In this document: piece after piece, positions 1 to 64,000 of the stretch
How positions within the stretch are numbered: position 1 is the stretch's first letter
Layout of the letters: the number at the start of each line of letters is the position of its first letter
Assembly: GCF_040438885.1 (NCBI RefSeq)
Contig: NZ_CP159218.1
Coordinates: 2,480,001 to 2,544,000 of the forward strand
Length of the DNA stretch: 64,000 nt
Reading direction: 5' to 3'
Source of the DNA: Nakamurella sp. A5-74
GTDB lineage: Bacteria; Actinomycetota; Actinomycetes; Mycobacteriales; Nakamurellaceae
The notes under the pieces: generated by a model
The model's database searches: none
Seen by the model: the letters and a program-made list of their open reading frames with translations, nothing else
What the model was told of the DNA's origin: nothing
Made by a program: the position numbers and the translations under genes

Positions 1-601
1 CGCCGCCGCCGGTCTCGGACTGGTACTTGTTGACACCCTCGGAGACGACCCGCAGCGCGTCGACGTCCAGGCCGGAGTCGGTCTCGTCCAGCACCGCGAA
101 CTTCGGCCGCAACAGCTCCAGCTGCAGGATCTCGTGGCGCTTCTTCTCGCCACCGGAGAAGCCCTCGTTGACACTGCGCTCGGCGAACTCCTCGGTGATC
201 TCGAGGTTCTTCATCGCCTGCTTGACCTCCTTGACCCAGTGCCGCAGCGCCGGGGCCTCCCCGCGGGTGGCGGTGGCGGCGGTACGCAGGAAGTTCGACA
301 TCGAGACGCCGGGCACCTCGACCGGGTACTGCATCGCCAGGAACAGCCCGGCCCTGGCGCGCTCGTCGACGGTCATCGCCAGCACGTCCGCACCGTCGAG
401 GGTGACGGTGCCGGAGGTCACCCGGTACTTGGGGTGTCCGGCCAGCGAGTAGGCGAGGGTCGACTTGCCGGAGCCGTTGGGGCCCATGATGGCGTGCGTC
501 TGGCCGGATTCCAGGGTCAGGTCGACACCCTTGAGGATCTCGATGGGGCCCTCGTCGGTGATGACCGAGACGTGCAGGTCGTGGATCTCTAGTGTTGCCA
601 T
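1..601 (-). CDS. sufC: SufC, Fe-S assembly ATPase (C-terminus off window)
   Basis: ATPase of the SUF iron-sulfur cluster assembly complex; in this family it binds SufB and SufD and drives cluster assembly in the cytoplasm. The visible 200 residues show Walker A GPNGSGKST (residues 40-48), the signature FSGGEKKR and Walker B FAVLDETDSGLD. The reading frame runs off the left edge, so about 50 C-terminal residues are missing compared with the usual 250-260. The ATG at 601 lies 84 bp after sufD and begins the typical N-terminus MATLEIHDLHVS. It is the last gene seen in sufR-sufB-sufD-sufC. The sufD-sufC gap has a small inverted repeat (GGGTGG at 624-629, CCACCC at 638-643). Confidence 0.97.
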   Translation of the reverse strand, partial: MATLEIHDLHVSVITDEGPIEILKGVDLTLESGQTHAIMGPNGSGKSTLAYSLAGHPKYRVTSGTVTLDGADVLAMTVDERARAGLFLAMQYPVEVPGVSMSNFLRTAATATRGEAPALRHWVKEVKQAMKNLEITEEFAERSVNEGFSGGEKKRHEILQLELLRPKFAVLDETDSGLDVDALRVVSEGVNKYQSETGGG

Positions 602-685
602 GGTGTTCGGTACTCCTTGTGTCGGGTGGCCGGGTGTCCACCCGGGCTGGGGACGAGAGGTGCGGCCGTGCGGCCGACTGGTCGG

Positions 686-1867
686 TCAGTGTTCGGTGAC
701 GGCGAGCTCGCGCTCGATGGTCTCGGATGCGCGCTCCACTGCGCTCGGCACGCCGAGCTTGAGCAGCACCTCCTGGAAGAAACCGCGGACGACGAGTCGC
801 CGGGCGATGTCGGAGGGAATGCCGCGGGAGAGCAGGTAGAACAGCTGCTCGTCGTCGAACCGGCCGGTGGCACTGGCGTGGCCGGCACCGGCGATCTCAC
901 CGGTCTCGATCTCCAGGTTGGGGACCGAATCGGCCCGCGCTCCCGGGGTGAGAAGCAGGTTGCGGTTCATCTCGTAGGTGTTGGTACCTGCGGCCGCCTT
1001 GCGGATCAGCACGTCACCGATCCAGACGGTACGGGCCGACTTCCCTTGCAGCGCACCCTTGTAGAGCGCATCCGACTTGCAGTTCGGGGTGTCGTGGTCG
1101 ATGAAGATACGGTGCTCGAGGTGCTGACCGGCGTCGGCGAAGTAGAGCCCCAGCAGCTGGGCACTGCCACCCGGACCGTTGTACCGGGTCGACGTGGAGA
1201 TCCGGACGGTGTCGCCACCGAACGTGAGCACGGCGTGCTTGACGCTCGCATCGCGCCCCAGCGCCACGTGGTGGTGCGCCAGGTGGACCGTGTCGTCGGC
1301 CCACTCCTGCAGCGAGGTGACAGTGATCTGCGCACCGTCGCCGGCAACAGTCTCGACGACCTGGGCGATCGTCGCGGATCCGTTGTGGTTGATCACCACG
1401 TCGGCCTTGGAGTGCGCACCGAAGCGCAACACGATGTGACCGGCCTCCACGACGGACGCGTCCGACCCAGTGAGATCGATGACGACCGGTTCGGTCAGCT
1501 CGGTGTCGGCAGGCACGTCGACCAGCAACACCGACTCGACCTCGGTGAAGATGCGGGCCGAGGTGCGATCGGTCGGGACGTAGCCGGATGCGCCTCGGAT
1601 CCCGGCCAACTCGGCCGGGTCGCTGACCGGACGCACGGTCGCGCCCTGGGGGGTTGTCCAGGTGCACTCGGTCGCCGACGGCTGGAACGGAGCATCGGCG
1701 TGCAGGCCCCGTAGCCGTCGCAGCGGCGTGAACCGCCACTCCTCCTCCTTGCCGGAGGGCACCGGATGATCGGCGAGGGCAAGGGAGCCAACGGGGTGCA
1801 AGAACTTCGCCACCCGATCGCTGGTCTCCACCGCGCCGACAACGTTCGGCGCCTCAGTCACTGTCAC
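686..1867 (-). CDS. sufD: SufD, Fe-S assembly scaffold subunit
   Basis: SufD partner of the SufBCD scaffold on which Fe-S clusters are built. The protein has 393 residues, a normal length, with the beta-helix core ending in the family segment GAGHASATGRFDDEQLFYLLSRGIP followed by DIARRLVVRGFF near the C-terminus. The start is the GTG at 1865-1867, preceded by GAAGGAA as Shine-Dalgarno. It is on the same strand as sufB but separated from it by 441 bp, much longer than usual for this operon, and has its own good ribosome binding site. The identity is secure from sequence features and from sufB, sufC and sufR around it. Confidence 0.95.
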   Translation of the reverse strand: MTVTEAPNVVGAVETSDRVAKFLHPVGSLALADHPVPSGKEEEWRFTPLRRLRGLHADAPFQPSATECTWTTPQGATVRPVSDPAELAGIRGASGYVPTDRTSARIFTEVESVLLVDVPADTELTEPVVIDLTGSDASVVEAGHIVLRFGAHSKADVVINHNGSATIAQVVETVAGDGAQITVTSLQEWADDTVHLAHHHVALGRDASVKHAVLTFGGDTVRISTSTRYNGPGGSAQLLGLYFADAGQHLEHRIFIDHDTPNCKSDALYKGALQGKSARTVWIGDVLIRKAAAGTNTYEMNRNLLLTPGARADSVPNLEIETGEIAGAGHASATGRFDDEQLFYLLSRGIPSDIARRLVVRGFFQEVLLKLGVPSAVERASETIERELAVTEH

Positions 1868-2308
1868 TGTTCCTTCGTCCTTCTCTTCGTCTCATGGATC
1901 AAGCTCTTCATCTCGCTGACCGCCGTCCTACAACGCTTTCCACTCGCTCGCCCGAGGTGATCGGCCGCGTCGATCCTCGATGGCCGTTCCTCCCCGCCCG
2001 AGGATGTCCGGCCGTCCAACCACCCCATCGCTCGTTCCTCGCTCCGGGGGGCCAGACCCATCCACGGCCGACCGAACACCCTCGGGCGGTCCGGAACGGC
2101 CAGGGCGGAACGGGAGAACGTCGGCGGGCGGGTGGTTGGGACTGGCCCCCTGGGGCGCCAGCCGAAGGGTGGATCCCCGTCCGCAGACGATCTCCCGTGG
2201 AGCCCTGACCGTGCAGGACAGCCGCGCGGGCTCGGCACTGCGGTGACCCCGGATCTGTCGTCTCACCGAGAGGGAAATGCCTCGCGATGAGATCGACGGA
2301 TCGGAGGA
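1868..2308. other. Long non-coding gap inside the suf operon
   Basis: 441 bp between sufB and sufD with no convincing gene. The open frames through it are arginine- and proline-rich products of GC-rich DNA on both strands and match nothing I recognise. It contains an imperfect inverted repeat (1984-2003 with 2080-2099), a 14-mer (2029-2042) that recurs at two other intergenic sites, and shorter complementary blocks (CCAACCACC near 2016 and GGTGGTTGG near 2131). It may be a decayed mobile or repeat element, or an attenuator-like leader for sufD-sufC. Confidence 0.6.
1984..2099. repeat. Imperfect inverted repeat in the sufB-sufD gap
   Basis: The arm at 1984-2003 begins CCGTTCCTCC and ends GCCCGAGG. 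The arm at 2080-2099 begins CCTCGGGCGG and ends GGAACGG. They are complementary at 17 of 20 positions by eye, and weaker pairing extends inward. The 76-base loop contains the dispersed 14-mer CGCTCGTTCCTCGC. Such a structure could be a folded RNA between two suf genes or the remains of a repeat element. Confidence 0.6.
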
Positions 2309-3805
2309 TCAGCCGACGGCGCCTTCCATCTGGAGTTCGATGAGGCGGTTGAGCTCGAGGGCGTACTCCATGGGGAGTTCCTTGGCGATCGGCTCGACGA
2401 AACCGCGGACGATCATCGCCATTGCCTCGTCCTCGGTGAGGCCGCGGCTCATCAGGTAGAAGAGCTGCTCCTCGGACACCTTGGAGACGGTGGCCTCGTG
2501 GCCCATCGAGACGTCGTCCTCGCGGACGTCGACGTAGGGGTAGGTGTCGGTGCGGGAGATGGTGTCGACCAGCAGCGCGTCGCACTTGACGGTGGACTTG
2601 CTGTGGTGCGAACCAGGGTTCACCTGCACCAGGCCGCGGTAGCTGGTGCGGCCGCCGCCACGGGAGACCGACTTGGAGATGATCGTCGAGCTCGTGTGCG
2701 GCGCGAGGTGCAACATCTTCGCGCCGGTGTCCTGGTGCTGGCCCTCGCCGGCGAACGCGATCGACATGACCTCACCCTTGGCGTACTCACCGGTCATCCA
2801 GACCGCCGGGTACTTCATGGTGACCTTGGAGCCGATGTTGCCGTCGACCCACTCCATCGTCGCGCCGGCCTCGGCCTTGGCCCGCTTGGTGACCAGGTTG
2901 TAGACGTTGTTCGACCAGTTCTGGATGGTCGTGTAGCGGCAGCGTCCACCCTTGCGGACGATGATCTCCACGACTGCGGAATGCAGCGAGTCCGACTTGT
3001 AGATCGGCGCGGTGCAACCCTCGACGTAGTGCACGTACGCGTCCTCGTCGACGATGATCAGCGTGCGCTCGAACTGGCCCATGTTCTCGGTGTTGATCCG
3101 GAAGTAGGCCTGCAGCGGGATGTCGACGTGCACGCCCTTGGGGACGTAGACGAACGAGCCACCCGACCAGGCCGCGGTGTTCAGCGCCGCGAACTTGTTG
3201 TCGCCACTGGGGATCACCGATCCGAAGTACTCCTGGAACAGATCCGGGTACTCCTTCAGCGCGGTGTCGGTGTCGAGGAAGATGACGCCCTGGTCCTCGA
3301 GCTCCTTCTGGATGGAGTGGTAGACGACCTCGGACTCGTACTGGGCGGCGACACCGGAGACGAGACGCTGCTTCTCGGCCTCGGGGATGCCGAGCTTGTC
3401 GTAGGTGTTCTTGATGTCGTCGGGCAGGTCCTCCCAGGTGGCCGCCTGCTTCTCGCCCGAGCGCACGAAGTACTTGATGTTGTCGAAGTCGATGCCGGAC
3501 AGATCGGCGCCCCAGCCTGGCATCGGCTGCCGCTCGAACAGCTGCAGTGCCTTCAGCCGGCGCTGCAGCATCCACTCGGGTTCGCTCTTCTTGGCCGAGA
3601 TGTCGGCGACCACCTCGGGATTGATCCCGCGCCGCGCCGAGGCACCGGCGGAGTCGGAATCGGACCAGCCGAATGCGTAGCGGCCCAACGAGTCGATCGT
3701 CTTGGCCTGCTCGATGCGGGTCTCCGAGAGCTCAGCCGGCTGTGTCTCGATATCGGTCACGGTTGCGATCGAGCCACGGTCGATCCCGGTGTCGGTGGAG
3801 GTCAT
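2309..3805 (-). CDS. sufB: SufB, Fe-S assembly scaffold subunit
   Basis: Core scaffold of the SUF system, on which nascent clusters form with SufD and SufC. The protein has 498 residues. The C-terminal part carries the conserved stretches [48 protein letters not shown] (its Cys probably corresponds to the essential SufB cysteine) and [22 protein letters not shown]. The ATG at 3805 is chosen over a longer upstream frame because GGAAGGATC sits just before it and because it overlaps the sufR stop by four bases (ATGA), implying translational coupling. The frame upstream of this ATG is only sufR read in another phase. Confidence 0.97.
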
Positions 3806-4611
3806 GAAGTGATCCTTCCCGTTTCGGTCGCCTTGTCGGAGACGGCCTGGGTGTGAAGCGTCCCGGAGCCGGCGGCCCCGGGGACGAAGGTGGTGCAGAA
3901 CGAGTCGCCACGGGCGATCGTCGCGAGCCGCTGTGCGTGGCTGCCGACGACCTCGGCGAAGACCTCGAGCTCGGCCTGGCACAGCTGTGGATACTCGACG
4001 GCGACGTGCGCCACCGGGCAATGATGTTGACACAGTTGACTTCCGCCGTTGACGTCGGCGACGGAGGCGGAAAATCCGGCGTCGGTGAGCGCATCCCGCA
4101 GGATCGCCACCCTGCCGGCCTGGTCGGGGGTGGCGTCGAGCTCGGCGCGACGGGTCCGCACCAGTTCCTCGGCCCGACGACGGGCGAAGGCCGTGACGGC
4201 CTCGTCACCGCCGACCTCGGCGAGGTAGGCGATGGCGTCCGCGGCCAACGTGTCGTAGGCATGCGGGAGCCGACTGCGACCGATGTCGGTGAGTCGGTAC
4301 TCCTTGGCGGGACGACCGCGACCGCGGGGCCCGGCGACCGGGATCTCACGGCCGACGACCGCATGCTCGTCGGCCAGAACCTCCAGATGACGTCGCACCC
4401 CGGCGGCGGAGATGCCCAGTCGGACGGCGATGGTCGCCGCGGAGGCGGGGCGTTCCAGCAGGCAGCGGATCACCGCGTCGCGGGTCGAACCGGATTCCGA
4501 GCCGGGCTCGTTGTGCGGCTGCTCGACCGCGGTGGCCGGCCCGGGAGCAGGCGCGGACGCAGACGCGGACACGACAGCGGTGCTGCCCTGAACCTGCGTC
4601 GTTGTTTTCAC
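3802..4611 (-). CDS. sufR: SufR-type Fe-S sensing repressor
   Basis: DeoR/ArsR-like winged-helix repressor of the suf operon, thought to sense Fe-S status through a bound cluster. An N-terminal helix-turn-helix ([23 protein letters not shown], roughly residues 55-77) is followed by a C-terminal sensor region with three cysteines spaced C-X3-C-X12-C (LCQHHC then QLC), the likely cluster ligands. The GTG at 4609-4611 gives 269 residues; the frame stays open further upstream but that part looks non-coding. A SufR-type operator (4608-4622) overlaps this start, so either the mRNA is leaderless or the true start lies slightly downstream (VVSAS). First gene of the suf operon; divergent from the mannosyltransferase gene. 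Confidence 0.92.
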
Positions 4612-4622
4612 AACACCAGTGT
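4608..4622 (-). promoter_or_regulatory. Probable SufR operator at the suf promoter
   Basis: On the minus strand the sequence reads ACACT-GGTGT-TGTGA, an exact match to the ACACT-N5-TGTGA inverted repeat that I recall being reported for mycobacterial SufR. It lies across the proposed GTG start of sufR, so SufR bound here would block its own operon directly. No clear -10 or -35 hexamers could be assigned. Confidence 0.75.
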
Positions 4623-4713
4623 GACGTTTTTCCCGGCGGATCACAAAGGCCACCCCCACCGATCGCCTGTGGCGCTGCCCACGCCGACCCGGATCGGGTG
4701 CGAGACTGCACCG

Positions 4714-6303
4714 GTGGCACCTCCCCCGGAACCGCTCGATGCGATTGAGCACCGGCAGCTGAGCCGGCTCCGCCGGTGGGGCACGACCGGGGCGTTGATC
4801 ATGGCGCTGGGCGCCACCTCCTCGTACGGGGCCGCCACCCCGATCCCCAATCCGGTGGACGGATTCCGCATCCTCGGGCTGATGTCACGGCTCTCGACCG
4901 GTGCGCTCGGGGCGTCATATGCCGGGATGGGCCTGCTGGTCCTGTGCTGGTTGCTGATCGGTCGGCTGGCGGTACCGGGTCGGGTCCGCCGGCTGTCCCG
5001 CTCGCAGCTGTCGCACACCCTGGCGATGTGGGCGGTGCCGTTCCTCGTCGTGCCGCCGATCTTCTCCCGGGACGTGTACTCCTACCTGGCCGTCGGCTCG
5101 ATGGCGAACCACGGTTTCGACCCCTATGCCAGCGGACCGTACGACGCGCTGGGCGACTCGGACGTCTTCGCCCACCAGGTCGATGCCCGCTGGCAGCACA
5201 CCCCGTCGCCGTACGGCCCGTTCTTCGTGTTGATCGCGCGGGCCGTGGTCACGCTCAGCGGTCAGAACGTCATCCTCGCCGTGCTGCTGCAACGACTGGT
5301 CGAGCTGCTCGGGGTCGCGGCGATCATCTGGGCCCTTCCCCGGCTCGCCCGCTACTGCCGGGTCGATCCGGTCGCCACGCTCTGGCTCGGGGCCCTCAAC
5401 CCGGTGCTGCTGTTCCACCTGATCGCCGGCGGTCACAACGAGGCGCTGATGCTCGGCGCCATGCTGGCCGGACTGGTGATCGGGCTCGGTGCCGGCGGAC
5501 GGTTCGGACCGCGGTGGTCGCCCGTGGTCGGGGTACTGGTGATCACCCTCGGCATCGCGGTCAAGGCCACCGCGGCGATGGCTCTGCCGTTCCTGGTGAT
5601 CGCGCTGGCCCTGCGGGTCGGGGCGGGCTGGCGGCCGCTGGTCCGTCGAGCGGTGAGCTGCGGCGCAGTGTTCGTCGTCGGGTTCGGCGCGCTGACGCTG
5701 GCGGCCGGTCACGGCTTCGGGTGGGTCAACGGTCTCGGCGCTCCGGGAACGGTGCGGTCGTTCCTGTCGGTGACGACGTCGTCGGGCGTCGCCACCGGGT
5801 TCCTCGGCCAACTGCTGGGGGTCGGCGACTTCTCGGACGCGGCCATCTCGGTCATGCAGCCGATCGGCACCGGCGCCGGTCTCGCCGGATCGCTGGTGCT
5901 GATGTGGTGGGCGTGGCGCGGGCGACTGGCCCCGGTGACCGCGCTCGGACTCGCGCTCGGCGGTTTCGTGCTGCTGGGCCCGGTGATCCAGCCCTGGTAC
6001 CTGCTGTGGGCGGTGCTGCCGCTGGCGGCGGCCACCACCGACCGACGGTTCCGGTTGTTCGCCGTGTGGTTGTCGGCAGCGTTCGCGCTGATCATCATGC
6101 CCAACGGAGCCACCATCCCCCCGTTCGCGATCATCCAGGCGGTGGCTGTCGCGGCAGTGGTGGTCGGGATCGCGTTCCTGTTGCTGCGGCGGGCAGGCCT
6201 GCCACGCTCCTCGGTGTCCCTGTCGTTCTCCCGGCCGGCATCGCCGGCCCGACGTGCCGTCGATCACGATGTGCGCTCGCTCCGACCGCCCGAGCACGAC
6301 TGA
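4714..6303 (+). CDS. mptB: MptB-like alpha-1,6-mannosyltransferase (GT-C)
   Basis: Polytopic membrane glycosyltransferase of the GT-C fold, resembling MptA/MptB, which extend the alpha-1,6-mannan core of lipomannan using polyprenyl-phosphate mannose at the outer face of the membrane. About a dozen hydrophobic helices are visible. The loop motif PPIFSRDVYSYLAVGSM carries the acidic residue typical of this family. The frame is open far upstream, but that part is antisense to sufR. I chose GTG 4714 (529 residues); GTG 4669 is the alternative, and neither has a clear ribosome binding site. sufR, this gene, an ABC transporter and ctaA occur in this order in mycobacteria (Rv1460-Rv1456c), which supports the mptB assignment. 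Confidence 0.85.
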   Translation: MAPPPEPLDAIEHRQLSRLRRWGTTGALIMALGATSSYGAATPIPNPVDGFRILGLMSRLSTGALGASYAGMGLLVLCWLLIGRLAVPGRVRRLSRSQLSHTLAMWAVPFLVVPPIFSRDVYSYLAVGSMANHGFDPYASGPYDALGDSDVFAHQVDARWQHTPSPYGPFFVLIARAVVTLSGQNVILAVLLQRLVELLGVAAIIWALPRLARYCRVDPVATLWLGALNPVLLFHLIAGGHNEALMLGAMLAGLVIGLGAGGRFGPRWSPVVGVLVITLGIAVKATAAMALPFLVIALALRVGAGWRPLVRRAVSCGAVFVVGFGALTLAAGHGFGWVNGLGAPGTVRSFLSVTTSSGVATGFLGQLLGVGDFSDAAISVMQPIGTGAGLAGSLVLMWWAWRGRLAPVTALGLALGGFVLLGPVIQPWYLLWAVLPLAAATTDRRFRLFAVWLSAAFALIIMPNGATIPPFAIIQAVAVAAVVVGIAFLLLRRAGLPRSSVSLSFSRPASPARRAVDHDVRSLRPPEHD

Positions 6304-6317
6304 CCCGCGGCACGCCC

Positions 6318-6323
6318 TACTCT
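6318..6323 (+). promoter_or_regulatory. Possible -10 element for a leaderless ABC transporter mRNA
   Basis: TACTCT fits TAnnnT and lies 8 nt before the GTG start at 6332. GGGAAG also lies there but is only about one base from the start, too close for normal Shine-Dalgarno use. Confidence 0.35.
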
Positions 6324-6331
6324 CGGGAAGT

Positions 6332-7297
6332 GTGAGTGGCACGCATCCGGGGTCGACGCCGACAGCGCACGAACCGCTGGTCGCCGTCCAGGGCCTGGTC
6401 CGACGATTCGGTGGGACGACCGCCGTCGCCGGCATCGACCTGACCGTCGACCGCGGACAGGTGGTCTGCCTGTTGGGTCCCAACGGCGCAGGCAAGAGCA
6501 CGACCCTCACCGCCATCGAAGGGTTCGCCCGGCCGGACGACGGTCGGGTGCGAGTCTTCGGCCTCGACCCGGAGCGCGACGCGGCCCAGGTCCGTCCACG
6601 GATCGGCGTGATGCTGCAGGCCGGCGGGGCGCACCTGTCGGCGCGCGCCGGCGACATGCTGACCCTGATCGCGCGCTGCGCCCGTCATCCGCACGATCCG
6701 GCCTGGCTGCTGGACGTGCTCGGGTTGGACGGGATCGCCCGCACGCCCGTCCGGCGGCTCTCGGGCGGTCAGATCCAGCGCCTCAACCTTGCGATGGCTC
6801 TCGTCGGGCGCCCCGAGTTGCTCGTCCTGGACGAGCCGACTGCCGGCATGGACCCGCAGGCCCGGCACCTGGTGTGGGACCTGGTACGAGCCGTCAGAGC
6901 GGACGGGGTGGGCGTGCTGCTCACCACCCACCTGCTCGACGAGGCGGAACTGCTGGGCGATGACGTCATCATCATCGACCACGGCCGGATCGTGGCCCAG
7001 GGCACGCCGGCCGCACTGGTGGCCGGCCGGGTGCCGCGGCTGAGCTTCTCCGTCTCCCCCGAGCTGCCGCTGGCAGCCCTGGACGAACTGTCCCGCTCGG
7101 TGCACCCGCTCGAACTCGTCGCGGACGCGATCGAGCTCGGTCGGTACACGGTCAGCGGCGTCATCACCGGCGACGTGGTCGCCACCGTGACGGCGATCTG
7201 CGCGCGGCACGGCGCCCTGCTCTCGGACCTGCGCACCGGCGCCCGATCGCTCGACGAGGTCTACCTCGAGGTCACGGGCTCCCAGGTGCGGCCGTGA
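6332..7297 (+). CDS. ABC transporter ATP-binding protein
   Basis: ATPase of an ABC-2 type exporter, 321 residues. Walker A is GPNGAGKST, the signature is LSGGQ, Walker B is LLVLDEPTAGMD and the switch histidine lies in LLTTHLLDEAE. About 80 residues after the ATPase domain form the C-terminal extension common in DrrA-like exporters. GTG 6332 was chosen because the longer frame overlaps mptB and the family begins just before PLVAVQGLVRRFG. It overlaps the permease gene by four bases. The Rv1458c-Rv1457c pair holds the same place next to mptB in mycobacteria. The substrate is unknown; genes nearby suggest a cell-envelope or heme/respiratory role, which is inference. Confidence 0.92.
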   Translation: MSGTHPGSTPTAHEPLVAVQGLVRRFGGTTAVAGIDLTVDRGQVVCLLGPNGAGKSTTLTAIEGFARPDDGRVRVFGLDPERDAAQVRPRIGVMLQAGGAHLSARAGDMLTLIARCARHPHDPAWLLDVLGLDGIARTPVRRLSGGQIQRLNLAMALVGRPELLVLDEPTAGMDPQARHLVWDLVRAVRADGVGVLLTTHLLDEAELLGDDVIIIDHGRIVAQGTPAALVAGRVPRLSFSVSPELPLAALDELSRSVHPLELVADAIELGRYTVSGVITGDVVATVTAICARHGALLSDLRTGARSLDEVYLEVTGSQVRP

Positions 7298-8103
7298 GCA
7301 CGCCGCCGACCACGCCGCCGTCCACCCGGTCGGGTCCGTTCGCACCGGGGACGTTCACTCCGGACGCCGGACCGGCTCCCGGGCTGCGCCGGATCGTCGC
7401 CGCCAGCCGCGCCGAGCTGGGCGTCCAGCTGCGCAACGGCGAGCAACTGCTGCTCGCGCTGGTCATCCCCATCGCCGTGCTGCTCGCGCTCACCCTGACG
7501 CACGTCATCAGCCTGACCGAACCGCGGATCCAGACGGTGACGCCCGGGGTGCTGACGCTCGCGGTGCTCTCCAGCGCCTTCACCGGACAGGCCATCGGCA
7601 CTGCGTTCGACCGTCGCTACGGGGTGCTGCTGCGGTTGGCCGCGGCCGGTCTGACGCGTCGCTCGGTGTTCGCCGGGAAGCTCGGTTCGGTGCTCACGGT
7701 CGCCACTGGGCAGGTGATCGTGGTGTCTGTCGTCGCTGCACTGCTGGGGTGGCGTCCCGCCGGCACCTGGCTGCTCGCGGTCCCGTTGATCCTGCTCGCC
7801 GTGCTGGCGATGACGCATCTGGCGTTGCTGTTGGGCGGCACGCTCCGCGCCGAGGCCGTGCTGGCGGTGGCGAACATCCTCTGGTTGGTGATGGTGGGGA
7901 TCGGCGGCGTCGTTGCCCCGTTGGCCTCGGCTCCGCATGCGCTCGCCGTGATCGGCGGGCTGACCCCGGTCGGTGCGCTGTCCGACGGTCTGCATGCGGT
8001 GCTCGGCGCCGGCGAGGTCCCGACCCTGCGGGTGTGGCTCGTCCTGTTGGTCTGGTGGGTCGTCGCGCAGCTGGCGGCCGAGAGGTGGTTCAAGTGGCAG
8101 TGA
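7294..8103 (+). CDS. ABC-2 type transporter permease
   Basis: Integral membrane partner of the preceding ATPase, 269 residues with about six hydrophobic segments after a 40-residue Pro/Thr-rich cytoplasmic N-terminus. The GTG start overlaps the upstream stop codon (GTGA), so the pair is almost certainly co-translated. The segment around FDRRYGVLLRLAAAGLTRRSVFAGKL is typical of ABC-2 permeases. It ends 7 bp before ctaA. No substrate can be deduced. Confidence 0.9.
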   Translation: MSTPPTTPPSTRSGPFAPGTFTPDAGPAPGLRRIVAASRAELGVQLRNGEQLLLALVIPIAVLLALTLTHVISLTEPRIQTVTPGVLTLAVLSSAFTGQAIGTAFDRRYGVLLRLAAAGLTRRSVFAGKLGSVLTVATGQVIVVSVVAALLGWRPAGTWLLAVPLILLAVLAMTHLALLLGGTLRAEAVLAVANILWLVMVGIGGVVAPLASAPHALAVIGGLTPVGALSDGLHAVLGAGEVPTLRVWLVLLVWWVVAQLAAERWFKWQ

Positions 8104-8110
8104 CTCATCC

Positions 8111-9097
8111 ATGGCAGTGACCCAGAGCTCGACAACGGCCGATGCGCTGGGATCGGACCCGCCCCCGCGTTCCAGGGGTGCGCTCGGCCGGCTGCTGCGG
8201 TCGGACCGGTTGCTGCGTTGGTTCGCCTGGGCGGCCGTCGTCACCAACGGGATCATCGCGGTGACCGGAGCCACGGTGCGGGTCACCGGTTCCGGGTTGG
8301 GTTGTCAGACCTGGCCCGAGTGCCAGCCGGGGACCCTCGTTCCGGAGTACCGCACCGGTCTGGCCGCCGTCCACCAGGCCATCGAGTTCACCAACCGCAC
8401 GTTCACTTCTCTGGTGCTGATCGCCTCGCTGGGCACGTTCGTGCTGCTCGTCGTCCGGCAGCCGCGCCGCTGGGCCGTGCTCCGGTTGGCGATGGTCGGG
8501 CCCATCGGGGTGCTCTTCCAGGCCGTCTGGGGCGGCATCGTCGTCCGCCTGGACCTGGTGTGGTGGACCGTCGCGCCGCACATGCTGGTGTCCCTGGTGT
8601 TGGTGTCGTTCGCCCTCGCGACAGCGCTGCGGATCAGGGAACCGGATGTGCCCTCGGCACCGGTGGTGCCGACCCCGCTGCGACGGCTTGCCCAGGTCAC
8701 GCTCGTCGTGCTGTCGGCGCTGTGCATCGCCGGCACCCTGGTGACCGGCGCCGGCCCGCACGCCGGCGACGTCGACACTCCCCGGCTGGAGCTGTCGGTC
8801 CGGACCCTTGCCCAGGTCCACGCCGACCTGCTGTTCCTGTACCTGGGCCTGCTGGTCGCGATGACGATCGGCTTCCTGGCCGTCAAGGCGCCGCGGTCAC
8901 TGATGACCCGCGCCTGGTGGTTGATCGGCATCACCGCGAGCCAGGGCCTGCTCGGGCTGGTCCAGTACGCCACCGGGGTACCGGAGGTGCTCGTCGTCTC
9001 GCACGTCCTGGGCGCCGTGCTGGTCGTCGTGACCGGGGTGTGGATGGTGCTGGGTACCCGTACCAGGACACCTGTCGTGGCTGTCACCGAGCGGTGA
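8111..9097 (+). CDS. ctaA: Heme A synthase (CtaA/COX15)
   Basis: Converts heme O to heme A for aa3-type cytochrome oxidase, in the membrane. The protein has 328 residues and about eight transmembrane helices. It has the cysteine pair in GLGCQTWPEC in the first outer loop and the heme-ligand histidines in HQAIEFTNR, APHML, QVHADLL and SHVLGAV. The ATG at 8111 starts 7 bp after the permease stop; the longer frame runs back into that gene. Its pathway partner ctaB lies 1.5 kb away on the other strand. Downstream is a 92-bp repeat array. Confidence 0.93.
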   Translation: MAVTQSSTTADALGSDPPPRSRGALGRLLRSDRLLRWFAWAAVVTNGIIAVTGATVRVTGSGLGCQTWPECQPGTLVPEYRTGLAAVHQAIEFTNRTFTSLVLIASLGTFVLLVVRQPRRWAVLRLAMVGPIGVLFQAVWGGIVVRLDLVWWTVAPHMLVSLVLVSFALATALRIREPDVPSAPVVPTPLRRLAQVTLVVLSALCIAGTLVTGAGPHAGDVDTPRLELSVRTLAQVHADLLFLYLGLLVAMTIGFLAVKAPRSLMTRAWWLIGITASQGLLGLVQYATGVPEVLVVSHVLGAVLVVVTGVWMVLGTRTRTPVVAVTER

Positions 9098-9150
9098 TCG
9101 TGGCGACCCGCTGCTGACCGCGGGCGCTGGGGTTCCGCTCTACCGCTCGG

Positions 9151-9411
9151 TCAGCCGCATTCTCGATGGTTACCGAAACGCCCGAACCGGACACGAAGCG
9201 ACCGGTTGGAATGCGCCACGTCCGGTGACTGCCGGCTCAGCCATCAGCCGCATTCTCGATGGTTACCGAAACGCCCGAACCGGACACGAAGCGACCGGTT
9301 GGAATGCGCCAGGACGATGACTGCCGGCTCAGCCATCAGCCGCATTCTCGATGGTTACCGAAACGCCCGAACCGGACACGAAGCGACCGGTTGGAATGCG
9401 CCAGGACGATG
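9151..9411. repeat. Tandem array, three copies of a 92-93-bp unit
   Basis: Near-identical units begin at 9151, 9244 and 9336, each starting TCAGCCGCATTCTCGATGG; the third stops at 9411 after 76 bases. Units differ mainly in a short patch after GGAATGCGCCA. Each unit has nested complementary blocks: CGCATTC with GAATGCG outside, AACCGG with CCGGTT inside around an 11-base loop. The array sits between the convergent ends of ctaA and the fetB-like gene, so it may act as a bidirectional terminator or be a local expansion of a small palindromic element. There are no spacers, so it is not CRISPR. Confidence 0.95.
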
Positions 9412-9422
9412 GGGGCCACGCG

Positions 9423-9473
9423 CGACCGTCACGACCGCGAACGTGCACCGGAAACGACCGTCACGACCGCGAA
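9423..9473. repeat. Two copies of a 19-bp direct repeat, 32 bp apart
   Basis: CGACCGTCACGACCGCGAA occurs at 9423-9441 and at 9455-9473. The second copy contains the stop codon and last residues of the fetB-like gene, so the repeat straddles the gene end. Confidence 0.9.
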
Positions 9474-10228
9474 GGGGCTGTGAGGTGCCCGCGGGCGATC
9501 AGTTCGACGGTGACGGCCACCGCGGCCCCCTGCACCACCAGCAGGCCGAGCAGGATCAGCAACTGGGTGGCGCCGGCCTGCCAGGGTGACGCGCCGGCCA
9601 GCAGCACGCCGACGAATGCGCCGGGCAGCGTGACCAGACCGACGGTGCGGGTCTGGTCGAGTCCCGGCACCAGTGCTAACTCCGCGACCGGCCGACCGAG
9701 GAAGCGCACCGCATCGGCCGGCAGGAAGCCCAACGACAGCAGCGCCTCGTACTCACCGCGCCGGTCGCGCAACTCCTCGTGCAGCCGGCGACCGGCGATC
9801 GAGGTGGCTGTCATCGCGCCACCGATCAGGATCCCGGCGCTGGGCAGCAGCGCCACCGGGTGCAACGGCAGGACCGTCGAAGCGAGGATCAGGCCGAGCA
9901 CCGGGACCACGCCGGCGAGGATGCTGGCCCACGTCCACCAGGAGCGCAGCCGGAGCGTCCCGGTGATGCGGCGCGCACTGGTACCGGCCGCAACCAACGA
10001 CATCAGCACCAGGAACGCGATCGTCGACCACCAGGAACGGAGCACCACGCCGATCACGGCGCTCACCCCGGCCAACTGGACGACCGCGCGCACAGCAGCC
10101 GTGACCACATCGGAGCGGTGCCCGATGCGGGACCACAGCCCGATCACCACCGCGAGCAGCACCAGCGCAACGGCCAGCGCTACGAACGGGATTCCGATCC
10201 GGACGCTGCTGGTGCCGGTGGTGTCCAC
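9461..10228 (-). CDS. fetB: FetB/YbbM-like (UPF0014) permease
   Basis: Membrane protein of the UPF0014/FetB family, the permease half of the FetAB exporter linked to iron homeostasis in E. coli. The 255 residues form about seven hydrophobic helices. Family segments include VRAVVQLAGVSAVIGVVL near the N-terminus, the mid-protein SAGILIGGAMTATSIAGRRL and the C-terminal TRTVGLVTLPGAFVGVLLAGASPWQAG. No FetA-like ATPase is adjacent; the nearest ABC ATPase (6332) already has its own permease. The gene follows ctaB and a small unknown gene on the same strand with 3 bp between them, so it may be co-transcribed with heme O synthesis. The C-terminus ends inside a 19-bp repeat. Confidence 0.85.
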   Translation of the reverse strand: MDTTGTSSVRIGIPFVALAVALVLLAVVIGLWSRIGHRSDVVTAAVRAVVQLAGVSAVIGVVLRSWWSTIAFLVLMSLVAAGTSARRITGTLRLRSWWTWASILAGVVPVLGLILASTVLPLHPVALLPSAGILIGGAMTATSIAGRRLHEELRDRRGEYEALLSLGFLPADAVRFLGRPVAELALVPGLDQTRTVGLVTLPGAFVGVLLAGASPWQAGATQLLILLGLLVVQGAAVAVTVELIARGHLTAPSRS

Positions 10229-10231
10229 GGA

Positions 10232-10573
10232 TCAGCGGCCGGTGCCGGCCATCCGGATCCGGTAGGCAGGGCTCAGATCGACCTGCGCGGCGGTCTCGCG
10301 GTCCCACTCGGTCACGGCGATGCCGGCGCGCTCACAGGCCAGCCGGGCCTGCTCCATGCTGCGGACGACGACATCTCCCCAGTCGCCGGAGCCGGAGACC
10401 AGCACGATCCTGGCCAGGCCGCGGCCCAGGTGATCGATCGTCGCGCGCGCGTCGGTGTGGGCGGTCAGGAACCCGCGGACCCGATCGGCGGCCCGGTCGA
10501 TGGTCTTCTCCGCGGTGCGGGGGGCCTTGTCGACGCCCTCGACGGCGGGCTCCCCGGAGCTCGGCTCGGTCAC
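10232..10573 (-). CDS. Conserved-looking 113-aa protein, function unknown
   Basis: I do not recognise a family. The GTG at 10573 overlaps the ctaB stop codon by four bases (GTGA), and the gene ends 3 bp before the fetB-like gene, so it looks like a real middle gene of a three-gene operon. The first 40 residues are polar and charged. The rest (RIVLVSGSGDWGDVVVRSMEQARLACERAGIAVTEWDRETAAQVDLSP) has alternating hydrophobic strands and helices, suggesting a small alpha/beta fold; there is no signal peptide or transmembrane helix. A role linked to heme O synthesis or the permease is possible by position only. Confidence 0.75.
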   Translation of the reverse strand: MTEPSSGEPAVEGVDKAPRTAEKTIDRAADRVRGFLTAHTDARATIDHLGRGLARIVLVSGSGDWGDVVVRSMEQARLACERAGIAVTEWDRETAAQVDLSPAYRIRMAGTGR

Positions 10574-11586
10574 CAGGGCCAGCCGACAATGCGCAGGCCC
10601 ACAGCGGCGTCGACCGCCCAGGCCACCGAGATGAACGTCAGGTAGAGGTTCGACAGGTGGAACAGCGTCATCGGCTTGGCCGGTTCCCCGCGCAGCACTT
10701 TGACGTGCAGCAGGTGCGCACAGGCCAGGAACACCAGTCCGACCGGCACCGCCACCGCCGCGTAGATGAACGACGAGGCCGGCACCAGAAGCAGCGAACA
10801 GACCACCATCGCCCAGCTGTAGAGCACGATCTGGCGGACGACGACCCGCTCCGGCGCCACGACGGGCAGCATCGGTACGCCGGCGGCCGCGTAGTCGTCC
10901 TTGTAGCGCATCGCCAGCGCCCAGGTGTGCGGCGGCGTCCAGAAGAAGATGACCCCGAAGAACACCCACGCGGGCCAACCGATGTCGCCGGTCACCGCGG
11001 ACCAGCCGATGATCACCGGCATGCAGCCGGCCAGACCGCCCCAGACGATGTTCTGGCTGGTGCGGCGCTTGAGCCAGATCGAGTAGACGAAGACGTAGAA
11101 CAGGATGGCGACCGCGGCCAGCACGCCCGCCTGCCAGGTGGTGGTCAGCGACAGGAAAGTGCACGACAGGATGCCGAGCACGATGCCGAAGACCAGGGCG
11201 TTACGGGTCGGCACCAGCTGCCGGGCCAGCGGTCGGACGCGGGTACGGCGCATCTTCGCGTCGATGTCGGCGTCGACGACCATGTTCAGCGCATTGGCGC
11301 TGCCGGCGGCGAAGGTACCACCGACCAGGGTGGCCAGCACGGTCCACAGGCCGGGCACCTGACGCTGGGCGGCGAACAGCGCAGGAACGGTGGTGATCAG
11401 CAGCAGCTCGATGATGCGCGGCTTCGTCAGCGCGACGTAGGCACCGAGCTTGCCTCGCAGGGTGGTGGCGGCGCCGTCTCCCGCGATCCGGTCGATGGCA
11501 CCGACGGGTTCGGGCCGCAGGTCCGCCGGGTCCACCAGCACCGTTGGGTGCTCGGTGGCGGAGTGCTGCCGGTCGGGCCTGGTCAC
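10570..11586 (-). CDS. ctaB: Heme O synthase, protoheme IX farnesyltransferase
   Basis: Adds a farnesyl group to protoheme IX to make heme O, the substrate of CtaA; membrane enzyme of the UbiA prenyltransferase family. The protein has 338 residues with about eight helices. The first Asp-rich motif is NALNMVVDADIDAKMRRTRVRPL; the usual ND at its start is NM here, but the D-x-D-x-D core and the R-T-R-x-R-P-L tail remain. Other family segments are VWGGLAGCMPVIIGW, FFWTPPHTWALAM and KDDYAAAGVPMLPVV. The start is GTG 11586. It is divergent from tkt, as in mycobacteria (Rv1451/Rv1449c). Confidence 0.95.
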   Translation of the reverse strand: MTRPDRQHSATEHPTVLVDPADLRPEPVGAIDRIAGDGAATTLRGKLGAYVALTKPRIIELLLITTVPALFAAQRQVPGLWTVLATLVGGTFAAGSANALNMVVDADIDAKMRRTRVRPLARQLVPTRNALVFGIVLGILSCTFLSLTTTWQAGVLAAVAILFYVFVYSIWLKRRTSQNIVWGGLAGCMPVIIGWSAVTGDIGWPAWVFFGVIFFWTPPHTWALAMRYKDDYAAAGVPMLPVVAPERVVVRQIVLYSWAMVVCSLLLVPASSFIYAAVAVPVGLVFLACAHLLHVKVLRGEPAKPMTLFHLSNLYLTFISVAWAVDAAVGLRIVGWPW

Positions 11587-11680
11587 GGTGCGCCGTTCCC
11601 CTCTCTGGGTGGTGGTCCAGCTGCGGATCGCTCACGGGCACTGGATCTCAGCGCGCCCGCGCGCGTCCACGTCCGATACT

Positions 11681-11695
11681 AGGTGCCCGGCACCT
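11681..11695. promoter_or_regulatory. Perfect inverted repeat near the ctaB promoter
   Basis: AGGTGCC-C-GGCACCT, seven-base arms around one base, about 95 bp upstream of the ctaB start and touching a TAGTAT -10-like hexamer on the minus strand. Its position suits a repressor operator; the regulator is unknown. Confidence 0.5.
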
Positions 11696-11981
11696 CTCGT
11701 CCTCATCCGCCCGGCCGCGTCACACCGCGCCGACGGGCCCGCTGCCGGGTCGTGATCGGCCGCCGACGGCTGCCCCGCAAGCCGGGTCCCAGCCGTCACG
11801 GACTACGCTCGACATGCTCGGTGACGACGGACGTTGGACGCTCCAGCAAGACGGATCGCAGTGAGGAAGCAGGATGACGCAGGCCGGATCTGGAACGCCA
11901 CCGCTGCGCTCGACCGCCCGCCGATCCGACGTATCGCCCGGAGGAGTCCGGCGCCGCCTCGGTACCCCGATCGTGACATCA

Positions 11982-12014
11982 GGGACAGTGAAGTCCCCAG
12001 GGACAGTGAAGTCC
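11982..12014. repeat. Two 15-bp direct repeats upstream of tkt
   Basis: GGGACAGTGAAGTCC occurs at 11982-11996 and 12000-12014, a period of 18 bp. It lies 166-198 bp before the tkt start and could bind a regulator of the pentose phosphate operon. Confidence 0.8.
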
Positions 12015-12180
12015 GGAACCCCGCTCACCGCCGCACCCAGGGCGACGCCCCTGCTGATCGGTGCCCTGTGCGGGTACCACCTCATCGAACCTCACGCCGC
12101 CCAGCGCGGTGGAGCTCCGCCCCGACCGGCCACCTGACCGGTCAGCCGCAGCCCGAAACAACAGGAAGGTCGTCTTCACA

Positions 12181-14409
12181 GTGAGCCACGACAGTGCCGG
12201 CACGGATCTGAAGGACCAGCAGGACGGGCCCGGGATCACCGAGCTGACCACCCCGCACCACCCCGAGGGCTGGACCGACCTGGACACCCGGGCCGTCGAC
12301 ACCGCCCGGCTGCTGGCCGCCGAGGCCGTGCAGAAGGTCGGCAACGGCCATCCCGGCACTGCGATGTCGTTGGCACCGCTGGCCTACACGCTCTTCCAGA
12401 AGGTCATGAAGCACGACCCGAACGACACCGAGTGGGTCGGCCGCGACCGGTTCGTGCTGTCCTGCGGGCACTCGAGCCTGACCCTGTACGTCCAGCTGTT
12501 CCTCGGTGGTTTCGGCCTCGAGCTGAAGGATTTGGAATCCCTGCGCACCTGGGGCTCGCAGACCCCCGGCCACCCGGAGCACCATCACACCCGCGGCGTC
12601 GAGATCACCACCGGCCCGCTGGGTCAGGGACTGGCCTCCGCCGTCGGCATGGCAATGGCCTCCCGTCGCGAGCGCGGGTTGTTCGATCCCGATGCCGCGG
12701 CCGGCGCCAGCCCGTTCGACCACTTCGTCTACGTCATCGCCTCCGACGGCGACATGGAGGAGGGCGTGACCAGCGAGGCCAGCTCGATCGCCGGCCGGCA
12801 GCAGCTCGGCAACCTGATCGTGTTCTACGACGACAACCAGATCTCCATCGAGGACGACACCAACATCGCGCTGTCCGAGGACGTCGTGCAGCGCTACGAC
12901 GCCTACGGCTGGCACACCCAGCGGGTCGAGGGCGGGGAGAACGTCACCGGCCTGCTCGAGGCCGTCGAGGCCGCGAAAGCCGTCACCGACCGGCCGTCGT
13001 TCATCGCGGTCCGGACGATCATCGGCTATCCGGCCCCGACGAAGATGAACACCGGCAAGGCGCACGGCGCCGCCCTCGGTGACGAGGAGATCGCCGAGAT
13101 CAAGCGCATCCTCGGCTTCGACCCGGAGCAGAAGTTCGCGGTGGCGCCGGAAGTGCTGGCGCACACCAGGGAGCTGCTGCAGCGCGGCACGGCCGCGCAC
13201 GAGGAGTGGCAGCCCTCCTTCGACGCCTGGGCCGGGAACAACGCCGAGCGCAAGACGCTCTACGACCGACTCAAGACCCGCACCCTGCCCGAGGGCTGGG
13301 CCGACAAGCTGCCCAGCTACCCGGTGGACGCCAAGGGTGTCGCCACCCGCAAGGCCTCCGGTGAGGTGCTCACCGCGATCGCCGACGTGCTGCCCGAGTT
13401 GTGGGGCGGCTCCGCCGACCTCGCCGAGTCCAACAACACCACGATGACCGGGGCGAACTCCTTCGGTCCGATCGCCGCGGCGACCAAGGAGTGGCAGGCG
13501 GAGCCGTACGGCCGCACCCTGCACTTCGGCATCCGCGAACACGCCATGGGATCGATCCTCACCGGTATCGCCCTGCACGGACCGACCCGGCCGTACGGCG
13601 GCACCTTCCTGGTGTTCTCCGACTACATGCGCGGGGCCGTCCGGCTGGCCGCCGTCATGCAGGCCCCGGTGATCTACGTGTGGACGCACGACTCGATCGG
13701 CCTGGGCGAGGACGGCCCGACCCACCAGCCCGTGGAACACCTGGCCGCGCTGCGCGCCATCCCGGGCCTGTCGATCGTACGACCGGCCGATGCCAACGAG
13801 ACCGTCTACAGCTGGCAGGCGACGCTGGAGAAGCAGAACGACTGGTTCTCCGGTCCCGTCGGGATGGCGCTCACCCGGCAGAACGTGCCGACGCTGGAAG
13901 GCACCTCGGCCGAGGGCGTCGCCCGCGGTGGCTACGTGCTGGAGGAGGCGGACGGCGAGCTGCAGGTGATCCTGATGGCCTCCGGCTCCGAGGTCCAGCT
14001 CGCCGTCGCCGCCCGCAAGGTGCTGCAGGAGCAGGGAATCGGTGCGCGCGTCGTCTCCGTCCCGTGTCTCGACTGGTTCGAGCACCAGGACGCCGAGTAC
14101 ATCGAGAGCGTGCTGCCCAGCTCCGTCCCGGCCCGCGTCTCGGTCGAGGCCGGCATCGCGATGCCGTGGTACCGCTGGCTCGGATCGGCCGGTCGCCCGG
14201 TGTCGCTCGAGCACTTCGGCGCCTCCGCCGATTTCCAGACCCTGTACCGCGAGTTCGGGATCACCACCGAGACCGTGGTCGCCGCAGCCCAGGATTCCCT
14301 GGCTGCTGCCGGAGCGACCGCTCCGGCCCTCAAGAACCGCGCCGACGAGACCACCCTCGAGAACCCGTCGACCGCTGATCGTCCTGAGACCCAGGACGAA
14401 GGGAAGTGA
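12181..14409 (+). CDS. tkt: Transketolase
   Basis: Thiamine-diphosphate enzyme transferring two-carbon units in the non-oxidative pentose phosphate pathway. The 742 residues carry the substrate histidine region [13 protein letters not shown], the cofactor motif [16 protein letters not shown] (GDG), the catalytic Glu in [12 protein letters not shown] and the pyrimidine-binding [19 protein letters not shown]. The start is GTG 12181 with AGGAAGG upstream; the open frame extends 40 codons further without support. It is the first gene of a six-gene unit. The C-terminal 35 residues after [12 protein letters not shown] are a loose Ala/Glu-rich tail, longer than usual. Confidence 0.97.
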
Positions 14410-14414
14410 CCGGC

Positions 14415-15590
14415 ATGACCGATTCCACTGAGAATTCCACCGCCGCAACCGATTCGGGCCGCGACCGGCTGGCCGAGCTGACAGCACAGGGCGTCTCGCT
14501 CTGGCTCGACGACCTGTCCCGCGAGCGGATCCGCTCCGGCAACCTCGCCGAACTGCTGACCAGCAAACACATCTCGGGCGTCACCACGAACCCCACGATC
14601 TTCGCCGGCGCTCTGGCGAAGGGGGATGCCTACAACGCGCAGGTCGCCGAACTGGCCGCGCAGGGCACGAAGCTCGACGACGTCGTCACCGCGCTGACCA
14701 CCGATGACGTCCGCGACGCGTGCGACATCCTCAAGCCGGTCTTCGACGCCACCGGCGGCGTCGACGGTCGGGTGTCCATCGAGGTCGAACCCGGTCTGGC
14801 GAAGGACACCGATGGCACCATCGCGCAGGCGAAGGAACTGTCGAAGATCGTCGACCGGCCGAACCTGCTGGTGAAGATTCCCGCCACCAAGGAAGGTCTG
14901 CCGGCCATCACCGAGGTGCTGGGCGAGGGCATCAGTGTCAACGTGACGCTGATCTTCTCGCTGGAGCGCTACGGCGAGGTCATCGACGCCTACATCGCCG
15001 GGGTCCGCAAGGCGAAGGAGAACGGGAACGTCATCTCCGAGCTCGTCTCGGTGGCGTCGTTCTTCGTCTCCCGTGTCGATGCCGAGATCGACAAGCGCCT
15101 CAAGGCGCTCGGTACCCCGGAAGCGCAGAGCCTGCTGGGGCAGGCCGCGATCGCCAACGCACGCCTCGCTTTCCAGCTGTTCGAGCAGCGCTTCGGCACC
15201 ACCGACGAGCCGAGCCAGGAGTGGGCAGATCTCGCCGCCGCCGGCGCGAAGGTACAGCGACCGCTGTGGGCTTCCACGGGCGTCAAGGACCCGGCGTACG
15301 ACGACACCCGCTATGTGGTGGACCTGGTGACGGCCAACACCGTCAACACCGCGCCGGAGAAGACGATCGACGCGGTTGCCGACCACGGCGAGATCAGCGG
15401 CGATGCGGTGCGCCATGCCTACTCGCAGGCGTCGTCGACGTTCTCGTCGCTCGAAGCGGTCGGCATCGATCTGGCCGACGTGTTCGAGGTGCTGGAGACC
15501 GAGGGCGTCGAGAAGTTCGCCGCCTCGTGGACCGAACTGCTGGACACCGTCCGCGGTGAGCTGGAGAAGACCCCGGCGGCACAGCAGTGA
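14415..15590 (+). CDS. tal: Transaldolase
   Basis: Moves a dihydroxyacetone unit between sugar phosphates in the non-oxidative pentose phosphate pathway. The protein has 391 residues, a length typical of the actinobacterial form. The Schiff-base lysine is in [14 protein letters not shown]; other family features are [13 protein letters not shown] near the N-terminus and [24 protein letters not shown] 14415 is preferred because GGGAAG lies 8 bp before it; a GTG at 14406 overlapping the tkt stop is the alternative. The 3' end overlaps pgi by four bases. Confidence 0.96.
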
Positions 15591-17272
15591 CCGCGCCGAC
15601 TCAGTTGACCGTCGATGTCACCGTGCCGGACGGCGCGGCACTGACGGCAGCGGTCGGTGAGCTCGTCGAGACGCACGTCGCCTCGAAGCTCACGGCCCAG
15701 GACCCGACGCTGTGGGGCCCGGACGCCGAGAAGGAAGCCGCTGTCCGGCTCTCCTGGGTGTCCCTCGCCGAGTCGTCCCGGCCGTTGGTTCCCCGGATCA
15801 CCGCGCTGCGCGCGGAGCTGCAGGCGGAGGGCCTGACCAAGGTCGTGCTGGCCGGCATGGGCGGCTCCTCGCTCGCTCCCGAGGTCATCTGCGCGACCCG
15901 CGGCGTCGAGCTGGTCACGCTCGACACCACCGACCCCGGCCAGGTGCGCTCAGCGTTGGCGGATCGGCTGGCCGAGACCGTGCTCGTCGTCTCCAGCAAG
16001 TCCGGCGGAACCGTCGAGACCGACTCGCACCGCAGGGTCTTTGCGCAGGCGTTCCGTGACGCGGGGCTCGACCCGCGGAAGCACATCGTGGTCGTCACAG
16101 ATCCCGGCTCGCCCTTCACCGGGCTCGCCGAGAAGGAGGGCTACCGGGCGGTGTTCCTGGCCGACCCCGACGTCGGCGGGCGCTACTCGGCGCTCACCGC
16201 CTTCGGACTGGTCCCGTCGGGGCTCGCCGGTGTCGATCTCGATGCGCTGCTGGACGAGGCGGCCGCAGCCTCGCCCGCACTCGCCGCGGATGACGCCGAC
16301 AACCCCGCGTTGGTGATCGCCGGATTGCTGGGCCTTGCCCAGACCGCCGGCTCCGAGAAGTTGGTGTTGGCCGACACCGGCAGCGGCATCGTCGGTTTCG
16401 GGGACTGGGCCGAGCAGCTGATCGCCGAGTCGACCGGCAAGCAGGGCACCGGGATCCTGCCGGTGGTCGTCGAGTCGCCGGATGCTCCCGGCTTCGCCGA
16501 CGCCGGACCGGACGCCGTGCTGGCGTCCCTCGGATCCTCCGCCGGCACCACTGCGGCTTCCGGATTCGCCTTCGCCGTCGCGGGCCCGTTGGGCGCCCAG
16601 CTGTTGCTGTGGGAGTACGCGGTCGCGATCACCGGTCGACAGTTGGGGATCGACCCGTTCGACCAGCCGGATGTCGAATCGGCAAAGAACGCCACCCGGA
16701 AGTTGTTGGCGGACAGCGGATCCGGCGACTCGCCGACGGAGATCTCGGGTCCGGAGTTCGACGGCATCACGGTGCTCGCCGGCGCCGAGTTCGCCGAGGG
16801 CGCCACATCCGTGGACGACGTGCTGTCGCACTTCTTCGCAGCTGCCGCTGAACTGGGGTACGTCTCCGTCCAGGCCTACCTGGACCGACTCACCGATGAC
16901 GCAGCCCGGCTGCGTCCGCTGGTGGCGAGACGAACCGGACTGCAGACCACCTTCGGTTGGGGACCGCGATTCCTGCACTCGACCGGTCAGTACCACAAGG
17001 GCGGTCACCCCAACGGGGCGTTCCTGCAGATCCTGGGCGCGCCCACCGGCGACGATCTCGACATCCCGGAGCAGCCGTTCAGCTTCGGCGAGCTGCAGCT
17101 CGCGCAGGCCCGTGGCGACGGATCCGTGCTCGGCGAGCACGACCGCCCGGTGCTGAGCCTGTACCTGTCCGACCGCGCCAAGGGGCTCGACACCCTGGCG
17201 GCACTGCTGGAGCCCGCTGAAGGGGGCAGCGCCGACGAAGGCGCTGCCGACACGACCGAATCGGTGTCATGA
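15587..17272 (+). CDS. pgi: Glucose-6-phosphate isomerase
   Basis: Interconverts glucose 6-phosphate and fructose 6-phosphate, joining glycolysis to the pentose phosphate pathway. The protein has 561 residues. Sugar-phosphate-binding features are visible: [36 protein letters not shown] and, near the C-terminus, [16 protein letters not shown]. It is the divergent actinobacterial SIS-fold type. The GTG start overlaps the tal stop (GTGA) and the end overlaps zwf (ATGA). In M. tuberculosis the matching operon goes straight from tal to zwf, so pgi here is an addition. Confidence 0.93.
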
Positions 17273-18807
17273 CCAGTCCGCAGCCTGTGGTGAATCCGCT
17301 GCGCGATCCGCGGGACAAGCGTCTCCCGCGGATCGCCGGCCCGTCATCGGTGGTGATCTTCGGCGTCACGGGAGACCTCTCCCGCAAGAAGCTGATGCCA
17401 GCCATCTACGACCTGGCGAACCGTGGCCTGTTGCCGGCGGGCTTCTCGCTCATCGGTTTCGCCCGGCGCGACTGGGACGACGAAGACTTCATGGCCGTCG
17501 TCCACGACGCCGTGAAGCAGTACGCCCGCACGCCGTTCTCCGAGGAGGTGTGGCGGCATCTCGCCGAAGGCATCCGGTTCGTCCAGGGCACCTTCGACGA
17601 CGACGTCGCCTTCGACACCCTGGCCCAGACGCTGCGCGACCTGGACCATGTCCGCGGGACGGGCGGCAACCACGCCTTCTACCTGTCGATCCCGCCGGGC
17701 GCCTTCCCGACAGTGCTGCAGCAGCTGAAGCGCTCCGGACTCTGCGAGCAGCAGGCCGGCGAGTGGCGGCGGGTCGTCATCGAGAAGCCGTTCGGGCACG
17801 ACCTGGAATCCGCGCAGGCACTGAACGCGCTCGTCGGTGACGTCTTCCCGTCCTCGAGCGTCTTCCGGATCGACCACTACCTCGGCAAGGAGACGGTCCA
17901 GAACCTGCTCGCGCTGCGGTTCGCGAACCAGCTGTTCGAGCCGATCTGGAACTCCCACTACGTCGACCACGTACAGATCACCCAGGCGGAGGACATCGGC
18001 GTCGGTGGCCGCGCCGGTTACTACGACGGCATCGGTGCTGCACGCGACGTCATCCAGAACCACCTGCTGCAGCTGATGGCGCTCACTGCGATGGAGGAGC
18101 CGGTCTCCTTCGAACCCCGCGAGCTGCGGCGGGAGAAGGCCAAGGTGCTCTCCGCGGTCCAGGTGCCCGACGACATCCTGTCCGGCACCGCACGCGGCCA
18201 GTACTCCACCGGCTGGCAGGGCGGCGTCAAGGTCCAGGGCTACCTCGAGGAGGACGGCATCCCGCCGTCGTCCACCACCGAGACCTACGCGGCGGTCAAG
18301 TTGCTGATCGACACCCGTCGTTGGGCAGGGGTGCCGTTCTACCTGCGCACCGGCAAGCGGCTCGGCAAGCGGGTCACCGAGATCGCGGTGGTGTTCAAAC
18401 GTGCGCCGCATCTGCCGTTCTCGCACACCGACACCGAAGAGCTCGGCTCCAACGCACTGGTGATCCGCGTTCAACCGGACGAGGGCATCACCATCCGGTT
18501 CGGCTCGAAGGTGCCGGGACCGTCGATGGAGGTCCGCGACGTCAACATGGACTTCTCCTACGGCCAGTCGTTCACCGAAGCCTCCCCCGAGGCGTACGAG
18601 CGGCTGATCCTGGACGTCCTGCTCGGCGAGCCGTCGTTGTTCCCGCAGGACGAGGAGGTCGAGCTCTCCTGGAAGATCCTCGACCCGATCGAGAAGGTCT
18701 GGGCGAAGACCAAGGCCCAGCCCGAGGCCTACCTGTCCGGGACCTGGGGTCCCGCATCCGCCGACGCGATGATGGCCCGCGACGGCCGTACCTGGAGACG
18801 CCCGTGA
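17269..18807 (+). CDS. zwf: Glucose-6-phosphate 1-dehydrogenase
   Basis: First enzyme of the oxidative pentose phosphate pathway, making 6-phosphogluconolactone and NADPH. The protein has 512 residues. The nucleotide-binding motif is VIFGVTGDLSRKKLMPA, the active-site signature is RIDHYLGKETVQN, and VIEKPFGHDLESA carries the conserved Lys-Pro. The ATG start overlaps the pgi stop (ATGA) and the gene overlaps opcA by four bases (GTGA). OpcA, encoded next, is its activator in this phylum. Confidence 0.97.
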   Translation: MTSPQPVVNPLRDPRDKRLPRIAGPSSVVIFGVTGDLSRKKLMPAIYDLANRGLLPAGFSLIGFARRDWDDEDFMAVVHDAVKQYARTPFSEEVWRHLAEGIRFVQGTFDDDVAFDTLAQTLRDLDHVRGTGGNHAFYLSIPPGAFPTVLQQLKRSGLCEQQAGEWRRVVIEKPFGHDLESAQALNALVGDVFPSSSVFRIDHYLGKETVQNLLALRFANQLFEPIWNSHYVDHVQITQAEDIGVGGRAGYYDGIGAARDVIQNHLLQLMALTAMEEPVSFEPRELRREKAKVLSAVQVPDDILSGTARGQYSTGWQGGVKVQGYLEEDGIPPSSTTETYAAVKLLIDTRRWAGVPFYLRTGKRLGKRVTEIAVVFKRAPHLPFSHTDTEELGSNALVIRVQPDEGITIRFGSKVPGPSMEVRDVNMDFSYGQSFTEASPEAYERLILDVLLGEPSLFPQDEEVELSWKILDPIEKVWAKTKAQPEAYLSGTWGPASADAMMARDGRTWRRP

Positions 18808-19937
18808 TCATCGACCTTCCGTCCACCACGTCGGCAGCGATCAACAAGAGCATGGTCGACATCCGGGAGAAGGGCGGCACCGTCTCGCTGTCCCGGGTGC
18901 TGACCCTGGTGATCGTCACCGACGAGTCCGACTCGGAGGCGCCGATCGCCGCGGCCAACGCCGCCTCCTTCGAACACCCCTGCCGGGTGATCGTGATCGC
19001 CCAGGGCAGCAAGCGCGGGACCGCTCGGATGGATGCCCAGATCCGGGTCGGCGGTGATGCCGGCGCGAGCGAGGTGATCGTGCTGCGGCTGTTCGGACCG
19101 ATGGCCGAACACGGTGCCTCGGTGGTGATCCCGCTGCTGCTGGCGGACGCCCCGGTGGTGGCCTGGTGGCCGGGGGAATCTCCCGAGAAGCCGTCGGTCG
19201 ACCCGATCGGGGTGCTCGCGCAGCGGCGCATCACCGATGCCGCCTCCGACCGGAAGCCGCGAACCGCGATCCTGGCCCGCCGCGGTGTGTACGCGCCCGG
19301 CGACACCGATCTGGCCTGGACCCGGCTGACCGTCTGGCGCGGGTTGCTGGCCGCGGCGCTCGACCAACCGCCGCACGACCGCATCGTCTCGATCACGGTG
19401 GCCGGCGCCTCCGATTCGGCGTCCACCGACCTGCTGGCCGCCTGGCTCGGGCAGCGGCTCAAGAGCCCGGTGGCCCGCGAGGTGACCGGCCGGGCCGGCA
19501 GCGGCCTCAAGTCCGTCACTCTGCAGCGCCGTTCGGGCGAGATCACCCTGGCCCGCACCGAGGGGTCCACCGCCACCCTGACGATGAAGGACCAGCCGGT
19601 CCGCGAGCTCTCCCTGCCTCGGCGGACGCTCCGGGACTGCCTGTCGGAGGAACTGCGCCGGCTCGACGCCGACGACGTCTACGCCGAGGTGCTGACCAAG
19701 GGCCTGCCGTTGAAGGACGCTGCGCCGAAGAAGTCGGCCACCCGGGCGGCGGCGTCGAAGCCTGATGCCGCCAAGCCTGCTACCGCCGAGCCTGCTACTG
19801 CGAAGGCGGCTGCTCCGAAAACCGCTGCTGTCAAGGCCGCTTCTGCCAAGACCGCGGCCTCCAAGGCAACTACGGCCAGGACCCCCCGCAAGGCTGCAGC
19901 CAAGAAGACTGCACCCCAGAAAGCGGAGTCCTCGTGA
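18804..19937 (+). CDS. opcA: OpcA, glucose-6-phosphate dehydrogenase assembly protein
   Basis: Helper protein needed for full activity of the actinobacterial and cyanobacterial G6PD. The OpcA domain fills about residues 1-300, starting VIIDLPSTTSAAINKSMVDIREKGG and including PVVAWWPGESPEKPS. From about residue 305 to the end at 377 the protein becomes an Ala/Lys/Pro/Thr-rich repeat (units such as KPATAEPATAKAAAPKTAA), resembling the tail of histone H1 or mycobacterial HupB, which is unusual for OpcA. The GTG start overlaps the zwf stop, and the end overlaps pgl. Confidence 0.94.
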   Translation: MIIDLPSTTSAAINKSMVDIREKGGTVSLSRVLTLVIVTDESDSEAPIAAANAASFEHPCRVIVIAQGSKRGTARMDAQIRVGGDAGASEVIVLRLFGPMAEHGASVVIPLLLADAPVVAWWPGESPEKPSVDPIGVLAQRRITDAASDRKPRTAILARRGVYAPGDTDLAWTRLTVWRGLLAAALDQPPHDRIVSITVAGASDSASTDLLAAWLGQRLKSPVAREVTGRAGSGLKSVTLQRRSGEITLARTEGSTATLTMKDQPVRELSLPRRTLRDCLSEELRRLDADDVYAEVLTKGLPLKDAAPKKSATRAAASKPDAAKPATAEPATAKAAAPKTAAVKAASAKTAASKATTARTPRKAAAKKTAPQKAESS

Positions 19938-20659
19938 CCGACCGACTTGTGGTCGTCCACCCGGATGCCGCGACCTTGGCCGCGTCCGCTGCTGCTCGGA
20001 TGATCGCGCTGCTGCAGGACGTCCAGGCCTCGGTGAACGTGGCCACTGTCGCGCTGACCGGTGGCGGTTCCGGAATCGCAGTGCTCGAGCAGGTCGCCGC
20101 GTCCCCGCTGCGCGACCTGGTCGACTGGTCGCGGGTCGAGATCTTCTGGGGCGACGAACGTTTCGTCCCCGCCGATGACCCGGAGCGGAACGCCAAGCAG
20201 GCCTGGGAGGCGCTGCTGTCGAAGGTCGGCGTCGATCCGGCCCGGGTGCACGAGATGCCGGCGTCGGACGGCGAGTTCGGTGACGACGTCGATGCAGCGA
20301 CCCATGCCTATGCGGTGGAGCCGCCGGACCATCTCGACCTGGTGCTGATCGGCGTCGGCGGAGAGGGCCACGTGCTGTCGGTGTTCCCCGACTCCCCCGC
20401 GGTCGCAGTGACCGAGGACGGCCCGCGGGTGGTCGCGGTGCGGGACTGCCCCAAACCGCCGCCCACCCGCATCTCGTTGACGCTGCCGTACATCCAGCGC
20501 GCCACCCAGGTCTGGGCGTTGGTCTCGGGAGATGCCAAGGCCGAGGCCCTGGCCCGCGCCGCCGGCGGGGAACCGGCGTCCGCCGTTCCGGTGGCCGGCG
20601 CGGTCGGCCGCGAGCGAACCGTCTGGCTGCTGGACACGGCTGCGGCATCGCAGCTCTGA
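19934..20659 (+). CDS. pgl: 6-Phosphogluconolactonase
   Basis: Hydrolyses 6-phosphogluconolactone, the step after Zwf. The 241 residues contain the family motifs VALTGGGSGIAVLEQ, RVEIFWGDERFVPADDPERNAK and LDLVLIGVGGEGHVLSVFPDS; the usual GxGxDGH reads GVGGEGH, a Glu for the common Asp. The GTG start overlaps opcA (GTGA). Last gene of the tkt operon, ending 27 bp before a convergent pseudogene. Confidence 0.94.
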   Translation: MTDRLVVVHPDAATLAASAAARMIALLQDVQASVNVATVALTGGGSGIAVLEQVAASPLRDLVDWSRVEIFWGDERFVPADDPERNAKQAWEALLSKVGVDPARVHEMPASDGEFGDDVDAATHAYAVEPPDHLDLVLIGVGGEGHVLSVFPDSPAVAVTEDGPRVVAVRDCPKPPPTRISLTLPYIQRATQVWALVSGDAKAEALARAAGGEPASAVPVAGAVGRERTVWLLDTAAASQL

Positions 20660-20686
20660 GCCCGGGAAGCGGCGACAGCCTGCGGA

Positions 20687-21628
20687 TCAGCGTCCGGCAG
20701 CGCGGACGGCACTGACCACCGCTCGGGCCAGGGCGTCATGTCCGCGGTCGTTCGGGTGGTCGCCGTCGTCGGTCAACAGGTCGGTGGTGGTGCTGTCGTC
20801 CGAGCCGAAGGCGGCGTAGGCATCCACGTACACCGCACCCCCTGCGGCGCTCGCTCTCTCCAGCACCTGGTTGACCGCGTCGGTGAGCAACCGCGCGTTG
20901 CGCACGTAGACAACACCCTGGGCACGTCCGACCGCACCGGACCAGCCCACGTTCCAGTAGCCGATGACAGCGGTCACCGTCCCCTGGACCGGCCTCAGGT
21001 CGTGCAGCGTCGACAGGATGCCGTGCATGTTGCCGGCGAGAGTCGTCAGCTCGGTACGCCACTAGCTGAGGTCGGTGCACGCGGTGTCGCCCAGCTGCCG
21101 CACGTTCATGTCGTTCGCCCCGATCTCGAGCACGACAACGTCGCTGGTGGCGATGACCGAGCGCTCGTGCGGACTGCTCAGATCGTGCAGCAGGTCCGAC
21201 GAGGTGGCGCCCGGGACCGCCAGGTTGACTGCAGTCACGCGACGACCGGTCTGGGACAGCAGCTTCGCTGACCCACTCACGAACCCCGGGCAGTCACATG
21301 CGGATGCCGCGGGCACGGAGTCCCCCAGTCCGACCAGCTCATGGAACCCCCGCGCCGGTGCTGCTGAGGAGGGGGACGTCGTCGACCGGTCGGAGGGCGA
21401 CGGGGACACGGGAGCGGCCGACGGGGAGCGGGACGGGGAAGGGCTGGGTCGGGCCGGGGTCGCACGTTCCGTGGAGGGCGGTGACGGCTTCGTCACCGTT
21501 GCCGACACCGGACCCGGTGCGACGGCGGGGGCGGACGACGGATCGGCAGCGGACCGCACAGCGGAGCAGCCGACTGTCAGGAGCGCCCCTACTAGGACGG
21601 CCGCCAGCACGCCCCGGCCCCTAGGCAC
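20687..21628 (-). pseudogene. SGNH/GDSL-hydrolase lipoprotein interrupted by an amber codon
   Basis: A 314-codon frame is continuous except for one in-frame TAG at 21062-21064. Before the stop there is a signal peptide with lipobox (GVLAAVLVGALLTVGCS), a Ser/Pro/Thr-rich linker, SGNH block I (LVGLGDSVPAASAC) and block III (EIGANDMN). After it come WRTELTTLAGNMHGILSTL and block V (GDHPNDRGHDALA), with the catalytic Asp and His. Everything after the amber stays in the same frame, so a point mutation, readthrough or a base-call error would each explain it. GTG 21628 overlaps the esterase gene end by eight bases. Last gene of the lysX operon. The intact protein would be an envelope-anchored esterase or acyl hydrolase. 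Confidence 0.85.
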
Positions 21629-22736
21629 GGAAGCCCGGCAGGTCGCGGCCCAGCCATGCCAGTGATCGAGGGATGGCCGGCGTGATGACCTCACGTCGGT
21701 GCCCGCCCACCTGCAGGACGTCGGCGGTGACCGAGAGCGGAGGTCGGGCGCTGCTGAGCAACGCCGAGGTGGAGGGATAGGAGAGGGCATCCTGCTTGCT
21801 GGTGAGGATCCACAGCGCCACCGGTGGTGGCCGGTGCGCGGCCACCTGCACCAGGTCGTACTGACGCAGGTACGGGCTGCGCGCAGGAATCGGGTCGTAG
21901 TCCTTGGAGAAGTCCGGCCGGAAGTAGCCCAGCAGGATGATGGATGCCACGAAGGTGGACGAATGACGCATCCCGAGCACGGCGGAGCACCAGCCTCCGT
22001 AGGAGTATCCGAGGGTGGCCCAGGAACCGCGATCCGTGCGGGTGCGGAAGTGTTGGGCAGTCCACCTGGGCACGTCGACGCCGAGCCAGGTCTCCACCTG
22101 CGGTCCGCCGGGAATGTTGATGCACTCGTCGTCGACGGAGTTCGGGTTGTCGATCTGTGGGATCACCAGGATGGGCTGGGCGAGTTTGTGTTTGCTCACC
22201 GCCGTGTCGACGTAGTCGCCCACCCGCAGGTTGACGAGGGCAGTGGCCGGACTGGCCGGAAAGCCGTGCAGCACCTCGATGACCGGATACCGGGTGGCTG
22301 CAGCAGGGTCGTAGTGGGGCGGGACGTACACTAGGATCTGGCCGGTGAATCCGCTGGTCGCTCCGGTGATGATGAACGACTGGACACGGCTGGCCTGCAG
22401 CGGCGGCAACGAGATGGCTGCCTTCACACCGGTCAGTGCTCCTCCGGTGGTCGCCACCTCGGCCGCGGCCTGGGCATCGGCACCACCGTGCGCGGATTCG
22501 GCAACGGTCGGCGTGCCGAACAGGTCGTCCCAGCTGGCGTAGAACGCGTATTCGTCGTTGAGCAGGGCGAAGGCCAGCAACAGCACGACGGCGTTGAGCA
22601 GGATCGCGTTGATGCCGCGGAGCAGCATCGCGAGCCACGGTTTGCCCACCCGGGGGAATCCGAGGACGAGCGTCACCAGCAGCAGTGCCCCGAGCCCTCC
22701 CAACAGGATCGGGAATGTCGAACCGGTCAAGGACAT
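21621..22736 (-). CDS. Membrane-anchored alpha/beta-hydrolase, esterase-D/mycolyltransferase-like
   Basis: 371 residues. Two N-terminal hydrophobic helices (about residues 8-30 and 40-60) place a C-terminal esterase domain (about 115-371) outside the membrane. The nucleophile is in TLGYSYGGWCSAVLG (G-x-S-x-G-G), the likely acid in ILTSKQDALSYP and the histidine in LQVGGHRREV. The fold resembles esterase D and antigen-85-type proteins. It starts 16 bp after the response regulator gene, in the lysX operon. Since aminoacyl-lipid synthases can be encoded with hydrolases that remove the amino acid (Pseudomonas alanyl-PG hydrolase), a lysyl-lipid hydrolase role is an attractive inference; no direct evidence. 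Confidence 0.85.
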   Translation of the reverse strand: MSLTGSTFPILLGGLGALLLVTLVLGFPRVGKPWLAMLLRGINAILLNAVVLLLAFALLNDEYAFYASWDDLFGTPTVAESAHGGADAQAAAEVATTGGALTGVKAAISLPPLQASRVQSFIITGATSGFTGQILVYVPPHYDPAAATRYPVIEVLHGFPASPATALVNLRVGDYVDTAVSKHKLAQPILVIPQIDNPNSVDDECINIPGGPQVETWLGVDVPRWTAQHFRTRTDRGSWATLGYSYGGWCSAVLGMRHSSTFVASIILLGYFRPDFSKDYDPIPARSPYLRQYDLVQVAAHRPPPVALWILTSKQDALSYPSTSALLSSARPPLSVTADVLQVGGHRREVITPAIPRSLAWLGRDLPGFRA

Positions 22737-22752
22737 GGCCCAGCCTCCGTTG

Positions 22753-23430
22753 TCACGCGGGTGTCACGGACAGGCGGTAGCCCATCCCGCGAACTGTCTG
22801 GATCGTCGGCCGCCCAGCAACGACGCCGAGCTTGTGCCGCAGGTGGGCGATGTAGACCTCGACGATGTTGTCGCTGCCGTCGAACGCCGGATCCCAGACG
22901 TTGTCCAGGATCTCGGTCTTGGAGACGACGTTCTCACTGTGCCGCAAGAGATACTGCAGGACGGCGAACTCCCTGGAGGTCAACGACAACGGCACGTCCC
23001 CCGCCGTCACCGTATGGCGATTGGGGTCCAGCCGCAGATCTCCGAGCACCAGGGTGACCGGGCGTTCGGGCGCCGCCCGCCGGACCAGTGCGCGCAGCCG
23101 CGCGACGAGCACCGGGAAGCTGAACGGTTTCGTCAGGTAGTCGTCGGCTCCGAGCTCGAACGCATCCGTCTGGTCGTACTCGCCGTCTTTCGCCGTGAGC
23201 ATCAGAGTGGGCGTCCAGACGGCGAGCCCGCGCAGGGTCCGCAGCACTTCGTACCCGTTGCGGCCGGGCAGCATGATGTCGAGCACGATGACGTCGTAGG
23301 GGTTCTCGATGGCGAGCCGCTGACCGAACATCCCGTCGTGGGCGAGGTCGACGACGAAGCCGGCGTTGATCAGCCCCCTCCGGATGGACTCGGCCAGCAT
23401 CTTCTCGTCCTCGACTACCAGCGCGCGCAT
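22753..23430 (-). CDS. OmpR-family response regulator
   Basis: 225 residues: receiver domain (about 1-120) with acidic pocket EDE, phosphoacceptor Asp in VIVLDIMLPGRNG and Lys in YLTKPFSFP, then an OmpR-type winged helix (about 130-222, with LTSREFAVLQYLLRHSENVVSKTEIL and VYIAHLRHKLG). The ATG at 23430 has GAGGAGGGGG before it and shares one base with the lysX stop (TGATG). The histidine kinase that most likely phosphorylates it is divergent on the far side of lysX. Candidate binding sites are the 11-bp-spaced CCTGAAC repeats at 26866-26892. Confidence 0.95.
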   Translation of the reverse strand: MRALVVEDEKMLAESIRRGLINAGFVVDLAHDGMFGQRLAIENPYDVIVLDIMLPGRNGYEVLRTLRGLAVWTPTLMLTAKDGEYDQTDAFELGADDYLTKPFSFPVLVARLRALVRRAAPERPVTLVLGDLRLDPNRHTVTAGDVPLSLTSREFAVLQYLLRHSENVVSKTEILDNVWDPAFDGSDNIVEVYIAHLRHKLGVVAGRPTIQTVRGMGYRLSVTPA

Positions 23431-26400
23431 CAGTTCCCCCTCCTCTGCGCCGACCCGGCGTGAGTCGGTGTCGCTCTGACGAACGGGAAGCTCAGCACCG
23501 AGCGGATCGTCGTTCCGGTCAACGCCATCACGAGTCTGTCCACCCCGATCCCGAGGCCTCCGGACGGCGGCATCCCGAGCTCGAGGTCTGCGAGGAAGTC
23601 CTCGTCCACCTGCATCGCCTCCAGATCTCCGGCGGTCGCCTTCGCCGACTGTGCGACGAGCCGCCGCCGTTGCTCCAGCGGGTCGGTCAACTCCGTGTAC
23701 GCCGTTCCGAGCTCCATCCCGTTCATGACCAGATCCCACCGTTCGACCAGTCCCGGCTCGGAACGATGTGGTCGTGTCAACGGGGACGTCTCCGCGGGGA
23801 AGTCGACGTAGAAGGTCGGCGCGATTGTCGTCGGTTCGACGAGCTTGGCGTAGAGGGCTTCGATGACGGCACCCGGCCCGCTGCCCGTGCCCACCGGCAC
23901 AGCATGCCGGACCGCGATCGCCAGCAGCAGGTCGATGTCGGTGTCGATGTCGACCGGTTCCCCCACGGCCACGCTCACGGCGTCGAGCACCCGGACGACG
24001 GGCCAATGGTCCGGCAGCGAGACACCGATGGCCGCACCTGCCCGGCGGATCAGTTCCTCCGCAAGGACCTGCATCCCGCGATAGTCGGAGTACGGCAGGT
24101 ACGCCTCGAGAGAGGTGAACTCTGGGTTGTGGGTGAAGTCGGCGCCCTCGTTGCGGAAGTTCCTGCCGATCTCGAAGATCGGACCGGCGCCGGCGACCAG
24201 CAATCTCTTGAGGTAGAGCTCGGGCGCGATACGGAGCGACAGGTCGGCGGAGTAGGCGTTGATGTGGGTCCGGAACGGCCGCGCCGCAGCACCCCCGTGG
24301 ACGGTCTGCAGGATGGGTGTCTCGACCTCCCAGTACCCGGCCGCGATCAGGGTGCTGCGCAGCGACGCGACCACGGCGCTGCGGCGGCGCAGCAGTTCGA
24401 GCGACTCCGGGTGCACCAGCAGGTCCAGCGCTCGGCGGCGGGATCGCAGGCCGGGATCGACGAGACCACGGAAGGCCACCGGAGACAGGGCCTTGGCCTG
24501 GACCGACCAGTCCTGCAGGATCAGGGACGGTTGGCCCGAACGGGAACGCCCCCGCACCCCGCTCACCCGCAGGAGATCACCGACGTCCAGCAGCCGGGCG
24601 ATCTGCCGCACCGACTCCGATCCGACCACAGCAGCGTCGACGACGACCTGGACGGTGCTGGTCCCGTCGCCCAGGTCGAGGAAGCCGACATCGCCGTGCG
24701 CGCGGATCGCGCGTACCCGTCCGATGACGGTCTCGGCGTAGCTTTCGTCCTGCTCCTCCACACCCGGCCGCAGCGTCGCCGCCAACTGCGCCATGGTGCA
24801 CGTCTGCCTCACCGGACCGGCCGGATACCCTTGCACACCAAGGGCTTCCAGCTGGGACAGATGCAGCAGTCGCTGGCGGAACCGCTCGCCACGCCCACGT
24901 TCCGACGTGAGCGGTGCCGAGGACTGCAGCTGTTCGATCTCGCGGAGGTGCTGGGCGTCCAGATGTCCACCGGCAGCAGCGCGGCGCGCAGCGCCGATGG
25001 CCGGGACGAAACCTTCCGCCATGCCCGCGGCAAGCGCGACCTGGGACAGCGACACCCAGTCGGGGAAGCAGACGAACCTCGGCAACCACTGCGGGTGGTA
25101 CTTCTCATTCGACCGGTACAGACGCTCCAACTGCCAGAACTTGTCCAGGAAACCGAGGACGGAATGGTTCAGTCGGGTGAGCGGCCGGCTGCCGAGCTGG
25201 GCGTTGCGTTCGTACACCCCACGGAACATGCAGAAGTTGAGCGAGACCTGGCGGACACCGATCCGGTCCGCGTGGGTCAGGACGTGCGCGACCATGGCCT
25301 CGTTGATCCCGTTGGGGGCATGCGGATGTCGCCGCATCAGGTCCAACGAGATCCGCGCCTTCCCCCAGGGGACGAACGACAGCAGACCTCTGAGCCGGCC
25401 GCCGGCGTCGCGGGCTGTCACGAACAGCACGTCGGCATCTGCCGGGTCACCCTCCCGCCCCAGGGACATGGAGAATCCCCGCTCGGGCTCGTCGCCACGC
25501 CATTCGGCAGCCCGCGCAGCCAGTTCGGCCAGTTCCACTGCCGCCAACTGGCCCTGTCGGATCGCCCGGATGGTGAGCCCGGCCTTCCGTACCCGATTGA
25601 CGGCCTGACGCACGGGGGCGCTGTCGGTGCTGTCGAGGTCGAACTGCTCGGGATCCAGCAACGCCTCGTCGCCGAGGGCGATCACGTGCAGACCCAGTCG
25701 GGCGTAGGCCCTGGCACCCTCAGCACCGGCACCCAACACCGCCGGGATCCATCCGTAGGTGATCGCCTCCGCGCGCCAGGCGGCGACGGCCGCGTCCCAC
25801 GATTCCGGGTCGCCGATCGGATCGCCGGAAGCCAACGACACCCCCGCGATCACCCGGTAGGTGACCGCCGCGCGCGCGTTCGGCGAGCAGATCGACGCCT
25901 TGTCCCGTCGGGTGGCGAAGTAACCGAGCGAGTCACGGTCGCCCCAGGTCGACAGCAGACGACGGATCTGCACCTCCCGGTCGGCGGTCCATTGCTGGTC
26001 GTGCTGGGCCGACCGCAGGAACACGACGACTGCGACGACCGTGACCAGGCTGAGGAGCAGCGAGGTGGCCTGCTGGATCCATCCCGGCATGCCCGCCTGC
26101 TCCAGGCGAAGGGACGGCCCGTGGAATCCCAGCGCTCCCCACAACGTCGCACGGAGGTTCGCCCAGCGTGGGCCCGCCGTGGGGAGGTGCGCGAACACGA
26201 CGATGCTCGCCGTCGCGACGGTGGCGATGGACCCGATCAGCAGAACGAGCAGGCTGCCGCGCCAACTCCCCCTGCGCAGCTTCCCCGGAAAGGCGCTCCG
26301 GACGGACCACAGGACTGCAAGCACCACGACCCCGACCACGACGGACAGACCATCGACGATGCTGCCGAAGTCGGATCGGGCGTACAGGGTGTCGAGGGTC

Positions 26401-26813
26401 GGTGCGTTGATCAGCCGCAGACAGCCCACCGCGCCGAGGTAGGACCCCAGCACCTGGAACACCATCACCGCGACCAGACCGACCCGCTTGCGTCCCGACA
26501 GGGTCCACGTGCAGAGGGCGAGCACCACCACCGAGATGAGCGAGGGCGTCAGGGGGACGTTGAACAGTCCGAACCCGTCTTCCAACCAGGCTTCGCGGCG
26601 GCCGTGCAACAGACCGCGGATCCACAGGCAGGCTGCGACCACGACAGCGAGGGCGTAGCAGGCGGTCACGATGCGGGCAACCCGCTGGTGACGCCGGTCC
26701 ACGTCAGCGTCGGACCGCCGGTCGGCCCGACGCCCGTCGTCCGGTGGCGAGGCAGGTCGGGCCGGGACCGAACTCGACGGCGACGCTGTCGCTGTCGATC
26801 TCGGAGTTGTCAT
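23430..26813 (-). CDS. lysX: LysX, bifunctional lysyl-PG synthase / lysyl-tRNA synthetase
   Basis: 1127 residues joining two activities. The N-terminal part has about seven membrane helices (residues 45-290), then an MprF-like DUF2156 lysyltransferase domain (about 310-610, with LNFCMFRGVYERN). The C-terminal part is a class II lysyl-tRNA synthetase: OB-fold (about 690-790), motif 2 FEIGRNFRNEGADFTHNPEF and motif 3 GLGIGVDRLVMALTG. The tRNA-charging half supplies Lys-tRNA for adding lysine to phosphatidylglycerol, giving resistance to cationic peptides in mycobacteria. ATG 26813 has GGGAAG about 9 bp upstream. First gene of a lysX-regulator-esterase-lipoprotein operon. Confidence 0.95.
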   Translation of the reverse strand: MTTPRSTATASPSSSVPARPASPPDDGRRADRRSDADVDRRHQRVARIVTACYALAVVVAACLWIRGLLHGRREAWLEDGFGLFNVPLTPSLISVVVLALCTWTLSGRKRVGLVAVMVFQVLGSYLGAVGCLRLINAPTLDTLYARSDFGSIVDGLSVVVGVVVLAVLWSVRSAFPGKLRRGSWRGSLLVLLIGSIATVATASIVVFAHLPTAGPRWANLRATLWGALGFHGPSLRLEQAGMPGWIQQATSLLLSLVTVVAVVVFLRSAQHDQQWTADREVQIRRLLSTWGDRDSLGYFATRRDKASICSPNARAAVTYRVIAGVSLASGDPIGDPESWDAAVAAWRAEAITYGWIPAVLGAGAEGARAYARLGLHVIALGDEALLDPEQFDLDSTDSAPVRQAVNRVRKAGLTIRAIRQGQLAAVELAELAARAAEWRGDEPERGFSMSLGREGDPADADVLFVTARDAGGRLRGLLSFVPWGKARISLDLMRRHPHAPNGINEAMVAHVLTHADRIGVRQVSLNFCMFRGVYERNAQLGSRPLTRLNHSVLGFLDKFWQLERLYRSNEKYHPQWLPRFVCFPDWVSLSQVALAAGMAEGFVPAIGAARRAAAGGHLDAQHLREIEQLQSSAPLTSERGRGERFRQRLLHLSQLEALGVQGYPAGPVRQTCTMAQLAATLRPGVEEQDESYAETVIGRVRAIRAHGDVGFLDLGDGTSTVQVVVDAAVVGSESVRQIARLLDVGDLLRVSGVRGRSRSGQPSLILQDWSVQAKALSPVAFRGLVDPGLRSRRRALDLLVHPESLELLRRRSAVVASLRSTLIAAGYWEVETPILQTVHGGAAARPFRTHINAYSADLSLRIAPELYLKRLLVAGAGPIFEIGRNFRNEGADFTHNPEFTSLEAYLPYSDYRGMQVLAEELIRRAGAAIGVSLPDHWPVVRVLDAVSVAVGEPVDIDTDIDLLLAIAVRHAVPVGTGSGPGAVIEALYAKLVEPTTIAPTFYVDFPAETSPLTRPHRSEPGLVERWDLVMNGMELGTAYTELTDPLEQRRRLVAQSAKATAGDLEAMQVDEDFLADLELGMPPSGGLGIGVDRLVMALTGTTIRSVLSFPFVRATPTHAGSAQRRGN

Positions 26814-26865
26814 GGGGCGCTTCTTCCCGGAGTGGAGGGGTTCTGGACCATCGTGCATCCGAGAA

Positions 26866-26892
26866 CCTGAACGAATCCTGAACGGCCCTGAG
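26866..26892. promoter_or_regulatory. Tandem direct repeats, probable response-regulator sites
   Basis: CCTGAAC at 26866-26872 and 26877-26883 is separated by four bases (period 11 bp), and a partial third copy CCTGAG follows at 26887. Seven-base direct repeats with a four-base gap are the usual binding layout for OmpR-family regulators. The site lies in the 143-bp divergent region between lysX and the kinase gene, about 55 bp from the lysX start and 65 bp from the kinase start. Confidence 0.65.
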
Positions 26893-26940
26893 TGCAGCGA
26901 GCTGACCGGTGGTTCGGCATCCCGCAGGGCGGAAGCGGCC

Positions 26941-26956
26941 GGGCACACTGGTGCCC
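26941..26956. promoter_or_regulatory. Inverted repeat abutting the kinase start codon
   Basis: GGGCAC-ACTG-GTGCCC, perfect six-base arms, ends directly before the ATG at 26957. It could be an operator, or a hairpin hiding the start; there is no Shine-Dalgarno in front of this ATG. Confidence 0.55.
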
Positions 26957-28354
26957 ATGACGGGAAGGTGGGCGCGCTGGTCCCTGCGACGGAGGCTGTC
27001 GACCTCGTTCGCAGCCGCCTTGGTGACGGTGTTGTTGATCGGAGTGGCCGTGTTCATGGTGGCCCTCAGCTCGCTGCTCTCCGGCGGCGCTCGTACCTCG
27101 GCGCGCGCACAGGCGGAGCAGTTGGCCTCGATCGTCGCCACCGGGGGCCTGAGCCCACCCGCTGCGCTCGAGTCGGTACCTGCGGACGGAGCTCGGCTGC
27201 AGGTGATCGACGCTGCCACCGGGGCGGTCCTTGCCGGCTCCGACGTCATTGCACGCCATCAGGTCCTGTCGAACAGCCGCCCCCCTCCGGGCCACGAGGT
27301 GGTCGTCGCCCGAGGTGGAGTGCTGCTCGGCGACGACTCTTCGACGCTGGTCACCCGCAGCGCCCGCACCCCCGACGGCCGGCTGTACGTCGTGGTGGTC
27401 TCCCGACCGCACGCCGTCGAAGCACGCACCTTCACCTCGGCCACGGTGCTGCTGGTGATCGGCGCCGCGATCTGGGTACTCCTGGTGCTGGTGATGGTCG
27501 ACCGGATCGTGCGCCGCACCCTGCGGCCGGTGATGCAGATTCATCAGGACGTGTCCCGGATCAGCTCGGCGGGCAGCACGGAGCGGGTCACCGTGCCCCC
27601 GTCGGGTGACGAGATCGCCGCCCTGGCGCAGACGATGAATGACATGCTCGACCGGTTGACCCGTGCCGACACCGCCGGCCGACAGCTGATCTCGGATGCC
27701 TCCCACGAGCTCAGAAGCCCACTGGCCACGATCCGGGCGACGCTGGAAACGGCTCCGGCTGCGGAACAGGCAACACCGAGCTCGCGGGTCCTGTACCAGG
27801 AGGTGTTGCGCATGCAGCACCTGGTGGAGAACATGCTGACCCTCGCCAAGGCTGCCGACCCGGGTCTGCAACTCGTCGCAGAGGACGTCGATCTGGACGA
27901 CCTGGTCGATCTGGAGCTGCGTCGGCTGCGTCAGTCGACCCCGTTGGTGGTGAGCGGATCGGTCCGGGCGGCGCGCGTTCGCGGTGACCCTGCGCGCCTG
28001 GGTCAGGTGCTGCGGAACCTCACGGACAACGCCGCCCGCTACGCAGCCTCCCAGGTGTCCATCGACCTGCGCAGCGAAGACGGGCGGGCGGTGATCACGG
28101 TCGACGACGACGGACCGGGCATCCCCGTCCAGGATCGCGAAGCGGTCTTCGAGCGATTCAGCAGGCTGCAACCCTCGCGGGACCGGGACGCCGGCGGGAG
28201 CGGTCTCGGTCTTGCCATCGCCCGGACCCTCGTGGGCAAGCACGGGGGGACGGTGATTGTCGGCGAGAGTCCCCGTGGCGGTGCGCGTTTCGTCATGTCC
28301 CTCGCCCTCGCACCCCCGGACGACTCGCCGGCGCAGGGCCCGGGGTCGGACTGA
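26957..28354 (+). CDS. Sensor histidine kinase (HAMP, HisKA, HATPase)
   Basis: 465 residues. A transmembrane helix (about 14-37), a short extracytoplasmic sensor of about 120 residues, a second helix (about 160-185), HAMP (about 185-235), HisKA with phospho-His in SDASHELRSPLATIRATLE, and HATPase with N box LRNLTDNAARYA, G1 VDDDGPGIP and G2 GGSGLGLAIA. It probably pairs with the response regulator at 22753 although lysX lies between them and transcription is divergent. ATG 26957 is chosen because the first helix starts soon after; an inverted repeat abuts it. The small sensor domain may detect envelope or lipid signals (inference). Confidence 0.94.
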   Translation: MTGRWARWSLRRRLSTSFAAALVTVLLIGVAVFMVALSSLLSGGARTSARAQAEQLASIVATGGLSPPAALESVPADGARLQVIDAATGAVLAGSDVIARHQVLSNSRPPPGHEVVVARGGVLLGDDSSTLVTRSARTPDGRLYVVVVSRPHAVEARTFTSATVLLVIGAAIWVLLVLVMVDRIVRRTLRPVMQIHQDVSRISSAGSTERVTVPPSGDEIAALAQTMNDMLDRLTRADTAGRQLISDASHELRSPLATIRATLETAPAAEQATPSSRVLYQEVLRMQHLVENMLTLAKAADPGLQLVAEDVDLDDLVDLELRRLRQSTPLVVSGSVRAARVRGDPARLGQVLRNLTDNAARYAASQVSIDLRSEDGRAVITVDDDGPGIPVQDREAVFERFSRLQPSRDRDAGGSGLGLAIARTLVGKHGGTVIVGESPRGGARFVMSLALAPPDDSPAQGPGSD

Positions 28355-28433
28355 CTGCCCTCCGGGCCTGGCCCCGGAGTGGGTACCGTCGCTCTGGTCC
28401 CCGGCCCGCGGCGGAGGCTGGCAGGATCGCGGG

Positions 28434-29339
28434 ATGCTTCCCGGACTGGTCGGCGCGGTGCTCGCGGCACTCTGCTACGGCGCCGCCTCCGTGAGCCAGG
28501 CGCTGGGTGTCCACCGCTTCGCCGAAGCGTCGGCTGATCTCCCGCTGACGGCGAGGCTGCGCCGGGCCGGGCCGTACCTGCTGGGGACGGTGTTGGATCT
28601 CTGCGGGTTCTTGGCCTCCTTGGTGGCGCTACGGACCCTGCCGCTGTTCCTCGTGCAATCGGTGATCGCCACCAGCGTCGCGGTGACCGCCGTACTGGCG
28701 CGCAAGATCTTCGGCACTGTTCTGCGGAGGTCGGAGGTGCTCGCCCTGCTCCTGGTGGTGGTCGGCCTCGGCTGCCTGGCCGTGTCCGGCGTGAGCAGCC
28801 CCGCACACCCCATCCCAGCGGTCGGGTCGCTTGTCCTGGTGCTGTTCGTCGTGCCCCTCGCCGGGCTTGCCGTGGTCGCCGGCCACCGGACTCCCGTCGC
28901 CCCGTCGACAGGCAGCGCTGCCGGCGGCGGACCGCGACGCGGCTGGTTGCTGCTGGCCGTGGTCGCAGGTCTCGCCTACGGCGCAGTGGGCATCGCGGCC
29001 CGTGTCCTGGTGACACCACACCCGTGGTGGCACCTGCTCGGCGATCCGGTGGCGTGGGTGCTGGCCGGCTACGCCACCCTCGGGACGATCTGCTACGCGC
29101 TCGCCCTGGCACGCGGACGGGTGACGGTGGTTGCTTCGGTGAGCGTGGTCATCGAGACGGTCGTGCCGACGATGGTCGGCCTGCTCTGGCTCGGGGATGC
29201 GGTCCGCCGGGGATTCGGCATCTGCGCTGCGATCGGGTTCGTCGTCACGACGGGAGGGTGTCTCGCGCTGTGCCGGAACAAGGAGTTGGTGGACCTCGAG
29301 CGTGCGGTGCGCTCCGGCCACTCCACACCGTCACGGTGA
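28434..29339 (+). CDS. EamA/DMT-family membrane protein
   Basis: 301 residues, nine or ten hydrophobic helices in two repeats, matching drug/metabolite transporter (EamA-like) proteins of the actinobacterial DMT type. It begins LPGLVGAVLAALCYGAASVSQALG, and the second repeat runs WLLLAVVAGLAYGAVGIAARV to ASVSVVIETVVPTMVGLLWLGD. ATG 28434 has AGGA seven bases upstream. It follows the kinase gene by 79 bp on the same strand, so it may belong to the same transcript. The substrate is not predictable. Confidence 0.8.
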   Translation: MLPGLVGAVLAALCYGAASVSQALGVHRFAEASADLPLTARLRRAGPYLLGTVLDLCGFLASLVALRTLPLFLVQSVIATSVAVTAVLARKIFGTVLRRSEVLALLLVVVGLGCLAVSGVSSPAHPIPAVGSLVLVLFVVPLAGLAVVAGHRTPVAPSTGSAAGGGPRRGWLLLAVVAGLAYGAVGIAARVLVTPHPWWHLLGDPVAWVLAGYATLGTICYALALARGRVTVVASVSVVIETVVPTMVGLLWLGDAVRRGFGICAAIGFVVTTGGCLALCRNKELVDLERAVRSGHSTPSR

Positions 29340-29367
29340 CCGGGACACCACCGCCCGGATTCGTGCA

Positions 29368-29397
29368 CTGCGTGGCCACCTGATTAGGTGGATGCAG
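29368..29397 (+). terminator. Hairpin between the EamA gene and mdh
   Basis: CCACCT-GATT-AGGTGG (29376-29391) is a perfect six-base stem with a four-base loop, flanked by an outer CTGC/GCAG pair (29368-29371, 29394-29397). There is no U-run. It may end the upstream transcript or form part of the mdh leader. The core CCTGATTAGGTGG recurs at 37724-37736. Confidence 0.45.
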
Positions 29398-29484
29398 CGC
29401 CCCACACCGAAGTCCGGTGAGTTGTCGCCAGGCCGCCGGGAGACCCCCAGGACCTGCGTTCATCGAGGAGGATGACAACAGATC

Positions 29485-30471
<987 letters not shown>

Positions 30472-30485
30472 CGGCGGGGCTCCAC

Positions 30486-30521
30486 GCAGCAGCCCCCGAT
30501 CGGCGGATCGGGGGCCGCTGC
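30486..30521 (+). terminator. Strong hairpin terminator after mdh
   Basis: GCCCCCGATC-GGCG-GATCGGGGGC is a perfect ten-base stem (30492-30501 with 30506-30515), extended by five more pairs after one mismatch to 30486-30521. It starts 15 bp after the mdh stop. It has no U-run, as is common for hairpins in high-GC actinobacteria. Confidence 0.8.
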
Positions 30522-30616
30522 CGTACCCCCGCCGGCCGGTCCGCAACGGCCGCGACATCCACCGGGGAGCCGCACCAGCGTGAGTCGAGTCCTGATCCAC
30601 TACCGAGAGGACGCAG

Positions 30617-31210
30617 GTGTCTTTCACTGATCCGAACCAACCGGTGCCCACCGGGTTGCGAACCGACGACTTCGTCATGCGACCGATCACCGCCGACGAC
30701 GCACCGAACGACTACGACGCGGTGATGGAGACTCGGGAACACCTGCGGTTGTGGGAGCAGTCGACGTGGCCGGCCGACGACTTCACGATCGAGGCCAACC
30801 GTGAGGATCTCGCCGGTCTGGAACTCAGGCACACCGAGCACCGCGCGTTCACCTACACCGTGCTCGACCCCGGCACCGCGGAATGTCTGGGATGCGTCTA
30901 CGTCTTCCCCACCAGCGCAACGTTTCTCGCGAAGTGCACGGTGACGCCGATGGGTGTCGAGGAATGGGACGCCGTGGACGCCGTCGTCTACTTCTGGGTC
31001 AGATCGTCACGGATGGAAACCGGCTTGGACGCACACCTGCTCGGGGCACTGCGCAGGTGGTTCGCCTCCGAGTGGACGCTGGAGAACACCGTCTACGTCA
31101 CGAACGAGGAGTTCACCCAGCAGGTGCACCTGATCGACAGCACCACTCTGACGCTGCAGTTCAGGTTCATCGAGCCCGGAAAACCGGGGATGTATCTCGC
31201 CTACGGATGA
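30617..31210 (+). CDS. GNAT-type acetyltransferase-like protein
   Basis: 197 residues with the order of the GNAT fold: beta1 FVMRPITADDAPNDYDAVME, then AFTYTVLDPGTAECLGCVYVFPTSA and a conserved WVRSSRMETGLDAHLLGALRRW. The usual acetyl-CoA loop Q/R-x-x-G-x-G/A is not clear; RSSRMETGLD is the nearest match, so activity is uncertain. GTG 30617 follows GAGAGGAC. The substrate is unknown. It stands alone between the mdh terminator and a convergent regulator gene. Confidence 0.7.
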   Translation: MSFTDPNQPVPTGLRTDDFVMRPITADDAPNDYDAVMETREHLRLWEQSTWPADDFTIEANREDLAGLELRHTEHRAFTYTVLDPGTAECLGCVYVFPTSATFLAKCTVTPMGVEEWDAVDAVVYFWVRSSRMETGLDAHLLGALRRWFASEWTLENTVYVTNEEFTQQVHLIDSTTLTLQFRFIEPGKPGMYLAYG

Positions 31211-31225
31211 GCGGGACCGGAGGTG

Positions 31226-31915
31226 TCAGCTGCGGCGGGCGATCGAGTCCACCAGTCGGTGTCCCAGGGCAAGGTCACCCGAGGTCGCCACCGCGCCAGA
31301 GACGGAAGCCGCTGTGGCAGAGAGGGTTCCGACGAGCAGTGCCCGCAGGGTGTTCCCATCGGTTCGCACCCTCGCGTCGTACTGAACGTCTTCACCGGGA
31401 GCCAGCCGCGCGAGCGACTCCAGAGCGCCGTCCGCCAACCTCAGTAGGTAGCGCTCGTGCGTGAGTTCCACCAGTACATCTCCCGAAAGACCGGTTGCAG
31501 CAACAGTTTCTTCGGCAGTGTGTTGCGGTGCCGCGGGGAAGAACGTCCGGACGCCGAGCATCACGGCGTCGTCACTGATCGGTCCTGCGAGCGGTACGAC
31601 CGGTGAACGAACACCCCAGCGGGCCAGAGCCATGAACACCGGCTCGAGATCCGCGCCCCACGCCGTCAACCCGTACCCGACTGCCCCGGTCCGGCTGGAC
31701 AGGGTCAGCCGCTCGAGGACGCCGACCTCCACCAGCTCCCCGAGGCGCTGGGTGAGCACGGACGGCGCGATTCCGGGCAGCGCGGTAGCCAGGTCACCGA
31801 ACCGGCGTGGCCCGAGTCGCAGCTCCCGCACCACGAGCAACGCCCACCGATCGCCGACCAGATCGAGTGCATGAGCCACCGGGCACGCCTGGCCGTACTT
31901 CCGCTGACCCGTCAC
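31226..31915 (-). CDS. HxlR-family regulator with C-terminal SCP2-like region
   Basis: 229 residues. The first 95 form an HxlR-type winged helix (CPVAHALDLVGDRWALLVVRELRLGPRRFGDL, then APSVLTQRLGELVEVGVLERL), a class that often has a Cys near the N-terminus, here CPVAHALD. Residues 110-225 resemble the sterol-carrier-like extension found on some actinobacterial HxlR proteins. GTG 31915 is the start; GGAG precedes it. It is divergent from a DinB-like gene with an AT-rich promoter between them, so that gene is the likely target. Confidence 0.85.
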   Translation of the reverse strand: MTGQRKYGQACPVAHALDLVGDRWALLVVRELRLGPRRFGDLATALPGIAPSVLTQRLGELVEVGVLERLTLSSRTGAVGYGLTAWGADLEPVFMALARWGVRSPVVPLAGPISDDAVMLGVRTFFPAAPQHTAEETVAATGLSGDVLVELTHERYLLRLADGALESLARLAPGEDVQYDARVRTDGNTLRALLVGTLSATAASVSGAVATSGDLALGHRLVDSIARRS

Positions 31916-32070
31916 GCGCGCTCCGATCTCCAGCAGATCCCGACCCCGGGGTTGTCACTTCGAAATTAATAGTATCTGATGACAGCATGGCCCCCCGCCC
32001 CTCCGGGAGATGTGGTCACAGGATCAGGGGCACCGCCGCCGGTGCCACCCGCCGACGAGAGGACACCCTC
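31916..32070. promoter_or_regulatory. Divergent promoter region, HxlR gene / DinB-like gene
   Basis: An AT-rich island at 31958-31984 stands out in otherwise GC-rich DNA. It contains TTCGAA, TAGTAT (31970-31975) and, on the minus strand, TACTAT. TGTCA (31953-31957) and TGACA (31980-31984) flank it as an inverted pair. It is a plausible promoter and operator for both genes. Confidence 0.6.
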
Positions 32071-32649
32071 ATGTTCGATCTCACGCCCGCCACCGATGAG
32101 CTCGCGCGCCTGGTCAGGGGGGTGAGCGACGAGCAGCTCGGCGCTCCGACGCCGTGCCCAGAGCTGACGGTCGGCGAACTTCTCGGGCATGTACACGGTC
32201 TGTCCATCGCGTTCCGGGACGCCGCAGCCAAGATCGACGGTCCCACGACCAGGACCGCACCGACGGACAGCACCCCGCAGCTCCCTGCCGACTGGCGTAC
32301 CGCCATCCCGCAGGCGCTCACCGAACTCGGCGGCGGCTGGCGATCGCCCGCGGCGTGGACCGGGATGACGGCGGCGGGCGGATTGGATCTACCCGGCGAG
32401 ATCACCGGTGCCATCGCCGGCAACGAAGTCACCATCCACGCCTGGGATCTGGCCGCGGCGACCGATCAGGACTTCCATCCCTGTCCCGTCGCGCTCGAGC
32501 ACTCCTTCGGCTTCTGCGCCGCGACCCCTGACGGCCAACGCGACGGCGGGCTGTTCGGACCGGTGGTCCAGGTCCCGTCCGACGCACCGCTCCTGGACCG
32601 CACGCTCGGCGTCGCGGGCCGGGATCCGCAGTGGGCACCGTCCAGCTGA
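32071..32649 (+). CDS. TIGR03086-type DinB/MDMPI-like metal-binding protein
   Basis: 192 residues resembling the N-terminal domain of mycothiol-dependent maleylpyruvate isomerase and related TIGR03086 proteins. The metal-binding pattern is seen in PCPELTVGELLGHVHGLSIAF and ITGAIAGNEVTIHAWDLAAATDQDF, with histidines at the ends of two helices. ATG 32071 has GAGAGGA before it. Members of this group are thought to be thiol (mycothiol)-dependent enzymes; the reaction here is unknown. Divergent from the HxlR regulator. Confidence 0.85.
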   Translation: MFDLTPATDELARLVRGVSDEQLGAPTPCPELTVGELLGHVHGLSIAFRDAAAKIDGPTTRTAPTDSTPQLPADWRTAIPQALTELGGGWRSPAAWTGMTAAGGLDLPGEITGAIAGNEVTIHAWDLAAATDQDFHPCPVALEHSFGFCAATPDGQRDGGLFGPVVQVPSDAPLLDRTLGVAGRDPQWAPSS

Positions 32650-32673
32650 CGCCTGACCCATCTGCGGACACGT

Positions 32674-33405
32674 TCAGTTCGGCGGCGTCCGCCACACCGA
32701 CACGTGACTCTCACTGTCTCCGGTGAACGGAGCGCCTGACCAGTCTGCGTGCCGGCTCTCGAGCGTCATGCCGGCGATCTGCGCCATCAGGTCGCACTCG
32801 GCAGGCCAGACGTAGCGGTAGCGGTGCACCCCGTACCGCATGGTCCCGTCGGGAGCACGCGTGTAGTGATGGGACGTGCCGTCCTGGGTCGCGGGGTCGT
32901 AGGTGTCGAACCCGAGGTGGTCGGCGCCGAGGTGGAAGGGCACGGCCTGCTGACCGGGTGGCAAACGCCGCAGGGCGGGGACACCCAGCTCGATCACGAA
33001 CCGTCCGCCCGGCGCGAGGTGCCGCGCCGCGTTGCGGAAGCAGGCGACCTGCTCGGCCTGGGTGCGCAGGTTGCCGAGGGTGTTGAACACCAGGTACACC
33101 AACGAGAATGCGCCCGGCACGATGGCTGTCGCCATGTCCCCCACCACGACCGGCAGCTCAGCCTTGTGGCACAGCTGGTCGACCATCGGCTGGGACAGTT
33201 CGATGCCGCTCACGGCGATCCCCCGTGCGGCCAACGGGATCGCCACCCGGCCGGTACCGATCGCGAACTCGAGCACCGGGCCGTCTCCGGCGAGATCCGC
33301 CAGGAACTCGACGGCGGGGTCGAGTACCTCGGGCGCAAACATGAAGGCCGAACTCTCGTCGTACCGTTCGGCAGTCTCGGCACTCCACAGATCGCTGCTG
33401 GTCAT
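32674..33405 (-). CDS. Class I SAM-dependent methyltransferase
   Basis: 243 residues with a Rossmann methyltransferase core (about 35-150). Motif I is PVLEFAIGTGRVAIPLAARG, the acidic end of beta2 is SGIELSQPMVDQL, and AFSLVYLVFNTLGNL is motif IV. The C-terminal half has the WRYVWP-like stretch of small-molecule methyltransferases. The ATG start has no strong ribosome binding site. The substrate is unknown. It converges on the DinB-like gene, 24 bp between stops. Confidence 0.85.
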   Translation of the reverse strand: MTSSDLWSAETAERYDESSAFMFAPEVLDPAVEFLADLAGDGPVLEFAIGTGRVAIPLAARGIAVSGIELSQPMVDQLCHKAELPVVVGDMATAIVPGAFSLVYLVFNTLGNLRTQAEQVACFRNAARHLAPGGRFVIELGVPALRRLPPGQQAVPFHLGADHLGFDTYDPATQDGTSHHYTRAPDGTMRYGVHRYRYVWPAECDLMAQIAGMTLESRHADWSGAPFTGDSESHVSVWRTPPN

Positions 33406-33493
33406 CCCTGCAGCGTGGCGTGGAGAGCTGGGTGACGCCAGCGGTTTTCCCGTCGGCGAGGACCCGTTCTCGATCCTCCGGAGTCTCGTCGCG

Positions 33494-33533
33494 CTCGTTC
33501 CTCGCTTGCTCCCTGTCCTGAGCGAGGAACGAG
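33494..33533 (-). terminator. Hairpin downstream of the LysE-type gene
   Basis: CTCGTTCCTCGC (33494-33505) pairs perfectly with GCGAGGAACGAG (33522-33533) around a 16-base loop, about 50 bp after the lysE-like stop on the minus strand. The left arm belongs to the 14-mer also found at 2029-2042 and 38391-38404. Confidence 0.6.
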
Positions 33534-33582
33534 TCGAAGGGGACCACCGGAGCTTGGGATCGCGGCGCCTGACCGGCGCCCG

Positions 33583-34206
33583 TCAGGCGCCGACGGCGAG
33601 TGCCCCGGCGAAGCCGACCATGGCCACGCCCATCGCTCCGTCGACGGTTCGCTGCACCCGGCGGCGCCGCAGCGCGGCCGAGGCTCGCACGGCCACCATC
33701 ACCAGCACCAGCAGATACAGCCCGCCCAGCACCGCCAGGGTGCAGGCATAGGCGATCAGCGACAGCGTGCTCGGGTCGGCGCCGGCGAACTGCGGGAGCA
33801 CCGCGAGATTGAACGCGAGCACCTTCGGATTGGTGATGTTGCACAGGAACCCGGAGCGCACCGCGCGCCACGGCCGAATCGGGCGCACCGGCCCGCCGTC
33901 AGCCTGCGCCAGCGGATCCGTGCGACGGAAGGCCGCGCGCAGCGCGCTGATCCCGAGGAACGTCAGGTAGGCCACACCCACCCACCGGATCGCCTGGAAC
34001 ACCGGTTCGGCGTGCACGATCACTGCGCCGAGCCCGGTCGCCGCCAGCACACCCTGGACGGTGCCGGTCACGGTGATCCCGAGCGTGCACCACAGACCGG
34101 CTGCCCGACCGCGAGCAACGGTGGTGCGCAGCGTCAGCACGGTGTCCGGCCCGGGCGCGATGACGATGAGCAGCGCGAACGCCACGAACGACAGGTAGTT
34201 GCTCAC
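33583..34206 (-). CDS. LysE/RhtB-family amino-acid exporter
   Basis: 207 residues, six hydrophobic helices. The family signature after helix 1 is VIAPGPDTVLTLRTTVARGRAAGL, and GFLCNITNPKVLAFNLAVLPQF is the conserved mid-protein motif. Start GTG 34206 was chosen because the longer frame adds a non-membrane arginine-rich segment. TACGCT lies 7 nt before this GTG with no ribosome binding site, fitting a leaderless mRNA. Substrate within the family (basic amino acids, threonine, homoserine and others) cannot be told. Confidence 0.88.
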   Translation of the reverse strand: MSNYLSFVAFALLIVIAPGPDTVLTLRTTVARGRAAGLWCTLGITVTGTVQGVLAATGLGAVIVHAEPVFQAIRWVGVAYLTFLGISALRAAFRRTDPLAQADGGPVRPIRPWRAVRSGFLCNITNPKVLAFNLAVLPQFAGADPSTLSLIAYACTLAVLGGLYLLVLVMVAVRASAALRRRRVQRTVDGAMGVAMVGFAGALAVGA

Positions 34207-34315
34207 GTCCGCAAGCGTAGATCCACCGGACCCGCCGTCCAACAGCGACTTCGACACACCAGATCGGTACTTCCGAACCGTCACAGGCCACGTGCGGCTC
34301 CCACGTCGGCAGGGC

Positions 34316-36994
34316 TCAGATCTCGTCCGGAACACCAGCATCCGGCGGATCGATCCCGGTCAGGGACGCGATCACCTCGTCGAGTTCGTCCAGGTTCACC
34401 AGCACGTCGCGCGCCTTGGACCCCTGCGACGGTCCGACGATGCCGCGTGTCTCCATCAGGTCCATCAACCGACCGGCCTTCGCGAACCCGACCCGGAGTT
34501 TGCGCTGCAGCATGGAGGTCGATCCGAGCTGGGACTCGATCACCTGGGAGACGGCCTGCACGAGCAGGTCGAGGTCGTCGCCGATGTCGGGGTCGACGTC
34601 CCTGCCGGGCTCCGTCTTGGCCACGGTCACGTCGTCGCGGTACTCCGGCTGCGCCTGGGTCTTCGTGTATTCGACGACCTCGCTGATCTCCTCGTCCGAG
34701 ACGTACGCACCCTGGATGCGTACCGGGCGGCCGGCGCCCATCGGCAGGTACAGCCCGTCCCCCATGCCGATCAACTTCTCGGCGCCGGGTTGGTCGAGGA
34801 TGACGCGACTGTCGGTCAGCGAGCTGGTCGCGAACGACAGCCGTGACGGAACGTTGGTCTTGATCAGACCGGTGACGACGTCGACGGACGGCCGCTGGGT
34901 GGCGAGCACCAGGTGGATACCCGCGGCGCGTGCCTTCTGGGTGATCCGGACGATCGCGTCCTCGACGTCGCGCGGGGCGGTCATCATCAGGTCGGCCAGC
35001 TCGTCGATGATGCCGAGGATGTAGGGGTACGGCTTGTACTCGCGCAGCGAACCGGGTGGGGTGACGATCCTGCCGTCGCGCACCTTGGTGTTGAAGTCGT
35101 CGATGTGCCGCACTCCGTGGGCCAGCATGTCGGAGTAGCGCTGCTCCATCTCCTCGACCAGCCAGGCGAGCGCGGCGGCAGCCTTCTTCGGCTGGGTGAT
35201 GATGGGCGTCAACAGGTGCGGGATGCCTTCGTATGGCGTCAGCTCGACCATCTTGGGGTCGATGAGCACCATCCGGACCTCGGCCGGCGATGCGCGCTGC
35301 AGCAGCGACACGAGCATCGAGTTGACGAAGCTGGACTTGCCCGACCCGGTGGCGCCGGCCACCAGCAGGTGCGGGGTCTTGGCCAGGTTCATCGTGACGA
35401 ACCCGCCCTCGACGTCCTTGCCGAGACCGATCACCAGCGGGTGGGCATCCTTGCGCGCATCCGGCGCGGCCAGCACGTCGCCGAGGCGGACCATCTCGCG
35501 ATCGGAGTTGGGCACTTCGATGCCGACCGCGGACTTGCCGGGGATCGGCGCCAACAACCTGACGTTGTCGGTGGCGACGGCATAGGCGATGTTGCGGGTC
35601 AATGCGGTGATCTTCTCGACCTTGACGCCGGGGCCGAGCTCGACCTCGTAGCGGGTGACGGTCGGACCCCTGGTGAAGCCGGTGACGGCTGCGTCGACGC
35701 TGAACTGCTCGAGCACCTCGTCGATCTTGACGATCATCTCGTCGTTCGCGGCGGACCGCTGCTTCGGGGGTGCGCCGAGCTTGAGGATCGCCGGCGGCGG
35801 CAGCTGGTAGTCGCCGTCCAGCACGCTCCCGATCGTGAGCTGGGTCGGACGATCGACGGGTGGTTCGGTGTCCGGTACCGCCGGGCGATCGACCTGCTTC
35901 TGTCGCCGACCGGGTCGCTGGATGCGTTCGGTCGGGGCGGTGGGCGCGGCATCGAGCACGGTGGTCGGGTGATCGGCGGCCGATCCCAGCGCAACTGTGT
36001 CCCGGGATCGGGCCTCGTCCGGATACGAGTCGCCGGCGTCCTCGCCCGTGGGGTCGGTCGCGACCCGGCGTTTCGCGGATCTGCGCAACTTCGGGGCCGG
36101 CCGATCGAGTGCGGCGTCCAGGTCGAGCGTTGCACCGGACAGGTAGGCCTCGTGCCCCGCGCTCTCGTCGATCTCGCCCGCTGCGTCCCGCTCCGACCGC
36201 CGGGCGCCGGGCGCACCCAGCCACTGGCGGATCCGGCCCGGCAGCTCCACCAGCGGGATGCCGGTCAGCAGCAGCAGGCCGTAGAGGGTGATCAGCACCA
36301 GCACCAGGATGGCGGGAACGGTGGTCACTCCGGCGGTGAGTGGGTGGCCGAGCAACCAGCCCACCGAGCCACCCGCACTCTTGCGCGCATTCACCGAGTC
36401 CACGGCTCCGGCGAGCTCGGCCTCGTGACCGACCTGCAGGATCCCGGTGACGCCGAGCGCAATCGCGGTGGTGCCGACCAGCCGAGGGGCGGTACGGCGC
36501 GGCCGGTCGTCCCGTGAACGCATCAGCACGACCGCAGGGATCACCAGCAGCACCGGCACGATCAGGGCGACGACCCCGACCCAGACCCGGGCGACGTCGT
36601 CGGCGAGCGCTCCCACCGGTCCGGCAGCGCCGAACCAGGAGCCGATCGCGAACACCAGCGCCAGCGCGATCAGACCGAGCGCGACTCCGTCGCGGTGGTG
36701 TGCGGCGTTCGGTGACGGTTCACTGCCGGGTGCCAGCGCGCGGACGAGCTTGCCCAACCCCTTGGCCAGCAGCCGCCAGAGGGAGCTGATCCCGCGTCCG
36801 AGAGCCCGCATGCTCCTGACGAAGCCCCCGCCACCGGCCGGCTTCCGCTTGACCACCTCGGTGGCGGTCGCCCGGGCCGACGCGCGCGGCCGCGCAGTGC
36901 TCGTGGTGCGCTTGCTGCCACTCCCGGAGCGCGGGGTCGCGGTCGTCCGGCTTCCCGATCGTGGGCGCGGGGGGGCGGGAGTCTTGCCAGGCAT
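34316..36994 (-). CDS. ftsK: FtsK/SpoIIIE DNA translocase
   Basis: Septal DNA pump that clears chromosome ends during division. 892 residues: Pro/Arg/Ser-rich tail (1-85), four transmembrane helices (about 120-300), an acidic linker, the motor with Walker [16 protein letters not shown] and Walker [14 protein letters not shown] plus [10 protein letters not shown], and a C-terminal gamma winged helix ([40 protein letters not shown]) that would read orienting DNA sequences. ATG 36994 is taken because the extra upstream frame has no support and TAGCGT lies 7 nt before this ATG, as for a leaderless mRNA. Divergent from a small membrane-protein gene. Confidence 0.96.
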
Positions 36995-37007
36995 GATCGT
37001 CACGCTA
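36995..37007 (-). promoter_or_regulatory. -10 element for a probable leaderless ftsK mRNA
   Basis: On the minus strand TAGCGT is followed by GACGATC and the ATG of ftsK. The same GTGACGATCATG context follows TACCGT at the gene starting at 44914. Confidence 0.5.
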
Positions 37008-37164
37008 TCCCCACAAGTCCCATCCGAACCAGTAGCCACTCCGATGCCCCTGCTGTCCCCCGCTCGGGTGGTGTCTGCCGGGCACACACCGCCGCAGCGC
37101 GCCCTGCTCTAGCGTCTGATCCGGCGGCCTCACGCGGCCGTCACCCCGTACCCCCGGAGGCTCC

Positions 37165-37668
37165 ATGCATCCCGTCACGACCCGGCGAGCAGTCAGCCCG
37201 GTGTTCGGTCAGCTGTACGTCAGCGCTGCGGTGTTGGCCTTCGCGGCACTGTTCGTCCCGCTGTACGCGTGGGGTGAGCAGGAGACGGTCATGGGATTCG
37301 TGGGCGGATCGGCGAGTGACGGCTATCCGCCGCTTTCGAGCATCGTGAACACGTCCTCGATCGACTCCTACTCGCTGTGGCAGGGCATCGTCAGCTACGG
37401 GGAGGTCATCGCCCTGCTGGCCACCCTGCTGGTCCTGGGGTACGTGGTGCTGGCGATCATCACCGCCCACCGGCGGCAGTCATTCTGGGCGCCGACTGCT
37501 CTGCTGGCGGTGAGCACGCTCGGTCTCGTGATGCTGACGGCCGAACCCGACCGCCCGTCCGGCGCCGTCACCGGGACAGGCCTGGGCATGCTGTGGGGAG
37601 CAGTTCTGGTCGTCGTGGTGACGAGCGCCGTGCACCTGTTCTGGGCCACGAGGACCCCCAGCGCCTGA
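37165..37668 (+). CDS. Small multi-helix membrane protein, unknown function
   Basis: 167 residues, four hydrophobic helices (about 15-37, 75-98, 108-122, 138-158), with a loop of about 35 residues after helix 1 that probably faces outward. No family recognised. ATG 37165 has a clear GGAGG seven bases upstream. It is divergent from ftsK with a 170-bp region between, which suggests an own promoter there. Confidence 0.75.
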   Translation: MHPVTTRRAVSPVFGQLYVSAAVLAFAALFVPLYAWGEQETVMGFVGGSASDGYPPLSSIVNTSSIDSYSLWQGIVSYGEVIALLATLLVLGYVVLAIITAHRRQSFWAPTALLAVSTLGLVMLTAEPDRPSGAVTGTGLGMLWGAVLVVVVTSAVHLFWATRTPSA

Positions 37669-37723
37669 TCGTTGCCACTGACGCCCCAATGTGTCAAACA
37701 CCTGCGGGTTCCGCGGAGCGACC

Positions 37724-37736
37724 CCTGATTAGGTGG
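37724..37736. repeat. Second copy of the CCTGATTAGGTGG motif
   Basis: The same 13 bases occur at 29379-29391 inside a hairpin. Here the TAA stop of the next gene (minus strand) lies within it, and the hairpin arms are poorer. Confidence 0.6.
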
Positions 37737-38277
37737 GTGGATGCCCCGAGTAGTTCGGCTCGACTCCGCCCCGCCAGAACTGGCGCGGCGCGTATCCACT
37801 TCTGCGTAGCCAGTGCTCGGTGTAGACGATGCGGTCGGGGCTGATGATCGTCAACGGATCGCTCGGTGGCTCTCGGAGCACACGGCCACGCTCGACATGA
37901 TCGGACTGCCAGCGGAAGGCCTCCCAGTACCCGTCGGCGGTCGGATCGTCGCGCTCGAGCGTCCGGGCGGTGCCGAAGATCTGCGCGCCTCGGCTGCTGG
38001 CCTGTCCGACCAGCGGAGCCACGATGCCGGCAGATACTCGCGGGTCCCGTCTGAGGTTTCGGGACTTCACCGAGTCGTTCCAGCTGGTGTAGAAGATCTC
38101 CAGACCCAGGTTGTAGTACCGCACTGGTGTCGCTGTCGGGCTTCCGTCCACGTTGACGGTGGCGACGACCGCGATGTTGTGGGTCGAAAGGAGGTTCAGG
38201 ATCCGCTCCTCCAGTTCAGGACGCGGCAGCTCCCGGTCAGGGGCTGGGCCAGCAAGCCAAGGATTCGTCAGCGGCAT
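37729..38277 (-). CDS. Pyridoxamine-phosphate-oxidase-like flavoprotein
   Basis: 182 residues of the FMN-binding split-barrel (PPOX) type: ILNLLSTHNIAVVATVNVDGSPTATPVRYYNLGLEIFYTSWNDSVKSRNLRRDPRVSAGIV is the standard N-terminal half, and ADGYWEAFRW follows. Actinobacterial relatives often use F420 or FMN; the cofactor cannot be told here. The start is ATG 38277; no strong ribosome binding site. The gene overlaps the CCTGATTAGGTGG motif at its stop. Convergent with the upstream membrane-protein gene. Confidence 0.8.
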   Translation of the reverse strand: MPLTNPWLAGPAPDRELPRPELEERILNLLSTHNIAVVATVNVDGSPTATPVRYYNLGLEIFYTSWNDSVKSRNLRRDPRVSAGIVAPLVGQASSRGAQIFGTARTLERDDPTADGYWEAFRWQSDHVERGRVLREPPSDPLTIISPDRIVYTEHWLRRSGYAPRQFWRGGVEPNYSGHPPT

Positions 38278-38591
38278 CCTGCGATTCTGACAGCGCTCAC
38301 CGGGTGCATCGCTCGACCGGCCGCCACGACGTGCCGCACGATGGCCGATTCCTGGCCCTGTCGAGGCCTTCTGGACACGGTGATCGAGCAGCGAGGAACG
38401 AGCGTGACGAGATCCCGTCGTGCCGCGGCCTGGCCGGCTTCATCACGGTTGGATTGATGCCCGCTCCTGGCAGCGAAGTCGGCACGCAGACGGGTCAGGT
38501 CTGCTGCAGGACGCCAGTCGGAACCCTGGGTCACAGCTCCGGAGTGCCCGATCCATCATCACTGTCGGACCCGATCGGTATCTCTTGGTGC
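38278..38591. other. 314-bp intergenic region with a dispersed repeat
   Basis: Lies between two divergent genes. The open frame running through it is not supported as coding. At 38381-38417 it has a reversed member of the dispersed repeat family (TGATCGAGCAGCGAGG...GAGATCCC), including an exact copy of the 14-mer at 38391-38404. Promoters for both flanking genes must lie here, but no convincing hexamers were found. Confidence 0.6.
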
Positions 38592-39011
38592 ATGGGGAAC
38601 GACCAGTCGGCAGGGGTGGACGAGCTGGAGCGGGAGCTCCAGCAGCTGGCTGCGGCGTGGACAACTCCGCGGGCGCGGGAATGCTTGTACTGCTTCGTGT
38701 ATCGGATGTTGGAGTTCGGCTGCCGCGGGCTCGTTTTCGCCCAGCGCTACCGCGACCTACGGGCGCCGCGGGCCACCGCGCTGGAGCGCCGACTCGGAGC
38801 GCGGGGCGGGTTCTGCGACTGCGAGATCTTCCTGAACTCGGTGGAACCGGTGTCGACGCTCTTGGTTGGTGCGCGTGTGCTGCCACCGGACGAGGACGGG
38901 GTGGTGTTCGAGGAACCTGCGGGCTGGCCCGAAGACTTCCCGCGCTGCGAGGAAGTTCGCACCGGGTCCACCCGCGGATGCACGCTGTGGAAGCGGCGGT
39001 CCCGGTGGTGA
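38592..39011 (+). CDS. DUF2695-like small protein
   Basis: 139 residues. The N-terminal half is helical (DELERELQQLAAAWTTPRARECLYCFVYRMLEFGC), followed by the pattern CRGLVFAQRYRDL and GGFCDCEIFLNSVEPV, whose C-x-C-E-I/V-x-L-N is typical of DUF2695. Five cysteines could bind metal or form disulfides. The function of the family is unknown. ATG 38592 is chosen; the long upstream frame is not supported. Converges on the DUF952 gene with 15 bp between. Confidence 0.7.
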   Translation: MGNDQSAGVDELERELQQLAAAWTTPRARECLYCFVYRMLEFGCRGLVFAQRYRDLRAPRATALERRLGARGGFCDCEIFLNSVEPVSTLLVGARVLPPDEDGVVFEEPAGWPEDFPRCEEVRTGSTRGCTLWKRRSRW

Positions 39012-39026
39012 GGCAGGCGGAACAGG

Positions 39027-39377
39027 TCAGACCGGGAGGCCCTCGGCGTCCACCGGGTCCACCGACAGGACCGCAGCGACCGGCAGCGGTCCGTACAGGT
39101 GCGGGAACAGCTCAGCTCCGCCGTGGGTGTTCTCCCGGACGACCGGCGGGTCCAGGCGGACGGTGTCCACGGTCAGCAGCACGACCGGTTCGTCGATCCC
39201 CGACCAGAATCGCTGCCACACCCCCGCCCGTTGGGTGGCGTCGCACAGGTGGATGAATCCCTCGTCGGACAACGTCATGCCACGCCCGGAGACCAGGTGT
39301 TGGCCGGCCGCGAGCGACCGTTGCCAGTCGGCGGCCGTCGTGTAGTGGTAGACCGGTTCAGGCTCCGGCTCAGACAT
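39027..39377 (-). CDS. DUF952-family protein
   Basis: 116 residues, full family length. The signature VYHYTTAADWQRSLAAG, followed by DEGFIHLCDATQ and ENTHGGAELFPHLYGPLPVAAV, is diagnostic of DUF952, whose fold resembles ADP-ribosyltransferase-like proteins; the biochemical role is unknown. The ATG at 39377 overlaps the end of the RNase J gene by eight bases, so the two are likely translated from one mRNA. Confidence 0.88.
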   Translation of the reverse strand: MSEPEPEPVYHYTTAADWQRSLAAGQHLVSGRGMTLSDEGFIHLCDATQRAGVWQRFWSGIDEPVVLLTVDTVRLDPPVVRENTHGGAELFPHLYGPLPVAAVLSVDPVDAEGLPV

Positions 39378-41058
39378 CCAACACCGTGGGGACGATCATC
39401 GGCCGCCGTCCGTACTTGTCGGCGACCCAGCGGCCGACGACCCGGCGCACGGACTGCGCGATCCGGTGCGGATCGGTGATGCCGTCGGCCTCCGTGCGCG
39501 ACAATTCCGCCTCCACCAGCGGGACCACCGCGTCCAGCGCCTTCGGATCGTCGGAGAAGCCGCGGCCGGACAACGTGGGCGACGCCTTGGCGCGGCCGGT
39601 CTGCCGGTCGATCACCACGGTGATGGAGATGAAGCCGCCCTCCCCCAGGATGAGGCGGTCGGACAGCGTGTTCTCGCCGACGTCGCCGACGGCGTTGCCG
39701 TCGACATAGACCATGCCGACGTCGACGTGCCCGACGATCTTCGCCCGACGGTTCACGAGGTCGACGACAGTGCCGTTGGGCGCGATCACCACCCGGTCCG
39801 TCGGGACCCCGGTGGAAACCGCCAGCTTCGCGTTGGCACGCAGGTGGCGCCATTCCCCGTGGACGGGCATGACGTTGCGCGGCCGGACCGCGTTGTAGAG
39901 ATACAGCAGCTCCCCCGCCGACGCATGGCCGGAGACGTGCACCTTGGCGACCCCCTGGTGCACGACCGTCACCCCGATCCTGGCGAGTTCGTTGATCACG
40001 GTGAACACGCTGGTCTCGTTGCCGGGGATCATCGAGCTGGCCAGGATCACCGTGTCACCCTGCTGGAGGTTCACGCTGCGGTGCTCACCACGCGACATCC
40101 TCGACAATGCCGAGAGCGGCTCGCCCTGCGAACCCGTCGAGACCAACATGACCTGGTCCGGCGGCAGATCCAGCACCTTGTCGAGATTGCGGACGAGACC
40201 GTCCGGGACGGTGAGCAGGCCGAGTTCCTGCGCGATCTGCATGTTGCGCACCATCGATCGACCGACGAAGGCCACCTTGCGGCCGTACTTGTGCGCGGAG
40301 TCCAGCATCTGTTGGACGCGATGGACGTGCGAGGCGAACGACGCGACGATGACCCGCTGCGGTGCGTTGCGGATGTAGTTGTCCATCACCGGGCCGATCT
40401 CCCGCTCGGGAGCCACGAACCCGGGCACCTCGGCATTGGTCGAGTCGACGAGGAACAGGTCGACACCCTCGTCGCCGAACCGCGCGAACCCGCCGAGGTC
40501 GGTCAGCCGCCCGTCCAGCGGCAACTGGTCGAGCTTGATGTCCCCGGTGTGCAGGACGCTGCCGGCCGCCGTCCTGATGCCGACCGCGAGCGCGTCCGGG
40601 ATCGAGTGGTTGACGGCGAAGAACTCCAGGTCGAACTTGCCGACGCTGCGGCGTTCCCGTTCGACGACCATCTGCAGGTTGGGCTTGATCCGGTGTTCCT
40701 TGCACTTCGCCGCGATCAGGGCGAGGGAGAACTGAGCGCCGATCACGGGGATGTTGCTGCGCAGCCGCAACAGCCACGGCAGCGCCCCGATGTGGTCCTC
40801 GTGGCCGTGGGTGATGACAACGGCTTCGATGTCGTCGATGCGGTCCTCGATGTGGCTGAGGTCCGGCAGGATCAGATCGACACCGGGCTGGGCGTCTTCC
40901 GGGAACAGCACCCCGCAGTCGACGATGAGCAGTCGCCCGTTGAGCTCGTAGACGGTCATGTTGCGACCGATCTCGCCGATGCCGCCCAACGCGACGATGC
41001 GCAGTGCGTCGCGACGGAGCCGCGCGGGCTCCAGACCGGTTCGGTTCGGTGCGGGCAT
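39370..41058 (-). CDS. rnj: Ribonuclease J
   Basis: Metallo-beta-lactamase/beta-CASP ribonuclease with 5'-3' exo- and endonuclease activity in RNA turnover. The 562 residues have the zinc motif VVITHGHEDHIGALPWLL, plus FFAVNHSIPDALAV, VLHTGDIKLD, FLVDSTNAEVPGF and the beta-CASP region ending HVSGHASAGELLYLYNAVRP; the C-terminal domain ends DKYGRRPMIVPTVLDV. ATG 41058 shares one base with the dapA stop (TGATG), the classic dapA-rnj coupling in actinobacteria. Confidence 0.97.
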   Translation of the reverse strand: MPAPNRTGLEPARLRRDALRIVALGGIGEIGRNMTVYELNGRLLIVDCGVLFPEDAQPGVDLILPDLSHIEDRIDDIEAVVITHGHEDHIGALPWLLRLRSNIPVIGAQFSLALIAAKCKEHRIKPNLQMVVERERRSVGKFDLEFFAVNHSIPDALAVGIRTAAGSVLHTGDIKLDQLPLDGRLTDLGGFARFGDEGVDLFLVDSTNAEVPGFVAPEREIGPVMDNYIRNAPQRVIVASFASHVHRVQQMLDSAHKYGRKVAFVGRSMVRNMQIAQELGLLTVPDGLVRNLDKVLDLPPDQVMLVSTGSQGEPLSALSRMSRGEHRSVNLQQGDTVILASSMIPGNETSVFTVINELARIGVTVVHQGVAKVHVSGHASAGELLYLYNAVRPRNVMPVHGEWRHLRANAKLAVSTGVPTDRVVIAPNGTVVDLVNRRAKIVGHVDVGMVYVDGNAVGDVGENTLSDRLILGEGGFISITVVIDRQTGRAKASPTLSGRGFSDDPKALDAVVPLVEAELSRTEADGITDPHRIAQSVRRVVGRWVADKYGRRPMIVPTVLDV

Positions 41059-42002
41059 CAGGCGTCCTGTCCATCGGTGAAGAATTCGGCCAAATCGGCT
41101 TCGATCAGGTCGCGCTGCTCGGCGGTCGCCGGGATCTGCGGCAACCGGGGACCGCCGACCTCGAACCCGCGCAGCGCCAGCGCGGTCTTGGCAAACACCA
41201 GTCCGGCTCCTCCGCCGGTGCGCCCCATCGCCCGATGGACGGGCAGCAGCTTCTCGTGGAAGGTCCGGGCGGCGCGGAAGTCGCCGGCGTTCGCGGCGTC
41301 GACCATCGCCTTCACGGTGGGTCCCACGACGTGCGCAACGATCGAGACCACCCCGACCGCGCCGATGCTCATCCACGGCAATGTGACCGGATCGTCGCCC
41401 GAGTAGTAGACGAGATCGCTGCCGGCGATCACCCGGGCACCGGCTTCCAGATCACCCTTGGCGTCCTTGACGGCCACGATCCGGGGGTGCTCGGCCAGGG
41501 CCAGCAACGTGTCGACGGCGATCGGCACCACCGAGCGGGGCGGGATGTCGTACAGCATGATCGGTAGTCCACAGCCGTCCGCGACAGCTGTGAAGTGCGC
41601 GAGCAGACCGGCCTGCTGCGGCCGGGAGTAGTAGGGCGTGACGAGCAGGCCGCCGTGGGCGCCGGCAGCTTCCGCCGCCCGCGCGAGGGTGATCGAGTGT
41701 GCGGTGTCGTAGGTGCCGATACCGGACAGGATGGTGGCCCGCTCGCCGACCGCCTCGACGGTGGCACGGATGACGTCCTGCTTCTCGGCGTCGGTCGTGG
41801 TGGGCGATTCGCCGGTGGTGCCGTTGACGACCAGTCCGTCACTCCCCTCGTCGACCAACCGCGAGGCCAGCGCACCTACCCGCTCCAGATCGACCGCCCC
41901 GTCGGCGGTGAACGGGGTGACCATCGCGGTCAGGGTCGTGCCGAACGGGCGGCCGGGCACGCCGGACGGGCCGGCGACCAGTGCGCCGGAGTCGATACTC
42001 AT
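41058..42002 (-). CDS. dapA: 4-Hydroxy-tetrahydrodipicolinate synthase
   Basis: Condenses pyruvate with aspartate semialdehyde, the first committed step to lysine and diaminopimelate for peptidoglycan. The 314 residues have the substrate motif NGTTGESPTTTDAEK, the tyrosine in MLYDIPPRS and the Schiff-base lysine in IVAVKDAKGDL. ATG 42002 has TAGTTT six bases further upstream and no proper ribosome binding site, suggesting leaderless translation. The DapB partner is 18.6 kb away on the same strand. Confidence 0.97.
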   Translation of the reverse strand: MSIDSGALVAGPSGVPGRPFGTTLTAMVTPFTADGAVDLERVGALASRLVDEGSDGLVVNGTTGESPTTTDAEKQDVIRATVEAVGERATILSGIGTYDTAHSITLARAAEAAGAHGGLLVTPYYSRPQQAGLLAHFTAVADGCGLPIMLYDIPPRSVVPIAVDTLLALAEHPRIVAVKDAKGDLEAGARVIAGSDLVYYSGDDPVTLPWMSIGAVGVVSIVAHVVGPTVKAMVDAANAGDFRAARTFHEKLLPVHRAMGRTGGGAGLVFAKTALALRGFEVGGPRLPQIPATAEQRDLIEADLAEFFTDGQDA

Positions 42003-42085
42003 CCACCCAAACTACCGTCGCCCGCCGACACGACGTGCGCCGGTCGTTGTTCGCCTCCCGCGCTCCGGTGAGCGACGATGACCGG

Positions 42086-43285
42086 ATGACGCACCCGACA
42101 CCGCCTGCCGCGACTGCGGCCGACCCATCCTTTCCGGACCTGCTGGCCGCCGCCGAATCCGCGCTGCCCGCCCTGCTGGGCGCAATCGGCTCGGTGGTCG
42201 GTGTCGAGACTCCCAGCGCAGACCTGGCGGCGGTGGCGCACGGCGCCGAGCAGGTGGCGGCGCTGGGTACCGGGATGCTCGGGATCGCCCCCGAAACGCT
42301 CACCGTCGACGGCTGCACCCATCTGCGGTGGCGCCTGGGCGGGTCGGGGCCCCGGGTGCTGATCCTGTGCCACCAGGACACGGTCTGGCCGCTCGGCACC
42401 CTCGAGCGGCTGCCGTTCGCGATCCGCGACGGAGTGCTCACCGGGCCGGGGTCCTTCGACATGAAGACCGGTCTGGTGATGGCCTTTCATGCGCTCCAGT
42501 TGCTCGGTGCAGGCGGGAGCTCGGGCACCGAGGTCCCGGCTGTCACCGTGCTCGTCACCGGCGACGAGGAGATCGGGTCGCCGACGTCCCGAGCGCTCAT
42601 CGAGCAGGAGGCCAGCACAGCAGCCGCGACCTTCGTCCTGGAAGCCAGCGGAGACGGCGGCCGGATCAAGACCGGTCGCAAGGGGGTGTCGATGTACCAG
42701 GTCACAGTGACGGGGCGGGCATCGCACGCCGGGCTGGAGCCGGAGAAGGGCATCAACGCCGGCGTGGAGCTGGCCCGACTGATCCTGCAGATCGAACAGT
42801 TCGCCGACCTGGCCGCCGGCACCAGCGTGGTGCCGACCGCGGCCTCGATCGGCACCACCGGCAACACCGTTCCGGCCTCCGCAACGGTGTCGGTCGACTC
42901 GCGGGCCTGGACGGTCGACGAGCAGCACCGGGTCGACGCGGCGATGAGGGCCCTGCGCACCGCTCATCCCGAAGCCGCCCTGGAGATCGGCGGCGGGATC
43001 AACCGACCGCCGATGGATCCCGCCCAGGCCCAGCCACTGTTCGAGCTGGCCGGTGAGCTCGCCGTGGGTCTGGGTCTGCCTGCGCCGCAGGAGATCTCGG
43101 TGGGAGGTGGCTCGGACGGCAACTTCACCGCCGGCGTCGGCTGCCCGACGCTGGACGGTCTCGGCGCAGTCGGCGGTGGCGCCCATGCGGACACCGAACA
43201 CGTGCTCGTGGCAGAGATCGCAGGTCGGACCGCACTGCTCGCCGCGCTCATCCGCAGTGTCTGTGCCGGTTCTCCGACCCGATGA
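42086..43285 (+). CDS. M20 metallopeptidase (carboxypeptidase G2-like)
   Basis: 399 residues in the M20A layout: zinc-binding His in LILCHQDTVWPLGTL, bridging Asp in GPGSFDMKTGL, catalytic Glu pair in VTGDEEIGSPTS, another ligand in VLEASGDGG, and His in GGGAHADTEHV. The dimerisation domain sits between about 190 and 305. It resembles glutamate carboxypeptidase CPG2, which removes C-terminal glutamate. The start is ATG 42086 after the divergent dapA promoter region. Its end overlaps the next gene (ATGA), so the two work from one mRNA. Confidence 0.9.
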   Translation: MTHPTPPAATAADPSFPDLLAAAESALPALLGAIGSVVGVETPSADLAAVAHGAEQVAALGTGMLGIAPETLTVDGCTHLRWRLGGSGPRVLILCHQDTVWPLGTLERLPFAIRDGVLTGPGSFDMKTGLVMAFHALQLLGAGGSSGTEVPAVTVLVTGDEEIGSPTSRALIEQEASTAAATFVLEASGDGGRIKTGRKGVSMYQVTVTGRASHAGLEPEKGINAGVELARLILQIEQFADLAAGTSVVPTAASIGTTGNTVPASATVSVDSRAWTVDEQHRVDAAMRALRTAHPEAALEIGGGINRPPMDPAQAQPLFELAGELAVGLGLPAPQEISVGGGSDGNFTAGVGCPTLDGLGAVGGGAHADTEHVLVAEIAGRTALLAALIRSVCAGSPTR

Positions 43286-44193
43286 ATCCTGACCGGCAGA
43301 ACGGGTCTGAGGAAGGGTCCGCCGCGGACGCATCCTCGGCCGCGCGAGTACGGGCCGTCCTGCTGGAGCACCTGCCCGGGTACGAGCCGGTGACCATCAC
43401 GGTGACCGGGGTCGAGCCCCGGACCGGAAGCGGCGGAGAGCTGGTCGAGGTCGACGGGACGCTGGGGATCAGCCTGCCCACGTCCGCCGGACCCGTTGGG
43501 TCGCACCGGTTACGACCGTCCGTCGAGGCAACGTTGCTCCGCTCGTTGGCCGGGCTGCTGGACGTTCCCCTGCCGGTCCCGGTGCTCCAGGACGACGAAC
43601 AATCGGTACGAGGATTCCGCACGGTGCCGGGACGCCGTCTCGGGGACCTGCCGGATCTCGAACCGCCTGCAGCGCTTCGACTCGCGCGGCGACTGGGTGC
43701 CGCGCTGGCCGACCTGCACGGGGTGGACGCCTCCGACACCGGCGCCGACCTGCCCATCGTCGGCGGTCCCGAGTCGTACCGCGCGGCGGCTGCTCGGGTG
43801 TGGGCGGCGGTGGGCGGCGCGGTCACCGACGCGGGCCTGCACGCCGCAGTGACGCAGTTCCTGCAGGAGCCGGCTCCGGACCATCCCCCGCACCCATCCC
43901 TGTGCCATCTCGATCTCCGTCCGGCAAGCATCCTGCTGGACGAGGACTCGCTGCTCTGCGGGATCCAACACTGGGCGAACGCCGGTGTGGGCGACCCGGC
44001 GCGGGATCTCGGATCGGTGCTGCTGTACCTCGGGTCGGCAGGGCTGGGCGCTGCGCTGGACGGCTACCGACGCGCCGGAGCCGTCACCGACGATGATCCG
44101 GAGCTGGCGCAGCGCATCGTGTTCCACGCCCGCTGCGCGGCGATCGAGGACGCAGTGCGACACCCCGAGCGGCTGGCCTCTGGGGGGTGGTAG
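43282..44193 (+). CDS. APH-like phosphotransferase fold, probably catalytically inactive
   Basis: 303 residues resembling aminoglycoside/choline phosphotransferases. The loop expected as H-x-D-x-x-P-x-N is HLDLRPAS, so the catalytic Asp stays but the metal-binding Asn is Ser. The following I-D-W metal motif, expected before AGVGDPA, reads QHWANAGVGDPARD, so the metal-binding Asp is His. No clear nucleotide-binding Lys was found in the N-lobe. It is therefore a likely pseudokinase or a kinase with unusual metal use. Coupled to the M20 gene by a four-base overlap. Confidence 0.8.
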   Translation: MNPDRQNGSEEGSAADASSAARVRAVLLEHLPGYEPVTITVTGVEPRTGSGGELVEVDGTLGISLPTSAGPVGSHRLRPSVEATLLRSLAGLLDVPLPVPVLQDDEQSVRGFRTVPGRRLGDLPDLEPPAALRLARRLGAALADLHGVDASDTGADLPIVGGPESYRAAAARVWAAVGGAVTDAGLHAAVTQFLQEPAPDHPPHPSLCHLDLRPASILLDEDSLLCGIQHWANAGVGDPARDLGSVLLYLGSAGLGAALDGYRRAGAVTDDDPELAQRIVFHARCAAIEDAVRHPERLASGGW

Positions 44194-44229
44194 GGCGCAC
44201 GGAGTGAGCCGAAACCGCCGGCGCGTCAC

Positions 44230-44258
44230 GGGATCTCGACTGCTGCGTCGTTCGATCA
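44230..44258. repeat. Dispersed intergenic repeat, copy 1
   Basis: Begins GGGATCTCGACTG and ends TTCGATCA. It lies between the convergent APH-like and TIGR03085-type genes. Related copies are at 44952, 60543 and 60611, and reversed ones near 38381, 55811 and 56812. Confidence 0.8.
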
Positions 44259-44290
44259 CGTAGCGGTCGATCACCGAAGCAGCGGCGGTG

Positions 44291-44914
44291 CTACTTCCGT
44301 TTCGCCGCAACCCGTTCCAGTGTCTGCGGGTCGGCGACGAGCTCGACCCTGGACTCGTCACGGCCGAAGATCCAGAGCACGATCTCGGGCGCGGCGCCGT
44401 GCAGCTCCAGGGTGCTTTTCCCCGAACGGAGCTCGATCCGCTCACCGTTCGGCAGCACGGCCGTCACTCCGACGCCCAGTGGCTTGGTGATGATCCCGGC
44501 GAACTTCGAGCGGAGGATCCGTTCCACCGCCTCGGCGGTCGCGGTCGGCAGCGCGCGGGGCTCCCAACCCGGCGCACCACGGCGCACGTCCTCGTGGTGG
44601 ACGAAGAACTCGGCCCCGTTGGACAACTCCTCGAGCTTGCCCCAGCCCATCGGATTCCAGCCGGGCGGGCCCGATCGCAGGGTGTCGATCTGCTCGGCCC
44701 AGGGACGTGCCTCGATGGCCTCGGTGACCGACTTCCCGTGTCCGCGCAGGAACGGGATCACCTGGCCCAGGGCGGCATCGGGGCGACGCTCGCGGATGAT
44801 CAGGTGCGACATCAGGTCGCCGGTGTCCCAGCCTTCGCACAATGTCGGGCGCTCCGGCCCGACCTCCGCGAACAGATCCGCAAGTGCCGTTCGTTCGCTG
44901 CTCGCCAGTCCCAT
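44291..44914 (-). CDS. TIGR03085-family metal-binding protein
   Basis: 207 residues of the DinB/maleylpyruvate-isomerase-like superfamily. The family pattern is LCEGWDTGDLMSHLIIRERRPDAALG with a metal histidine at the end of the helix, and GAEFFVHHEDVRRGAPGWEPR supplies the second pair of histidines. The reaction is unknown; mycothiol-linked chemistry is typical for the superfamily. A GTG nine bases upstream is possible, but ATG 44914 is preferred because TACCGT lies 7 nt before it, in the same context as the ftsK start. Confidence 0.85.
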   Translation of the reverse strand: MGLASSERTALADLFAEVGPERPTLCEGWDTGDLMSHLIIRERRPDAALGQVIPFLRGHGKSVTEAIEARPWAEQIDTLRSGPPGWNPMGWGKLEELSNGAEFFVHHEDVRRGAPGWEPRALPTATAEAVERILRSKFAGIITKPLGVGVTAVLPNGERIELRSGKSTLELHGAAPEIVLWIFGRDESRVELVADPQTLERVAAKRK

Positions 44915-44927
44915 GATCGTCACGGTA
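44915..44927 (-). promoter_or_regulatory. -10 element for a probable leaderless mRNA
   Basis: On the minus strand TACCGT is followed by GACGATC and the ATG. No Shine-Dalgarno is present. Confidence 0.5.
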
Positions 44928-44951
44928 CGGGCTTCCGGTGGCAGGGCGGAC

Positions 44952-44980
44952 GGGATCTCGACTCCTGCGTCGCTCGATCA
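44952..44980. repeat. Dispersed intergenic repeat, copy 2
   Basis: Begins GGGATCTCGACTCC and ends CGCTCGATCA. The 23-bp tandem array follows directly, suggesting the element is a hot spot for repeat growth. Confidence 0.85.
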
Positions 44981-44982
44981 CC

Positions 44983-45107
44983 GTCGGGTGGGTTGCCCGG
45001 TCGGCGCCGGGTGGGTTGCCCGGTCGGCGTCGGGTGGGTTGCCCGGTCGGCGTCGGGTGGGTTGCCCGGTCGGCGTCGGGTGGGTTGCCCGGTCGGCGTC
45101 GGGTGGG
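44983..45107. repeat. 23-bp tandem repeat, five copies plus a partial sixth
   Basis: The unit contains GGGTGGGTTGCCCGG; starts of GGGTGGG fall at 44986, 45009, 45032, 45055, 45078 and 45101, all exactly 23 bp apart. Copies are nearly identical (one T-to-C change in the second). The period is not a multiple of three and no spacers occur, so it is a non-coding minisatellite. It lies in the 296-bp divergent region upstream of the amidotransferase gene. Confidence 0.95.
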
Positions 45108-45210
45108 ACGCTGCAGGGCCGGGGCGGATCTGCCGATCCGTCGGCCATGCTCTTGGATGGACCCGACGGAACAGGTCGCGGCGCACCGGCGCCCGGACGA
45201 GGGAGATCGA

Positions 45211-45915
45211 GTGACGGCGCGAGCCCTGGTGGTGCAGAACGGTCGCAGCGGCGGTCCGAGGAGGTTCGCGTCCTGGCTCACCGAGCACGACATCGAGTTG
45301 GACGTGCGGCATCCGTACCGCGGGGACGAGCTGCCCGGGACGCTCGAGCACGACGCACTGATCATGCTCGGCGGCGGTTACCTGCCCGATGACGACGCCC
45401 GGGCACCCTGGCTGGCCCCGGTGCGTGAGCTCGTCGGGGCCGCGCTCGAGTCCGGCACTCCCTACCTGGGGATCTGCCTGGGCGGCCAACTGCTCGCCCA
45501 CGTCGGTGGCGGCGAGGTGCAGGGTCAGTACGGGACACCGGAGTTCGGCAGCACCGCCCTCACCCTGCGACCGGAAGCGGCGAGCGATGCACTGTTCGCC
45601 GGCGTGCCGGACGACTTCACCGCCATCGAGCACCACGTCGACGCCATCACCCGGCTGCCCGCCGGTGCCGTCTGGCTCGCCAGCTCCGAGGCCTGCCCGT
45701 ACCAGGCGTTCCGGCTGGGCGACTCGGCGTGGGGGCTGCAGTTCCACCCGGAGACCACGCCCGCCCGGATCAACACCTGGAGCCAGGCGTCCCTCGACCG
45801 GCACGGGCTCGACCGCGCGGAACTGCATGACGCCGCGGTACGGGACGACGCGCGCGCGGTCGGCATCTGGCAGCAGTTCGCCTCCCGGTTCGCCGCCCGG
45901 GTCAGCGGCGCCTGA
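45211..45915 (+). CDS. Class I glutamine amidotransferase-like protein
   Basis: 234 residues of the GuaA/GATase type: oxyanion region IMLGGGYLPDD, nucleophile Cys in YLGICLGGQLLAHVGGG, and the His-Glu pair in GLQFHPETTPARI. There is no synthetase partner next to it, so it may work as a stand-alone hydrolase or with a protein elsewhere. GTG 45211 has GGGAG seven bases upstream; the longer frame runs into the 23-bp repeats and is rejected. A hairpin follows. Confidence 0.9.
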   Translation: MTARALVVQNGRSGGPRRFASWLTEHDIELDVRHPYRGDELPGTLEHDALIMLGGGYLPDDDARAPWLAPVRELVGAALESGTPYLGICLGGQLLAHVGGGEVQGQYGTPEFGSTALTLRPEAASDALFAGVPDDFTAIEHHVDAITRLPAGAVWLASSEACPYQAFRLGDSAWGLQFHPETTPARINTWSQASLDRHGLDRAELHDAAVRDDARAVGIWQQFASRFAARVSGA

Positions 45916-45920
45916 GCACC

Positions 45921-45944
45921 GTTCGGCCCGGGCGGCCGCCGAAC
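45921..45944. terminator. Bidirectional terminator-like hairpin
   Basis: GTTCGGC (45921-45927) pairs with GCCGAAC (45938-45944) around ten bases, between the convergent amidotransferase and symporter genes. Confidence 0.6.
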
Positions 45945-45958
45945 CTGTCAGCGACCGG

Positions 45959-47635
45959 TCAGTGCCCCGCCGCCTTCTCCGCGTGGGCACCGGTCAGTGA
46001 CCGGACCTCCATCTCGGCCCACTTCGCCTTGTCCCACTCGCGCGACGTCAGGGTGCCGACGATCGCGAACAGGAATCCCAGCGGAATGGACACCAGGCCG
46101 GGGTTGGCCAACGGGAACCAGTGGAAGTCGATGTCCGGTGATGCCACCAGGCTCGCACGCAGACCGGTCTTGGCGCTGATCGCGCCACCGGACACGTTGG
46201 GCCCGAAGATCAGCAGCACGAAGGTGGATGCCAACCCGCCGTAGATCCCCCACGTCGCTCCGCGGGTGTTGAACCGCTTCCAGAACAGCGACAACAGGAT
46301 CGCCGGCAGGTTCGCGGAGGCCGCGAAGCAGAAGGCGATCGCCACCAGGAAGGCGACGTTCAGCTTCTGCGCCGGGATCGCCAGGGCGATCGACACCGCA
46401 CCGATGATCACCGCGGCCCACCGACCGACCCGCACTTCGGCAGCATCATTGGTCTTGCCTCGCTTGATGACATTGGCGTAGAAGTCGTGCGCGATCGACG
46501 ACGACGACGCCAGGGTCAACCCGGCCACCACCGCCAGGATCGTGGCGAAGGCGACCGCCGCGATGATAGCCAGCATCGCCGCCCCGAGCCCCGTCCCGAC
46601 GCCGCCCAGGGCCTCGGCCAGTTGCGGCGCGGCGGTGTTGCCGCCGGCGCTCTGGGCACTGATCGCGGCCGAGCCGACGAGCGCGGCCGCACCGAAGCCG
46701 AGCACCAGGGTCATCAGGTAGAAGACGCCGATCAATCCGATCGCCCACTGCACGGACTTCCGCGCCGTCTTGCTGTCGGGCACGGTGTAGAAGCGGATGA
46801 GGATGTGCGGCAGGCCGGCAGTGCCGAGGACGAGTGCAACGCCGAGCGAGACGAAGTCCAGTCGGGAGATCCCGGTGGCTCCGTACTTGACGCCCGGTTG
46901 GATGAACGCATCACCCTTGCCGGAGGCGTCGGCGGCGGCACCGAGCAGCGACGAGATGTTGAACCCGAACTTGGCCAGCACCCAGATCGTCATCACCGCG
47001 GCGCCGACCATCAGCATCACTGCCTTGACGATCTGCACCCAGGTGGTGCCCTTCATGCCGCCGAACACGACGTAGATGATCATCAGCAGACCGACCAGCA
47101 CGATGACCAGGTTCTTCGCCGTCGACGAGGTGATGTTGAGCAGCAACGAGACCAACTCGCCGGCGCCGACCATCTGGGCCAGCAAGTAGAAGATCGACAC
47201 GATCACCGTCGAGAGGGCTGCCGCCGAGCGCACCGGTCGCTGGCGCATCCGGAAGCTCAGCACGTCGGCCATCGTGAATTTGCCGGTGTTACGCATCAGT
47301 TCTGCAACGAGCAGCAACGCGAGCAACCAGGCCACCAGGAAACCGATGGAGTAGAGGAAACCGTCGTAGCCGTTCAACGCGATGAGACCCGCGATACCGA
47401 GGAACGATGCGGCCGACATGTAGTCGCCGCCGATCGCGAGACCGTTCTGCATGCCGGTGAACTGGCGGCCACCGGCGTAGAAGTCGGCAGCCGTGCGGTT
47501 CTGCCGGCTGGCCCAGATGGTGATGCCGAGGGTGATCGCGACGAACACGGCGAACAACGTGATCGTCAGGACCTGGTGGTTGCCGCCGGTGGCCGCCGCT
47601 GCTGCGGCGATCTCGGGCGCTGCGGTCGTGCTCAT
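45959..47635 (-). CDS. Sodium/monocarboxylate symporter (ActP/MctC-like SSS)
   Basis: 558 residues, 13 predicted helices of the solute:sodium symporter family. Family features include YAGGRQFTGMQNGLAIGGDYMSAASFLGIAG, VYVVFGGMKGTTWVQIVKA and IAFCFAASANLPAILLSLFWKRFN. The pairing with DUF485 upstream (ATGA overlap) is the hallmark of the acetate permease ActP and corynebacterial MctC, which take up acetate, pyruvate or propionate. Which acid is used cannot be told. N-terminus is MSTTAAPEIAAAAAATGG. Confidence 0.93.
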   Translation of the reverse strand: MSTTAAPEIAAAAAATGGNHQVLTITLFAVFVAITLGITIWASRQNRTAADFYAGGRQFTGMQNGLAIGGDYMSAASFLGIAGLIALNGYDGFLYSIGFLVAWLLALLLVAELMRNTGKFTMADVLSFRMRQRPVRSAAALSTVIVSIFYLLAQMVGAGELVSLLLNITSSTAKNLVIVLVGLLMIIYVVFGGMKGTTWVQIVKAVMLMVGAAVMTIWVLAKFGFNISSLLGAAADASGKGDAFIQPGVKYGATGISRLDFVSLGVALVLGTAGLPHILIRFYTVPDSKTARKSVQWAIGLIGVFYLMTLVLGFGAAALVGSAAISAQSAGGNTAAPQLAEALGGVGTGLGAAMLAIIAAVAFATILAVVAGLTLASSSSIAHDFYANVIKRGKTNDAAEVRVGRWAAVIIGAVSIALAIPAQKLNVAFLVAIAFCFAASANLPAILLSLFWKRFNTRGATWGIYGGLASTFVLLIFGPNVSGGAISAKTGLRASLVASPDIDFHWFPLANPGLVSIPLGFLFAIVGTLTSREWDKAKWAEMEVRSLTGAHAEKAAGH

Positions 47636-47991
47636 CGTCCTGCTCCCTCGATCTGGGCGCGGAGTTCGTCAGCGAGCGGATCCATCTTCCGGCCGGCGTA
47701 CCGCGAGTACAGGATGGCAATGGCGAACGTGGTGATGAACTGCAGCAGCCCCAACACGAATCCGAGGTTGACGTTGCCGAACACCTTCGTGCCCATGAAG
47801 TCGTGGGCGTAGTCGGCGAGCAGCACGTACAGCAGGTACCAGGCCAGGAAGGCTGCCGTCATCGGGAAGGCGAAGCCGCGCACGGCCTTCCGCAGCCGAG
47901 CGAACTCGGGCGAAGCCTGCAGCGCTTCCCAGTCAGGCGTGTCGGGGGGCACCGTGTCCGCCGATGGGTGTTTGTCGAGGGGGGTGGCCAT
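47632..47991 (-). CDS. DUF485 membrane protein, symporter partner
   Basis: 119 residues with two transmembrane helices (about 45-65 and 80-100), fitting the DUF485/YjcH family always found with ActP-type symporters. ATG 47991 has GGAGG before it; the longer frame is not supported. Its stop overlaps the symporter start (ATGA), so the two are translated together. Confidence 0.92.
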   Translation of the reverse strand: MATPLDKHPSADTVPPDTPDWEALQASPEFARLRKAVRGFAFPMTAAFLAWYLLYVLLADYAHDFMGTKVFGNVNLGFVLGLLQFITTFAIAILYSRYAGRKMDPLADELRAQIEGAGR

Positions 47992-48127
47992 CTGGTCCTC
48001 CGGTGGACAGGCTGCACATCGCCCCGGCGGCGATGTGACGTGCACGACACTCATCCGAGTGATGCGAACCTAGACCCATCCTCTGGATCGCGCCAGACCG
48101 ACGCGCGGCACGCGGAGCGCTGTCCGG

Positions 48128-48886
48128 TCAGGCGTTCCCGGTGAACGGCGACGCCGCGGTGCGCGATCCGTCCGGCAGGGTGCTGATCCTGAAGTCTCCG
48201 TACAGGTGCGGAGCAAGCTTCGTGAGCACCTCCAGGACAGCCACCGCGATGGCGCGGATCTCCCGGTCGGCGGCATCGGTGGCGCGCACGGCGATCACGT
48301 GCCGCCAGGCGCGATGGTTGGCGGTGACCACCAGATCCGTGGCCGACGCCCGGGGCAGCAGAGCGGCGGCCGCCTGGCGGGCCTGCTTGTGCGCGAGATC
48401 CGCTGTCTGCGCGCCGCGGGTAGGCCCGGTCGCCCGATCTGCCTCGCCACCCAGGGCAGCGAACAGCTCGTCATGGGCCACCGCGAGCGCATCGATCGCT
48501 TCGCCGAACCGCAGGTGCAGCACGGGATCCGCGGCGATCTCGGGCGGCTCCACCACGTCCCGGACCGGGGTCCGCGGTGAGAGCTGGGAGATCGACAGGT
48601 GCCGATGCCGCAGCAGCTCACCGGCCGCTGCCTGCGAGACGTGTTGGACGTACAGGGTCGCGCTCGCATGCTCGAGCGCAGCCAGATGCCCGACGGAGAT
48701 CAGGTGCTCGAGGAAGTCGCCGGTGTCAGCGGTCTCCGACCGTGGACGGTCGAACGAGCGATAGATCGACCGGCCGGCGAACTCGATCAGCGCTTGACCG
48801 TCCGTGTGTGCATGATCGAACCGAACATGCTGGGGTGCAACGAATCCGGAGGAACCGATCAACGTGACCCGCAGTGCAGTACTCAT
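48128..48886 (-). CDS. thyX: Flavin-dependent thymidylate synthase
   Basis: Makes dTMP from dUMP using FAD and methylene-tetrahydrofolate. The 252 residues have the ThyX signature LLRHRHLSISQLSPRT (RHR then seven residues then S) and the later active-site TANHRAWRHVIAVRATDAADREIR. In mycobacteria thyX lies next to dapA; here 6.1 kb of accessory genes separates them. The ATG start has no strong ribosome binding site. Confidence 0.95.
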   Translation of the reverse strand: MSTALRVTLIGSSGFVAPQHVRFDHAHTDGQALIEFAGRSIYRSFDRPRSETADTGDFLEHLISVGHLAALEHASATLYVQHVSQAAAGELLRHRHLSISQLSPRTPVRDVVEPPEIAADPVLHLRFGEAIDALAVAHDELFAALGGEADRATGPTRGAQTADLAHKQARQAAAALLPRASATDLVVTANHRAWRHVIAVRATDAADREIRAIAVAVLEVLTKLAPHLYGDFRISTLPDGSRTAASPFTGNA

Positions 48887-49002
48887 CCAGGGAAGCCGGT
48901 GCCGAGAGCTCTGCCGGGCAGTGTGCTGACAGGCGATGGACGGTGGAGCGGAGGGCGGCTGAGCACAGCGTGATCGTAAGCGTCCGATGCTTCATCACTC
49001 CT

Positions 49003-49044
49003 GACGCCACTCTGGTGTCGCACTGACTCTTGCATGACGCCACT
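49003..49044. repeat. 10-bp direct repeat upstream of the RHH gene
   Basis: TGACGCCACT occurs at 49003-49012 and 49035-49044, a 32-bp spacing, in the thyX/RHH divergent region. Nearby the start codon is part of the palindrome ATGACGTCAT (49057-49066). These may be sites for the RHH protein encoded next. Confidence 0.6.
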
Positions 49045-49064
49045 TCCGCTGCCATGATGACGTC

Positions 49065-49595
49065 ATGGACCTCAGCCCGTACGTCGAATCCGTCCGTCGC
49101 GACCTCCTGCAAGCAGCCGCACTGGGCGATGAGAACACCCATCGCACTGCGACAGCACTCGCAGCCGCCGTGGAACCCAGCATCCGGCTCGCCATGATGA
49201 ACGCGTTGGCCCAGATGGCCGGCGAGATCACCGGCGAACTCCAGTCGTCCGGGGACGTCACGGTCGACGTCCGCCTGGAGGGCAACGAGGTGAAGGTCTC
49301 CGTCAGTCGACCGGTGGATCGCGAATCCGAGACCGACCGCGCCGGGTCCGCCCCGGACACCGAGGGCGGCTGGGGACAGGCCATGAAGGATGCCGGGTCA
49401 GAGCTCTCCCGCACCACGGTGCGACTTTTCCAGGATCTCAAGAACCAGGCCGAGTCTGCCGCCTCCGACCAGGGTGTCTCGCTCAACACCTACATCTCGC
49501 GTGCGGTGTCCGAATCCGTCAAGGGTGGCGACAAGTCCAAGCAGCCCCGTCGCCCGGGTAACGGCCGCTCCAGCAGCGGCTGGATCCGGACCTGA
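49065..49595 (+). CDS. HicB/RHH-like DNA-binding protein
   Basis: 176 residues. The C-terminal part (about 125-155: QAESAASDQGVSLNTYISRAVSESVKGG) is a ribbon-helix-helix segment as in HicB-type antitoxins and Arc-like repressors. The N-terminal 90 residues form a helix-rich region followed by strands (DVTVDVRLEGNEVKVSVSRPV). There is no toxin gene beside it; instead a DUF4097 gene follows, a pairing I know from other actinobacteria. ATG 49065 sits in a palindrome, so autoregulation is possible. Confidence 0.75.
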   Translation: MDLSPYVESVRRDLLQAAALGDENTHRTATALAAAVEPSIRLAMMNALAQMAGEITGELQSSGDVTVDVRLEGNEVKVSVSRPVDRESETDRAGSAPDTEGGWGQAMKDAGSELSRTTVRLFQDLKNQAESAASDQGVSLNTYISRAVSESVKGGDKSKQPRRPGNGRSSSGWIRT

Positions 49596-49712
49596 CACTC
49601 CGTCGCACCCGTCGGCGCCCGCTCGCCGAGATTCCCCGGCCCCCCTCGGGCCGCCCGCTCGATCCGGAACACCCCGTCCCCGCCCTGTCGAAACCCTCCT
49701 GGGAGAAGCGTC

Positions 49713-50624
49713 ATGCACACCTACCTCACCCCCGACCCGGTCATCGTCGAGATCCGCAATGCCGCCGGTCACGTGACCGTCGACCTGACCGAGTCCGTCA
49801 CCACCTCCACCGTCACCGTCGAGCAGATCCCCGGGGCCGGTGGCCTGCTGGGTGACCTGGTCGCCGGGTTCCGTCGTGACTCCAGCCGCGCGGATGTCGG
49901 CCGCAGCGGTCACGACCCGGTGGACGACGTCCGCGTCGATCTGCGCATGGTCGACTCCGGAGGAGGCGTCCTCATCGTGGACACCGACCCGGCCCGATCC
50001 GGCTGGAAGACCAGCTTCGCCGTCACCGTCACCGCTCCGCTGGGATCCGGGGTCCGGGTGCAGGCACAGTCCGCCGATGTGCGGATCGATGGTCGCGCCG
50101 ACCGACTCGACGTCCGCTCGGCCTCCGGCGACGTCACCGTGGGCACCATCGAACGCGGCTCGCTCGTGCAGACCGCGTCCGGCAGCATCCGGGTCGGCGA
50201 GCACGGTGCGGACGCCGAGTTCCGGACCGCCTCGGGCGACGTCACCATCGGCCGCTCCGGAGGGTCGGTCAGCGTGCACGCCACTTCGGGAGATGTCCGG
50301 GTGGCAGAACCATTGTCGGATGTCTTCGTCCGCAACGTCTCCGGTGATGTCGAGATCGGTTCGTTTCTCGACGGCGTGATCGAGGCGACCTCCGTCTCCG
50401 GCGATGTCAGCATCGGCCTTCTTCCCGGCGCGCTGGCGAAGATCGATCTGCGCACAGTGTCCGGCGGGGTGCGCAACGACTTCGAGGTCGAGTCCGACCA
50501 GCCCGACCCGGCGGCCGGAGATGCCGCAGATCCGCAGCGCCGGATCTCGCTGACCTGTCGCACCACCTCCGGGGACATCCGACTGCGCCGGATCGCGACC
50601 GGCTCCGCGTGGGTCACGAGCTGA
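49713..50624 (+). CDS. DUF4097 beta-repeat protein
   Basis: 303 residues of short beta-strand repeats with the recurring unit S-G-D-V (SASGDVTVGTIERG, TASGDVTIGRSGG, ATSGDVRVAEPL, NVSGDVEIGSFL, SVSGDVSIGLLPG, TTSGDIRLRRI), the DUF4097 solenoid that is often called adhesin-like. No signal peptide, so probably cytoplasmic. GGGAGAAG precedes ATG 49713. The RHH gene 117 bp upstream is likely in the same operon and may regulate it. Function unknown. Confidence 0.85.
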   Translation: MHTYLTPDPVIVEIRNAAGHVTVDLTESVTTSTVTVEQIPGAGGLLGDLVAGFRRDSSRADVGRSGHDPVDDVRVDLRMVDSGGGVLIVDTDPARSGWKTSFAVTVTAPLGSGVRVQAQSADVRIDGRADRLDVRSASGDVTVGTIERGSLVQTASGSIRVGEHGADAEFRTASGDVTIGRSGGSVSVHATSGDVRVAEPLSDVFVRNVSGDVEIGSFLDGVIEATSVSGDVSIGLLPGALAKIDLRTVSGGVRNDFEVESDQPDPAAGDAADPQRRISLTCRTTSGDIRLRRIATGSAWVTS

Positions 50625-50649
50625 CGGCAGACCCTTGTAGGTTCAGTTG

Positions 50650-51735
50650 ATGCATCCACGGCCGCCCGATCCCGTCGCCGAACCGGATGCGGCCGACCGG
50701 CTGATCCTCGACCACGCCCGTGAACTGCTCGGCAGCGTCGGGTCCGTTGCCGTGATCGGGGATCCGGTGACGGACCTGGTGCTGGGCCTGGACGGGCAGC
50801 GGGAGGTGCGGGTCCACCAGGACCTGCTGCGGGACGAGCGTGACCTTGCTGTCCGGTGCGAGCATCTCGGCATCGACGGCGTGACCGCGCACCCACTGGG
50901 TCCGACGCTGGTCGACGGAGTCGAGCTGGTCCTGCTCCGCTTGCCGAAGAGTCTGGACCGGCTGCGCGACGTCGCCGGTCTGATCGCCGCCCACGCTGCG
51001 CCCGGCGTGGTGGTCGTCGCCGGGGGTCGGATCAAGCACATGACGACGGCGATGAACGACGTACTGCGGGAGTTCTTCGGCCGGGTCGACGTCACCCATG
51101 CCCGTCAGAAGTCGAGGGCGCTGATCGCGACCGGCCCGCACGACGGTGCAGATCCATTGCCGCGCAGCAGGATCCACCCACTGCCAGGGATCGGTGACGT
51201 CACCGTCTGCGCGATGGGCGGCGTGTTCGCCGGTACCGGCATCGACATCGGTACCCGGTTCCTGCTGGAGAACCTGCCGGAGCGGATCGAGGGCGACGGC
51301 ATGGTCGACCTGGGGTGCGGCAGCGGCGTGGTCGCCGCCGTCCTGGCACTGCAGCATCCGGACCGAACCGTGATTGCCTGCGACCAGTCGGCGGCCGCGA
51401 CGCGGTCCACCCTGGCCACCGCAGCAGCGAACGATGTGCTCGACCGGATGGACGTCCGACGCGATGACGCGTTGTCGTTGCTGGCGGACGACAGCGTGTC
51501 GTTCGTCGCGCTGAACCCACCGTTCCACGAGGGGTCCAGCGTCGACGAACAGATCGCGCCTCGGCTCTTCGCCGACGCCGCACGAGCGCTGCGCCCTGGC
51601 GGCGAGCTGTGGACGGTGTGGAACTCCCACCTGGACAACCGCGCGCAGCTGGACCGACTGGTGGGATCGACCAGGCAGGTCGCCCGCAACGCGAAGTTCA
51701 CCATCACCTCGTCCCGGGCCCGCCCCGGGAAGTGA
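50650..51735 (+). CDS. RsmC/RlmG-type rRNA guanine-N2 methyltransferase
   Basis: 361 residues with a degenerate N-terminal methyltransferase-like half and a C-terminal MTS domain: motif I MVDLGCGSGVVAAVLALQ, and the guanine-N2 signature FVALNPPFHEGSSVDEQIA. RsmC acts on 16S G1207 and RlmG on 23S G1835; sequence alone does not separate them. The start could be TTG 50647, but ATG 50650 is preferred; TAGGTT lies six bases before it, fitting a leaderless mRNA. A strong hairpin follows. Confidence 0.88.
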   Translation: MHPRPPDPVAEPDAADRLILDHARELLGSVGSVAVIGDPVTDLVLGLDGQREVRVHQDLLRDERDLAVRCEHLGIDGVTAHPLGPTLVDGVELVLLRLPKSLDRLRDVAGLIAAHAAPGVVVVAGGRIKHMTTAMNDVLREFFGRVDVTHARQKSRALIATGPHDGADPLPRSRIHPLPGIGDVTVCAMGGVFAGTGIDIGTRFLLENLPERIEGDGMVDLGCGSGVVAAVLALQHPDRTVIACDQSAAATRSTLATAAANDVLDRMDVRRDDALSLLADDSVSFVALNPPFHEGSSVDEQIAPRLFADAARALRPGGELWTVWNSHLDNRAQLDRLVGSTRQVARNAKFTITSSRARPGK

Positions 51736-51762
51736 ACCCCGCGGCAGCCAACCGGCGTTCCT

Positions 51763-51791
51763 GCAGGATCGCCTGCCCGGGCAGGTCCTGC
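51763..51791. terminator. Bidirectional hairpin between convergent genes
   Basis: The core CCTGCCCGGGCAGG (51772-51785) is a perfect palindrome, and outer arms GCAGGA (51763-51768) and TCCTGC (51786-51791) extend it, with three bases bulged on one side. It lies 28 bp after the methyltransferase stop and 22 bp after the ggt stop. Confidence 0.7.
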
Positions 51792-51812
51792 TGCCGCTCG
51801 GCCGGTGGGTGA

Positions 51813-53222
51813 TCACGCCAGCAGGGCCGCTCCCCCGCGTCGTCGATCCGCCGCCGGACCACCTGGGCCGACGCCGGCCACCCCACCGAAGTAGGGTCGC
51901 TGTTCCGGCCACTGGAACACCGGCAGACCGGCATCCTGCAGGGCCGGCAGCACGGACGGATCGACACCCGGTTCCAGGTGGACGAGATCGGCGGCGGCAG
52001 ACAGCCGGGGCGCGGCCACCGCGGACGGCAGCTCGCGATCCTCCAGCAGCACCCCACTCAGGACCTGCACCAGGGCGTGCCGGATCCGCGATCCACCGGC
52101 GGCGCCGAGCACCATCATCAGGGCCCCGTCCGGATCCGTGACCACGAGCGGAGTCATCATCGACCCCATACGTTGTCCGGGTACGAGTTCCCCCCGCAAC
52201 AGTTCCCCTTCACCGAGCATTGAGTTGGCGTGCACCCCGCCCACCCAGATCCCGCTGCCGAGCCCGAGTGAATGTGTTGCAGCGCAGGCATTGCCCTGTG
52301 CGTCGACGGCAGCGACGGAGGTGGTCTCGGAGCGGACCGCCGGCCCGCGCAGGGCCTCGACGAGTGCGAGGCTGCGGTGCGGTTCGCCGGCTGTCACGCG
52401 CGATGCGTCGAGTCGTCCGATGGTCGCAGCGAGTCCGTCGAGATCGTCGGTCCGGCACCGGACCCGGCCGGTACCCATCTGCACCGAAGCCGTCGGCAGC
52501 TCGCGCACCCGGTAGGCGGCGAGGTCCTCCATCGACAGTGCGCCACCGTCAGCCTGGACTTCGCGCACGAGCGTCTCGGCGAACTCGCCGTCCATCAGAG
52601 CCGCAACACCCTGCTCGCGATACCGCGCCAGGGTGTCCGCGAGGCCCGGATGCAGCAGCGTCTCACCGGTGCCCAGCAGCCGACCGGTCGCGAGGTCCGA
52701 GTACGCCGCGATGCCGTCGCCGAGCAGCATCGCCGGGGCGACCTCGACCAGCATCGACGCGTGCTGGGCGGGAAACTGGGTGCCGTTCGCGGCGAGCTTC
52801 TCCGCAGGAGCAACCACGGACGCCCACTCGAGTCGACCGGCACGCCGGTGCAGCTCCGCCACGCCGGACGGAGTTCCTGGCACGGCGACCGTGGATCCCC
52901 CGACCTCGTAGGGCACCGCGATTCCCCCGAAGGCGACCTCGATGGCACGCCCAGGCTGCCGCGCCGCGCCACCCAGTCCGGGCACGGCGACGAAGAAGTC
53001 CAGGCAGCTGACCTCGCGGGAGTCCGCGTCGTAGAGGGTCGCGAACCCACCCCCACCGAGCCCGGAGAAGATGGTCTCCGCAACGGAACCGGCCAGGATC
53101 ATCGCTCCCACGGCATCGGCCGCGCTACCACCTGCCCGGAGGACCTCTCGGCCTGCCTCGGCGGTGGCCGGATGCCCGGCGGCGACGCCGGGCAGCAGGG
53201 GGGCCGAGGCTGATCTGCTCAC
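51813..53222 (-). CDS. ggt: Gamma-glutamyltransferase family hydrolase
   Basis: 469 residues, shorter than the usual 550-600. The N-terminal part has AGGSAADAVGAMILAGSVAETIFSGLGGGGFATLYD. The self-processing threonine should lie in SETTSVAAVDAQGNACAATHSLG, with oxyanion-type LGAAGGSRIRHALVQVL later. There is no signal peptide, so it is probably cytoplasmic, unlike classical GGT. GTG 53222 overlaps the YcaQ-like gene stop (GTGA). Substrates may be gamma-glutamyl compounds or thiol conjugates; unknown. Confidence 0.85.
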   Translation of the reverse strand: MSRSASAPLLPGVAAGHPATAEAGREVLRAGGSAADAVGAMILAGSVAETIFSGLGGGGFATLYDADSREVSCLDFFVAVPGLGGAARQPGRAIEVAFGGIAVPYEVGGSTVAVPGTPSGVAELHRRAGRLEWASVVAPAEKLAANGTQFPAQHASMLVEVAPAMLLGDGIAAYSDLATGRLLGTGETLLHPGLADTLARYREQGVAALMDGEFAETLVREVQADGGALSMEDLAAYRVRELPTASVQMGTGRVRCRTDDLDGLAATIGRLDASRVTAGEPHRSLALVEALRGPAVRSETTSVAAVDAQGNACAATHSLGLGSGIWVGGVHANSMLGEGELLRGELVPGQRMGSMMTPLVVTDPDGALMMVLGAAGGSRIRHALVQVLSGVLLEDRELPSAVAAPRLSAAADLVHLEPGVDPSVLPALQDAGLPVFQWPEQRPYFGGVAGVGPGGPAADRRRGGAALLA

Positions 53223-54469
53223 CCGGAGAGCGTACGGACCACCCCCTGCAACCGCCGGGCCAGGTCGCCGCGATCCTTGACCACGATCCGCGGCAGGCCG
53301 AGCCAGCGCGCCATCTCGGCCAGTTCGACGACGGCGGCCTCGCAGGCCACCTGCGGGTCGGCGCCCGGCTCACACCAGCTGGCCTGCACCAGCAGCGTGC
53401 CGTCGGCGCGGTCCGCCTTGAGATCGAATCGCCCGACGAACTCGTCGCCGACCAGCAGCGGGAAGACGTAGTAGCCGTACTTCCGCAGCGGTTCCGGGGT
53501 GTAGATCTCGATCCGGTAGTGCAGCCCGAACAACCGCTCGGTGCGCGGTCTGTGCCAGATCAGCGGATCGAACGGACACAGTAGAGCGCGGCCGTCGACC
53601 TTGCGCGGCATGGCTGCCTCGGCATCGAGGTAGACCCGATCCTTCCAGCCGCTGACGGCAACGGGCAGCACCGTGCCCGACTCGATGAGATCGGCCAACG
53701 CTCGCTGGGTGTCGGCGACCCCCAGCCGGTAGTAGTCGGCGATGTCACCGGCGGTCCCGATACCGTGGTGCCGGATCGCCCTTTGCACCAGTGTCCGCCT
53801 GGCGTCGTCCGGCTCCGGTGCCGCCAGCTCTCTGATGTGCTGCGGGACAACGCGTTCGCGCAGGTCGTACAGCCGCTCGAAGGAGCGACGTCCGGCCACC
53901 GAGGTGACGCCGCTCAGGAACAAGTACTCACTGATGCGCTTCGTGGCTGACCACTCCCACCATCCCGGTCGCCCGCGTCCCGGGGCGTCGAGCACCTTCT
54001 CGATGCCACCGGCGGAGATCGGTCCCTGCTCGTCGATGACCTCGACGATGCGTTCCAGCAGGCCCGGGTTGGCGTCGATGAGATCGCGCGGCCGCCACCG
54101 CTCCCGCATCGCCTGCTGACGGAAGCGCAGCGCGGGTTCCAGATCCAGCTCCACGAGCGAGGCGACATGCGCCCACGACTCGAGCAGGACACGGTCCTTG
54201 TTCCGCTTCGGCCAGGCGATGTCGTCCAGCAGCTCGGGGCGGTAGGCGCCCAGTCGACTGAAGGCCGGCAGATAGTGCGCGCGGGCCAGCACGTTGACGG
54301 AGTCGATCTGCAGTACGCCGATCCGGTCGACGAGCTTGGCGAAGGTCCCGCGATGCGGCGACGTCCCCGTGCGTCGACGGTGCAGACCCTGGGCCGCGAT
54401 CGCCGTGCGCCGCGCCTGGGCAGCGGTGATGGTCAGGGCAGGAGGCGCGGCAGCAGTCGAAGGACTCAC
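53219..54469 (-). CDS. YcaQ/AlkX-like DNA glycosylase (HTH_42)
   Basis: 416 residues of tandem winged helices, the HTH_42 family whose E. coli member YcaQ (AlkX) unhooks DNA interstrand crosslinks and whose Streptomyces member AlkZ protects against azinomycin. The catalytic Q-x-D motif is present in VLQIDSVNVLARAHYLPAFSRLG; WEWSATKRISEYLFLSG and CPFDPLIWHRPRTERLFGLHYRIEIY are typical. The stop overlaps the ggt start by four bases. The YcaQ-like type, rather than the AlkZ resistance type, is guessed from the Q-x-D motif. Confidence 0.88.
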   Translation of the reverse strand: MSPSTAAAPPALTITAAQARRTAIAAQGLHRRRTGTSPHRGTFAKLVDRIGVLQIDSVNVLARAHYLPAFSRLGAYRPELLDDIAWPKRNKDRVLLESWAHVASLVELDLEPALRFRQQAMRERWRPRDLIDANPGLLERIVEVIDEQGPISAGGIEKVLDAPGRGRPGWWEWSATKRISEYLFLSGVTSVAGRRSFERLYDLRERVVPQHIRELAAPEPDDARRTLVQRAIRHHGIGTAGDIADYYRLGVADTQRALADLIESGTVLPVAVSGWKDRVYLDAEAAMPRKVDGRALLCPFDPLIWHRPRTERLFGLHYRIEIYTPEPLRKYGYYVFPLLVGDEFVGRFDLKADRADGTLLVQASWCEPGADPQVACEAAVVELAEMARWLGLPRIVVKDRGDLARRLQGVVRTLSG

Positions 54470-54525
54470 CCATTGATCCTGTCAGGCACCACCGACACCG
54501 CCCGGGTGGCGAGCCGGGGGCGTCC

Positions 54526-55749
54526 TCAGCCCGCCGGCGCGCCGAGCCGACGGACCGCGACCTCGGCCAGCAGCGCTGCGGCGTCCGGCACCACGACATC
54601 GTCGAAATCGGCGATCGGCGAGTGGTTGTCCGCGGCTTCCGCCGGGTCGCCCACACACGCGGAGACGAAGATGTAGGCGCTGGGCACCTGTTCCGCGACG
54701 AAGGAGAAGTCCTCGGATCCGGCCTCGGGGAACGGCATCTCGACGTACCGCTCGGCTCCGAACAGATCGAGGACGGCGTCTCGGAGCACTGCGTACTCGG
54801 CCTCGTCGTTCACGGTCACCGGGTACTCCCGGTGGTAGTCGACGGCGGCGGTCATCGCGTGGGCGGCCGCGGTGCCCTCGGCGACCCGGATGATCTCCTG
54901 CTGCACCTTGTCGCGGTGCGCTGCGGAGAACGAGCGGACCGTGAGGTCGATGGTGGCGGTGTCCGGAATGATGTTCTCCTTGGTACCGGCCGCGATCTTG
55001 CCCGCCGTGACGACCACCGGGTCGAAGGCGTCGAACCGCCGGGTGACCATGCTCTGCAGTCCGAGCACGATCGCGCAGGCCACCGGGACCGGGTCGAGGG
55101 CCGTGTGCGGGGCGGATCCGTGCCCACCCTTGCCGCGCACCGTGATGAAGCACTTGTCCGCGGCCGCCATCAGCGGGCCGGGCCGTCCGAACCAGACGCC
55201 GACCGGGTGCTGGGCGGACGTGACGTGCAACGCGAAGGCAGCATCGACCCGACGGCCGGCCACGTCCAGCAGTCCTTCGTCGATCATCGGGGCGGCTCCG
55301 CCGGGTCCTTCTTCGCCCGGCTGGAACATGAACACCACGTCGCCCGGCAGCTCGGCGCGGCGCTCGTGCAGGATGCGTGCGGCGCCGACGAGGCCGGCGA
55401 CGTGCAGGTCGTGGCCGCAGGCGTGCATGGCGCCGTTGGTGGAGGCGAACGGGTGCCCGGTCCGCTCGTCGACCGGCAGCGCGTCCATGTCCCCGCGCAA
55501 CAGGACGACCGGCGCATTCTCGGAGCGGGCGCCGCCGCGGAGCACCGCGACCACCGAGCTCAGATGACGCCCGAGGGTGACCTCCAGGTCGAGGCCCTGC
55601 AACGCCGTCAGGATGCGTTGTTGGGTGCGTGGCAGGTCGAGCGCGATCTCCGGATCGGCGTGGATCTCCCGCCGTAGGGCGATCAGGTCGTCCTTCATGG
55701 TCGCGGCGAGGGCGAGCGAGCTGGCGGTGGGCTGCTGGTCGGAAGTCAC
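54526..55749 (-). CDS. M20D amidohydrolase (aminoacylase/hippurate-hydrolase-like)
   Basis: 407 residues with the M20D metal motifs LLRGDMDALPVDERTG, MHACGHDLHVAGLVG and FMFQPGEEGPGGAAPM, and AGSEDFSFVAEQVPSAYIFV at the C-terminus. Relatives hydrolyse N-acyl amino acids or indole-amino-acid conjugates. GTG 55749 is chosen because TACCGT lies six bases before it without a ribosome binding site (leaderless); the longer open frame is antisense to the DeoR gene. It is divergent from that regulator, its likely controller. Confidence 0.9.
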   Translation of the reverse strand: MTSDQQPTASSLALAATMKDDLIALRREIHADPEIALDLPRTQQRILTALQGLDLEVTLGRHLSSVVAVLRGGARSENAPVVLLRGDMDALPVDERTGHPFASTNGAMHACGHDLHVAGLVGAARILHERRAELPGDVVFMFQPGEEGPGGAAPMIDEGLLDVAGRRVDAAFALHVTSAQHPVGVWFGRPGPLMAAADKCFITVRGKGGHGSAPHTALDPVPVACAIVLGLQSMVTRRFDAFDPVVVTAGKIAAGTKENIIPDTATIDLTVRSFSAAHRDKVQQEIIRVAEGTAAAHAMTAAVDYHREYPVTVNDEAEYAVLRDAVLDLFGAERYVEMPFPEAGSEDFSFVAEQVPSAYIFVSACVGDPAEAADNHSPIADFDDVVVPDAAALLAEVAVRRLGAPAG

Positions 55750-55810
55750 CCGCTGACGGTAGCGGCCCGAGCGAGCAAAGCATCGGGTGGTCGAGCGACG
55801 CCCCCACCGG

Positions 55811-55837
55811 TGGTCGAGCGAGGGAGGAGCCGAGACC
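55811..55837. repeat. Dispersed intergenic repeat, reversed copy
   Basis: TGGTCGAGCGAGG...CCGAGACC, a reversed variant of the GGGATCTCGACTC family; a shorter piece (GGTGGTCGAGCGACG) lies just before it near 55788. Confidence 0.65.
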
Positions 55838-55873
55838 TGGTGGGCCGGATGAAGGATGCGCACCCCAGCAGTG

Positions 55874-55934
55874 CATGATCGTTCGAACGCCCGGAATGCG
55901 CACTGTCCGTGCACGATCGCACATGATCGCGCAC
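55874..55934. promoter_or_regulatory. Candidate DeoR-type operators
   Basis: Three sites of form CA(C/T)GATCG at 55874-55881, 55912-55919 and 55922-55929; the last two are 10 bp apart (one helical turn) inside GCACGATCGCACATGATCGC. They lie between the divergent M20D and DeoR genes, 50-110 bp before the DeoR start. Confidence 0.5.
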
Positions 55935-55986
55935 CCAGCGAGCACCTTCCGGACGCGATCGAGCCGGCAGCCTGGAGAGGGACGCG

Positions 55987-56775
55987 ATGGGACCGCACGA
56001 CCGTTGGACGGCGCTGCTGGACATCCTTGGCCGCGATGGCCGCCTCGACGTCGGTGAGGCCGCCGGCGAACTGAACGTCTCCGCGGCCACGATCCGCCGT
56101 GACCTCGACCATCTCGCCGGTCAGCAGCTGCTCACCAGGACCAGAGGTGGTGCCGCGCAGGCGAGCGTCGCCTACGACCTACCGCTGCGGTACAAGAGCG
56201 GCCGCAACATCGAGCAGAAGGCCCGGATCGGTGCCGCCACCGTTGCCCTGATCCGGCCTGGTTCGGTGGTGGCGATCAACGGCGGGACCACGACGTCCGA
56301 GGTGGCGCGTGCGCTGGTGACGGTGCCTGCCACGCCCTCGATGGACGCCGGTGGGCAGGTGTTCACCGTCGTCACCAACGCGCTCAACATCGCCAACGAT
56401 CTCGCCGTCCGCCGGACGATCAAGCTGGTCGTCACCGGCGGCGTCGCACGTCCCAGCAGTTATGAGCTGATCGGGCCCCTCGCGGAACCGGGTCTGTCGA
56501 AGCTGCACCTCGACTACACCGTGTTGGGCGTGGACGGTTTCGACCTGACGGTCGGCGCCACCGCGCACCACGAGGGCGAGGCCGCAGTCAACGCGATGAT
56601 GGTCGCCCAGGCGTCCTCGGTGATCGTCGTCGCCGATGCGACCAAGCTCGGCGAACGTTCCTTCGCGGTGATCTGCGCGGCCTCGGAGGTCACCACCCTG
56701 GTGACGGACGACGCGGCCGACCCGAAGATCGTCGACGCCTTCCGTGAGGCGGGCGTCGAGGTCATCCTCGCCTGA
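55987..56775 (+). CDS. DeoR/GlpR-family transcriptional regulator
   Basis: 262 residues. N-terminal helix-turn-helix (about 5-58): RWTALLDILGRDGRLDVGEAAGELNVSAATIRRDLDHLAGQQLLTRTRGGA. The C-terminal sugar-phosphate sensor has AINGGTTTSEVARALV, VVTNALNIANDLAVR, LVVTGGVARPSSYELIGPLAE and VVADATKLGERSFA. It has GGAGAGGG before ATG 55987. There is no sugar operon beside it; the divergent M20D gene is the nearest target. Effector unknown. Confidence 0.93.
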   Translation: MGPHDRWTALLDILGRDGRLDVGEAAGELNVSAATIRRDLDHLAGQQLLTRTRGGAAQASVAYDLPLRYKSGRNIEQKARIGAATVALIRPGSVVAINGGTTTSEVARALVTVPATPSMDAGGQVFTVVTNALNIANDLAVRRTIKLVVTGGVARPSSYELIGPLAEPGLSKLHLDYTVLGVDGFDLTVGATAHHEGEAAVNAMMVAQASSVIVVADATKLGERSFAVICAASEVTTLVTDDAADPKIVDAFREAGVEVILA

Positions 56776-56811
56776 AACGTCACCTGCGCCGGTGATCGAG
56801 CGAGCCGACGA

Positions 56812-56839
56812 TGACCGAGCGACGCCGGAGTCGAGATGC
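56812..56839. repeat. Dispersed intergenic repeat, reversed copy
   Basis: TGACCGAGCGACG...GTCGAGATGCC, a reversed variant of the family, between the convergent DeoR and NUDIX genes. A partial TGATCGAGCGAG lies just upstream near 56793. Confidence 0.65.
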
Positions 56840-56857
56840 CCTGCCCGACGACCCCGT

Positions 56858-57328
56858 TCAGCGGTCGACGACCATCGCGCGGCTGAGGATCGAGCGCACA
56901 GCATTCGGAAACAACGGCAACGGCTCCTCTACGTCGTCGTACGGTCGCCACATCACGGGCACCGCGCTGCCGTCGCTCTCGGTGAGAGTTGCGCCGGACG
57001 CCGCTGGCTGAGGATCGAGTCGACCGGTGTGGACGAACACCACTTCATGCCCGAGCACGCCGTCGATCCGGAAGATGTTTTCCACGGTGGCGAGCAGCTC
57101 GAGGTCATGGATCGTCGCGCCGAGCTCCTCGTCGACCTCCCGGATGATCGCATCGCGATGGGTCTCCCCGAGCTCGACCCCGCCACCGATCAGGCGGTGA
57201 TACCCGGCCGGGTGCTCTGCCGTCGGCAAGTTCAGGCTGACGGCGTGGGCGCTCCGGTCGTCATTCGGCGCGATGAGCAGGGCTTTGACGCGGATGAAAG
57301 ATCTGTCAACCGGCACCGGTCCGCTCAT
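56858..57328 (-). CDS. NUDIX hydrolase
   Basis: 156 residues with a complete NUDIX box starting GGGVELGETHRD and ending REVDEELG (G-x5-E-x7-R-E-x-x-E-E-x-G). It follows the strand pattern HAVSLNLPTAEHPAGYHRLIGG. These enzymes hydrolyse nucleoside diphosphates linked to another moiety; the substrate is unknown. ATG 57328 overlaps the upstream small membrane gene (ATGA); the long frame upstream is that gene in another phase. Confidence 0.9.
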   Translation of the reverse strand: MSGPVPVDRSFIRVKALLIAPNDDRSAHAVSLNLPTAEHPAGYHRLIGGGVELGETHRDAIIREVDEELGATIHDLELLATVENIFRIDGVLGHEVVFVHTGRLDPQPAASGATLTESDGSAVPVMWRPYDDVEEPLPLFPNAVRSILSRAMVVDR

Positions 57329-57543
57329 GTCGACAGGCCGCCGAACAGGTCGGCGGCCTTCTTCCGATGCCCCCACCAGTCGGTGGCGAGCGGCACGGCG
57401 ATGAGGACGACCCACAGCGTGACCACACCCCGGTCCCAGCCCACGAACCAGACGAGGAGCGCCAACCCCACCACCCCGGAGGTACCGAGCACCGGCAACG
57501 GACATGCCTTCGGAGGTGGGCGACCTGACCGCGACCGCATCAT
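57325..57543 (-). CDS. Small two-helix membrane protein
   Basis: 72 residues, with hydrophobic segments about 20-36 and 40-55 (GVVGLALLVWFVGWD, GVVTLWVVLIAVPLAT) and a charged end WWGHRKKAADLFGGLST. No family recognised. It overlaps the NUDIX gene by four bases, which supports its being real. There is a second Met after the first; either could be the start. Confidence 0.6.
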   Translation of the reverse strand: MMRSRSGRPPPKACPLPVLGTSGVVGLALLVWFVGWDRGVVTLWVVLIAVPLATDWWGHRKKAADLFGGLST

Positions 57544-57628
57544 GCACAGAATCTATCCGTGCTCGACGACTGGATCGCAGAACGAACCTGAGGGTTCATC
57601 CGATCGAGTGTGGTGTTGACTCGAGTCC

Positions 57629-58870
57629 ATGAGCGTCATACCCGCTGCGCCGCAACCAGGTCCGGATGCGCGGTCCCTCACCCCCGTCGAACAGCGGGTG
57701 CTGGGAGCGTTGATGGAGAAGCAGCAGACGGTTCCGGCGAGCTATCCGCTGTCGATGGCTGCGCTGCGGGCGGCGTGCAACCAGACGTCCAGCCGGGAGC
57801 CGCTCACCGACCTCGACGAGCAGACCATCCACCGGACGCTGGCTGACCTGCGGTCCCGTGAGCTCGTGCGTTTCGTGCACACCGGCACCGGCTCCCGCAC
57901 AGTGCGCTTCCACCAGCGGCTCACCGAGTTCCTCGCCCTGAACGAGCCGTCGACGGCATTGCTGACGGTGTTGTTGTTGCGCGGACCGCAACCCGCGGGG
58001 CAGCTGTTCACCCGCACCGAGCGGCTGCACCCGTTCGCGGACCGCGAAGCCGTCGAGAAGTTGCTGACGGAGCTTGCCGCGCTGAGTGAGCCGTGGATCG
58101 TGCAGCTCCAGCACCAACCCGGCCAGCGGGACCCACGCTGGGCGCACACGCTCGGACCGGTGGACGAGGCCACGCCGATCCCGACGGCGCAGCCGACCGA
58201 TCGTGATGCCGTGCTCGAAGGCGGCGCCGATCTACGGGATGCGCAGGTGCGCACCGGCTACGACGCGATGGCCAGTGGATACACGCAGGCGCTGCACGAC
58301 GAGCTCGCCGGCAAACCGTTCGATCGCTGGGTGCTCGACAGGGTCGATGAGATCGCTCCAGCGGGACCGGTGCTCGACGTCGGCTGCGGGCCCGGGCAGG
58401 TGGCGGCGTACTTGGCCGGTCGTGGACGAGCGGCCACGGGCATCGATCTGTCGCCGGCGATGATCGAGGAAGCACGAAGTCTGCACCCGGAACTCGACTT
58501 GCAGGTGGGCGACCTGCGGGGCCTGCTCAAGCCTCGCGATGCGGCCGGGTGGTCGGCCGTCGCCGCCTGGTACGCCCTGGTGCACCTTGCCGGTTCCGAA
58601 CTTGGGGAGGCGGTGCGCGAGTTCGCCCGGGTGCTGGTGCCCGGCGGGGTCGTGGCGATCGCACTGCACATCGGCGACGAGGTCCGACACGTCACCGAAC
58701 TGTTCGGAGCCGAGGTCGATCTGCACTTCGTGCTGCACGACCGCCATGAGGTGCTCACGGCTGCGACCGCAGCGGGACTGGTCGATGTGCAGTGGTACCT
58801 GCGCAGCCCCGATCCTGCAGTGGAGGTGGAGACCGAGCGGCTCTACCTGGTGGGTCGTGCACCTGTCTGA
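57629..58870 (+). CDS. YceH (DUF480) protein fused to a methyltransferase
   Basis: 413 residues. The first 200 form a DUF480/YceH tandem winged helix: TPVEQRVLGALMEKQQTVPASYPLS then AALRAACNQTSSREPLTDLDEQT, and LRGPQPAGQLFTRTERLHPF later. After a linker (about 200-215) a class I SAM methyltransferase follows (about 215-405): PVLDVGCGPGQVAAYLAGRG and IDLSPAMIEEAR. YceH proteins are usually about 215 residues alone, so this is a fusion. No ribosome binding site is clear before ATG 57629. A degraded copy of its 3' end lies at 60226. Confidence 0.88.
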   Translation: MSVIPAAPQPGPDARSLTPVEQRVLGALMEKQQTVPASYPLSMAALRAACNQTSSREPLTDLDEQTIHRTLADLRSRELVRFVHTGTGSRTVRFHQRLTEFLALNEPSTALLTVLLLRGPQPAGQLFTRTERLHPFADREAVEKLLTELAALSEPWIVQLQHQPGQRDPRWAHTLGPVDEATPIPTAQPTDRDAVLEGGADLRDAQVRTGYDAMASGYTQALHDELAGKPFDRWVLDRVDEIAPAGPVLDVGCGPGQVAAYLAGRGRAATGIDLSPAMIEEARSLHPELDLQVGDLRGLLKPRDAAGWSAVAAWYALVHLAGSELGEAVREFARVLVPGGVVAIALHIGDEVRHVTELFGAEVDLHFVLHDRHEVLTAATAAGLVDVQWYLRSPDPAVEVETERLYLVGRAPV

Positions 58871-59033
58871 TGCCGGGATCGCTCGGGGTGGATGTCCGGC
58901 CCGATTCAGACTGGGGCCACGCCGTCGGTCGTGCCGAGCCGGCGGCCGCCCTCGGACGCGCGTCGAGTGCCCGCGAAATCAGGGTGTGACTTCCGGGTCA
59001 CGAGGCGTAGCTTTCGGCGTGGAGGTGGGCAGA

Positions 59034-60212
59034 GTGCGGATCCTGGCAGCGACGACAGCGGGCGCCGGTCACTTTGCCGGGTTGTTGCCCTTCGCCCGCG
59101 CGAGCGCCGAAGTCGGCCATGAGGTGCGTGTCGCCGCACCCCGATCGTTCGCGGCCGCGGTGCGACAGGCGGGCTTCGTCCACGAGGTACTGGACGAGCC
59201 CGACCCAGCCGCCATGGGTGCGACCTTCGGCCGCATTCCGTCGCTCTCGATGCGCGAGGCAGACGAGCTGGTCGTCCAGGACGTCTTCGGTCGACTGGAC
59301 CTGCAGGCGGCGCTACCCCGGATGCGGGAGATTCTGGACAGATGGTCACCCGATGTGGTGCTCCGCGAGCCGGCCGAACTCGCCTCGTACGTTGCAGCGC
59401 AAGAACGCGACATACCCCACGTGCAGACCAACATCGGTCTGAGCAGCGTCGACGATCTCCTGCTCCCGCTCCTGGAGGCGCCCTTGGCCGAGGTGGGAAC
59501 CGACACCGCAGGTCTGCTGACCGCGCAGCGCTGGACAGTCACGCCACCAACCTTCGATCAGGCCTCTCTCCTGGCCCGCGGGTCCCTGACGCACGCCCGA
59601 GACACCGCTGACACCCGGACCGCCCGACCACTCCCGGACTGGTGGCCGGGTCATGACGGCCCGATCGTCTATCTGACATTCGGCAGCGTCGCGGCCTCCG
59701 TCGGCTACTTTCCGACGTTCTACGGCGGTGCGGTCGATCAGCTGCACGAGCTCCCCGTGCGGGTGTTGCTCACCATCGGCGAGGCCGGCGATGCTGCCGC
59801 TCTCGGAGCAGTACCGGCGAACGTGCATGTCGAGCGGTGGTGGCCCCAGGAGGACGTACTGGCGAACGCGGCCCTCCTCATCAGTCACGGCGGGTTCGGT
59901 ACGACGCAGGCAGCGCTGGTGACGGCCGTACCGCAGATCGTGATCCCCTTGTTCTCCTTCGATCAGTTCGCCAATGCTGAACGCGTCGAAGCGACGGGAC
60001 TGGGGGTCGCACTGGTTGACCGAGGTGCCCGCGAACAACGGGCCGGCGACCTCGTCCCCCACGGGCCGCGGGCTGTCGGAAGACTCGCCGCGGCCGTGAC
60101 CACCGTGCTCCGCGACGAGGCAGCACGTGCCGCCTGCGGACGGCTGGCGGCCGAGGTCGAGGCGTTACCGCCGGCCACCGAGTGCTTGGTCGCACTCGCA
60201 GCAACAATGTGA
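59034..60212 (+). CDS. Macrolide-type (GT1) glycosyltransferase
   Basis: 392 residues of the GT-B UDP-sugar/macrolide transferase group: N-terminal ILAATTAGAGHFAGLLPFARASAEVGHEV; C-terminal donor motif WWPQEDVLANAALLISHGGFGTTQAALVTAVPQIVIPLFSFDQFANAERVEATGLGVAL. The usual last-but-one residues are present, so it looks active. GTG 59034 is chosen because GGAGGTGG lies five bases before it; two upstream GTGs (59019, 59025) are alternatives. No natural-product cluster surrounds it, so it may inactivate macrolides or decorate a lipid; unknown. Confidence 0.88.
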   Translation: MRILAATTAGAGHFAGLLPFARASAEVGHEVRVAAPRSFAAAVRQAGFVHEVLDEPDPAAMGATFGRIPSLSMREADELVVQDVFGRLDLQAALPRMREILDRWSPDVVLREPAELASYVAAQERDIPHVQTNIGLSSVDDLLLPLLEAPLAEVGTDTAGLLTAQRWTVTPPTFDQASLLARGSLTHARDTADTRTARPLPDWWPGHDGPIVYLTFGSVAASVGYFPTFYGGAVDQLHELPVRVLLTIGEAGDAAALGAVPANVHVERWWPQEDVLANAALLISHGGFGTTQAALVTAVPQIVIPLFSFDQFANAERVEATGLGVALVDRGAREQRAGDLVPHGPRAVGRLAAAVTTVLRDEAARAACGRLAAEVEALPPATECLVALAATM

Positions 60213-60225
60213 CGTCTCAGCTGGT

Positions 60226-60281
60226 CTGGTGGACGTGCAGTGGCCACTGCGCAGTCCCGACCTGTGATGGAGATGGAGACC
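60226..60281 (+). pseudogene. Degraded copy of the 3' end of the YceH-methyltransferase gene
   Basis: 56 bases match 58778-58834 (near the end of the methyltransferase gene) at about four positions in five by eye, for example GTGCAGTGG, CTGCGCAG and ATGGAGACC, with one base deleted. The frame is lost and the match ends after GAGACC. The glycosyltransferase gene lies between the intact and degraded copies. Confidence 0.7.
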
Positions 60282-60542
60282 GTCGACGGCAAGGGACGAG
60301 CACGTCGGGTCGCGGTTGTCGTGGCCGGGGAGCAGTGAGCCGAGGCCCGCTGGGATGGCGAGGAGGCGGCCCTCGATGCGCGTTTCGGCAGAACGTCGTG
60401 CGGATTCGGCGATCGAGCGCCATCTTCTGGTCAGACGCTCGGCGCCACTGTCGCAGAGTGGCCACGCGTCCGGCAATTCCGTAATGGCCCTTGCAGCTCT
60501 GCCGAACCGGGAGCCACTTTCCGACACCGAACGTCAGGAGGC

Positions 60543-60571
60543 GGGATCTCGACTCGTCCCTCGCTCGATCA
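60543..60571. repeat. Dispersed intergenic repeat, copy 3
   Basis: Begins GGGATCTCGACTCG and ends TCGCTCGATCA. Confidence 0.85.
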
Positions 60572-60610
60572 GCGCGGGCGGGGCCGCTCGATCAGCGTGG
60601 GGTGACGCGC

Positions 60611-60641
60611 GGGATCTCGACTCGCTGCGCTCGCTCGATCA
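60611..60641. repeat. Dispersed intergenic repeat, copy 4
   Basis: Begins GGGATCTCGACTCG and ends TCGCTCGATCA, with CTGCGC between; two bases longer than copy 3 and ending nine bases before the dapB stop. Confidence 0.85.
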
Positions 60642-60649
60642 GCGGCAGG

Positions 60650-61417
60650 TCAGTCGAGGCCGAGCAGCGGCTCGAGGCCGTGGGTGAGGCCGGGGCGCAG
60701 CGGCGCCTGCCGCAGGGCGAGCAGCACCCCGGGCATGAATGAGGCGCGGTGCAGGGAGTCGTGGCGGATGGTCATCAGTTCGCCTTCGCCGCCGAGCAGA
60801 ACCTCCTGGTGCGCAACGAGTCCGGGCAGCCGGATCGAATGCACGTGCACGCCGTCGACCACTCCCCCGCGCGCACCGCTCGGATCGCTGACCGTCGCGT
60901 CGGGCATCGCAGCCGAACCGGCAGCCGCACGTGCTGCGCCGATCCCCCGCGCTGTCGCGGCGGCGGTCCCGGACGGCGCATCTGCTTTGCCTGCATGGTG
61001 CAGCTCCACGACCTCGACGCCGGCGAAGAACGGCGCAGCCTGGCGGGCGAATCGCATCGCCAGCACCGCGCCGATGGCGAAGTTCGGTACCACCACCACC
61101 CCGACCGTCGGCGCGTCACCGAGCAACCCGGAGATCTCGGCGAGCCGATCAGCATCGATCCCCGATGTCCCGATCACCAGGTGGATCCCGGCATCGATGC
61201 AGAACCGCGTCGTCTGCATCACCGCGTCAGGACGGGTCAGGTCCACCGCCACGGCAGCTCCGGACGCCACCAGCAGGTCCAGGGAGTCCCCGGATCCCAG
61301 GCGTGCCACCAGGTCCAGGTCATCAGCGGCGTCCACTGCGGCGCAGGCCTCGATGCCCATCCGACCCGCGGCGCCGATCACTGCGACCCGCGGCCGCTCC
61401 GTCATTCCGAGCGTCAT
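60650..61417 (-). CDS. dapB: 4-Hydroxy-tetrahydrodipicolinate reductase
   Basis: NAD(P)H-dependent reduction following DapA in the lysine/diaminopimelate route. The 255 residues carry the nucleotide motif VAVIGAAGRMGIEACAAVD, the catalytic region VEVVELHHAGKADAPSGTA (the usual HHxxKxDAPSGT) and VPNFAIGAVLA. ATG 61417 overlaps the M16 peptidase stop by four bases (ATGA); a second ATG (MTERPRVAVIG) four codons on is the alternative. The dispersed repeat sits just after its stop. Confidence 0.97.
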   Translation of the reverse strand: MTLGMTERPRVAVIGAAGRMGIEACAAVDAADDLDLVARLGSGDSLDLLVASGAAVAVDLTRPDAVMQTTRFCIDAGIHLVIGTSGIDADRLAEISGLLGDAPTVGVVVVPNFAIGAVLAMRFARQAAPFFAGVEVVELHHAGKADAPSGTAAATARGIGAARAAAGSAAMPDATVSDPSGARGGVVDGVHVHSIRLPGLVAHQEVLLGGEGELMTIRHDSLHRASFMPGVLLALRQAPLRPGLTHGLEPLLGLD

Positions 61418-62802
61418 GCCGACATGCTCGCACGAGCCTGCAACGGCGTCAGCAGATCGCCGACGGAGCCAGGCAGGTCCCGCACGCCGGCATAGGGTCC
61501 GACCACCGCGGCGCTCATCGGCCCGTCCAGGACGGTGCGGGCGACGTCCCACACGTCATCGACGGTCACCGCGGCCAGCGCAGCCAACTCGTCGTCGACG
61601 GTGGTGAACTTGGTGCGCACCAGCACGTTCCGACCGATCCGGCTCATCCGGGATTCGGTGTCCTCCAGGCTCAGCGCCATCGAACCCGCCAGCTGACCCC
61701 GGGCCCGCCGCACCTCCTCCTCGGTGAACCCGTCCTGCACTGCAGATCGCCACTCGCGGGCGATCAGGGTGGCAACGGTCTCCAGGTTGGACGGAGCGCA
61801 CCCGGCATAGACGGCGAACGAGCCGATGTCGGTGAACGACTGCGCAGTTGCGTAGCAGCTGTAGGCGAGGCCGTTCTCCTCACGGATGGTCCGGAACAGC
61901 CGGGACGACATCCCGCCGCCGAGCACGGTGCTGAGCACGGCCATCGCATGCCGACGCGGGTCGTCCCGTCGGAAGCCGGCAGAGCCGACCATCAGATGTG
62001 CCTGTTCGGTGTCGCGGGTGGCGACCCGGATCTGCTGGTCCGGACGGCCGGCGCCGCGTAACACCCGCGCGGGCCGGGGTGATGCGTCACCGGAGAGCCG
62101 CGACGCGAAGTTCCGCTTGACCCAGCGGACCACGTCGGCATGATCGACATCGCCGGCGACGGCCACGACCATCCGGTCGGGCGTGTAGCGACGGCGGTAG
62201 TAGCCGGCGACCTGACTCCGGGTCATCGCCTCGATCGAGCGAGGAGTCCCGATCACCGGACCGGCCACCGGGTGACCGGCGAAGATGCCTTCGGCGAACG
62301 TGTCGGCCAGGGTGTCCTCGGGATCATCGTCGCGCATGGCGATCTCCTCGAGGATCACGCTGCGCTCCACCTCGACGTCCGCGGCCGCGATCACCGCGTC
62401 CAGCACGACATCGCTGACGACATCGATCGCGAACTCGGCCTGCTCGGCCAGCACGTGCGTGTAGTAGCAGGTGTACTCGTGCGCCGTGAAGGCGTTGAAC
62501 TCGCCACCGACTGCGTCCATCGACGCGGCAATCTCACGCCCCGTGCGGTGCCGTGTTCCCTTGAACAGCAGGTGTTCCAGGAAGTGCGAGGAGCCGGCCA
62601 GCGTCGAGGCCTCGTCGATGGAGCCGACCCCCACCCAGATCCCTACCGACACCGAACGCGAGGAAGCGACCTCCTCGGTCACCACCCGGAGTCCACCGGA
62701 AAGGACCGACATCCGCACCGTGTCCACGGAAGAACCCGGGCCCTGGCGCGCGGGAAGACCCGCGCGCTCCAGGACCCGGGTGCTCCGGGTGCGCACGCTC
62801 AT
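61414..62802 (-). CDS. M16-family zinc peptidase (PepR-like)
   Basis: 462 residues with the inverted zinc motif HFLEH in GSSHFLEHLLFKGT and the distal Glu in SVILEEIAMRDDDPEDTLAD; the inactive second half has VGSAGFRRDDPRRHAMAVLSTVLGGGMSSRLF. It corresponds to Rv2782c, which lies between pnp and dapB in mycobacteria too. ATG 62802 is 41 bp after the pnp stop; the longer frame is not supported. Overlaps dapB by four bases. Confidence 0.94.
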   Translation of the reverse strand: MSVRTRSTRVLERAGLPARQGPGSSVDTVRMSVLSGGLRVVTEEVASSRSVSVGIWVGVGSIDEASTLAGSSHFLEHLLFKGTRHRTGREIAASMDAVGGEFNAFTAHEYTCYYTHVLAEQAEFAIDVVSDVVLDAVIAAADVEVERSVILEEIAMRDDDPEDTLADTFAEGIFAGHPVAGPVIGTPRSIEAMTRSQVAGYYRRRYTPDRMVVAVAGDVDHADVVRWVKRNFASRLSGDASPRPARVLRGAGRPDQQIRVATRDTEQAHLMVGSAGFRRDDPRRHAMAVLSTVLGGGMSSRLFRTIREENGLAYSCYATAQSFTDIGSFAVYAGCAPSNLETVATLIAREWRSAVQDGFTEEEVRRARGQLAGSMALSLEDTESRMSRIGRNVLVRTKFTTVDDELAALAAVTVDDVWDVARTVLDGPMSAAVVGPYAGVRDLPGSVGDLLTPLQARASMSA

Positions 62803-62842
62803 CGGTGACTCGCCGACGAGCGCGCGCAGCTGATCTCGGGGA

Positions 62843-64000
62843 TCAGGCGTCCGCTCCGACCGGGGCGTCGGCGGTCGGCGCAGCGCCGACCTCCTCGGCC
62901 TTGACCGGGACCAGCGAGATCTTGCCGCGGGCATCGATCTCGACGATCTCGACCTGCAGCTTGTCGCCGACGTTCACGACGTCCTCGACCTTGCCGACCC
63001 GCTTGCCGCTGCCCAGCTTGCTGATGTGCACCAGGCCGTCGCGGCCCGGCGTCAGCGAGACGAAGGCGCCGAAGGCGGCGGTCTTGACGACCGTGCCCAG
63101 GAACCGCTCACCGATCTTCGGCATCTGCGGGTTCGCGATCGCGTTGATCATGTCGATCGCGGCGTTCACGGCAGCAGCGTCGGAACCGGAGACGTAGACG
63201 GTGCCGTCGTCCTCGATGGCGACGTCCGCACCGGTCTGCTCGGTGATCGAGTTGATCATCTTGCCCTTCGGCCCGATGACCTCGCCGATCTTGTCCACCG
63301 GGACCTTGACCGACGTGATGCGCGGCGCGAACTCGCTCATCTCGTCGGGCGCGTCGATGGCCTCGTTCATCACCTCGAGGATCGTCAGACGCGCCTCACG
63401 GGCCTGGGTCAGCGCACCGGCCAGCACCTCGGAGGGGATGCCGTCGAGCTTGGTGTCCAGCTGCAGGGCGGTGACGAACTCCTTGGTGCCGGCGACCTTG
63501 AAGTCCATGTCGCCGAAGGCGTCCTCGGCGCCGAGGATGTCGGTCAGCGCGACGTACTTGGTCTGCCCGTCGATCTCGGCGGAGACCAGGCCCATGGCGA
63601 TACCGGCGACCGGGGCGCGCAGCGGCACACCGGCGTTCAGCAGTGACATGGTGGACGCGCAGACCGAGCCCATCGAGGTGGACCCGTTGGAGCTCAACGC
63701 TTCCGAGACCTGACGGATCGCGTACGGGAACTCCTCGCGCGACGGCAGGACAGGCATCAGCGCACGCTCGGCGAGCGCACCATGGCCGATCTCGCGACGC
63801 TTCGGGGAGCCGACCCGACCGGTCTCACCGGTCGAGTAGGGCGGGAAGTTGTAGTTGTGCATGTAACGCTTGCGGGTCTCCGGAGCCAGCGTGTCGAGCT
63901 GCTGCTCCATCCGCAGCATGTTCAGCGTGGTGACACCCAGGATCTGGGTCTCGCCGCGCTCGAACAGTGCGCTCCCGTGCACCCGCGGGAGGTAGTCGAC
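62843..64000 (-). CDS. pnp: Polynucleotide phosphorylase (N-terminus off window)
   Basis: Exoribonuclease that degrades RNA by phosphorolysis. The visible 385 C-terminal residues include the second RNase PH domain ([74 protein letters not shown]), the KH domain ([22 protein letters not shown]) and the S1 domain ([34 protein letters not shown]), then an Ala/Asp-rich tail. The N-terminal half continues past the right edge. It is followed 41 bp later by the M16 peptidase gene, an order common to actinobacteria. Confidence 0.97.

Follow-up and report, generated by a model that had tools for sequence, protein, structure and literature searches.

In staphylococci, lysyl-phosphatidylglycerol (lysyl-PG) synthesis is under the control of an OmpR-family two-component system, GraRS/ApsRS, which acts on the synthase gene mprF. 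A BceAB-type transporter takes part in GraRS/ApsRS, and the binding site of that system differs from the one presented here. LysX of Mycobacterium tuberculosis is described as lysinylating phosphatidylglycerol and protecting the bacterium against cationic peptides (PMC2713425). A study of lantibiotic resistance in Corynebacterium covers both LysX homologues and two-component systems, and its accessible text makes no one-operon link between them (PMC8003753). In Agrobacterium, the available account of lpiA-acvB places the genes of a lysyl-PG synthase and an alpha/beta hydrolase in one operon, as is the case here (PMC13197417). The literature that we searched says little about what turns on lysyl-PG synthesis by LysX in actinobacteria. 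Our search of open-access papers returned no description of the box reported below or of a lysX-regulator-esterase/kinase module.

We analyzed a 64-kb stretch of DNA (the window), in which lysX shares an operon with genes for a response regulator (RR) and an esterase, and is divergent from a sensor histidine kinase gene (Table 1). Unlike the GraRS/ApsRS arrangement, LysX of the window carries its own lysyl-tRNA synthetase (LysRS) and sits in the operon of the RR, and there was no BceAB-type transporter among the genes described at 20.7-29.5 kb. LysX is bifunctional, with the lysyl-PG synthase domain fused to LysRS, and matched NCBIfam NF002821 with 1238 bits (cut-off 742). An OmpR-family regulator had been placed in this operon by the preliminary description, and we found it there, with its receiver and DNA-binding families (PF00072 and PF00486) and its start codon overlapping the lysX stop by one base (TGATG). 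The esterase gene follows after 16 bases. In other loci, homologues of the esterase adjoin MprF/LysX together with this two-component system. The lpiA-acvB operon offers an analogy (PMC13197417), on which the esterase is a candidate aminoacyl-PG hydrolase that could remove lysine again.

Table 1. Features of the lysX locus, in window coordinates.
Feature	Position	Strand	Remarks
Membrane-anchored esterase, third operon gene	21621..22736	-	PF00756; candidate aminoacyl-PG hydrolase
OmpR-family response regulator (RR)	22753..23430	-	PF00072 + PF00486
lysX, lysyl-PG synthase fused to lysyl-tRNA synthetase	23430..26813	-	NF002821, PF09924, PF00152
Predicted -10 hexamer CACGAT	26850..26855	-	A at +27, T at +31 from first TCAG
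Promoter-proximal half-site	26866..26872	-	GTTCAGG in lysX sense (CCTGAAC on +)
Second half-site	26877..26883	-	GTTCAGG, 11-base period
Third, imperfect half-site	26887..26893	-	ACTCAGG, spaced by 10 bases; may bind a second dimer or be auxiliary
Sensor histidine kinase, divergent	26957..28354	+	HAMP, HisKA, HATPase; small strand-rich extracytoplasmic domain
Putative DMT-type transporter, downstream of kinase	28434..29339	+	Homologues adjoin two-component system in L250, L251, L292

The AlphaFold model of the kinase (mean pLDDT 80.4, pTM 0.47) contains the small strand-rich extracytoplasmic domain and gave no clue to the signal. The product of the gene downstream of the kinase matched no Pfam or NCBIfam family; presumably it is of the DMT type. 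A large plus-strand frame at 23460-26870 was rejected as a gene, being the antisense shadow of lysX, and an Rfam search of 20000-30500 returned no RNA family. As for other lysyl-tRNA synthetases, the genome (G000) encodes one of class I (PF01921) at G000:C1:1349188-1350408, and LysX (23433-26813 of the window) is its only strong class II match. In four congeners, LysX is accompanied by a separate, stand-alone class II LysRS.

Between the lysX and kinase start codons lies a gap of 143 bases (26814-26956). It contains two plus-strand copies of CCTGAAC separated by 4 bases, and the repeat reported in the preliminary description is therefore real. Its extent was slightly different from that given: the exact repeat has 8 bases rather than 7 (CCTGAACG, 11-base period), and the third, partial copy, CCTGAGT, 10 bases from the second, was confirmed and ends at 26893 rather than 26892. 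In the lysX sense the site reads GTTCAGG-ATTC-GTTCAGG, followed by CACGAT at +26 to +31 from the first TCAG. This is the layout of an OmpR/PhoB-family operator, with two half-sites of about 6-7 bases placed head to tail about 11 bases apart, at a predicted -35 position with a correctly placed predicted -10. The same succession of 11-base and 10-base spacing was seen upstream of the RR in locus L023.

When the gap was shuffled 5000 times with its dinucleotides preserved, 35 shuffles contained an exact 7-mer repeat at lag 11 and 121 contained one at lags 10-12. There were 5 lag-11 exact 7-mer matches in the whole window, 2 of which belong to this site. Taken alone, and considering that it was spotted by eye in 64 kb, the repeat is only mildly unusual, which is suggestive and not decisive.

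The exact pattern CCTGAACN4CCTGAAC occurred twice in the whole genome (reversed control 0), and with up to 2 mismatches there were 41 sites, compared with 8 in the control. A genome scan for the repeat had been proposed as a way to find the regulon. We ran it, and the exact CCTGAAC search was rejected as a regulon finder because it was too narrow, with only those two sites, whereas a search for the TCAG box together with the -10 (YTCAGSN5YTCAGSN11ANNNT) gave 3 sites and none in the control. The second exact site, G000:C1:2187844-2187872 (L001), has 3-4 copies of TCAGGG with an 11-base period and lies at the 3' end of a sigma-factor-like gene, approximately 0.2 kb upstream of a drug-efflux MFS gene. 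We rejected this site as a regulon member, because it has no -10 in register (-10 part of the matrix score, -2.0) and is oriented away from the MFS gene.

Homologues of the RR (E 1e-60 or better) were present in 150 of 298 genomes of the order. For the first set 100 regions were fetched, 99 with an RR, and the 250 bases upstream of the RR were taken from 80 non-redundant ones; TCAG pairs were counted on either strand at lags 7-25. We observed TCAG-N7-TCAG (lag 11) in 28 of the 80 regions, compared with 0-7 at any of the 18 other lags and 1/80 in the coding control. The second set came from a scan of genome contigs, which gave 80 loci, reduced to 66 by removing 5 that shared upstream sequence with the first set, as well as redundancy. 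Its nearest RRs, from Knoellia, Pedococcus, Janibacter and relatives, are 69-74% identical to that of the window. In this non-overlapping set lag 11 was found in 24/66 regions and other lags in 0-4. The two sets agree, and therefore the lag-11 signal is reproduced; as in an operator, the box is conserved upstream of orthologous regulators. The exact TCAG pair was absent from 52/80 and 42/66 RR-upstream regions, and some of those RRs lie inside operons.

The -10 kept its register as well. In the first set A stood at +27 in 22/29 sites and T at +31 in 18/29, while both were present in 30/32 sites of the non-overlapping set, in the same register as in the window. The bases A and T each make up approximately 16% of the second set (computed before the 5 shared loci were removed). 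A weight matrix was trained on the first set only, without the window site. Across all positions and both strands of the 64 kb, it scored the window site at 21.6 and the next best at 10.2. Shuffling leaves some room for a chance direct repeat without function, as the count at lags 10-12 illustrates; we hold this to be very improbable, since a matrix derived from other genomes ranks the site first in the window by 11 bits, -10 register included. Because of this comparative evidence across genomes the repeat, which alone would be only suggestive, becomes a convincing predicted operator. The OmpR-family dimer layout claimed for it was borne out at the level of a predicted site, with TCAG-N7-TCAG and a fixed -10 upstream of RR homologues.

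The residues N188, V190, E191, V192 and Y193 of the recognition helix were invariant or nearly so in 182 RRs; the window RR departs from the others at two usually conserved positions (A195 and H196 instead of G and Y). A box that is real could be bound mainly by another OmpR-family regulator, namely a second RR of the same clade (G000:C1:4332632), an RR of a sister clade, or a PhoP-like protein with TCAG/TCACAGC half-sites. The second RR is 59% identical to the window RR, shares the N-V-V-E-V-Y recognition core and has the PAP2 box at its locus. TCAG-N7-TCAG also stands upstream of 3/20 other OmpR-type RRs in the genus, and M. tuberculosis PhoP likewise binds direct repeats, two with a third at a variable distance (PMC3413638). 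We nevertheless find this reading doubtful. The box fronts the operon that encodes the neighbouring RR, the -10 of the sister clade is one base nearer (+25 to +30, read from the sequences by eye; +26 to +31 in the window), and the 9 genus genomes with other RRs and no close homologue of this one had almost no boxes (1 site). The sister clade itself (L032, L036, L048; recognition helix NLVEA/V..S) has the same TCAG-N7-TCAG boxes with this closer -10. Such a one-base shift is a possible form of insulation between the clades, and with the half-site being the same it offers a testable idea on how related regulators avoid crosstalk.

The preliminary description had also made its case depend on conservation of the repeat upstream of lysX homologues with the same neighbours. 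We found 5 full-length LysX genes in 17 genus genomes, and only the one in the window has the box in front, so the box does not behave as a lysX-specific control element and instead tracks the RR homologues. In G012 the box is located between the lysX and RR genes. No RR adjoins the LysX genes of G005, G011 and G014, which lack the box as well; since this concerns three of the five, we assign the box to the RR and not to lysX. Autoregulation of lysX-RR-esterase is the natural reading, because the box faces this operon and its genes overlap or are 16 bases apart. Of the single self-regulated unit proposed earlier, the lysX-RR-esterase part is thus well supported, as the box points that way, whereas the kinase is only a putative member, as no kinase-facing box was found.

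A FastTree phylogeny of 182 RRs grouped the window RR with those of Knoellia, Pedococcus, Janibacter and Phycicoccus (support 0.80), within a wider clade of 20 members (support 0.98). The second RR of this genome grouped with the RRs of G003 and G012 (support 0.94). Since the window RR falls among those of Intrasporangiaceae rather than among the RRs of its own genus, acquisition of the lysX-linked system is suggested, though not proved.

The three sites with the full pattern in this genome are that of the window, one located 41 bases before a DUF347 membrane protein gene and one 7-8 bases before a PAP2 phosphatase gene. The PAP2 box adjoins the second RR/HK (histidine kinase) pair of the genome, and a further site, with one mismatch (4333410), is found close to that RR. 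In the genus, box and -10 occurred together 14 times (control 0), and the 8 genomes that have a close RR account for 13 of these. G008, G011, G013 and G016, which have the RR, had no full pattern, and G001 had one without the RR. The gene theme recurs in the genus, with PAP2 and DUF347 in G003 and G012, BacA in G009 and a DedA-like gene in G003. The labels of PAP2 in G003 and of DUF347 in G003 and G012 were given by similarity to scanned proteins (7/10 proteins were scanned); conserved genes were labelled by tblastn at E 1e-4, 1e-5 or 1e-8, or by Pfam.

Across the RR loci (2.34 Mb) we observed 224 distinct sites scoring at least 18, and none in the reversed control. These comprised 51 sites before RR genes, a count that is partly circular as the matrix was built from the RR-upstream sites of L081-L180, and 7 before HK genes. 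The numbers before PAP2 (15), DUF347 (11), esterase (3) and BacA (1) genes are not circular. Another 76 sites stood divergently to a gene of these types or of the DMT type, and the remaining 60 had other positions. Within 179 RR loci (flanks of approximately 7 kb on each side) there were 22 with a LysX/MprF-type domain, 27 with PAP2, 22 with DUF347 and 16 with an esterase homologue. L100, L105, L110 and L112 have two boxes in the stretch that separates esterase-lysX from a divergent gene, which precedes kinase-RR and was identified as MurT in L100. In L248 overlapping PAP2 and MprF-like genes are divergent from the RR, with the box between them and the esterase beyond the kinase.

At the level of the order, sites were present in 101/150 genomes with the RR and 59/148 without it. 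The totals were 238 and 83, respectively (control 12 per group); without the boxes of genus g39 the first becomes 184. As 83 sites compare with 12 in the control, other regulators use similar boxes. Other RRs account for part of these sites, given the 3/20 OmpR-type RRs of the genus with TCAG pairs upstream; there, as read by eye, the -10 is one base nearer. Genus g39 (G109, G251, G290; L311-L329) has 54 TCAG boxes with a -10, often in series approximately 82-112 bases apart and with incoherent downstream frames; judging from the sequences, they resemble a dispersed repeat based on this promoter grammar. A conserved box, CTCAG...CTCAG...CCGTACCGT, is found in genus g15 (L334, L335 and similar f15/g15 sites) before a large alpha/beta-hydrolase-like frame, in genomes with and without the RR. 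In family f12 (L331-L333) the box precedes a membrane metallophosphoesterase gene in 3 genomes (PF00149 in L331).

On this comparative evidence, we consider it probable that the repeat is the operator and promoter core of the lysX-RR-esterase operon, from which the RR would activate at the -35 position, with feedback. In the following scheme we infer that the window RR binds the box and activates from it, what the signal is, and that the kinase is co-regulated. Two RR monomers would bind head to tail on the TCAG half-sites, which are one helical turn (11 bases) apart at the -35 position, and the third copy would serve as an auxiliary site. The phosphorylated RR would most likely activate by contacting RNA polymerase (class II, as PhoB or OmpR), because the distance from the proximal TCAG to the -10 hexamer is 11 bases and no sigma-70-like promoter or -35 element was found in 21300-29500. 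The same overlap of half-sites and -35 position could let the RR block polymerase, making the box a repressor site that shuts lysX off. We consider this unlikely, given that there is no -35 element of that kind to occlude and that the distance from TCAG to the -10, fixed in 30/32 sites, suits polymerase contact better than occlusion. Under activation, the output would be more LysX, more of the RR itself (positive feedback) and more esterase.

The signal, sensed by the divergently encoded kinase, would probably be envelope damage, caused by cationic peptides, lipid II-targeting compounds or metal ions. A more tentative alternative, to which we give well under half of our confidence, is that the system answers toxic divalent metal ions, with LysX and PAP2/DUF347 as metal-tolerance outputs instead of antimicrobial-peptide defence. 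The best NCBIfam score of the RR was for the heavy-metal subfamily TIGR01387, at 206.8 bits and thus below the cut-off of 279.2. In Frankia, UppP and DUF347 operons are lead-induced (PMC4531530), and here DUF347 and PAP2 genes carry the box. However, LysX/MprF, MurT and DedA are outputs that agree no less well with stress from cationic peptides or to the envelope.

We are evenly divided on a broader proposal, that the box marks a two-component regulon that is widespread in actinobacteria, is undescribed so far and follows a strict grammar (YTCAG-N6-YTCAG and -10 A/T at +27/+31). It would link the synthesis and perhaps the turnover of aminoacyl-PG (LysX/MprF, esterase) to the recycling of undecaprenyl phosphate (PAP2, BacA, DedA) and to the amidation of lipid II (MurT). 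In this genome a second copy, whose RR groups with Intrasporangiaceae, would have entered the lysX operon and provided LysX with a feedback switch of its own. PAP2, BacA and DedA are proteins that point to undecaprenyl-phosphate recycling. The box is a sequence-level handle, which predicts promoters answering to this two-component family and the gene types that travel with LysX/MprF, namely PAP2, BacA, DedA, DUF347, esterase and MurT. The site recurs before cell-envelope genes in many actinobacteria, and it makes the regulon and signal of a putative envelope-stress circuit without prior description testable.

Several described systems resemble the locus in part. In the available part of the account, the PhoP operators of M. 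tuberculosis share an OmpR-family RR, tandem direct repeats, often with a third, and autoregulation; they differ in their 9-base repeats, in their targets and in showing no fixed TCAG-N7-TCAG/-10 grammar there (PMC3413638). The window RR matched the PhoP chain with only 152 bits. Pseudomonas ColRS, as far as its accessible description goes, also has an RR with an imperfect direct repeat and a regulon rich in envelope and membrane genes, but its consensus, (T/C)(T/C)NA(C/G)NN(T/C)TTTTT(C/G)AC, is unrelated to TCAG (PMC2689224). The lead-induced Frankia operons have the same target types, undecaprenyl-PP phosphatase and DUF347, although the part of the account available names no regulator or box and does not mention lysX (PMC4531530). 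In lpiA-acvB, acvB encodes a soluble periplasmic hydrolase and the available text describes the operon without a two-component system, whereas the esterase of the window, a candidate hydrolase, belongs to PF00756 (PMC13197417). In summary, sequence comparison indicates that the repeat is a real operator-promoter, ordinary in kind, which opens a testable regulon.
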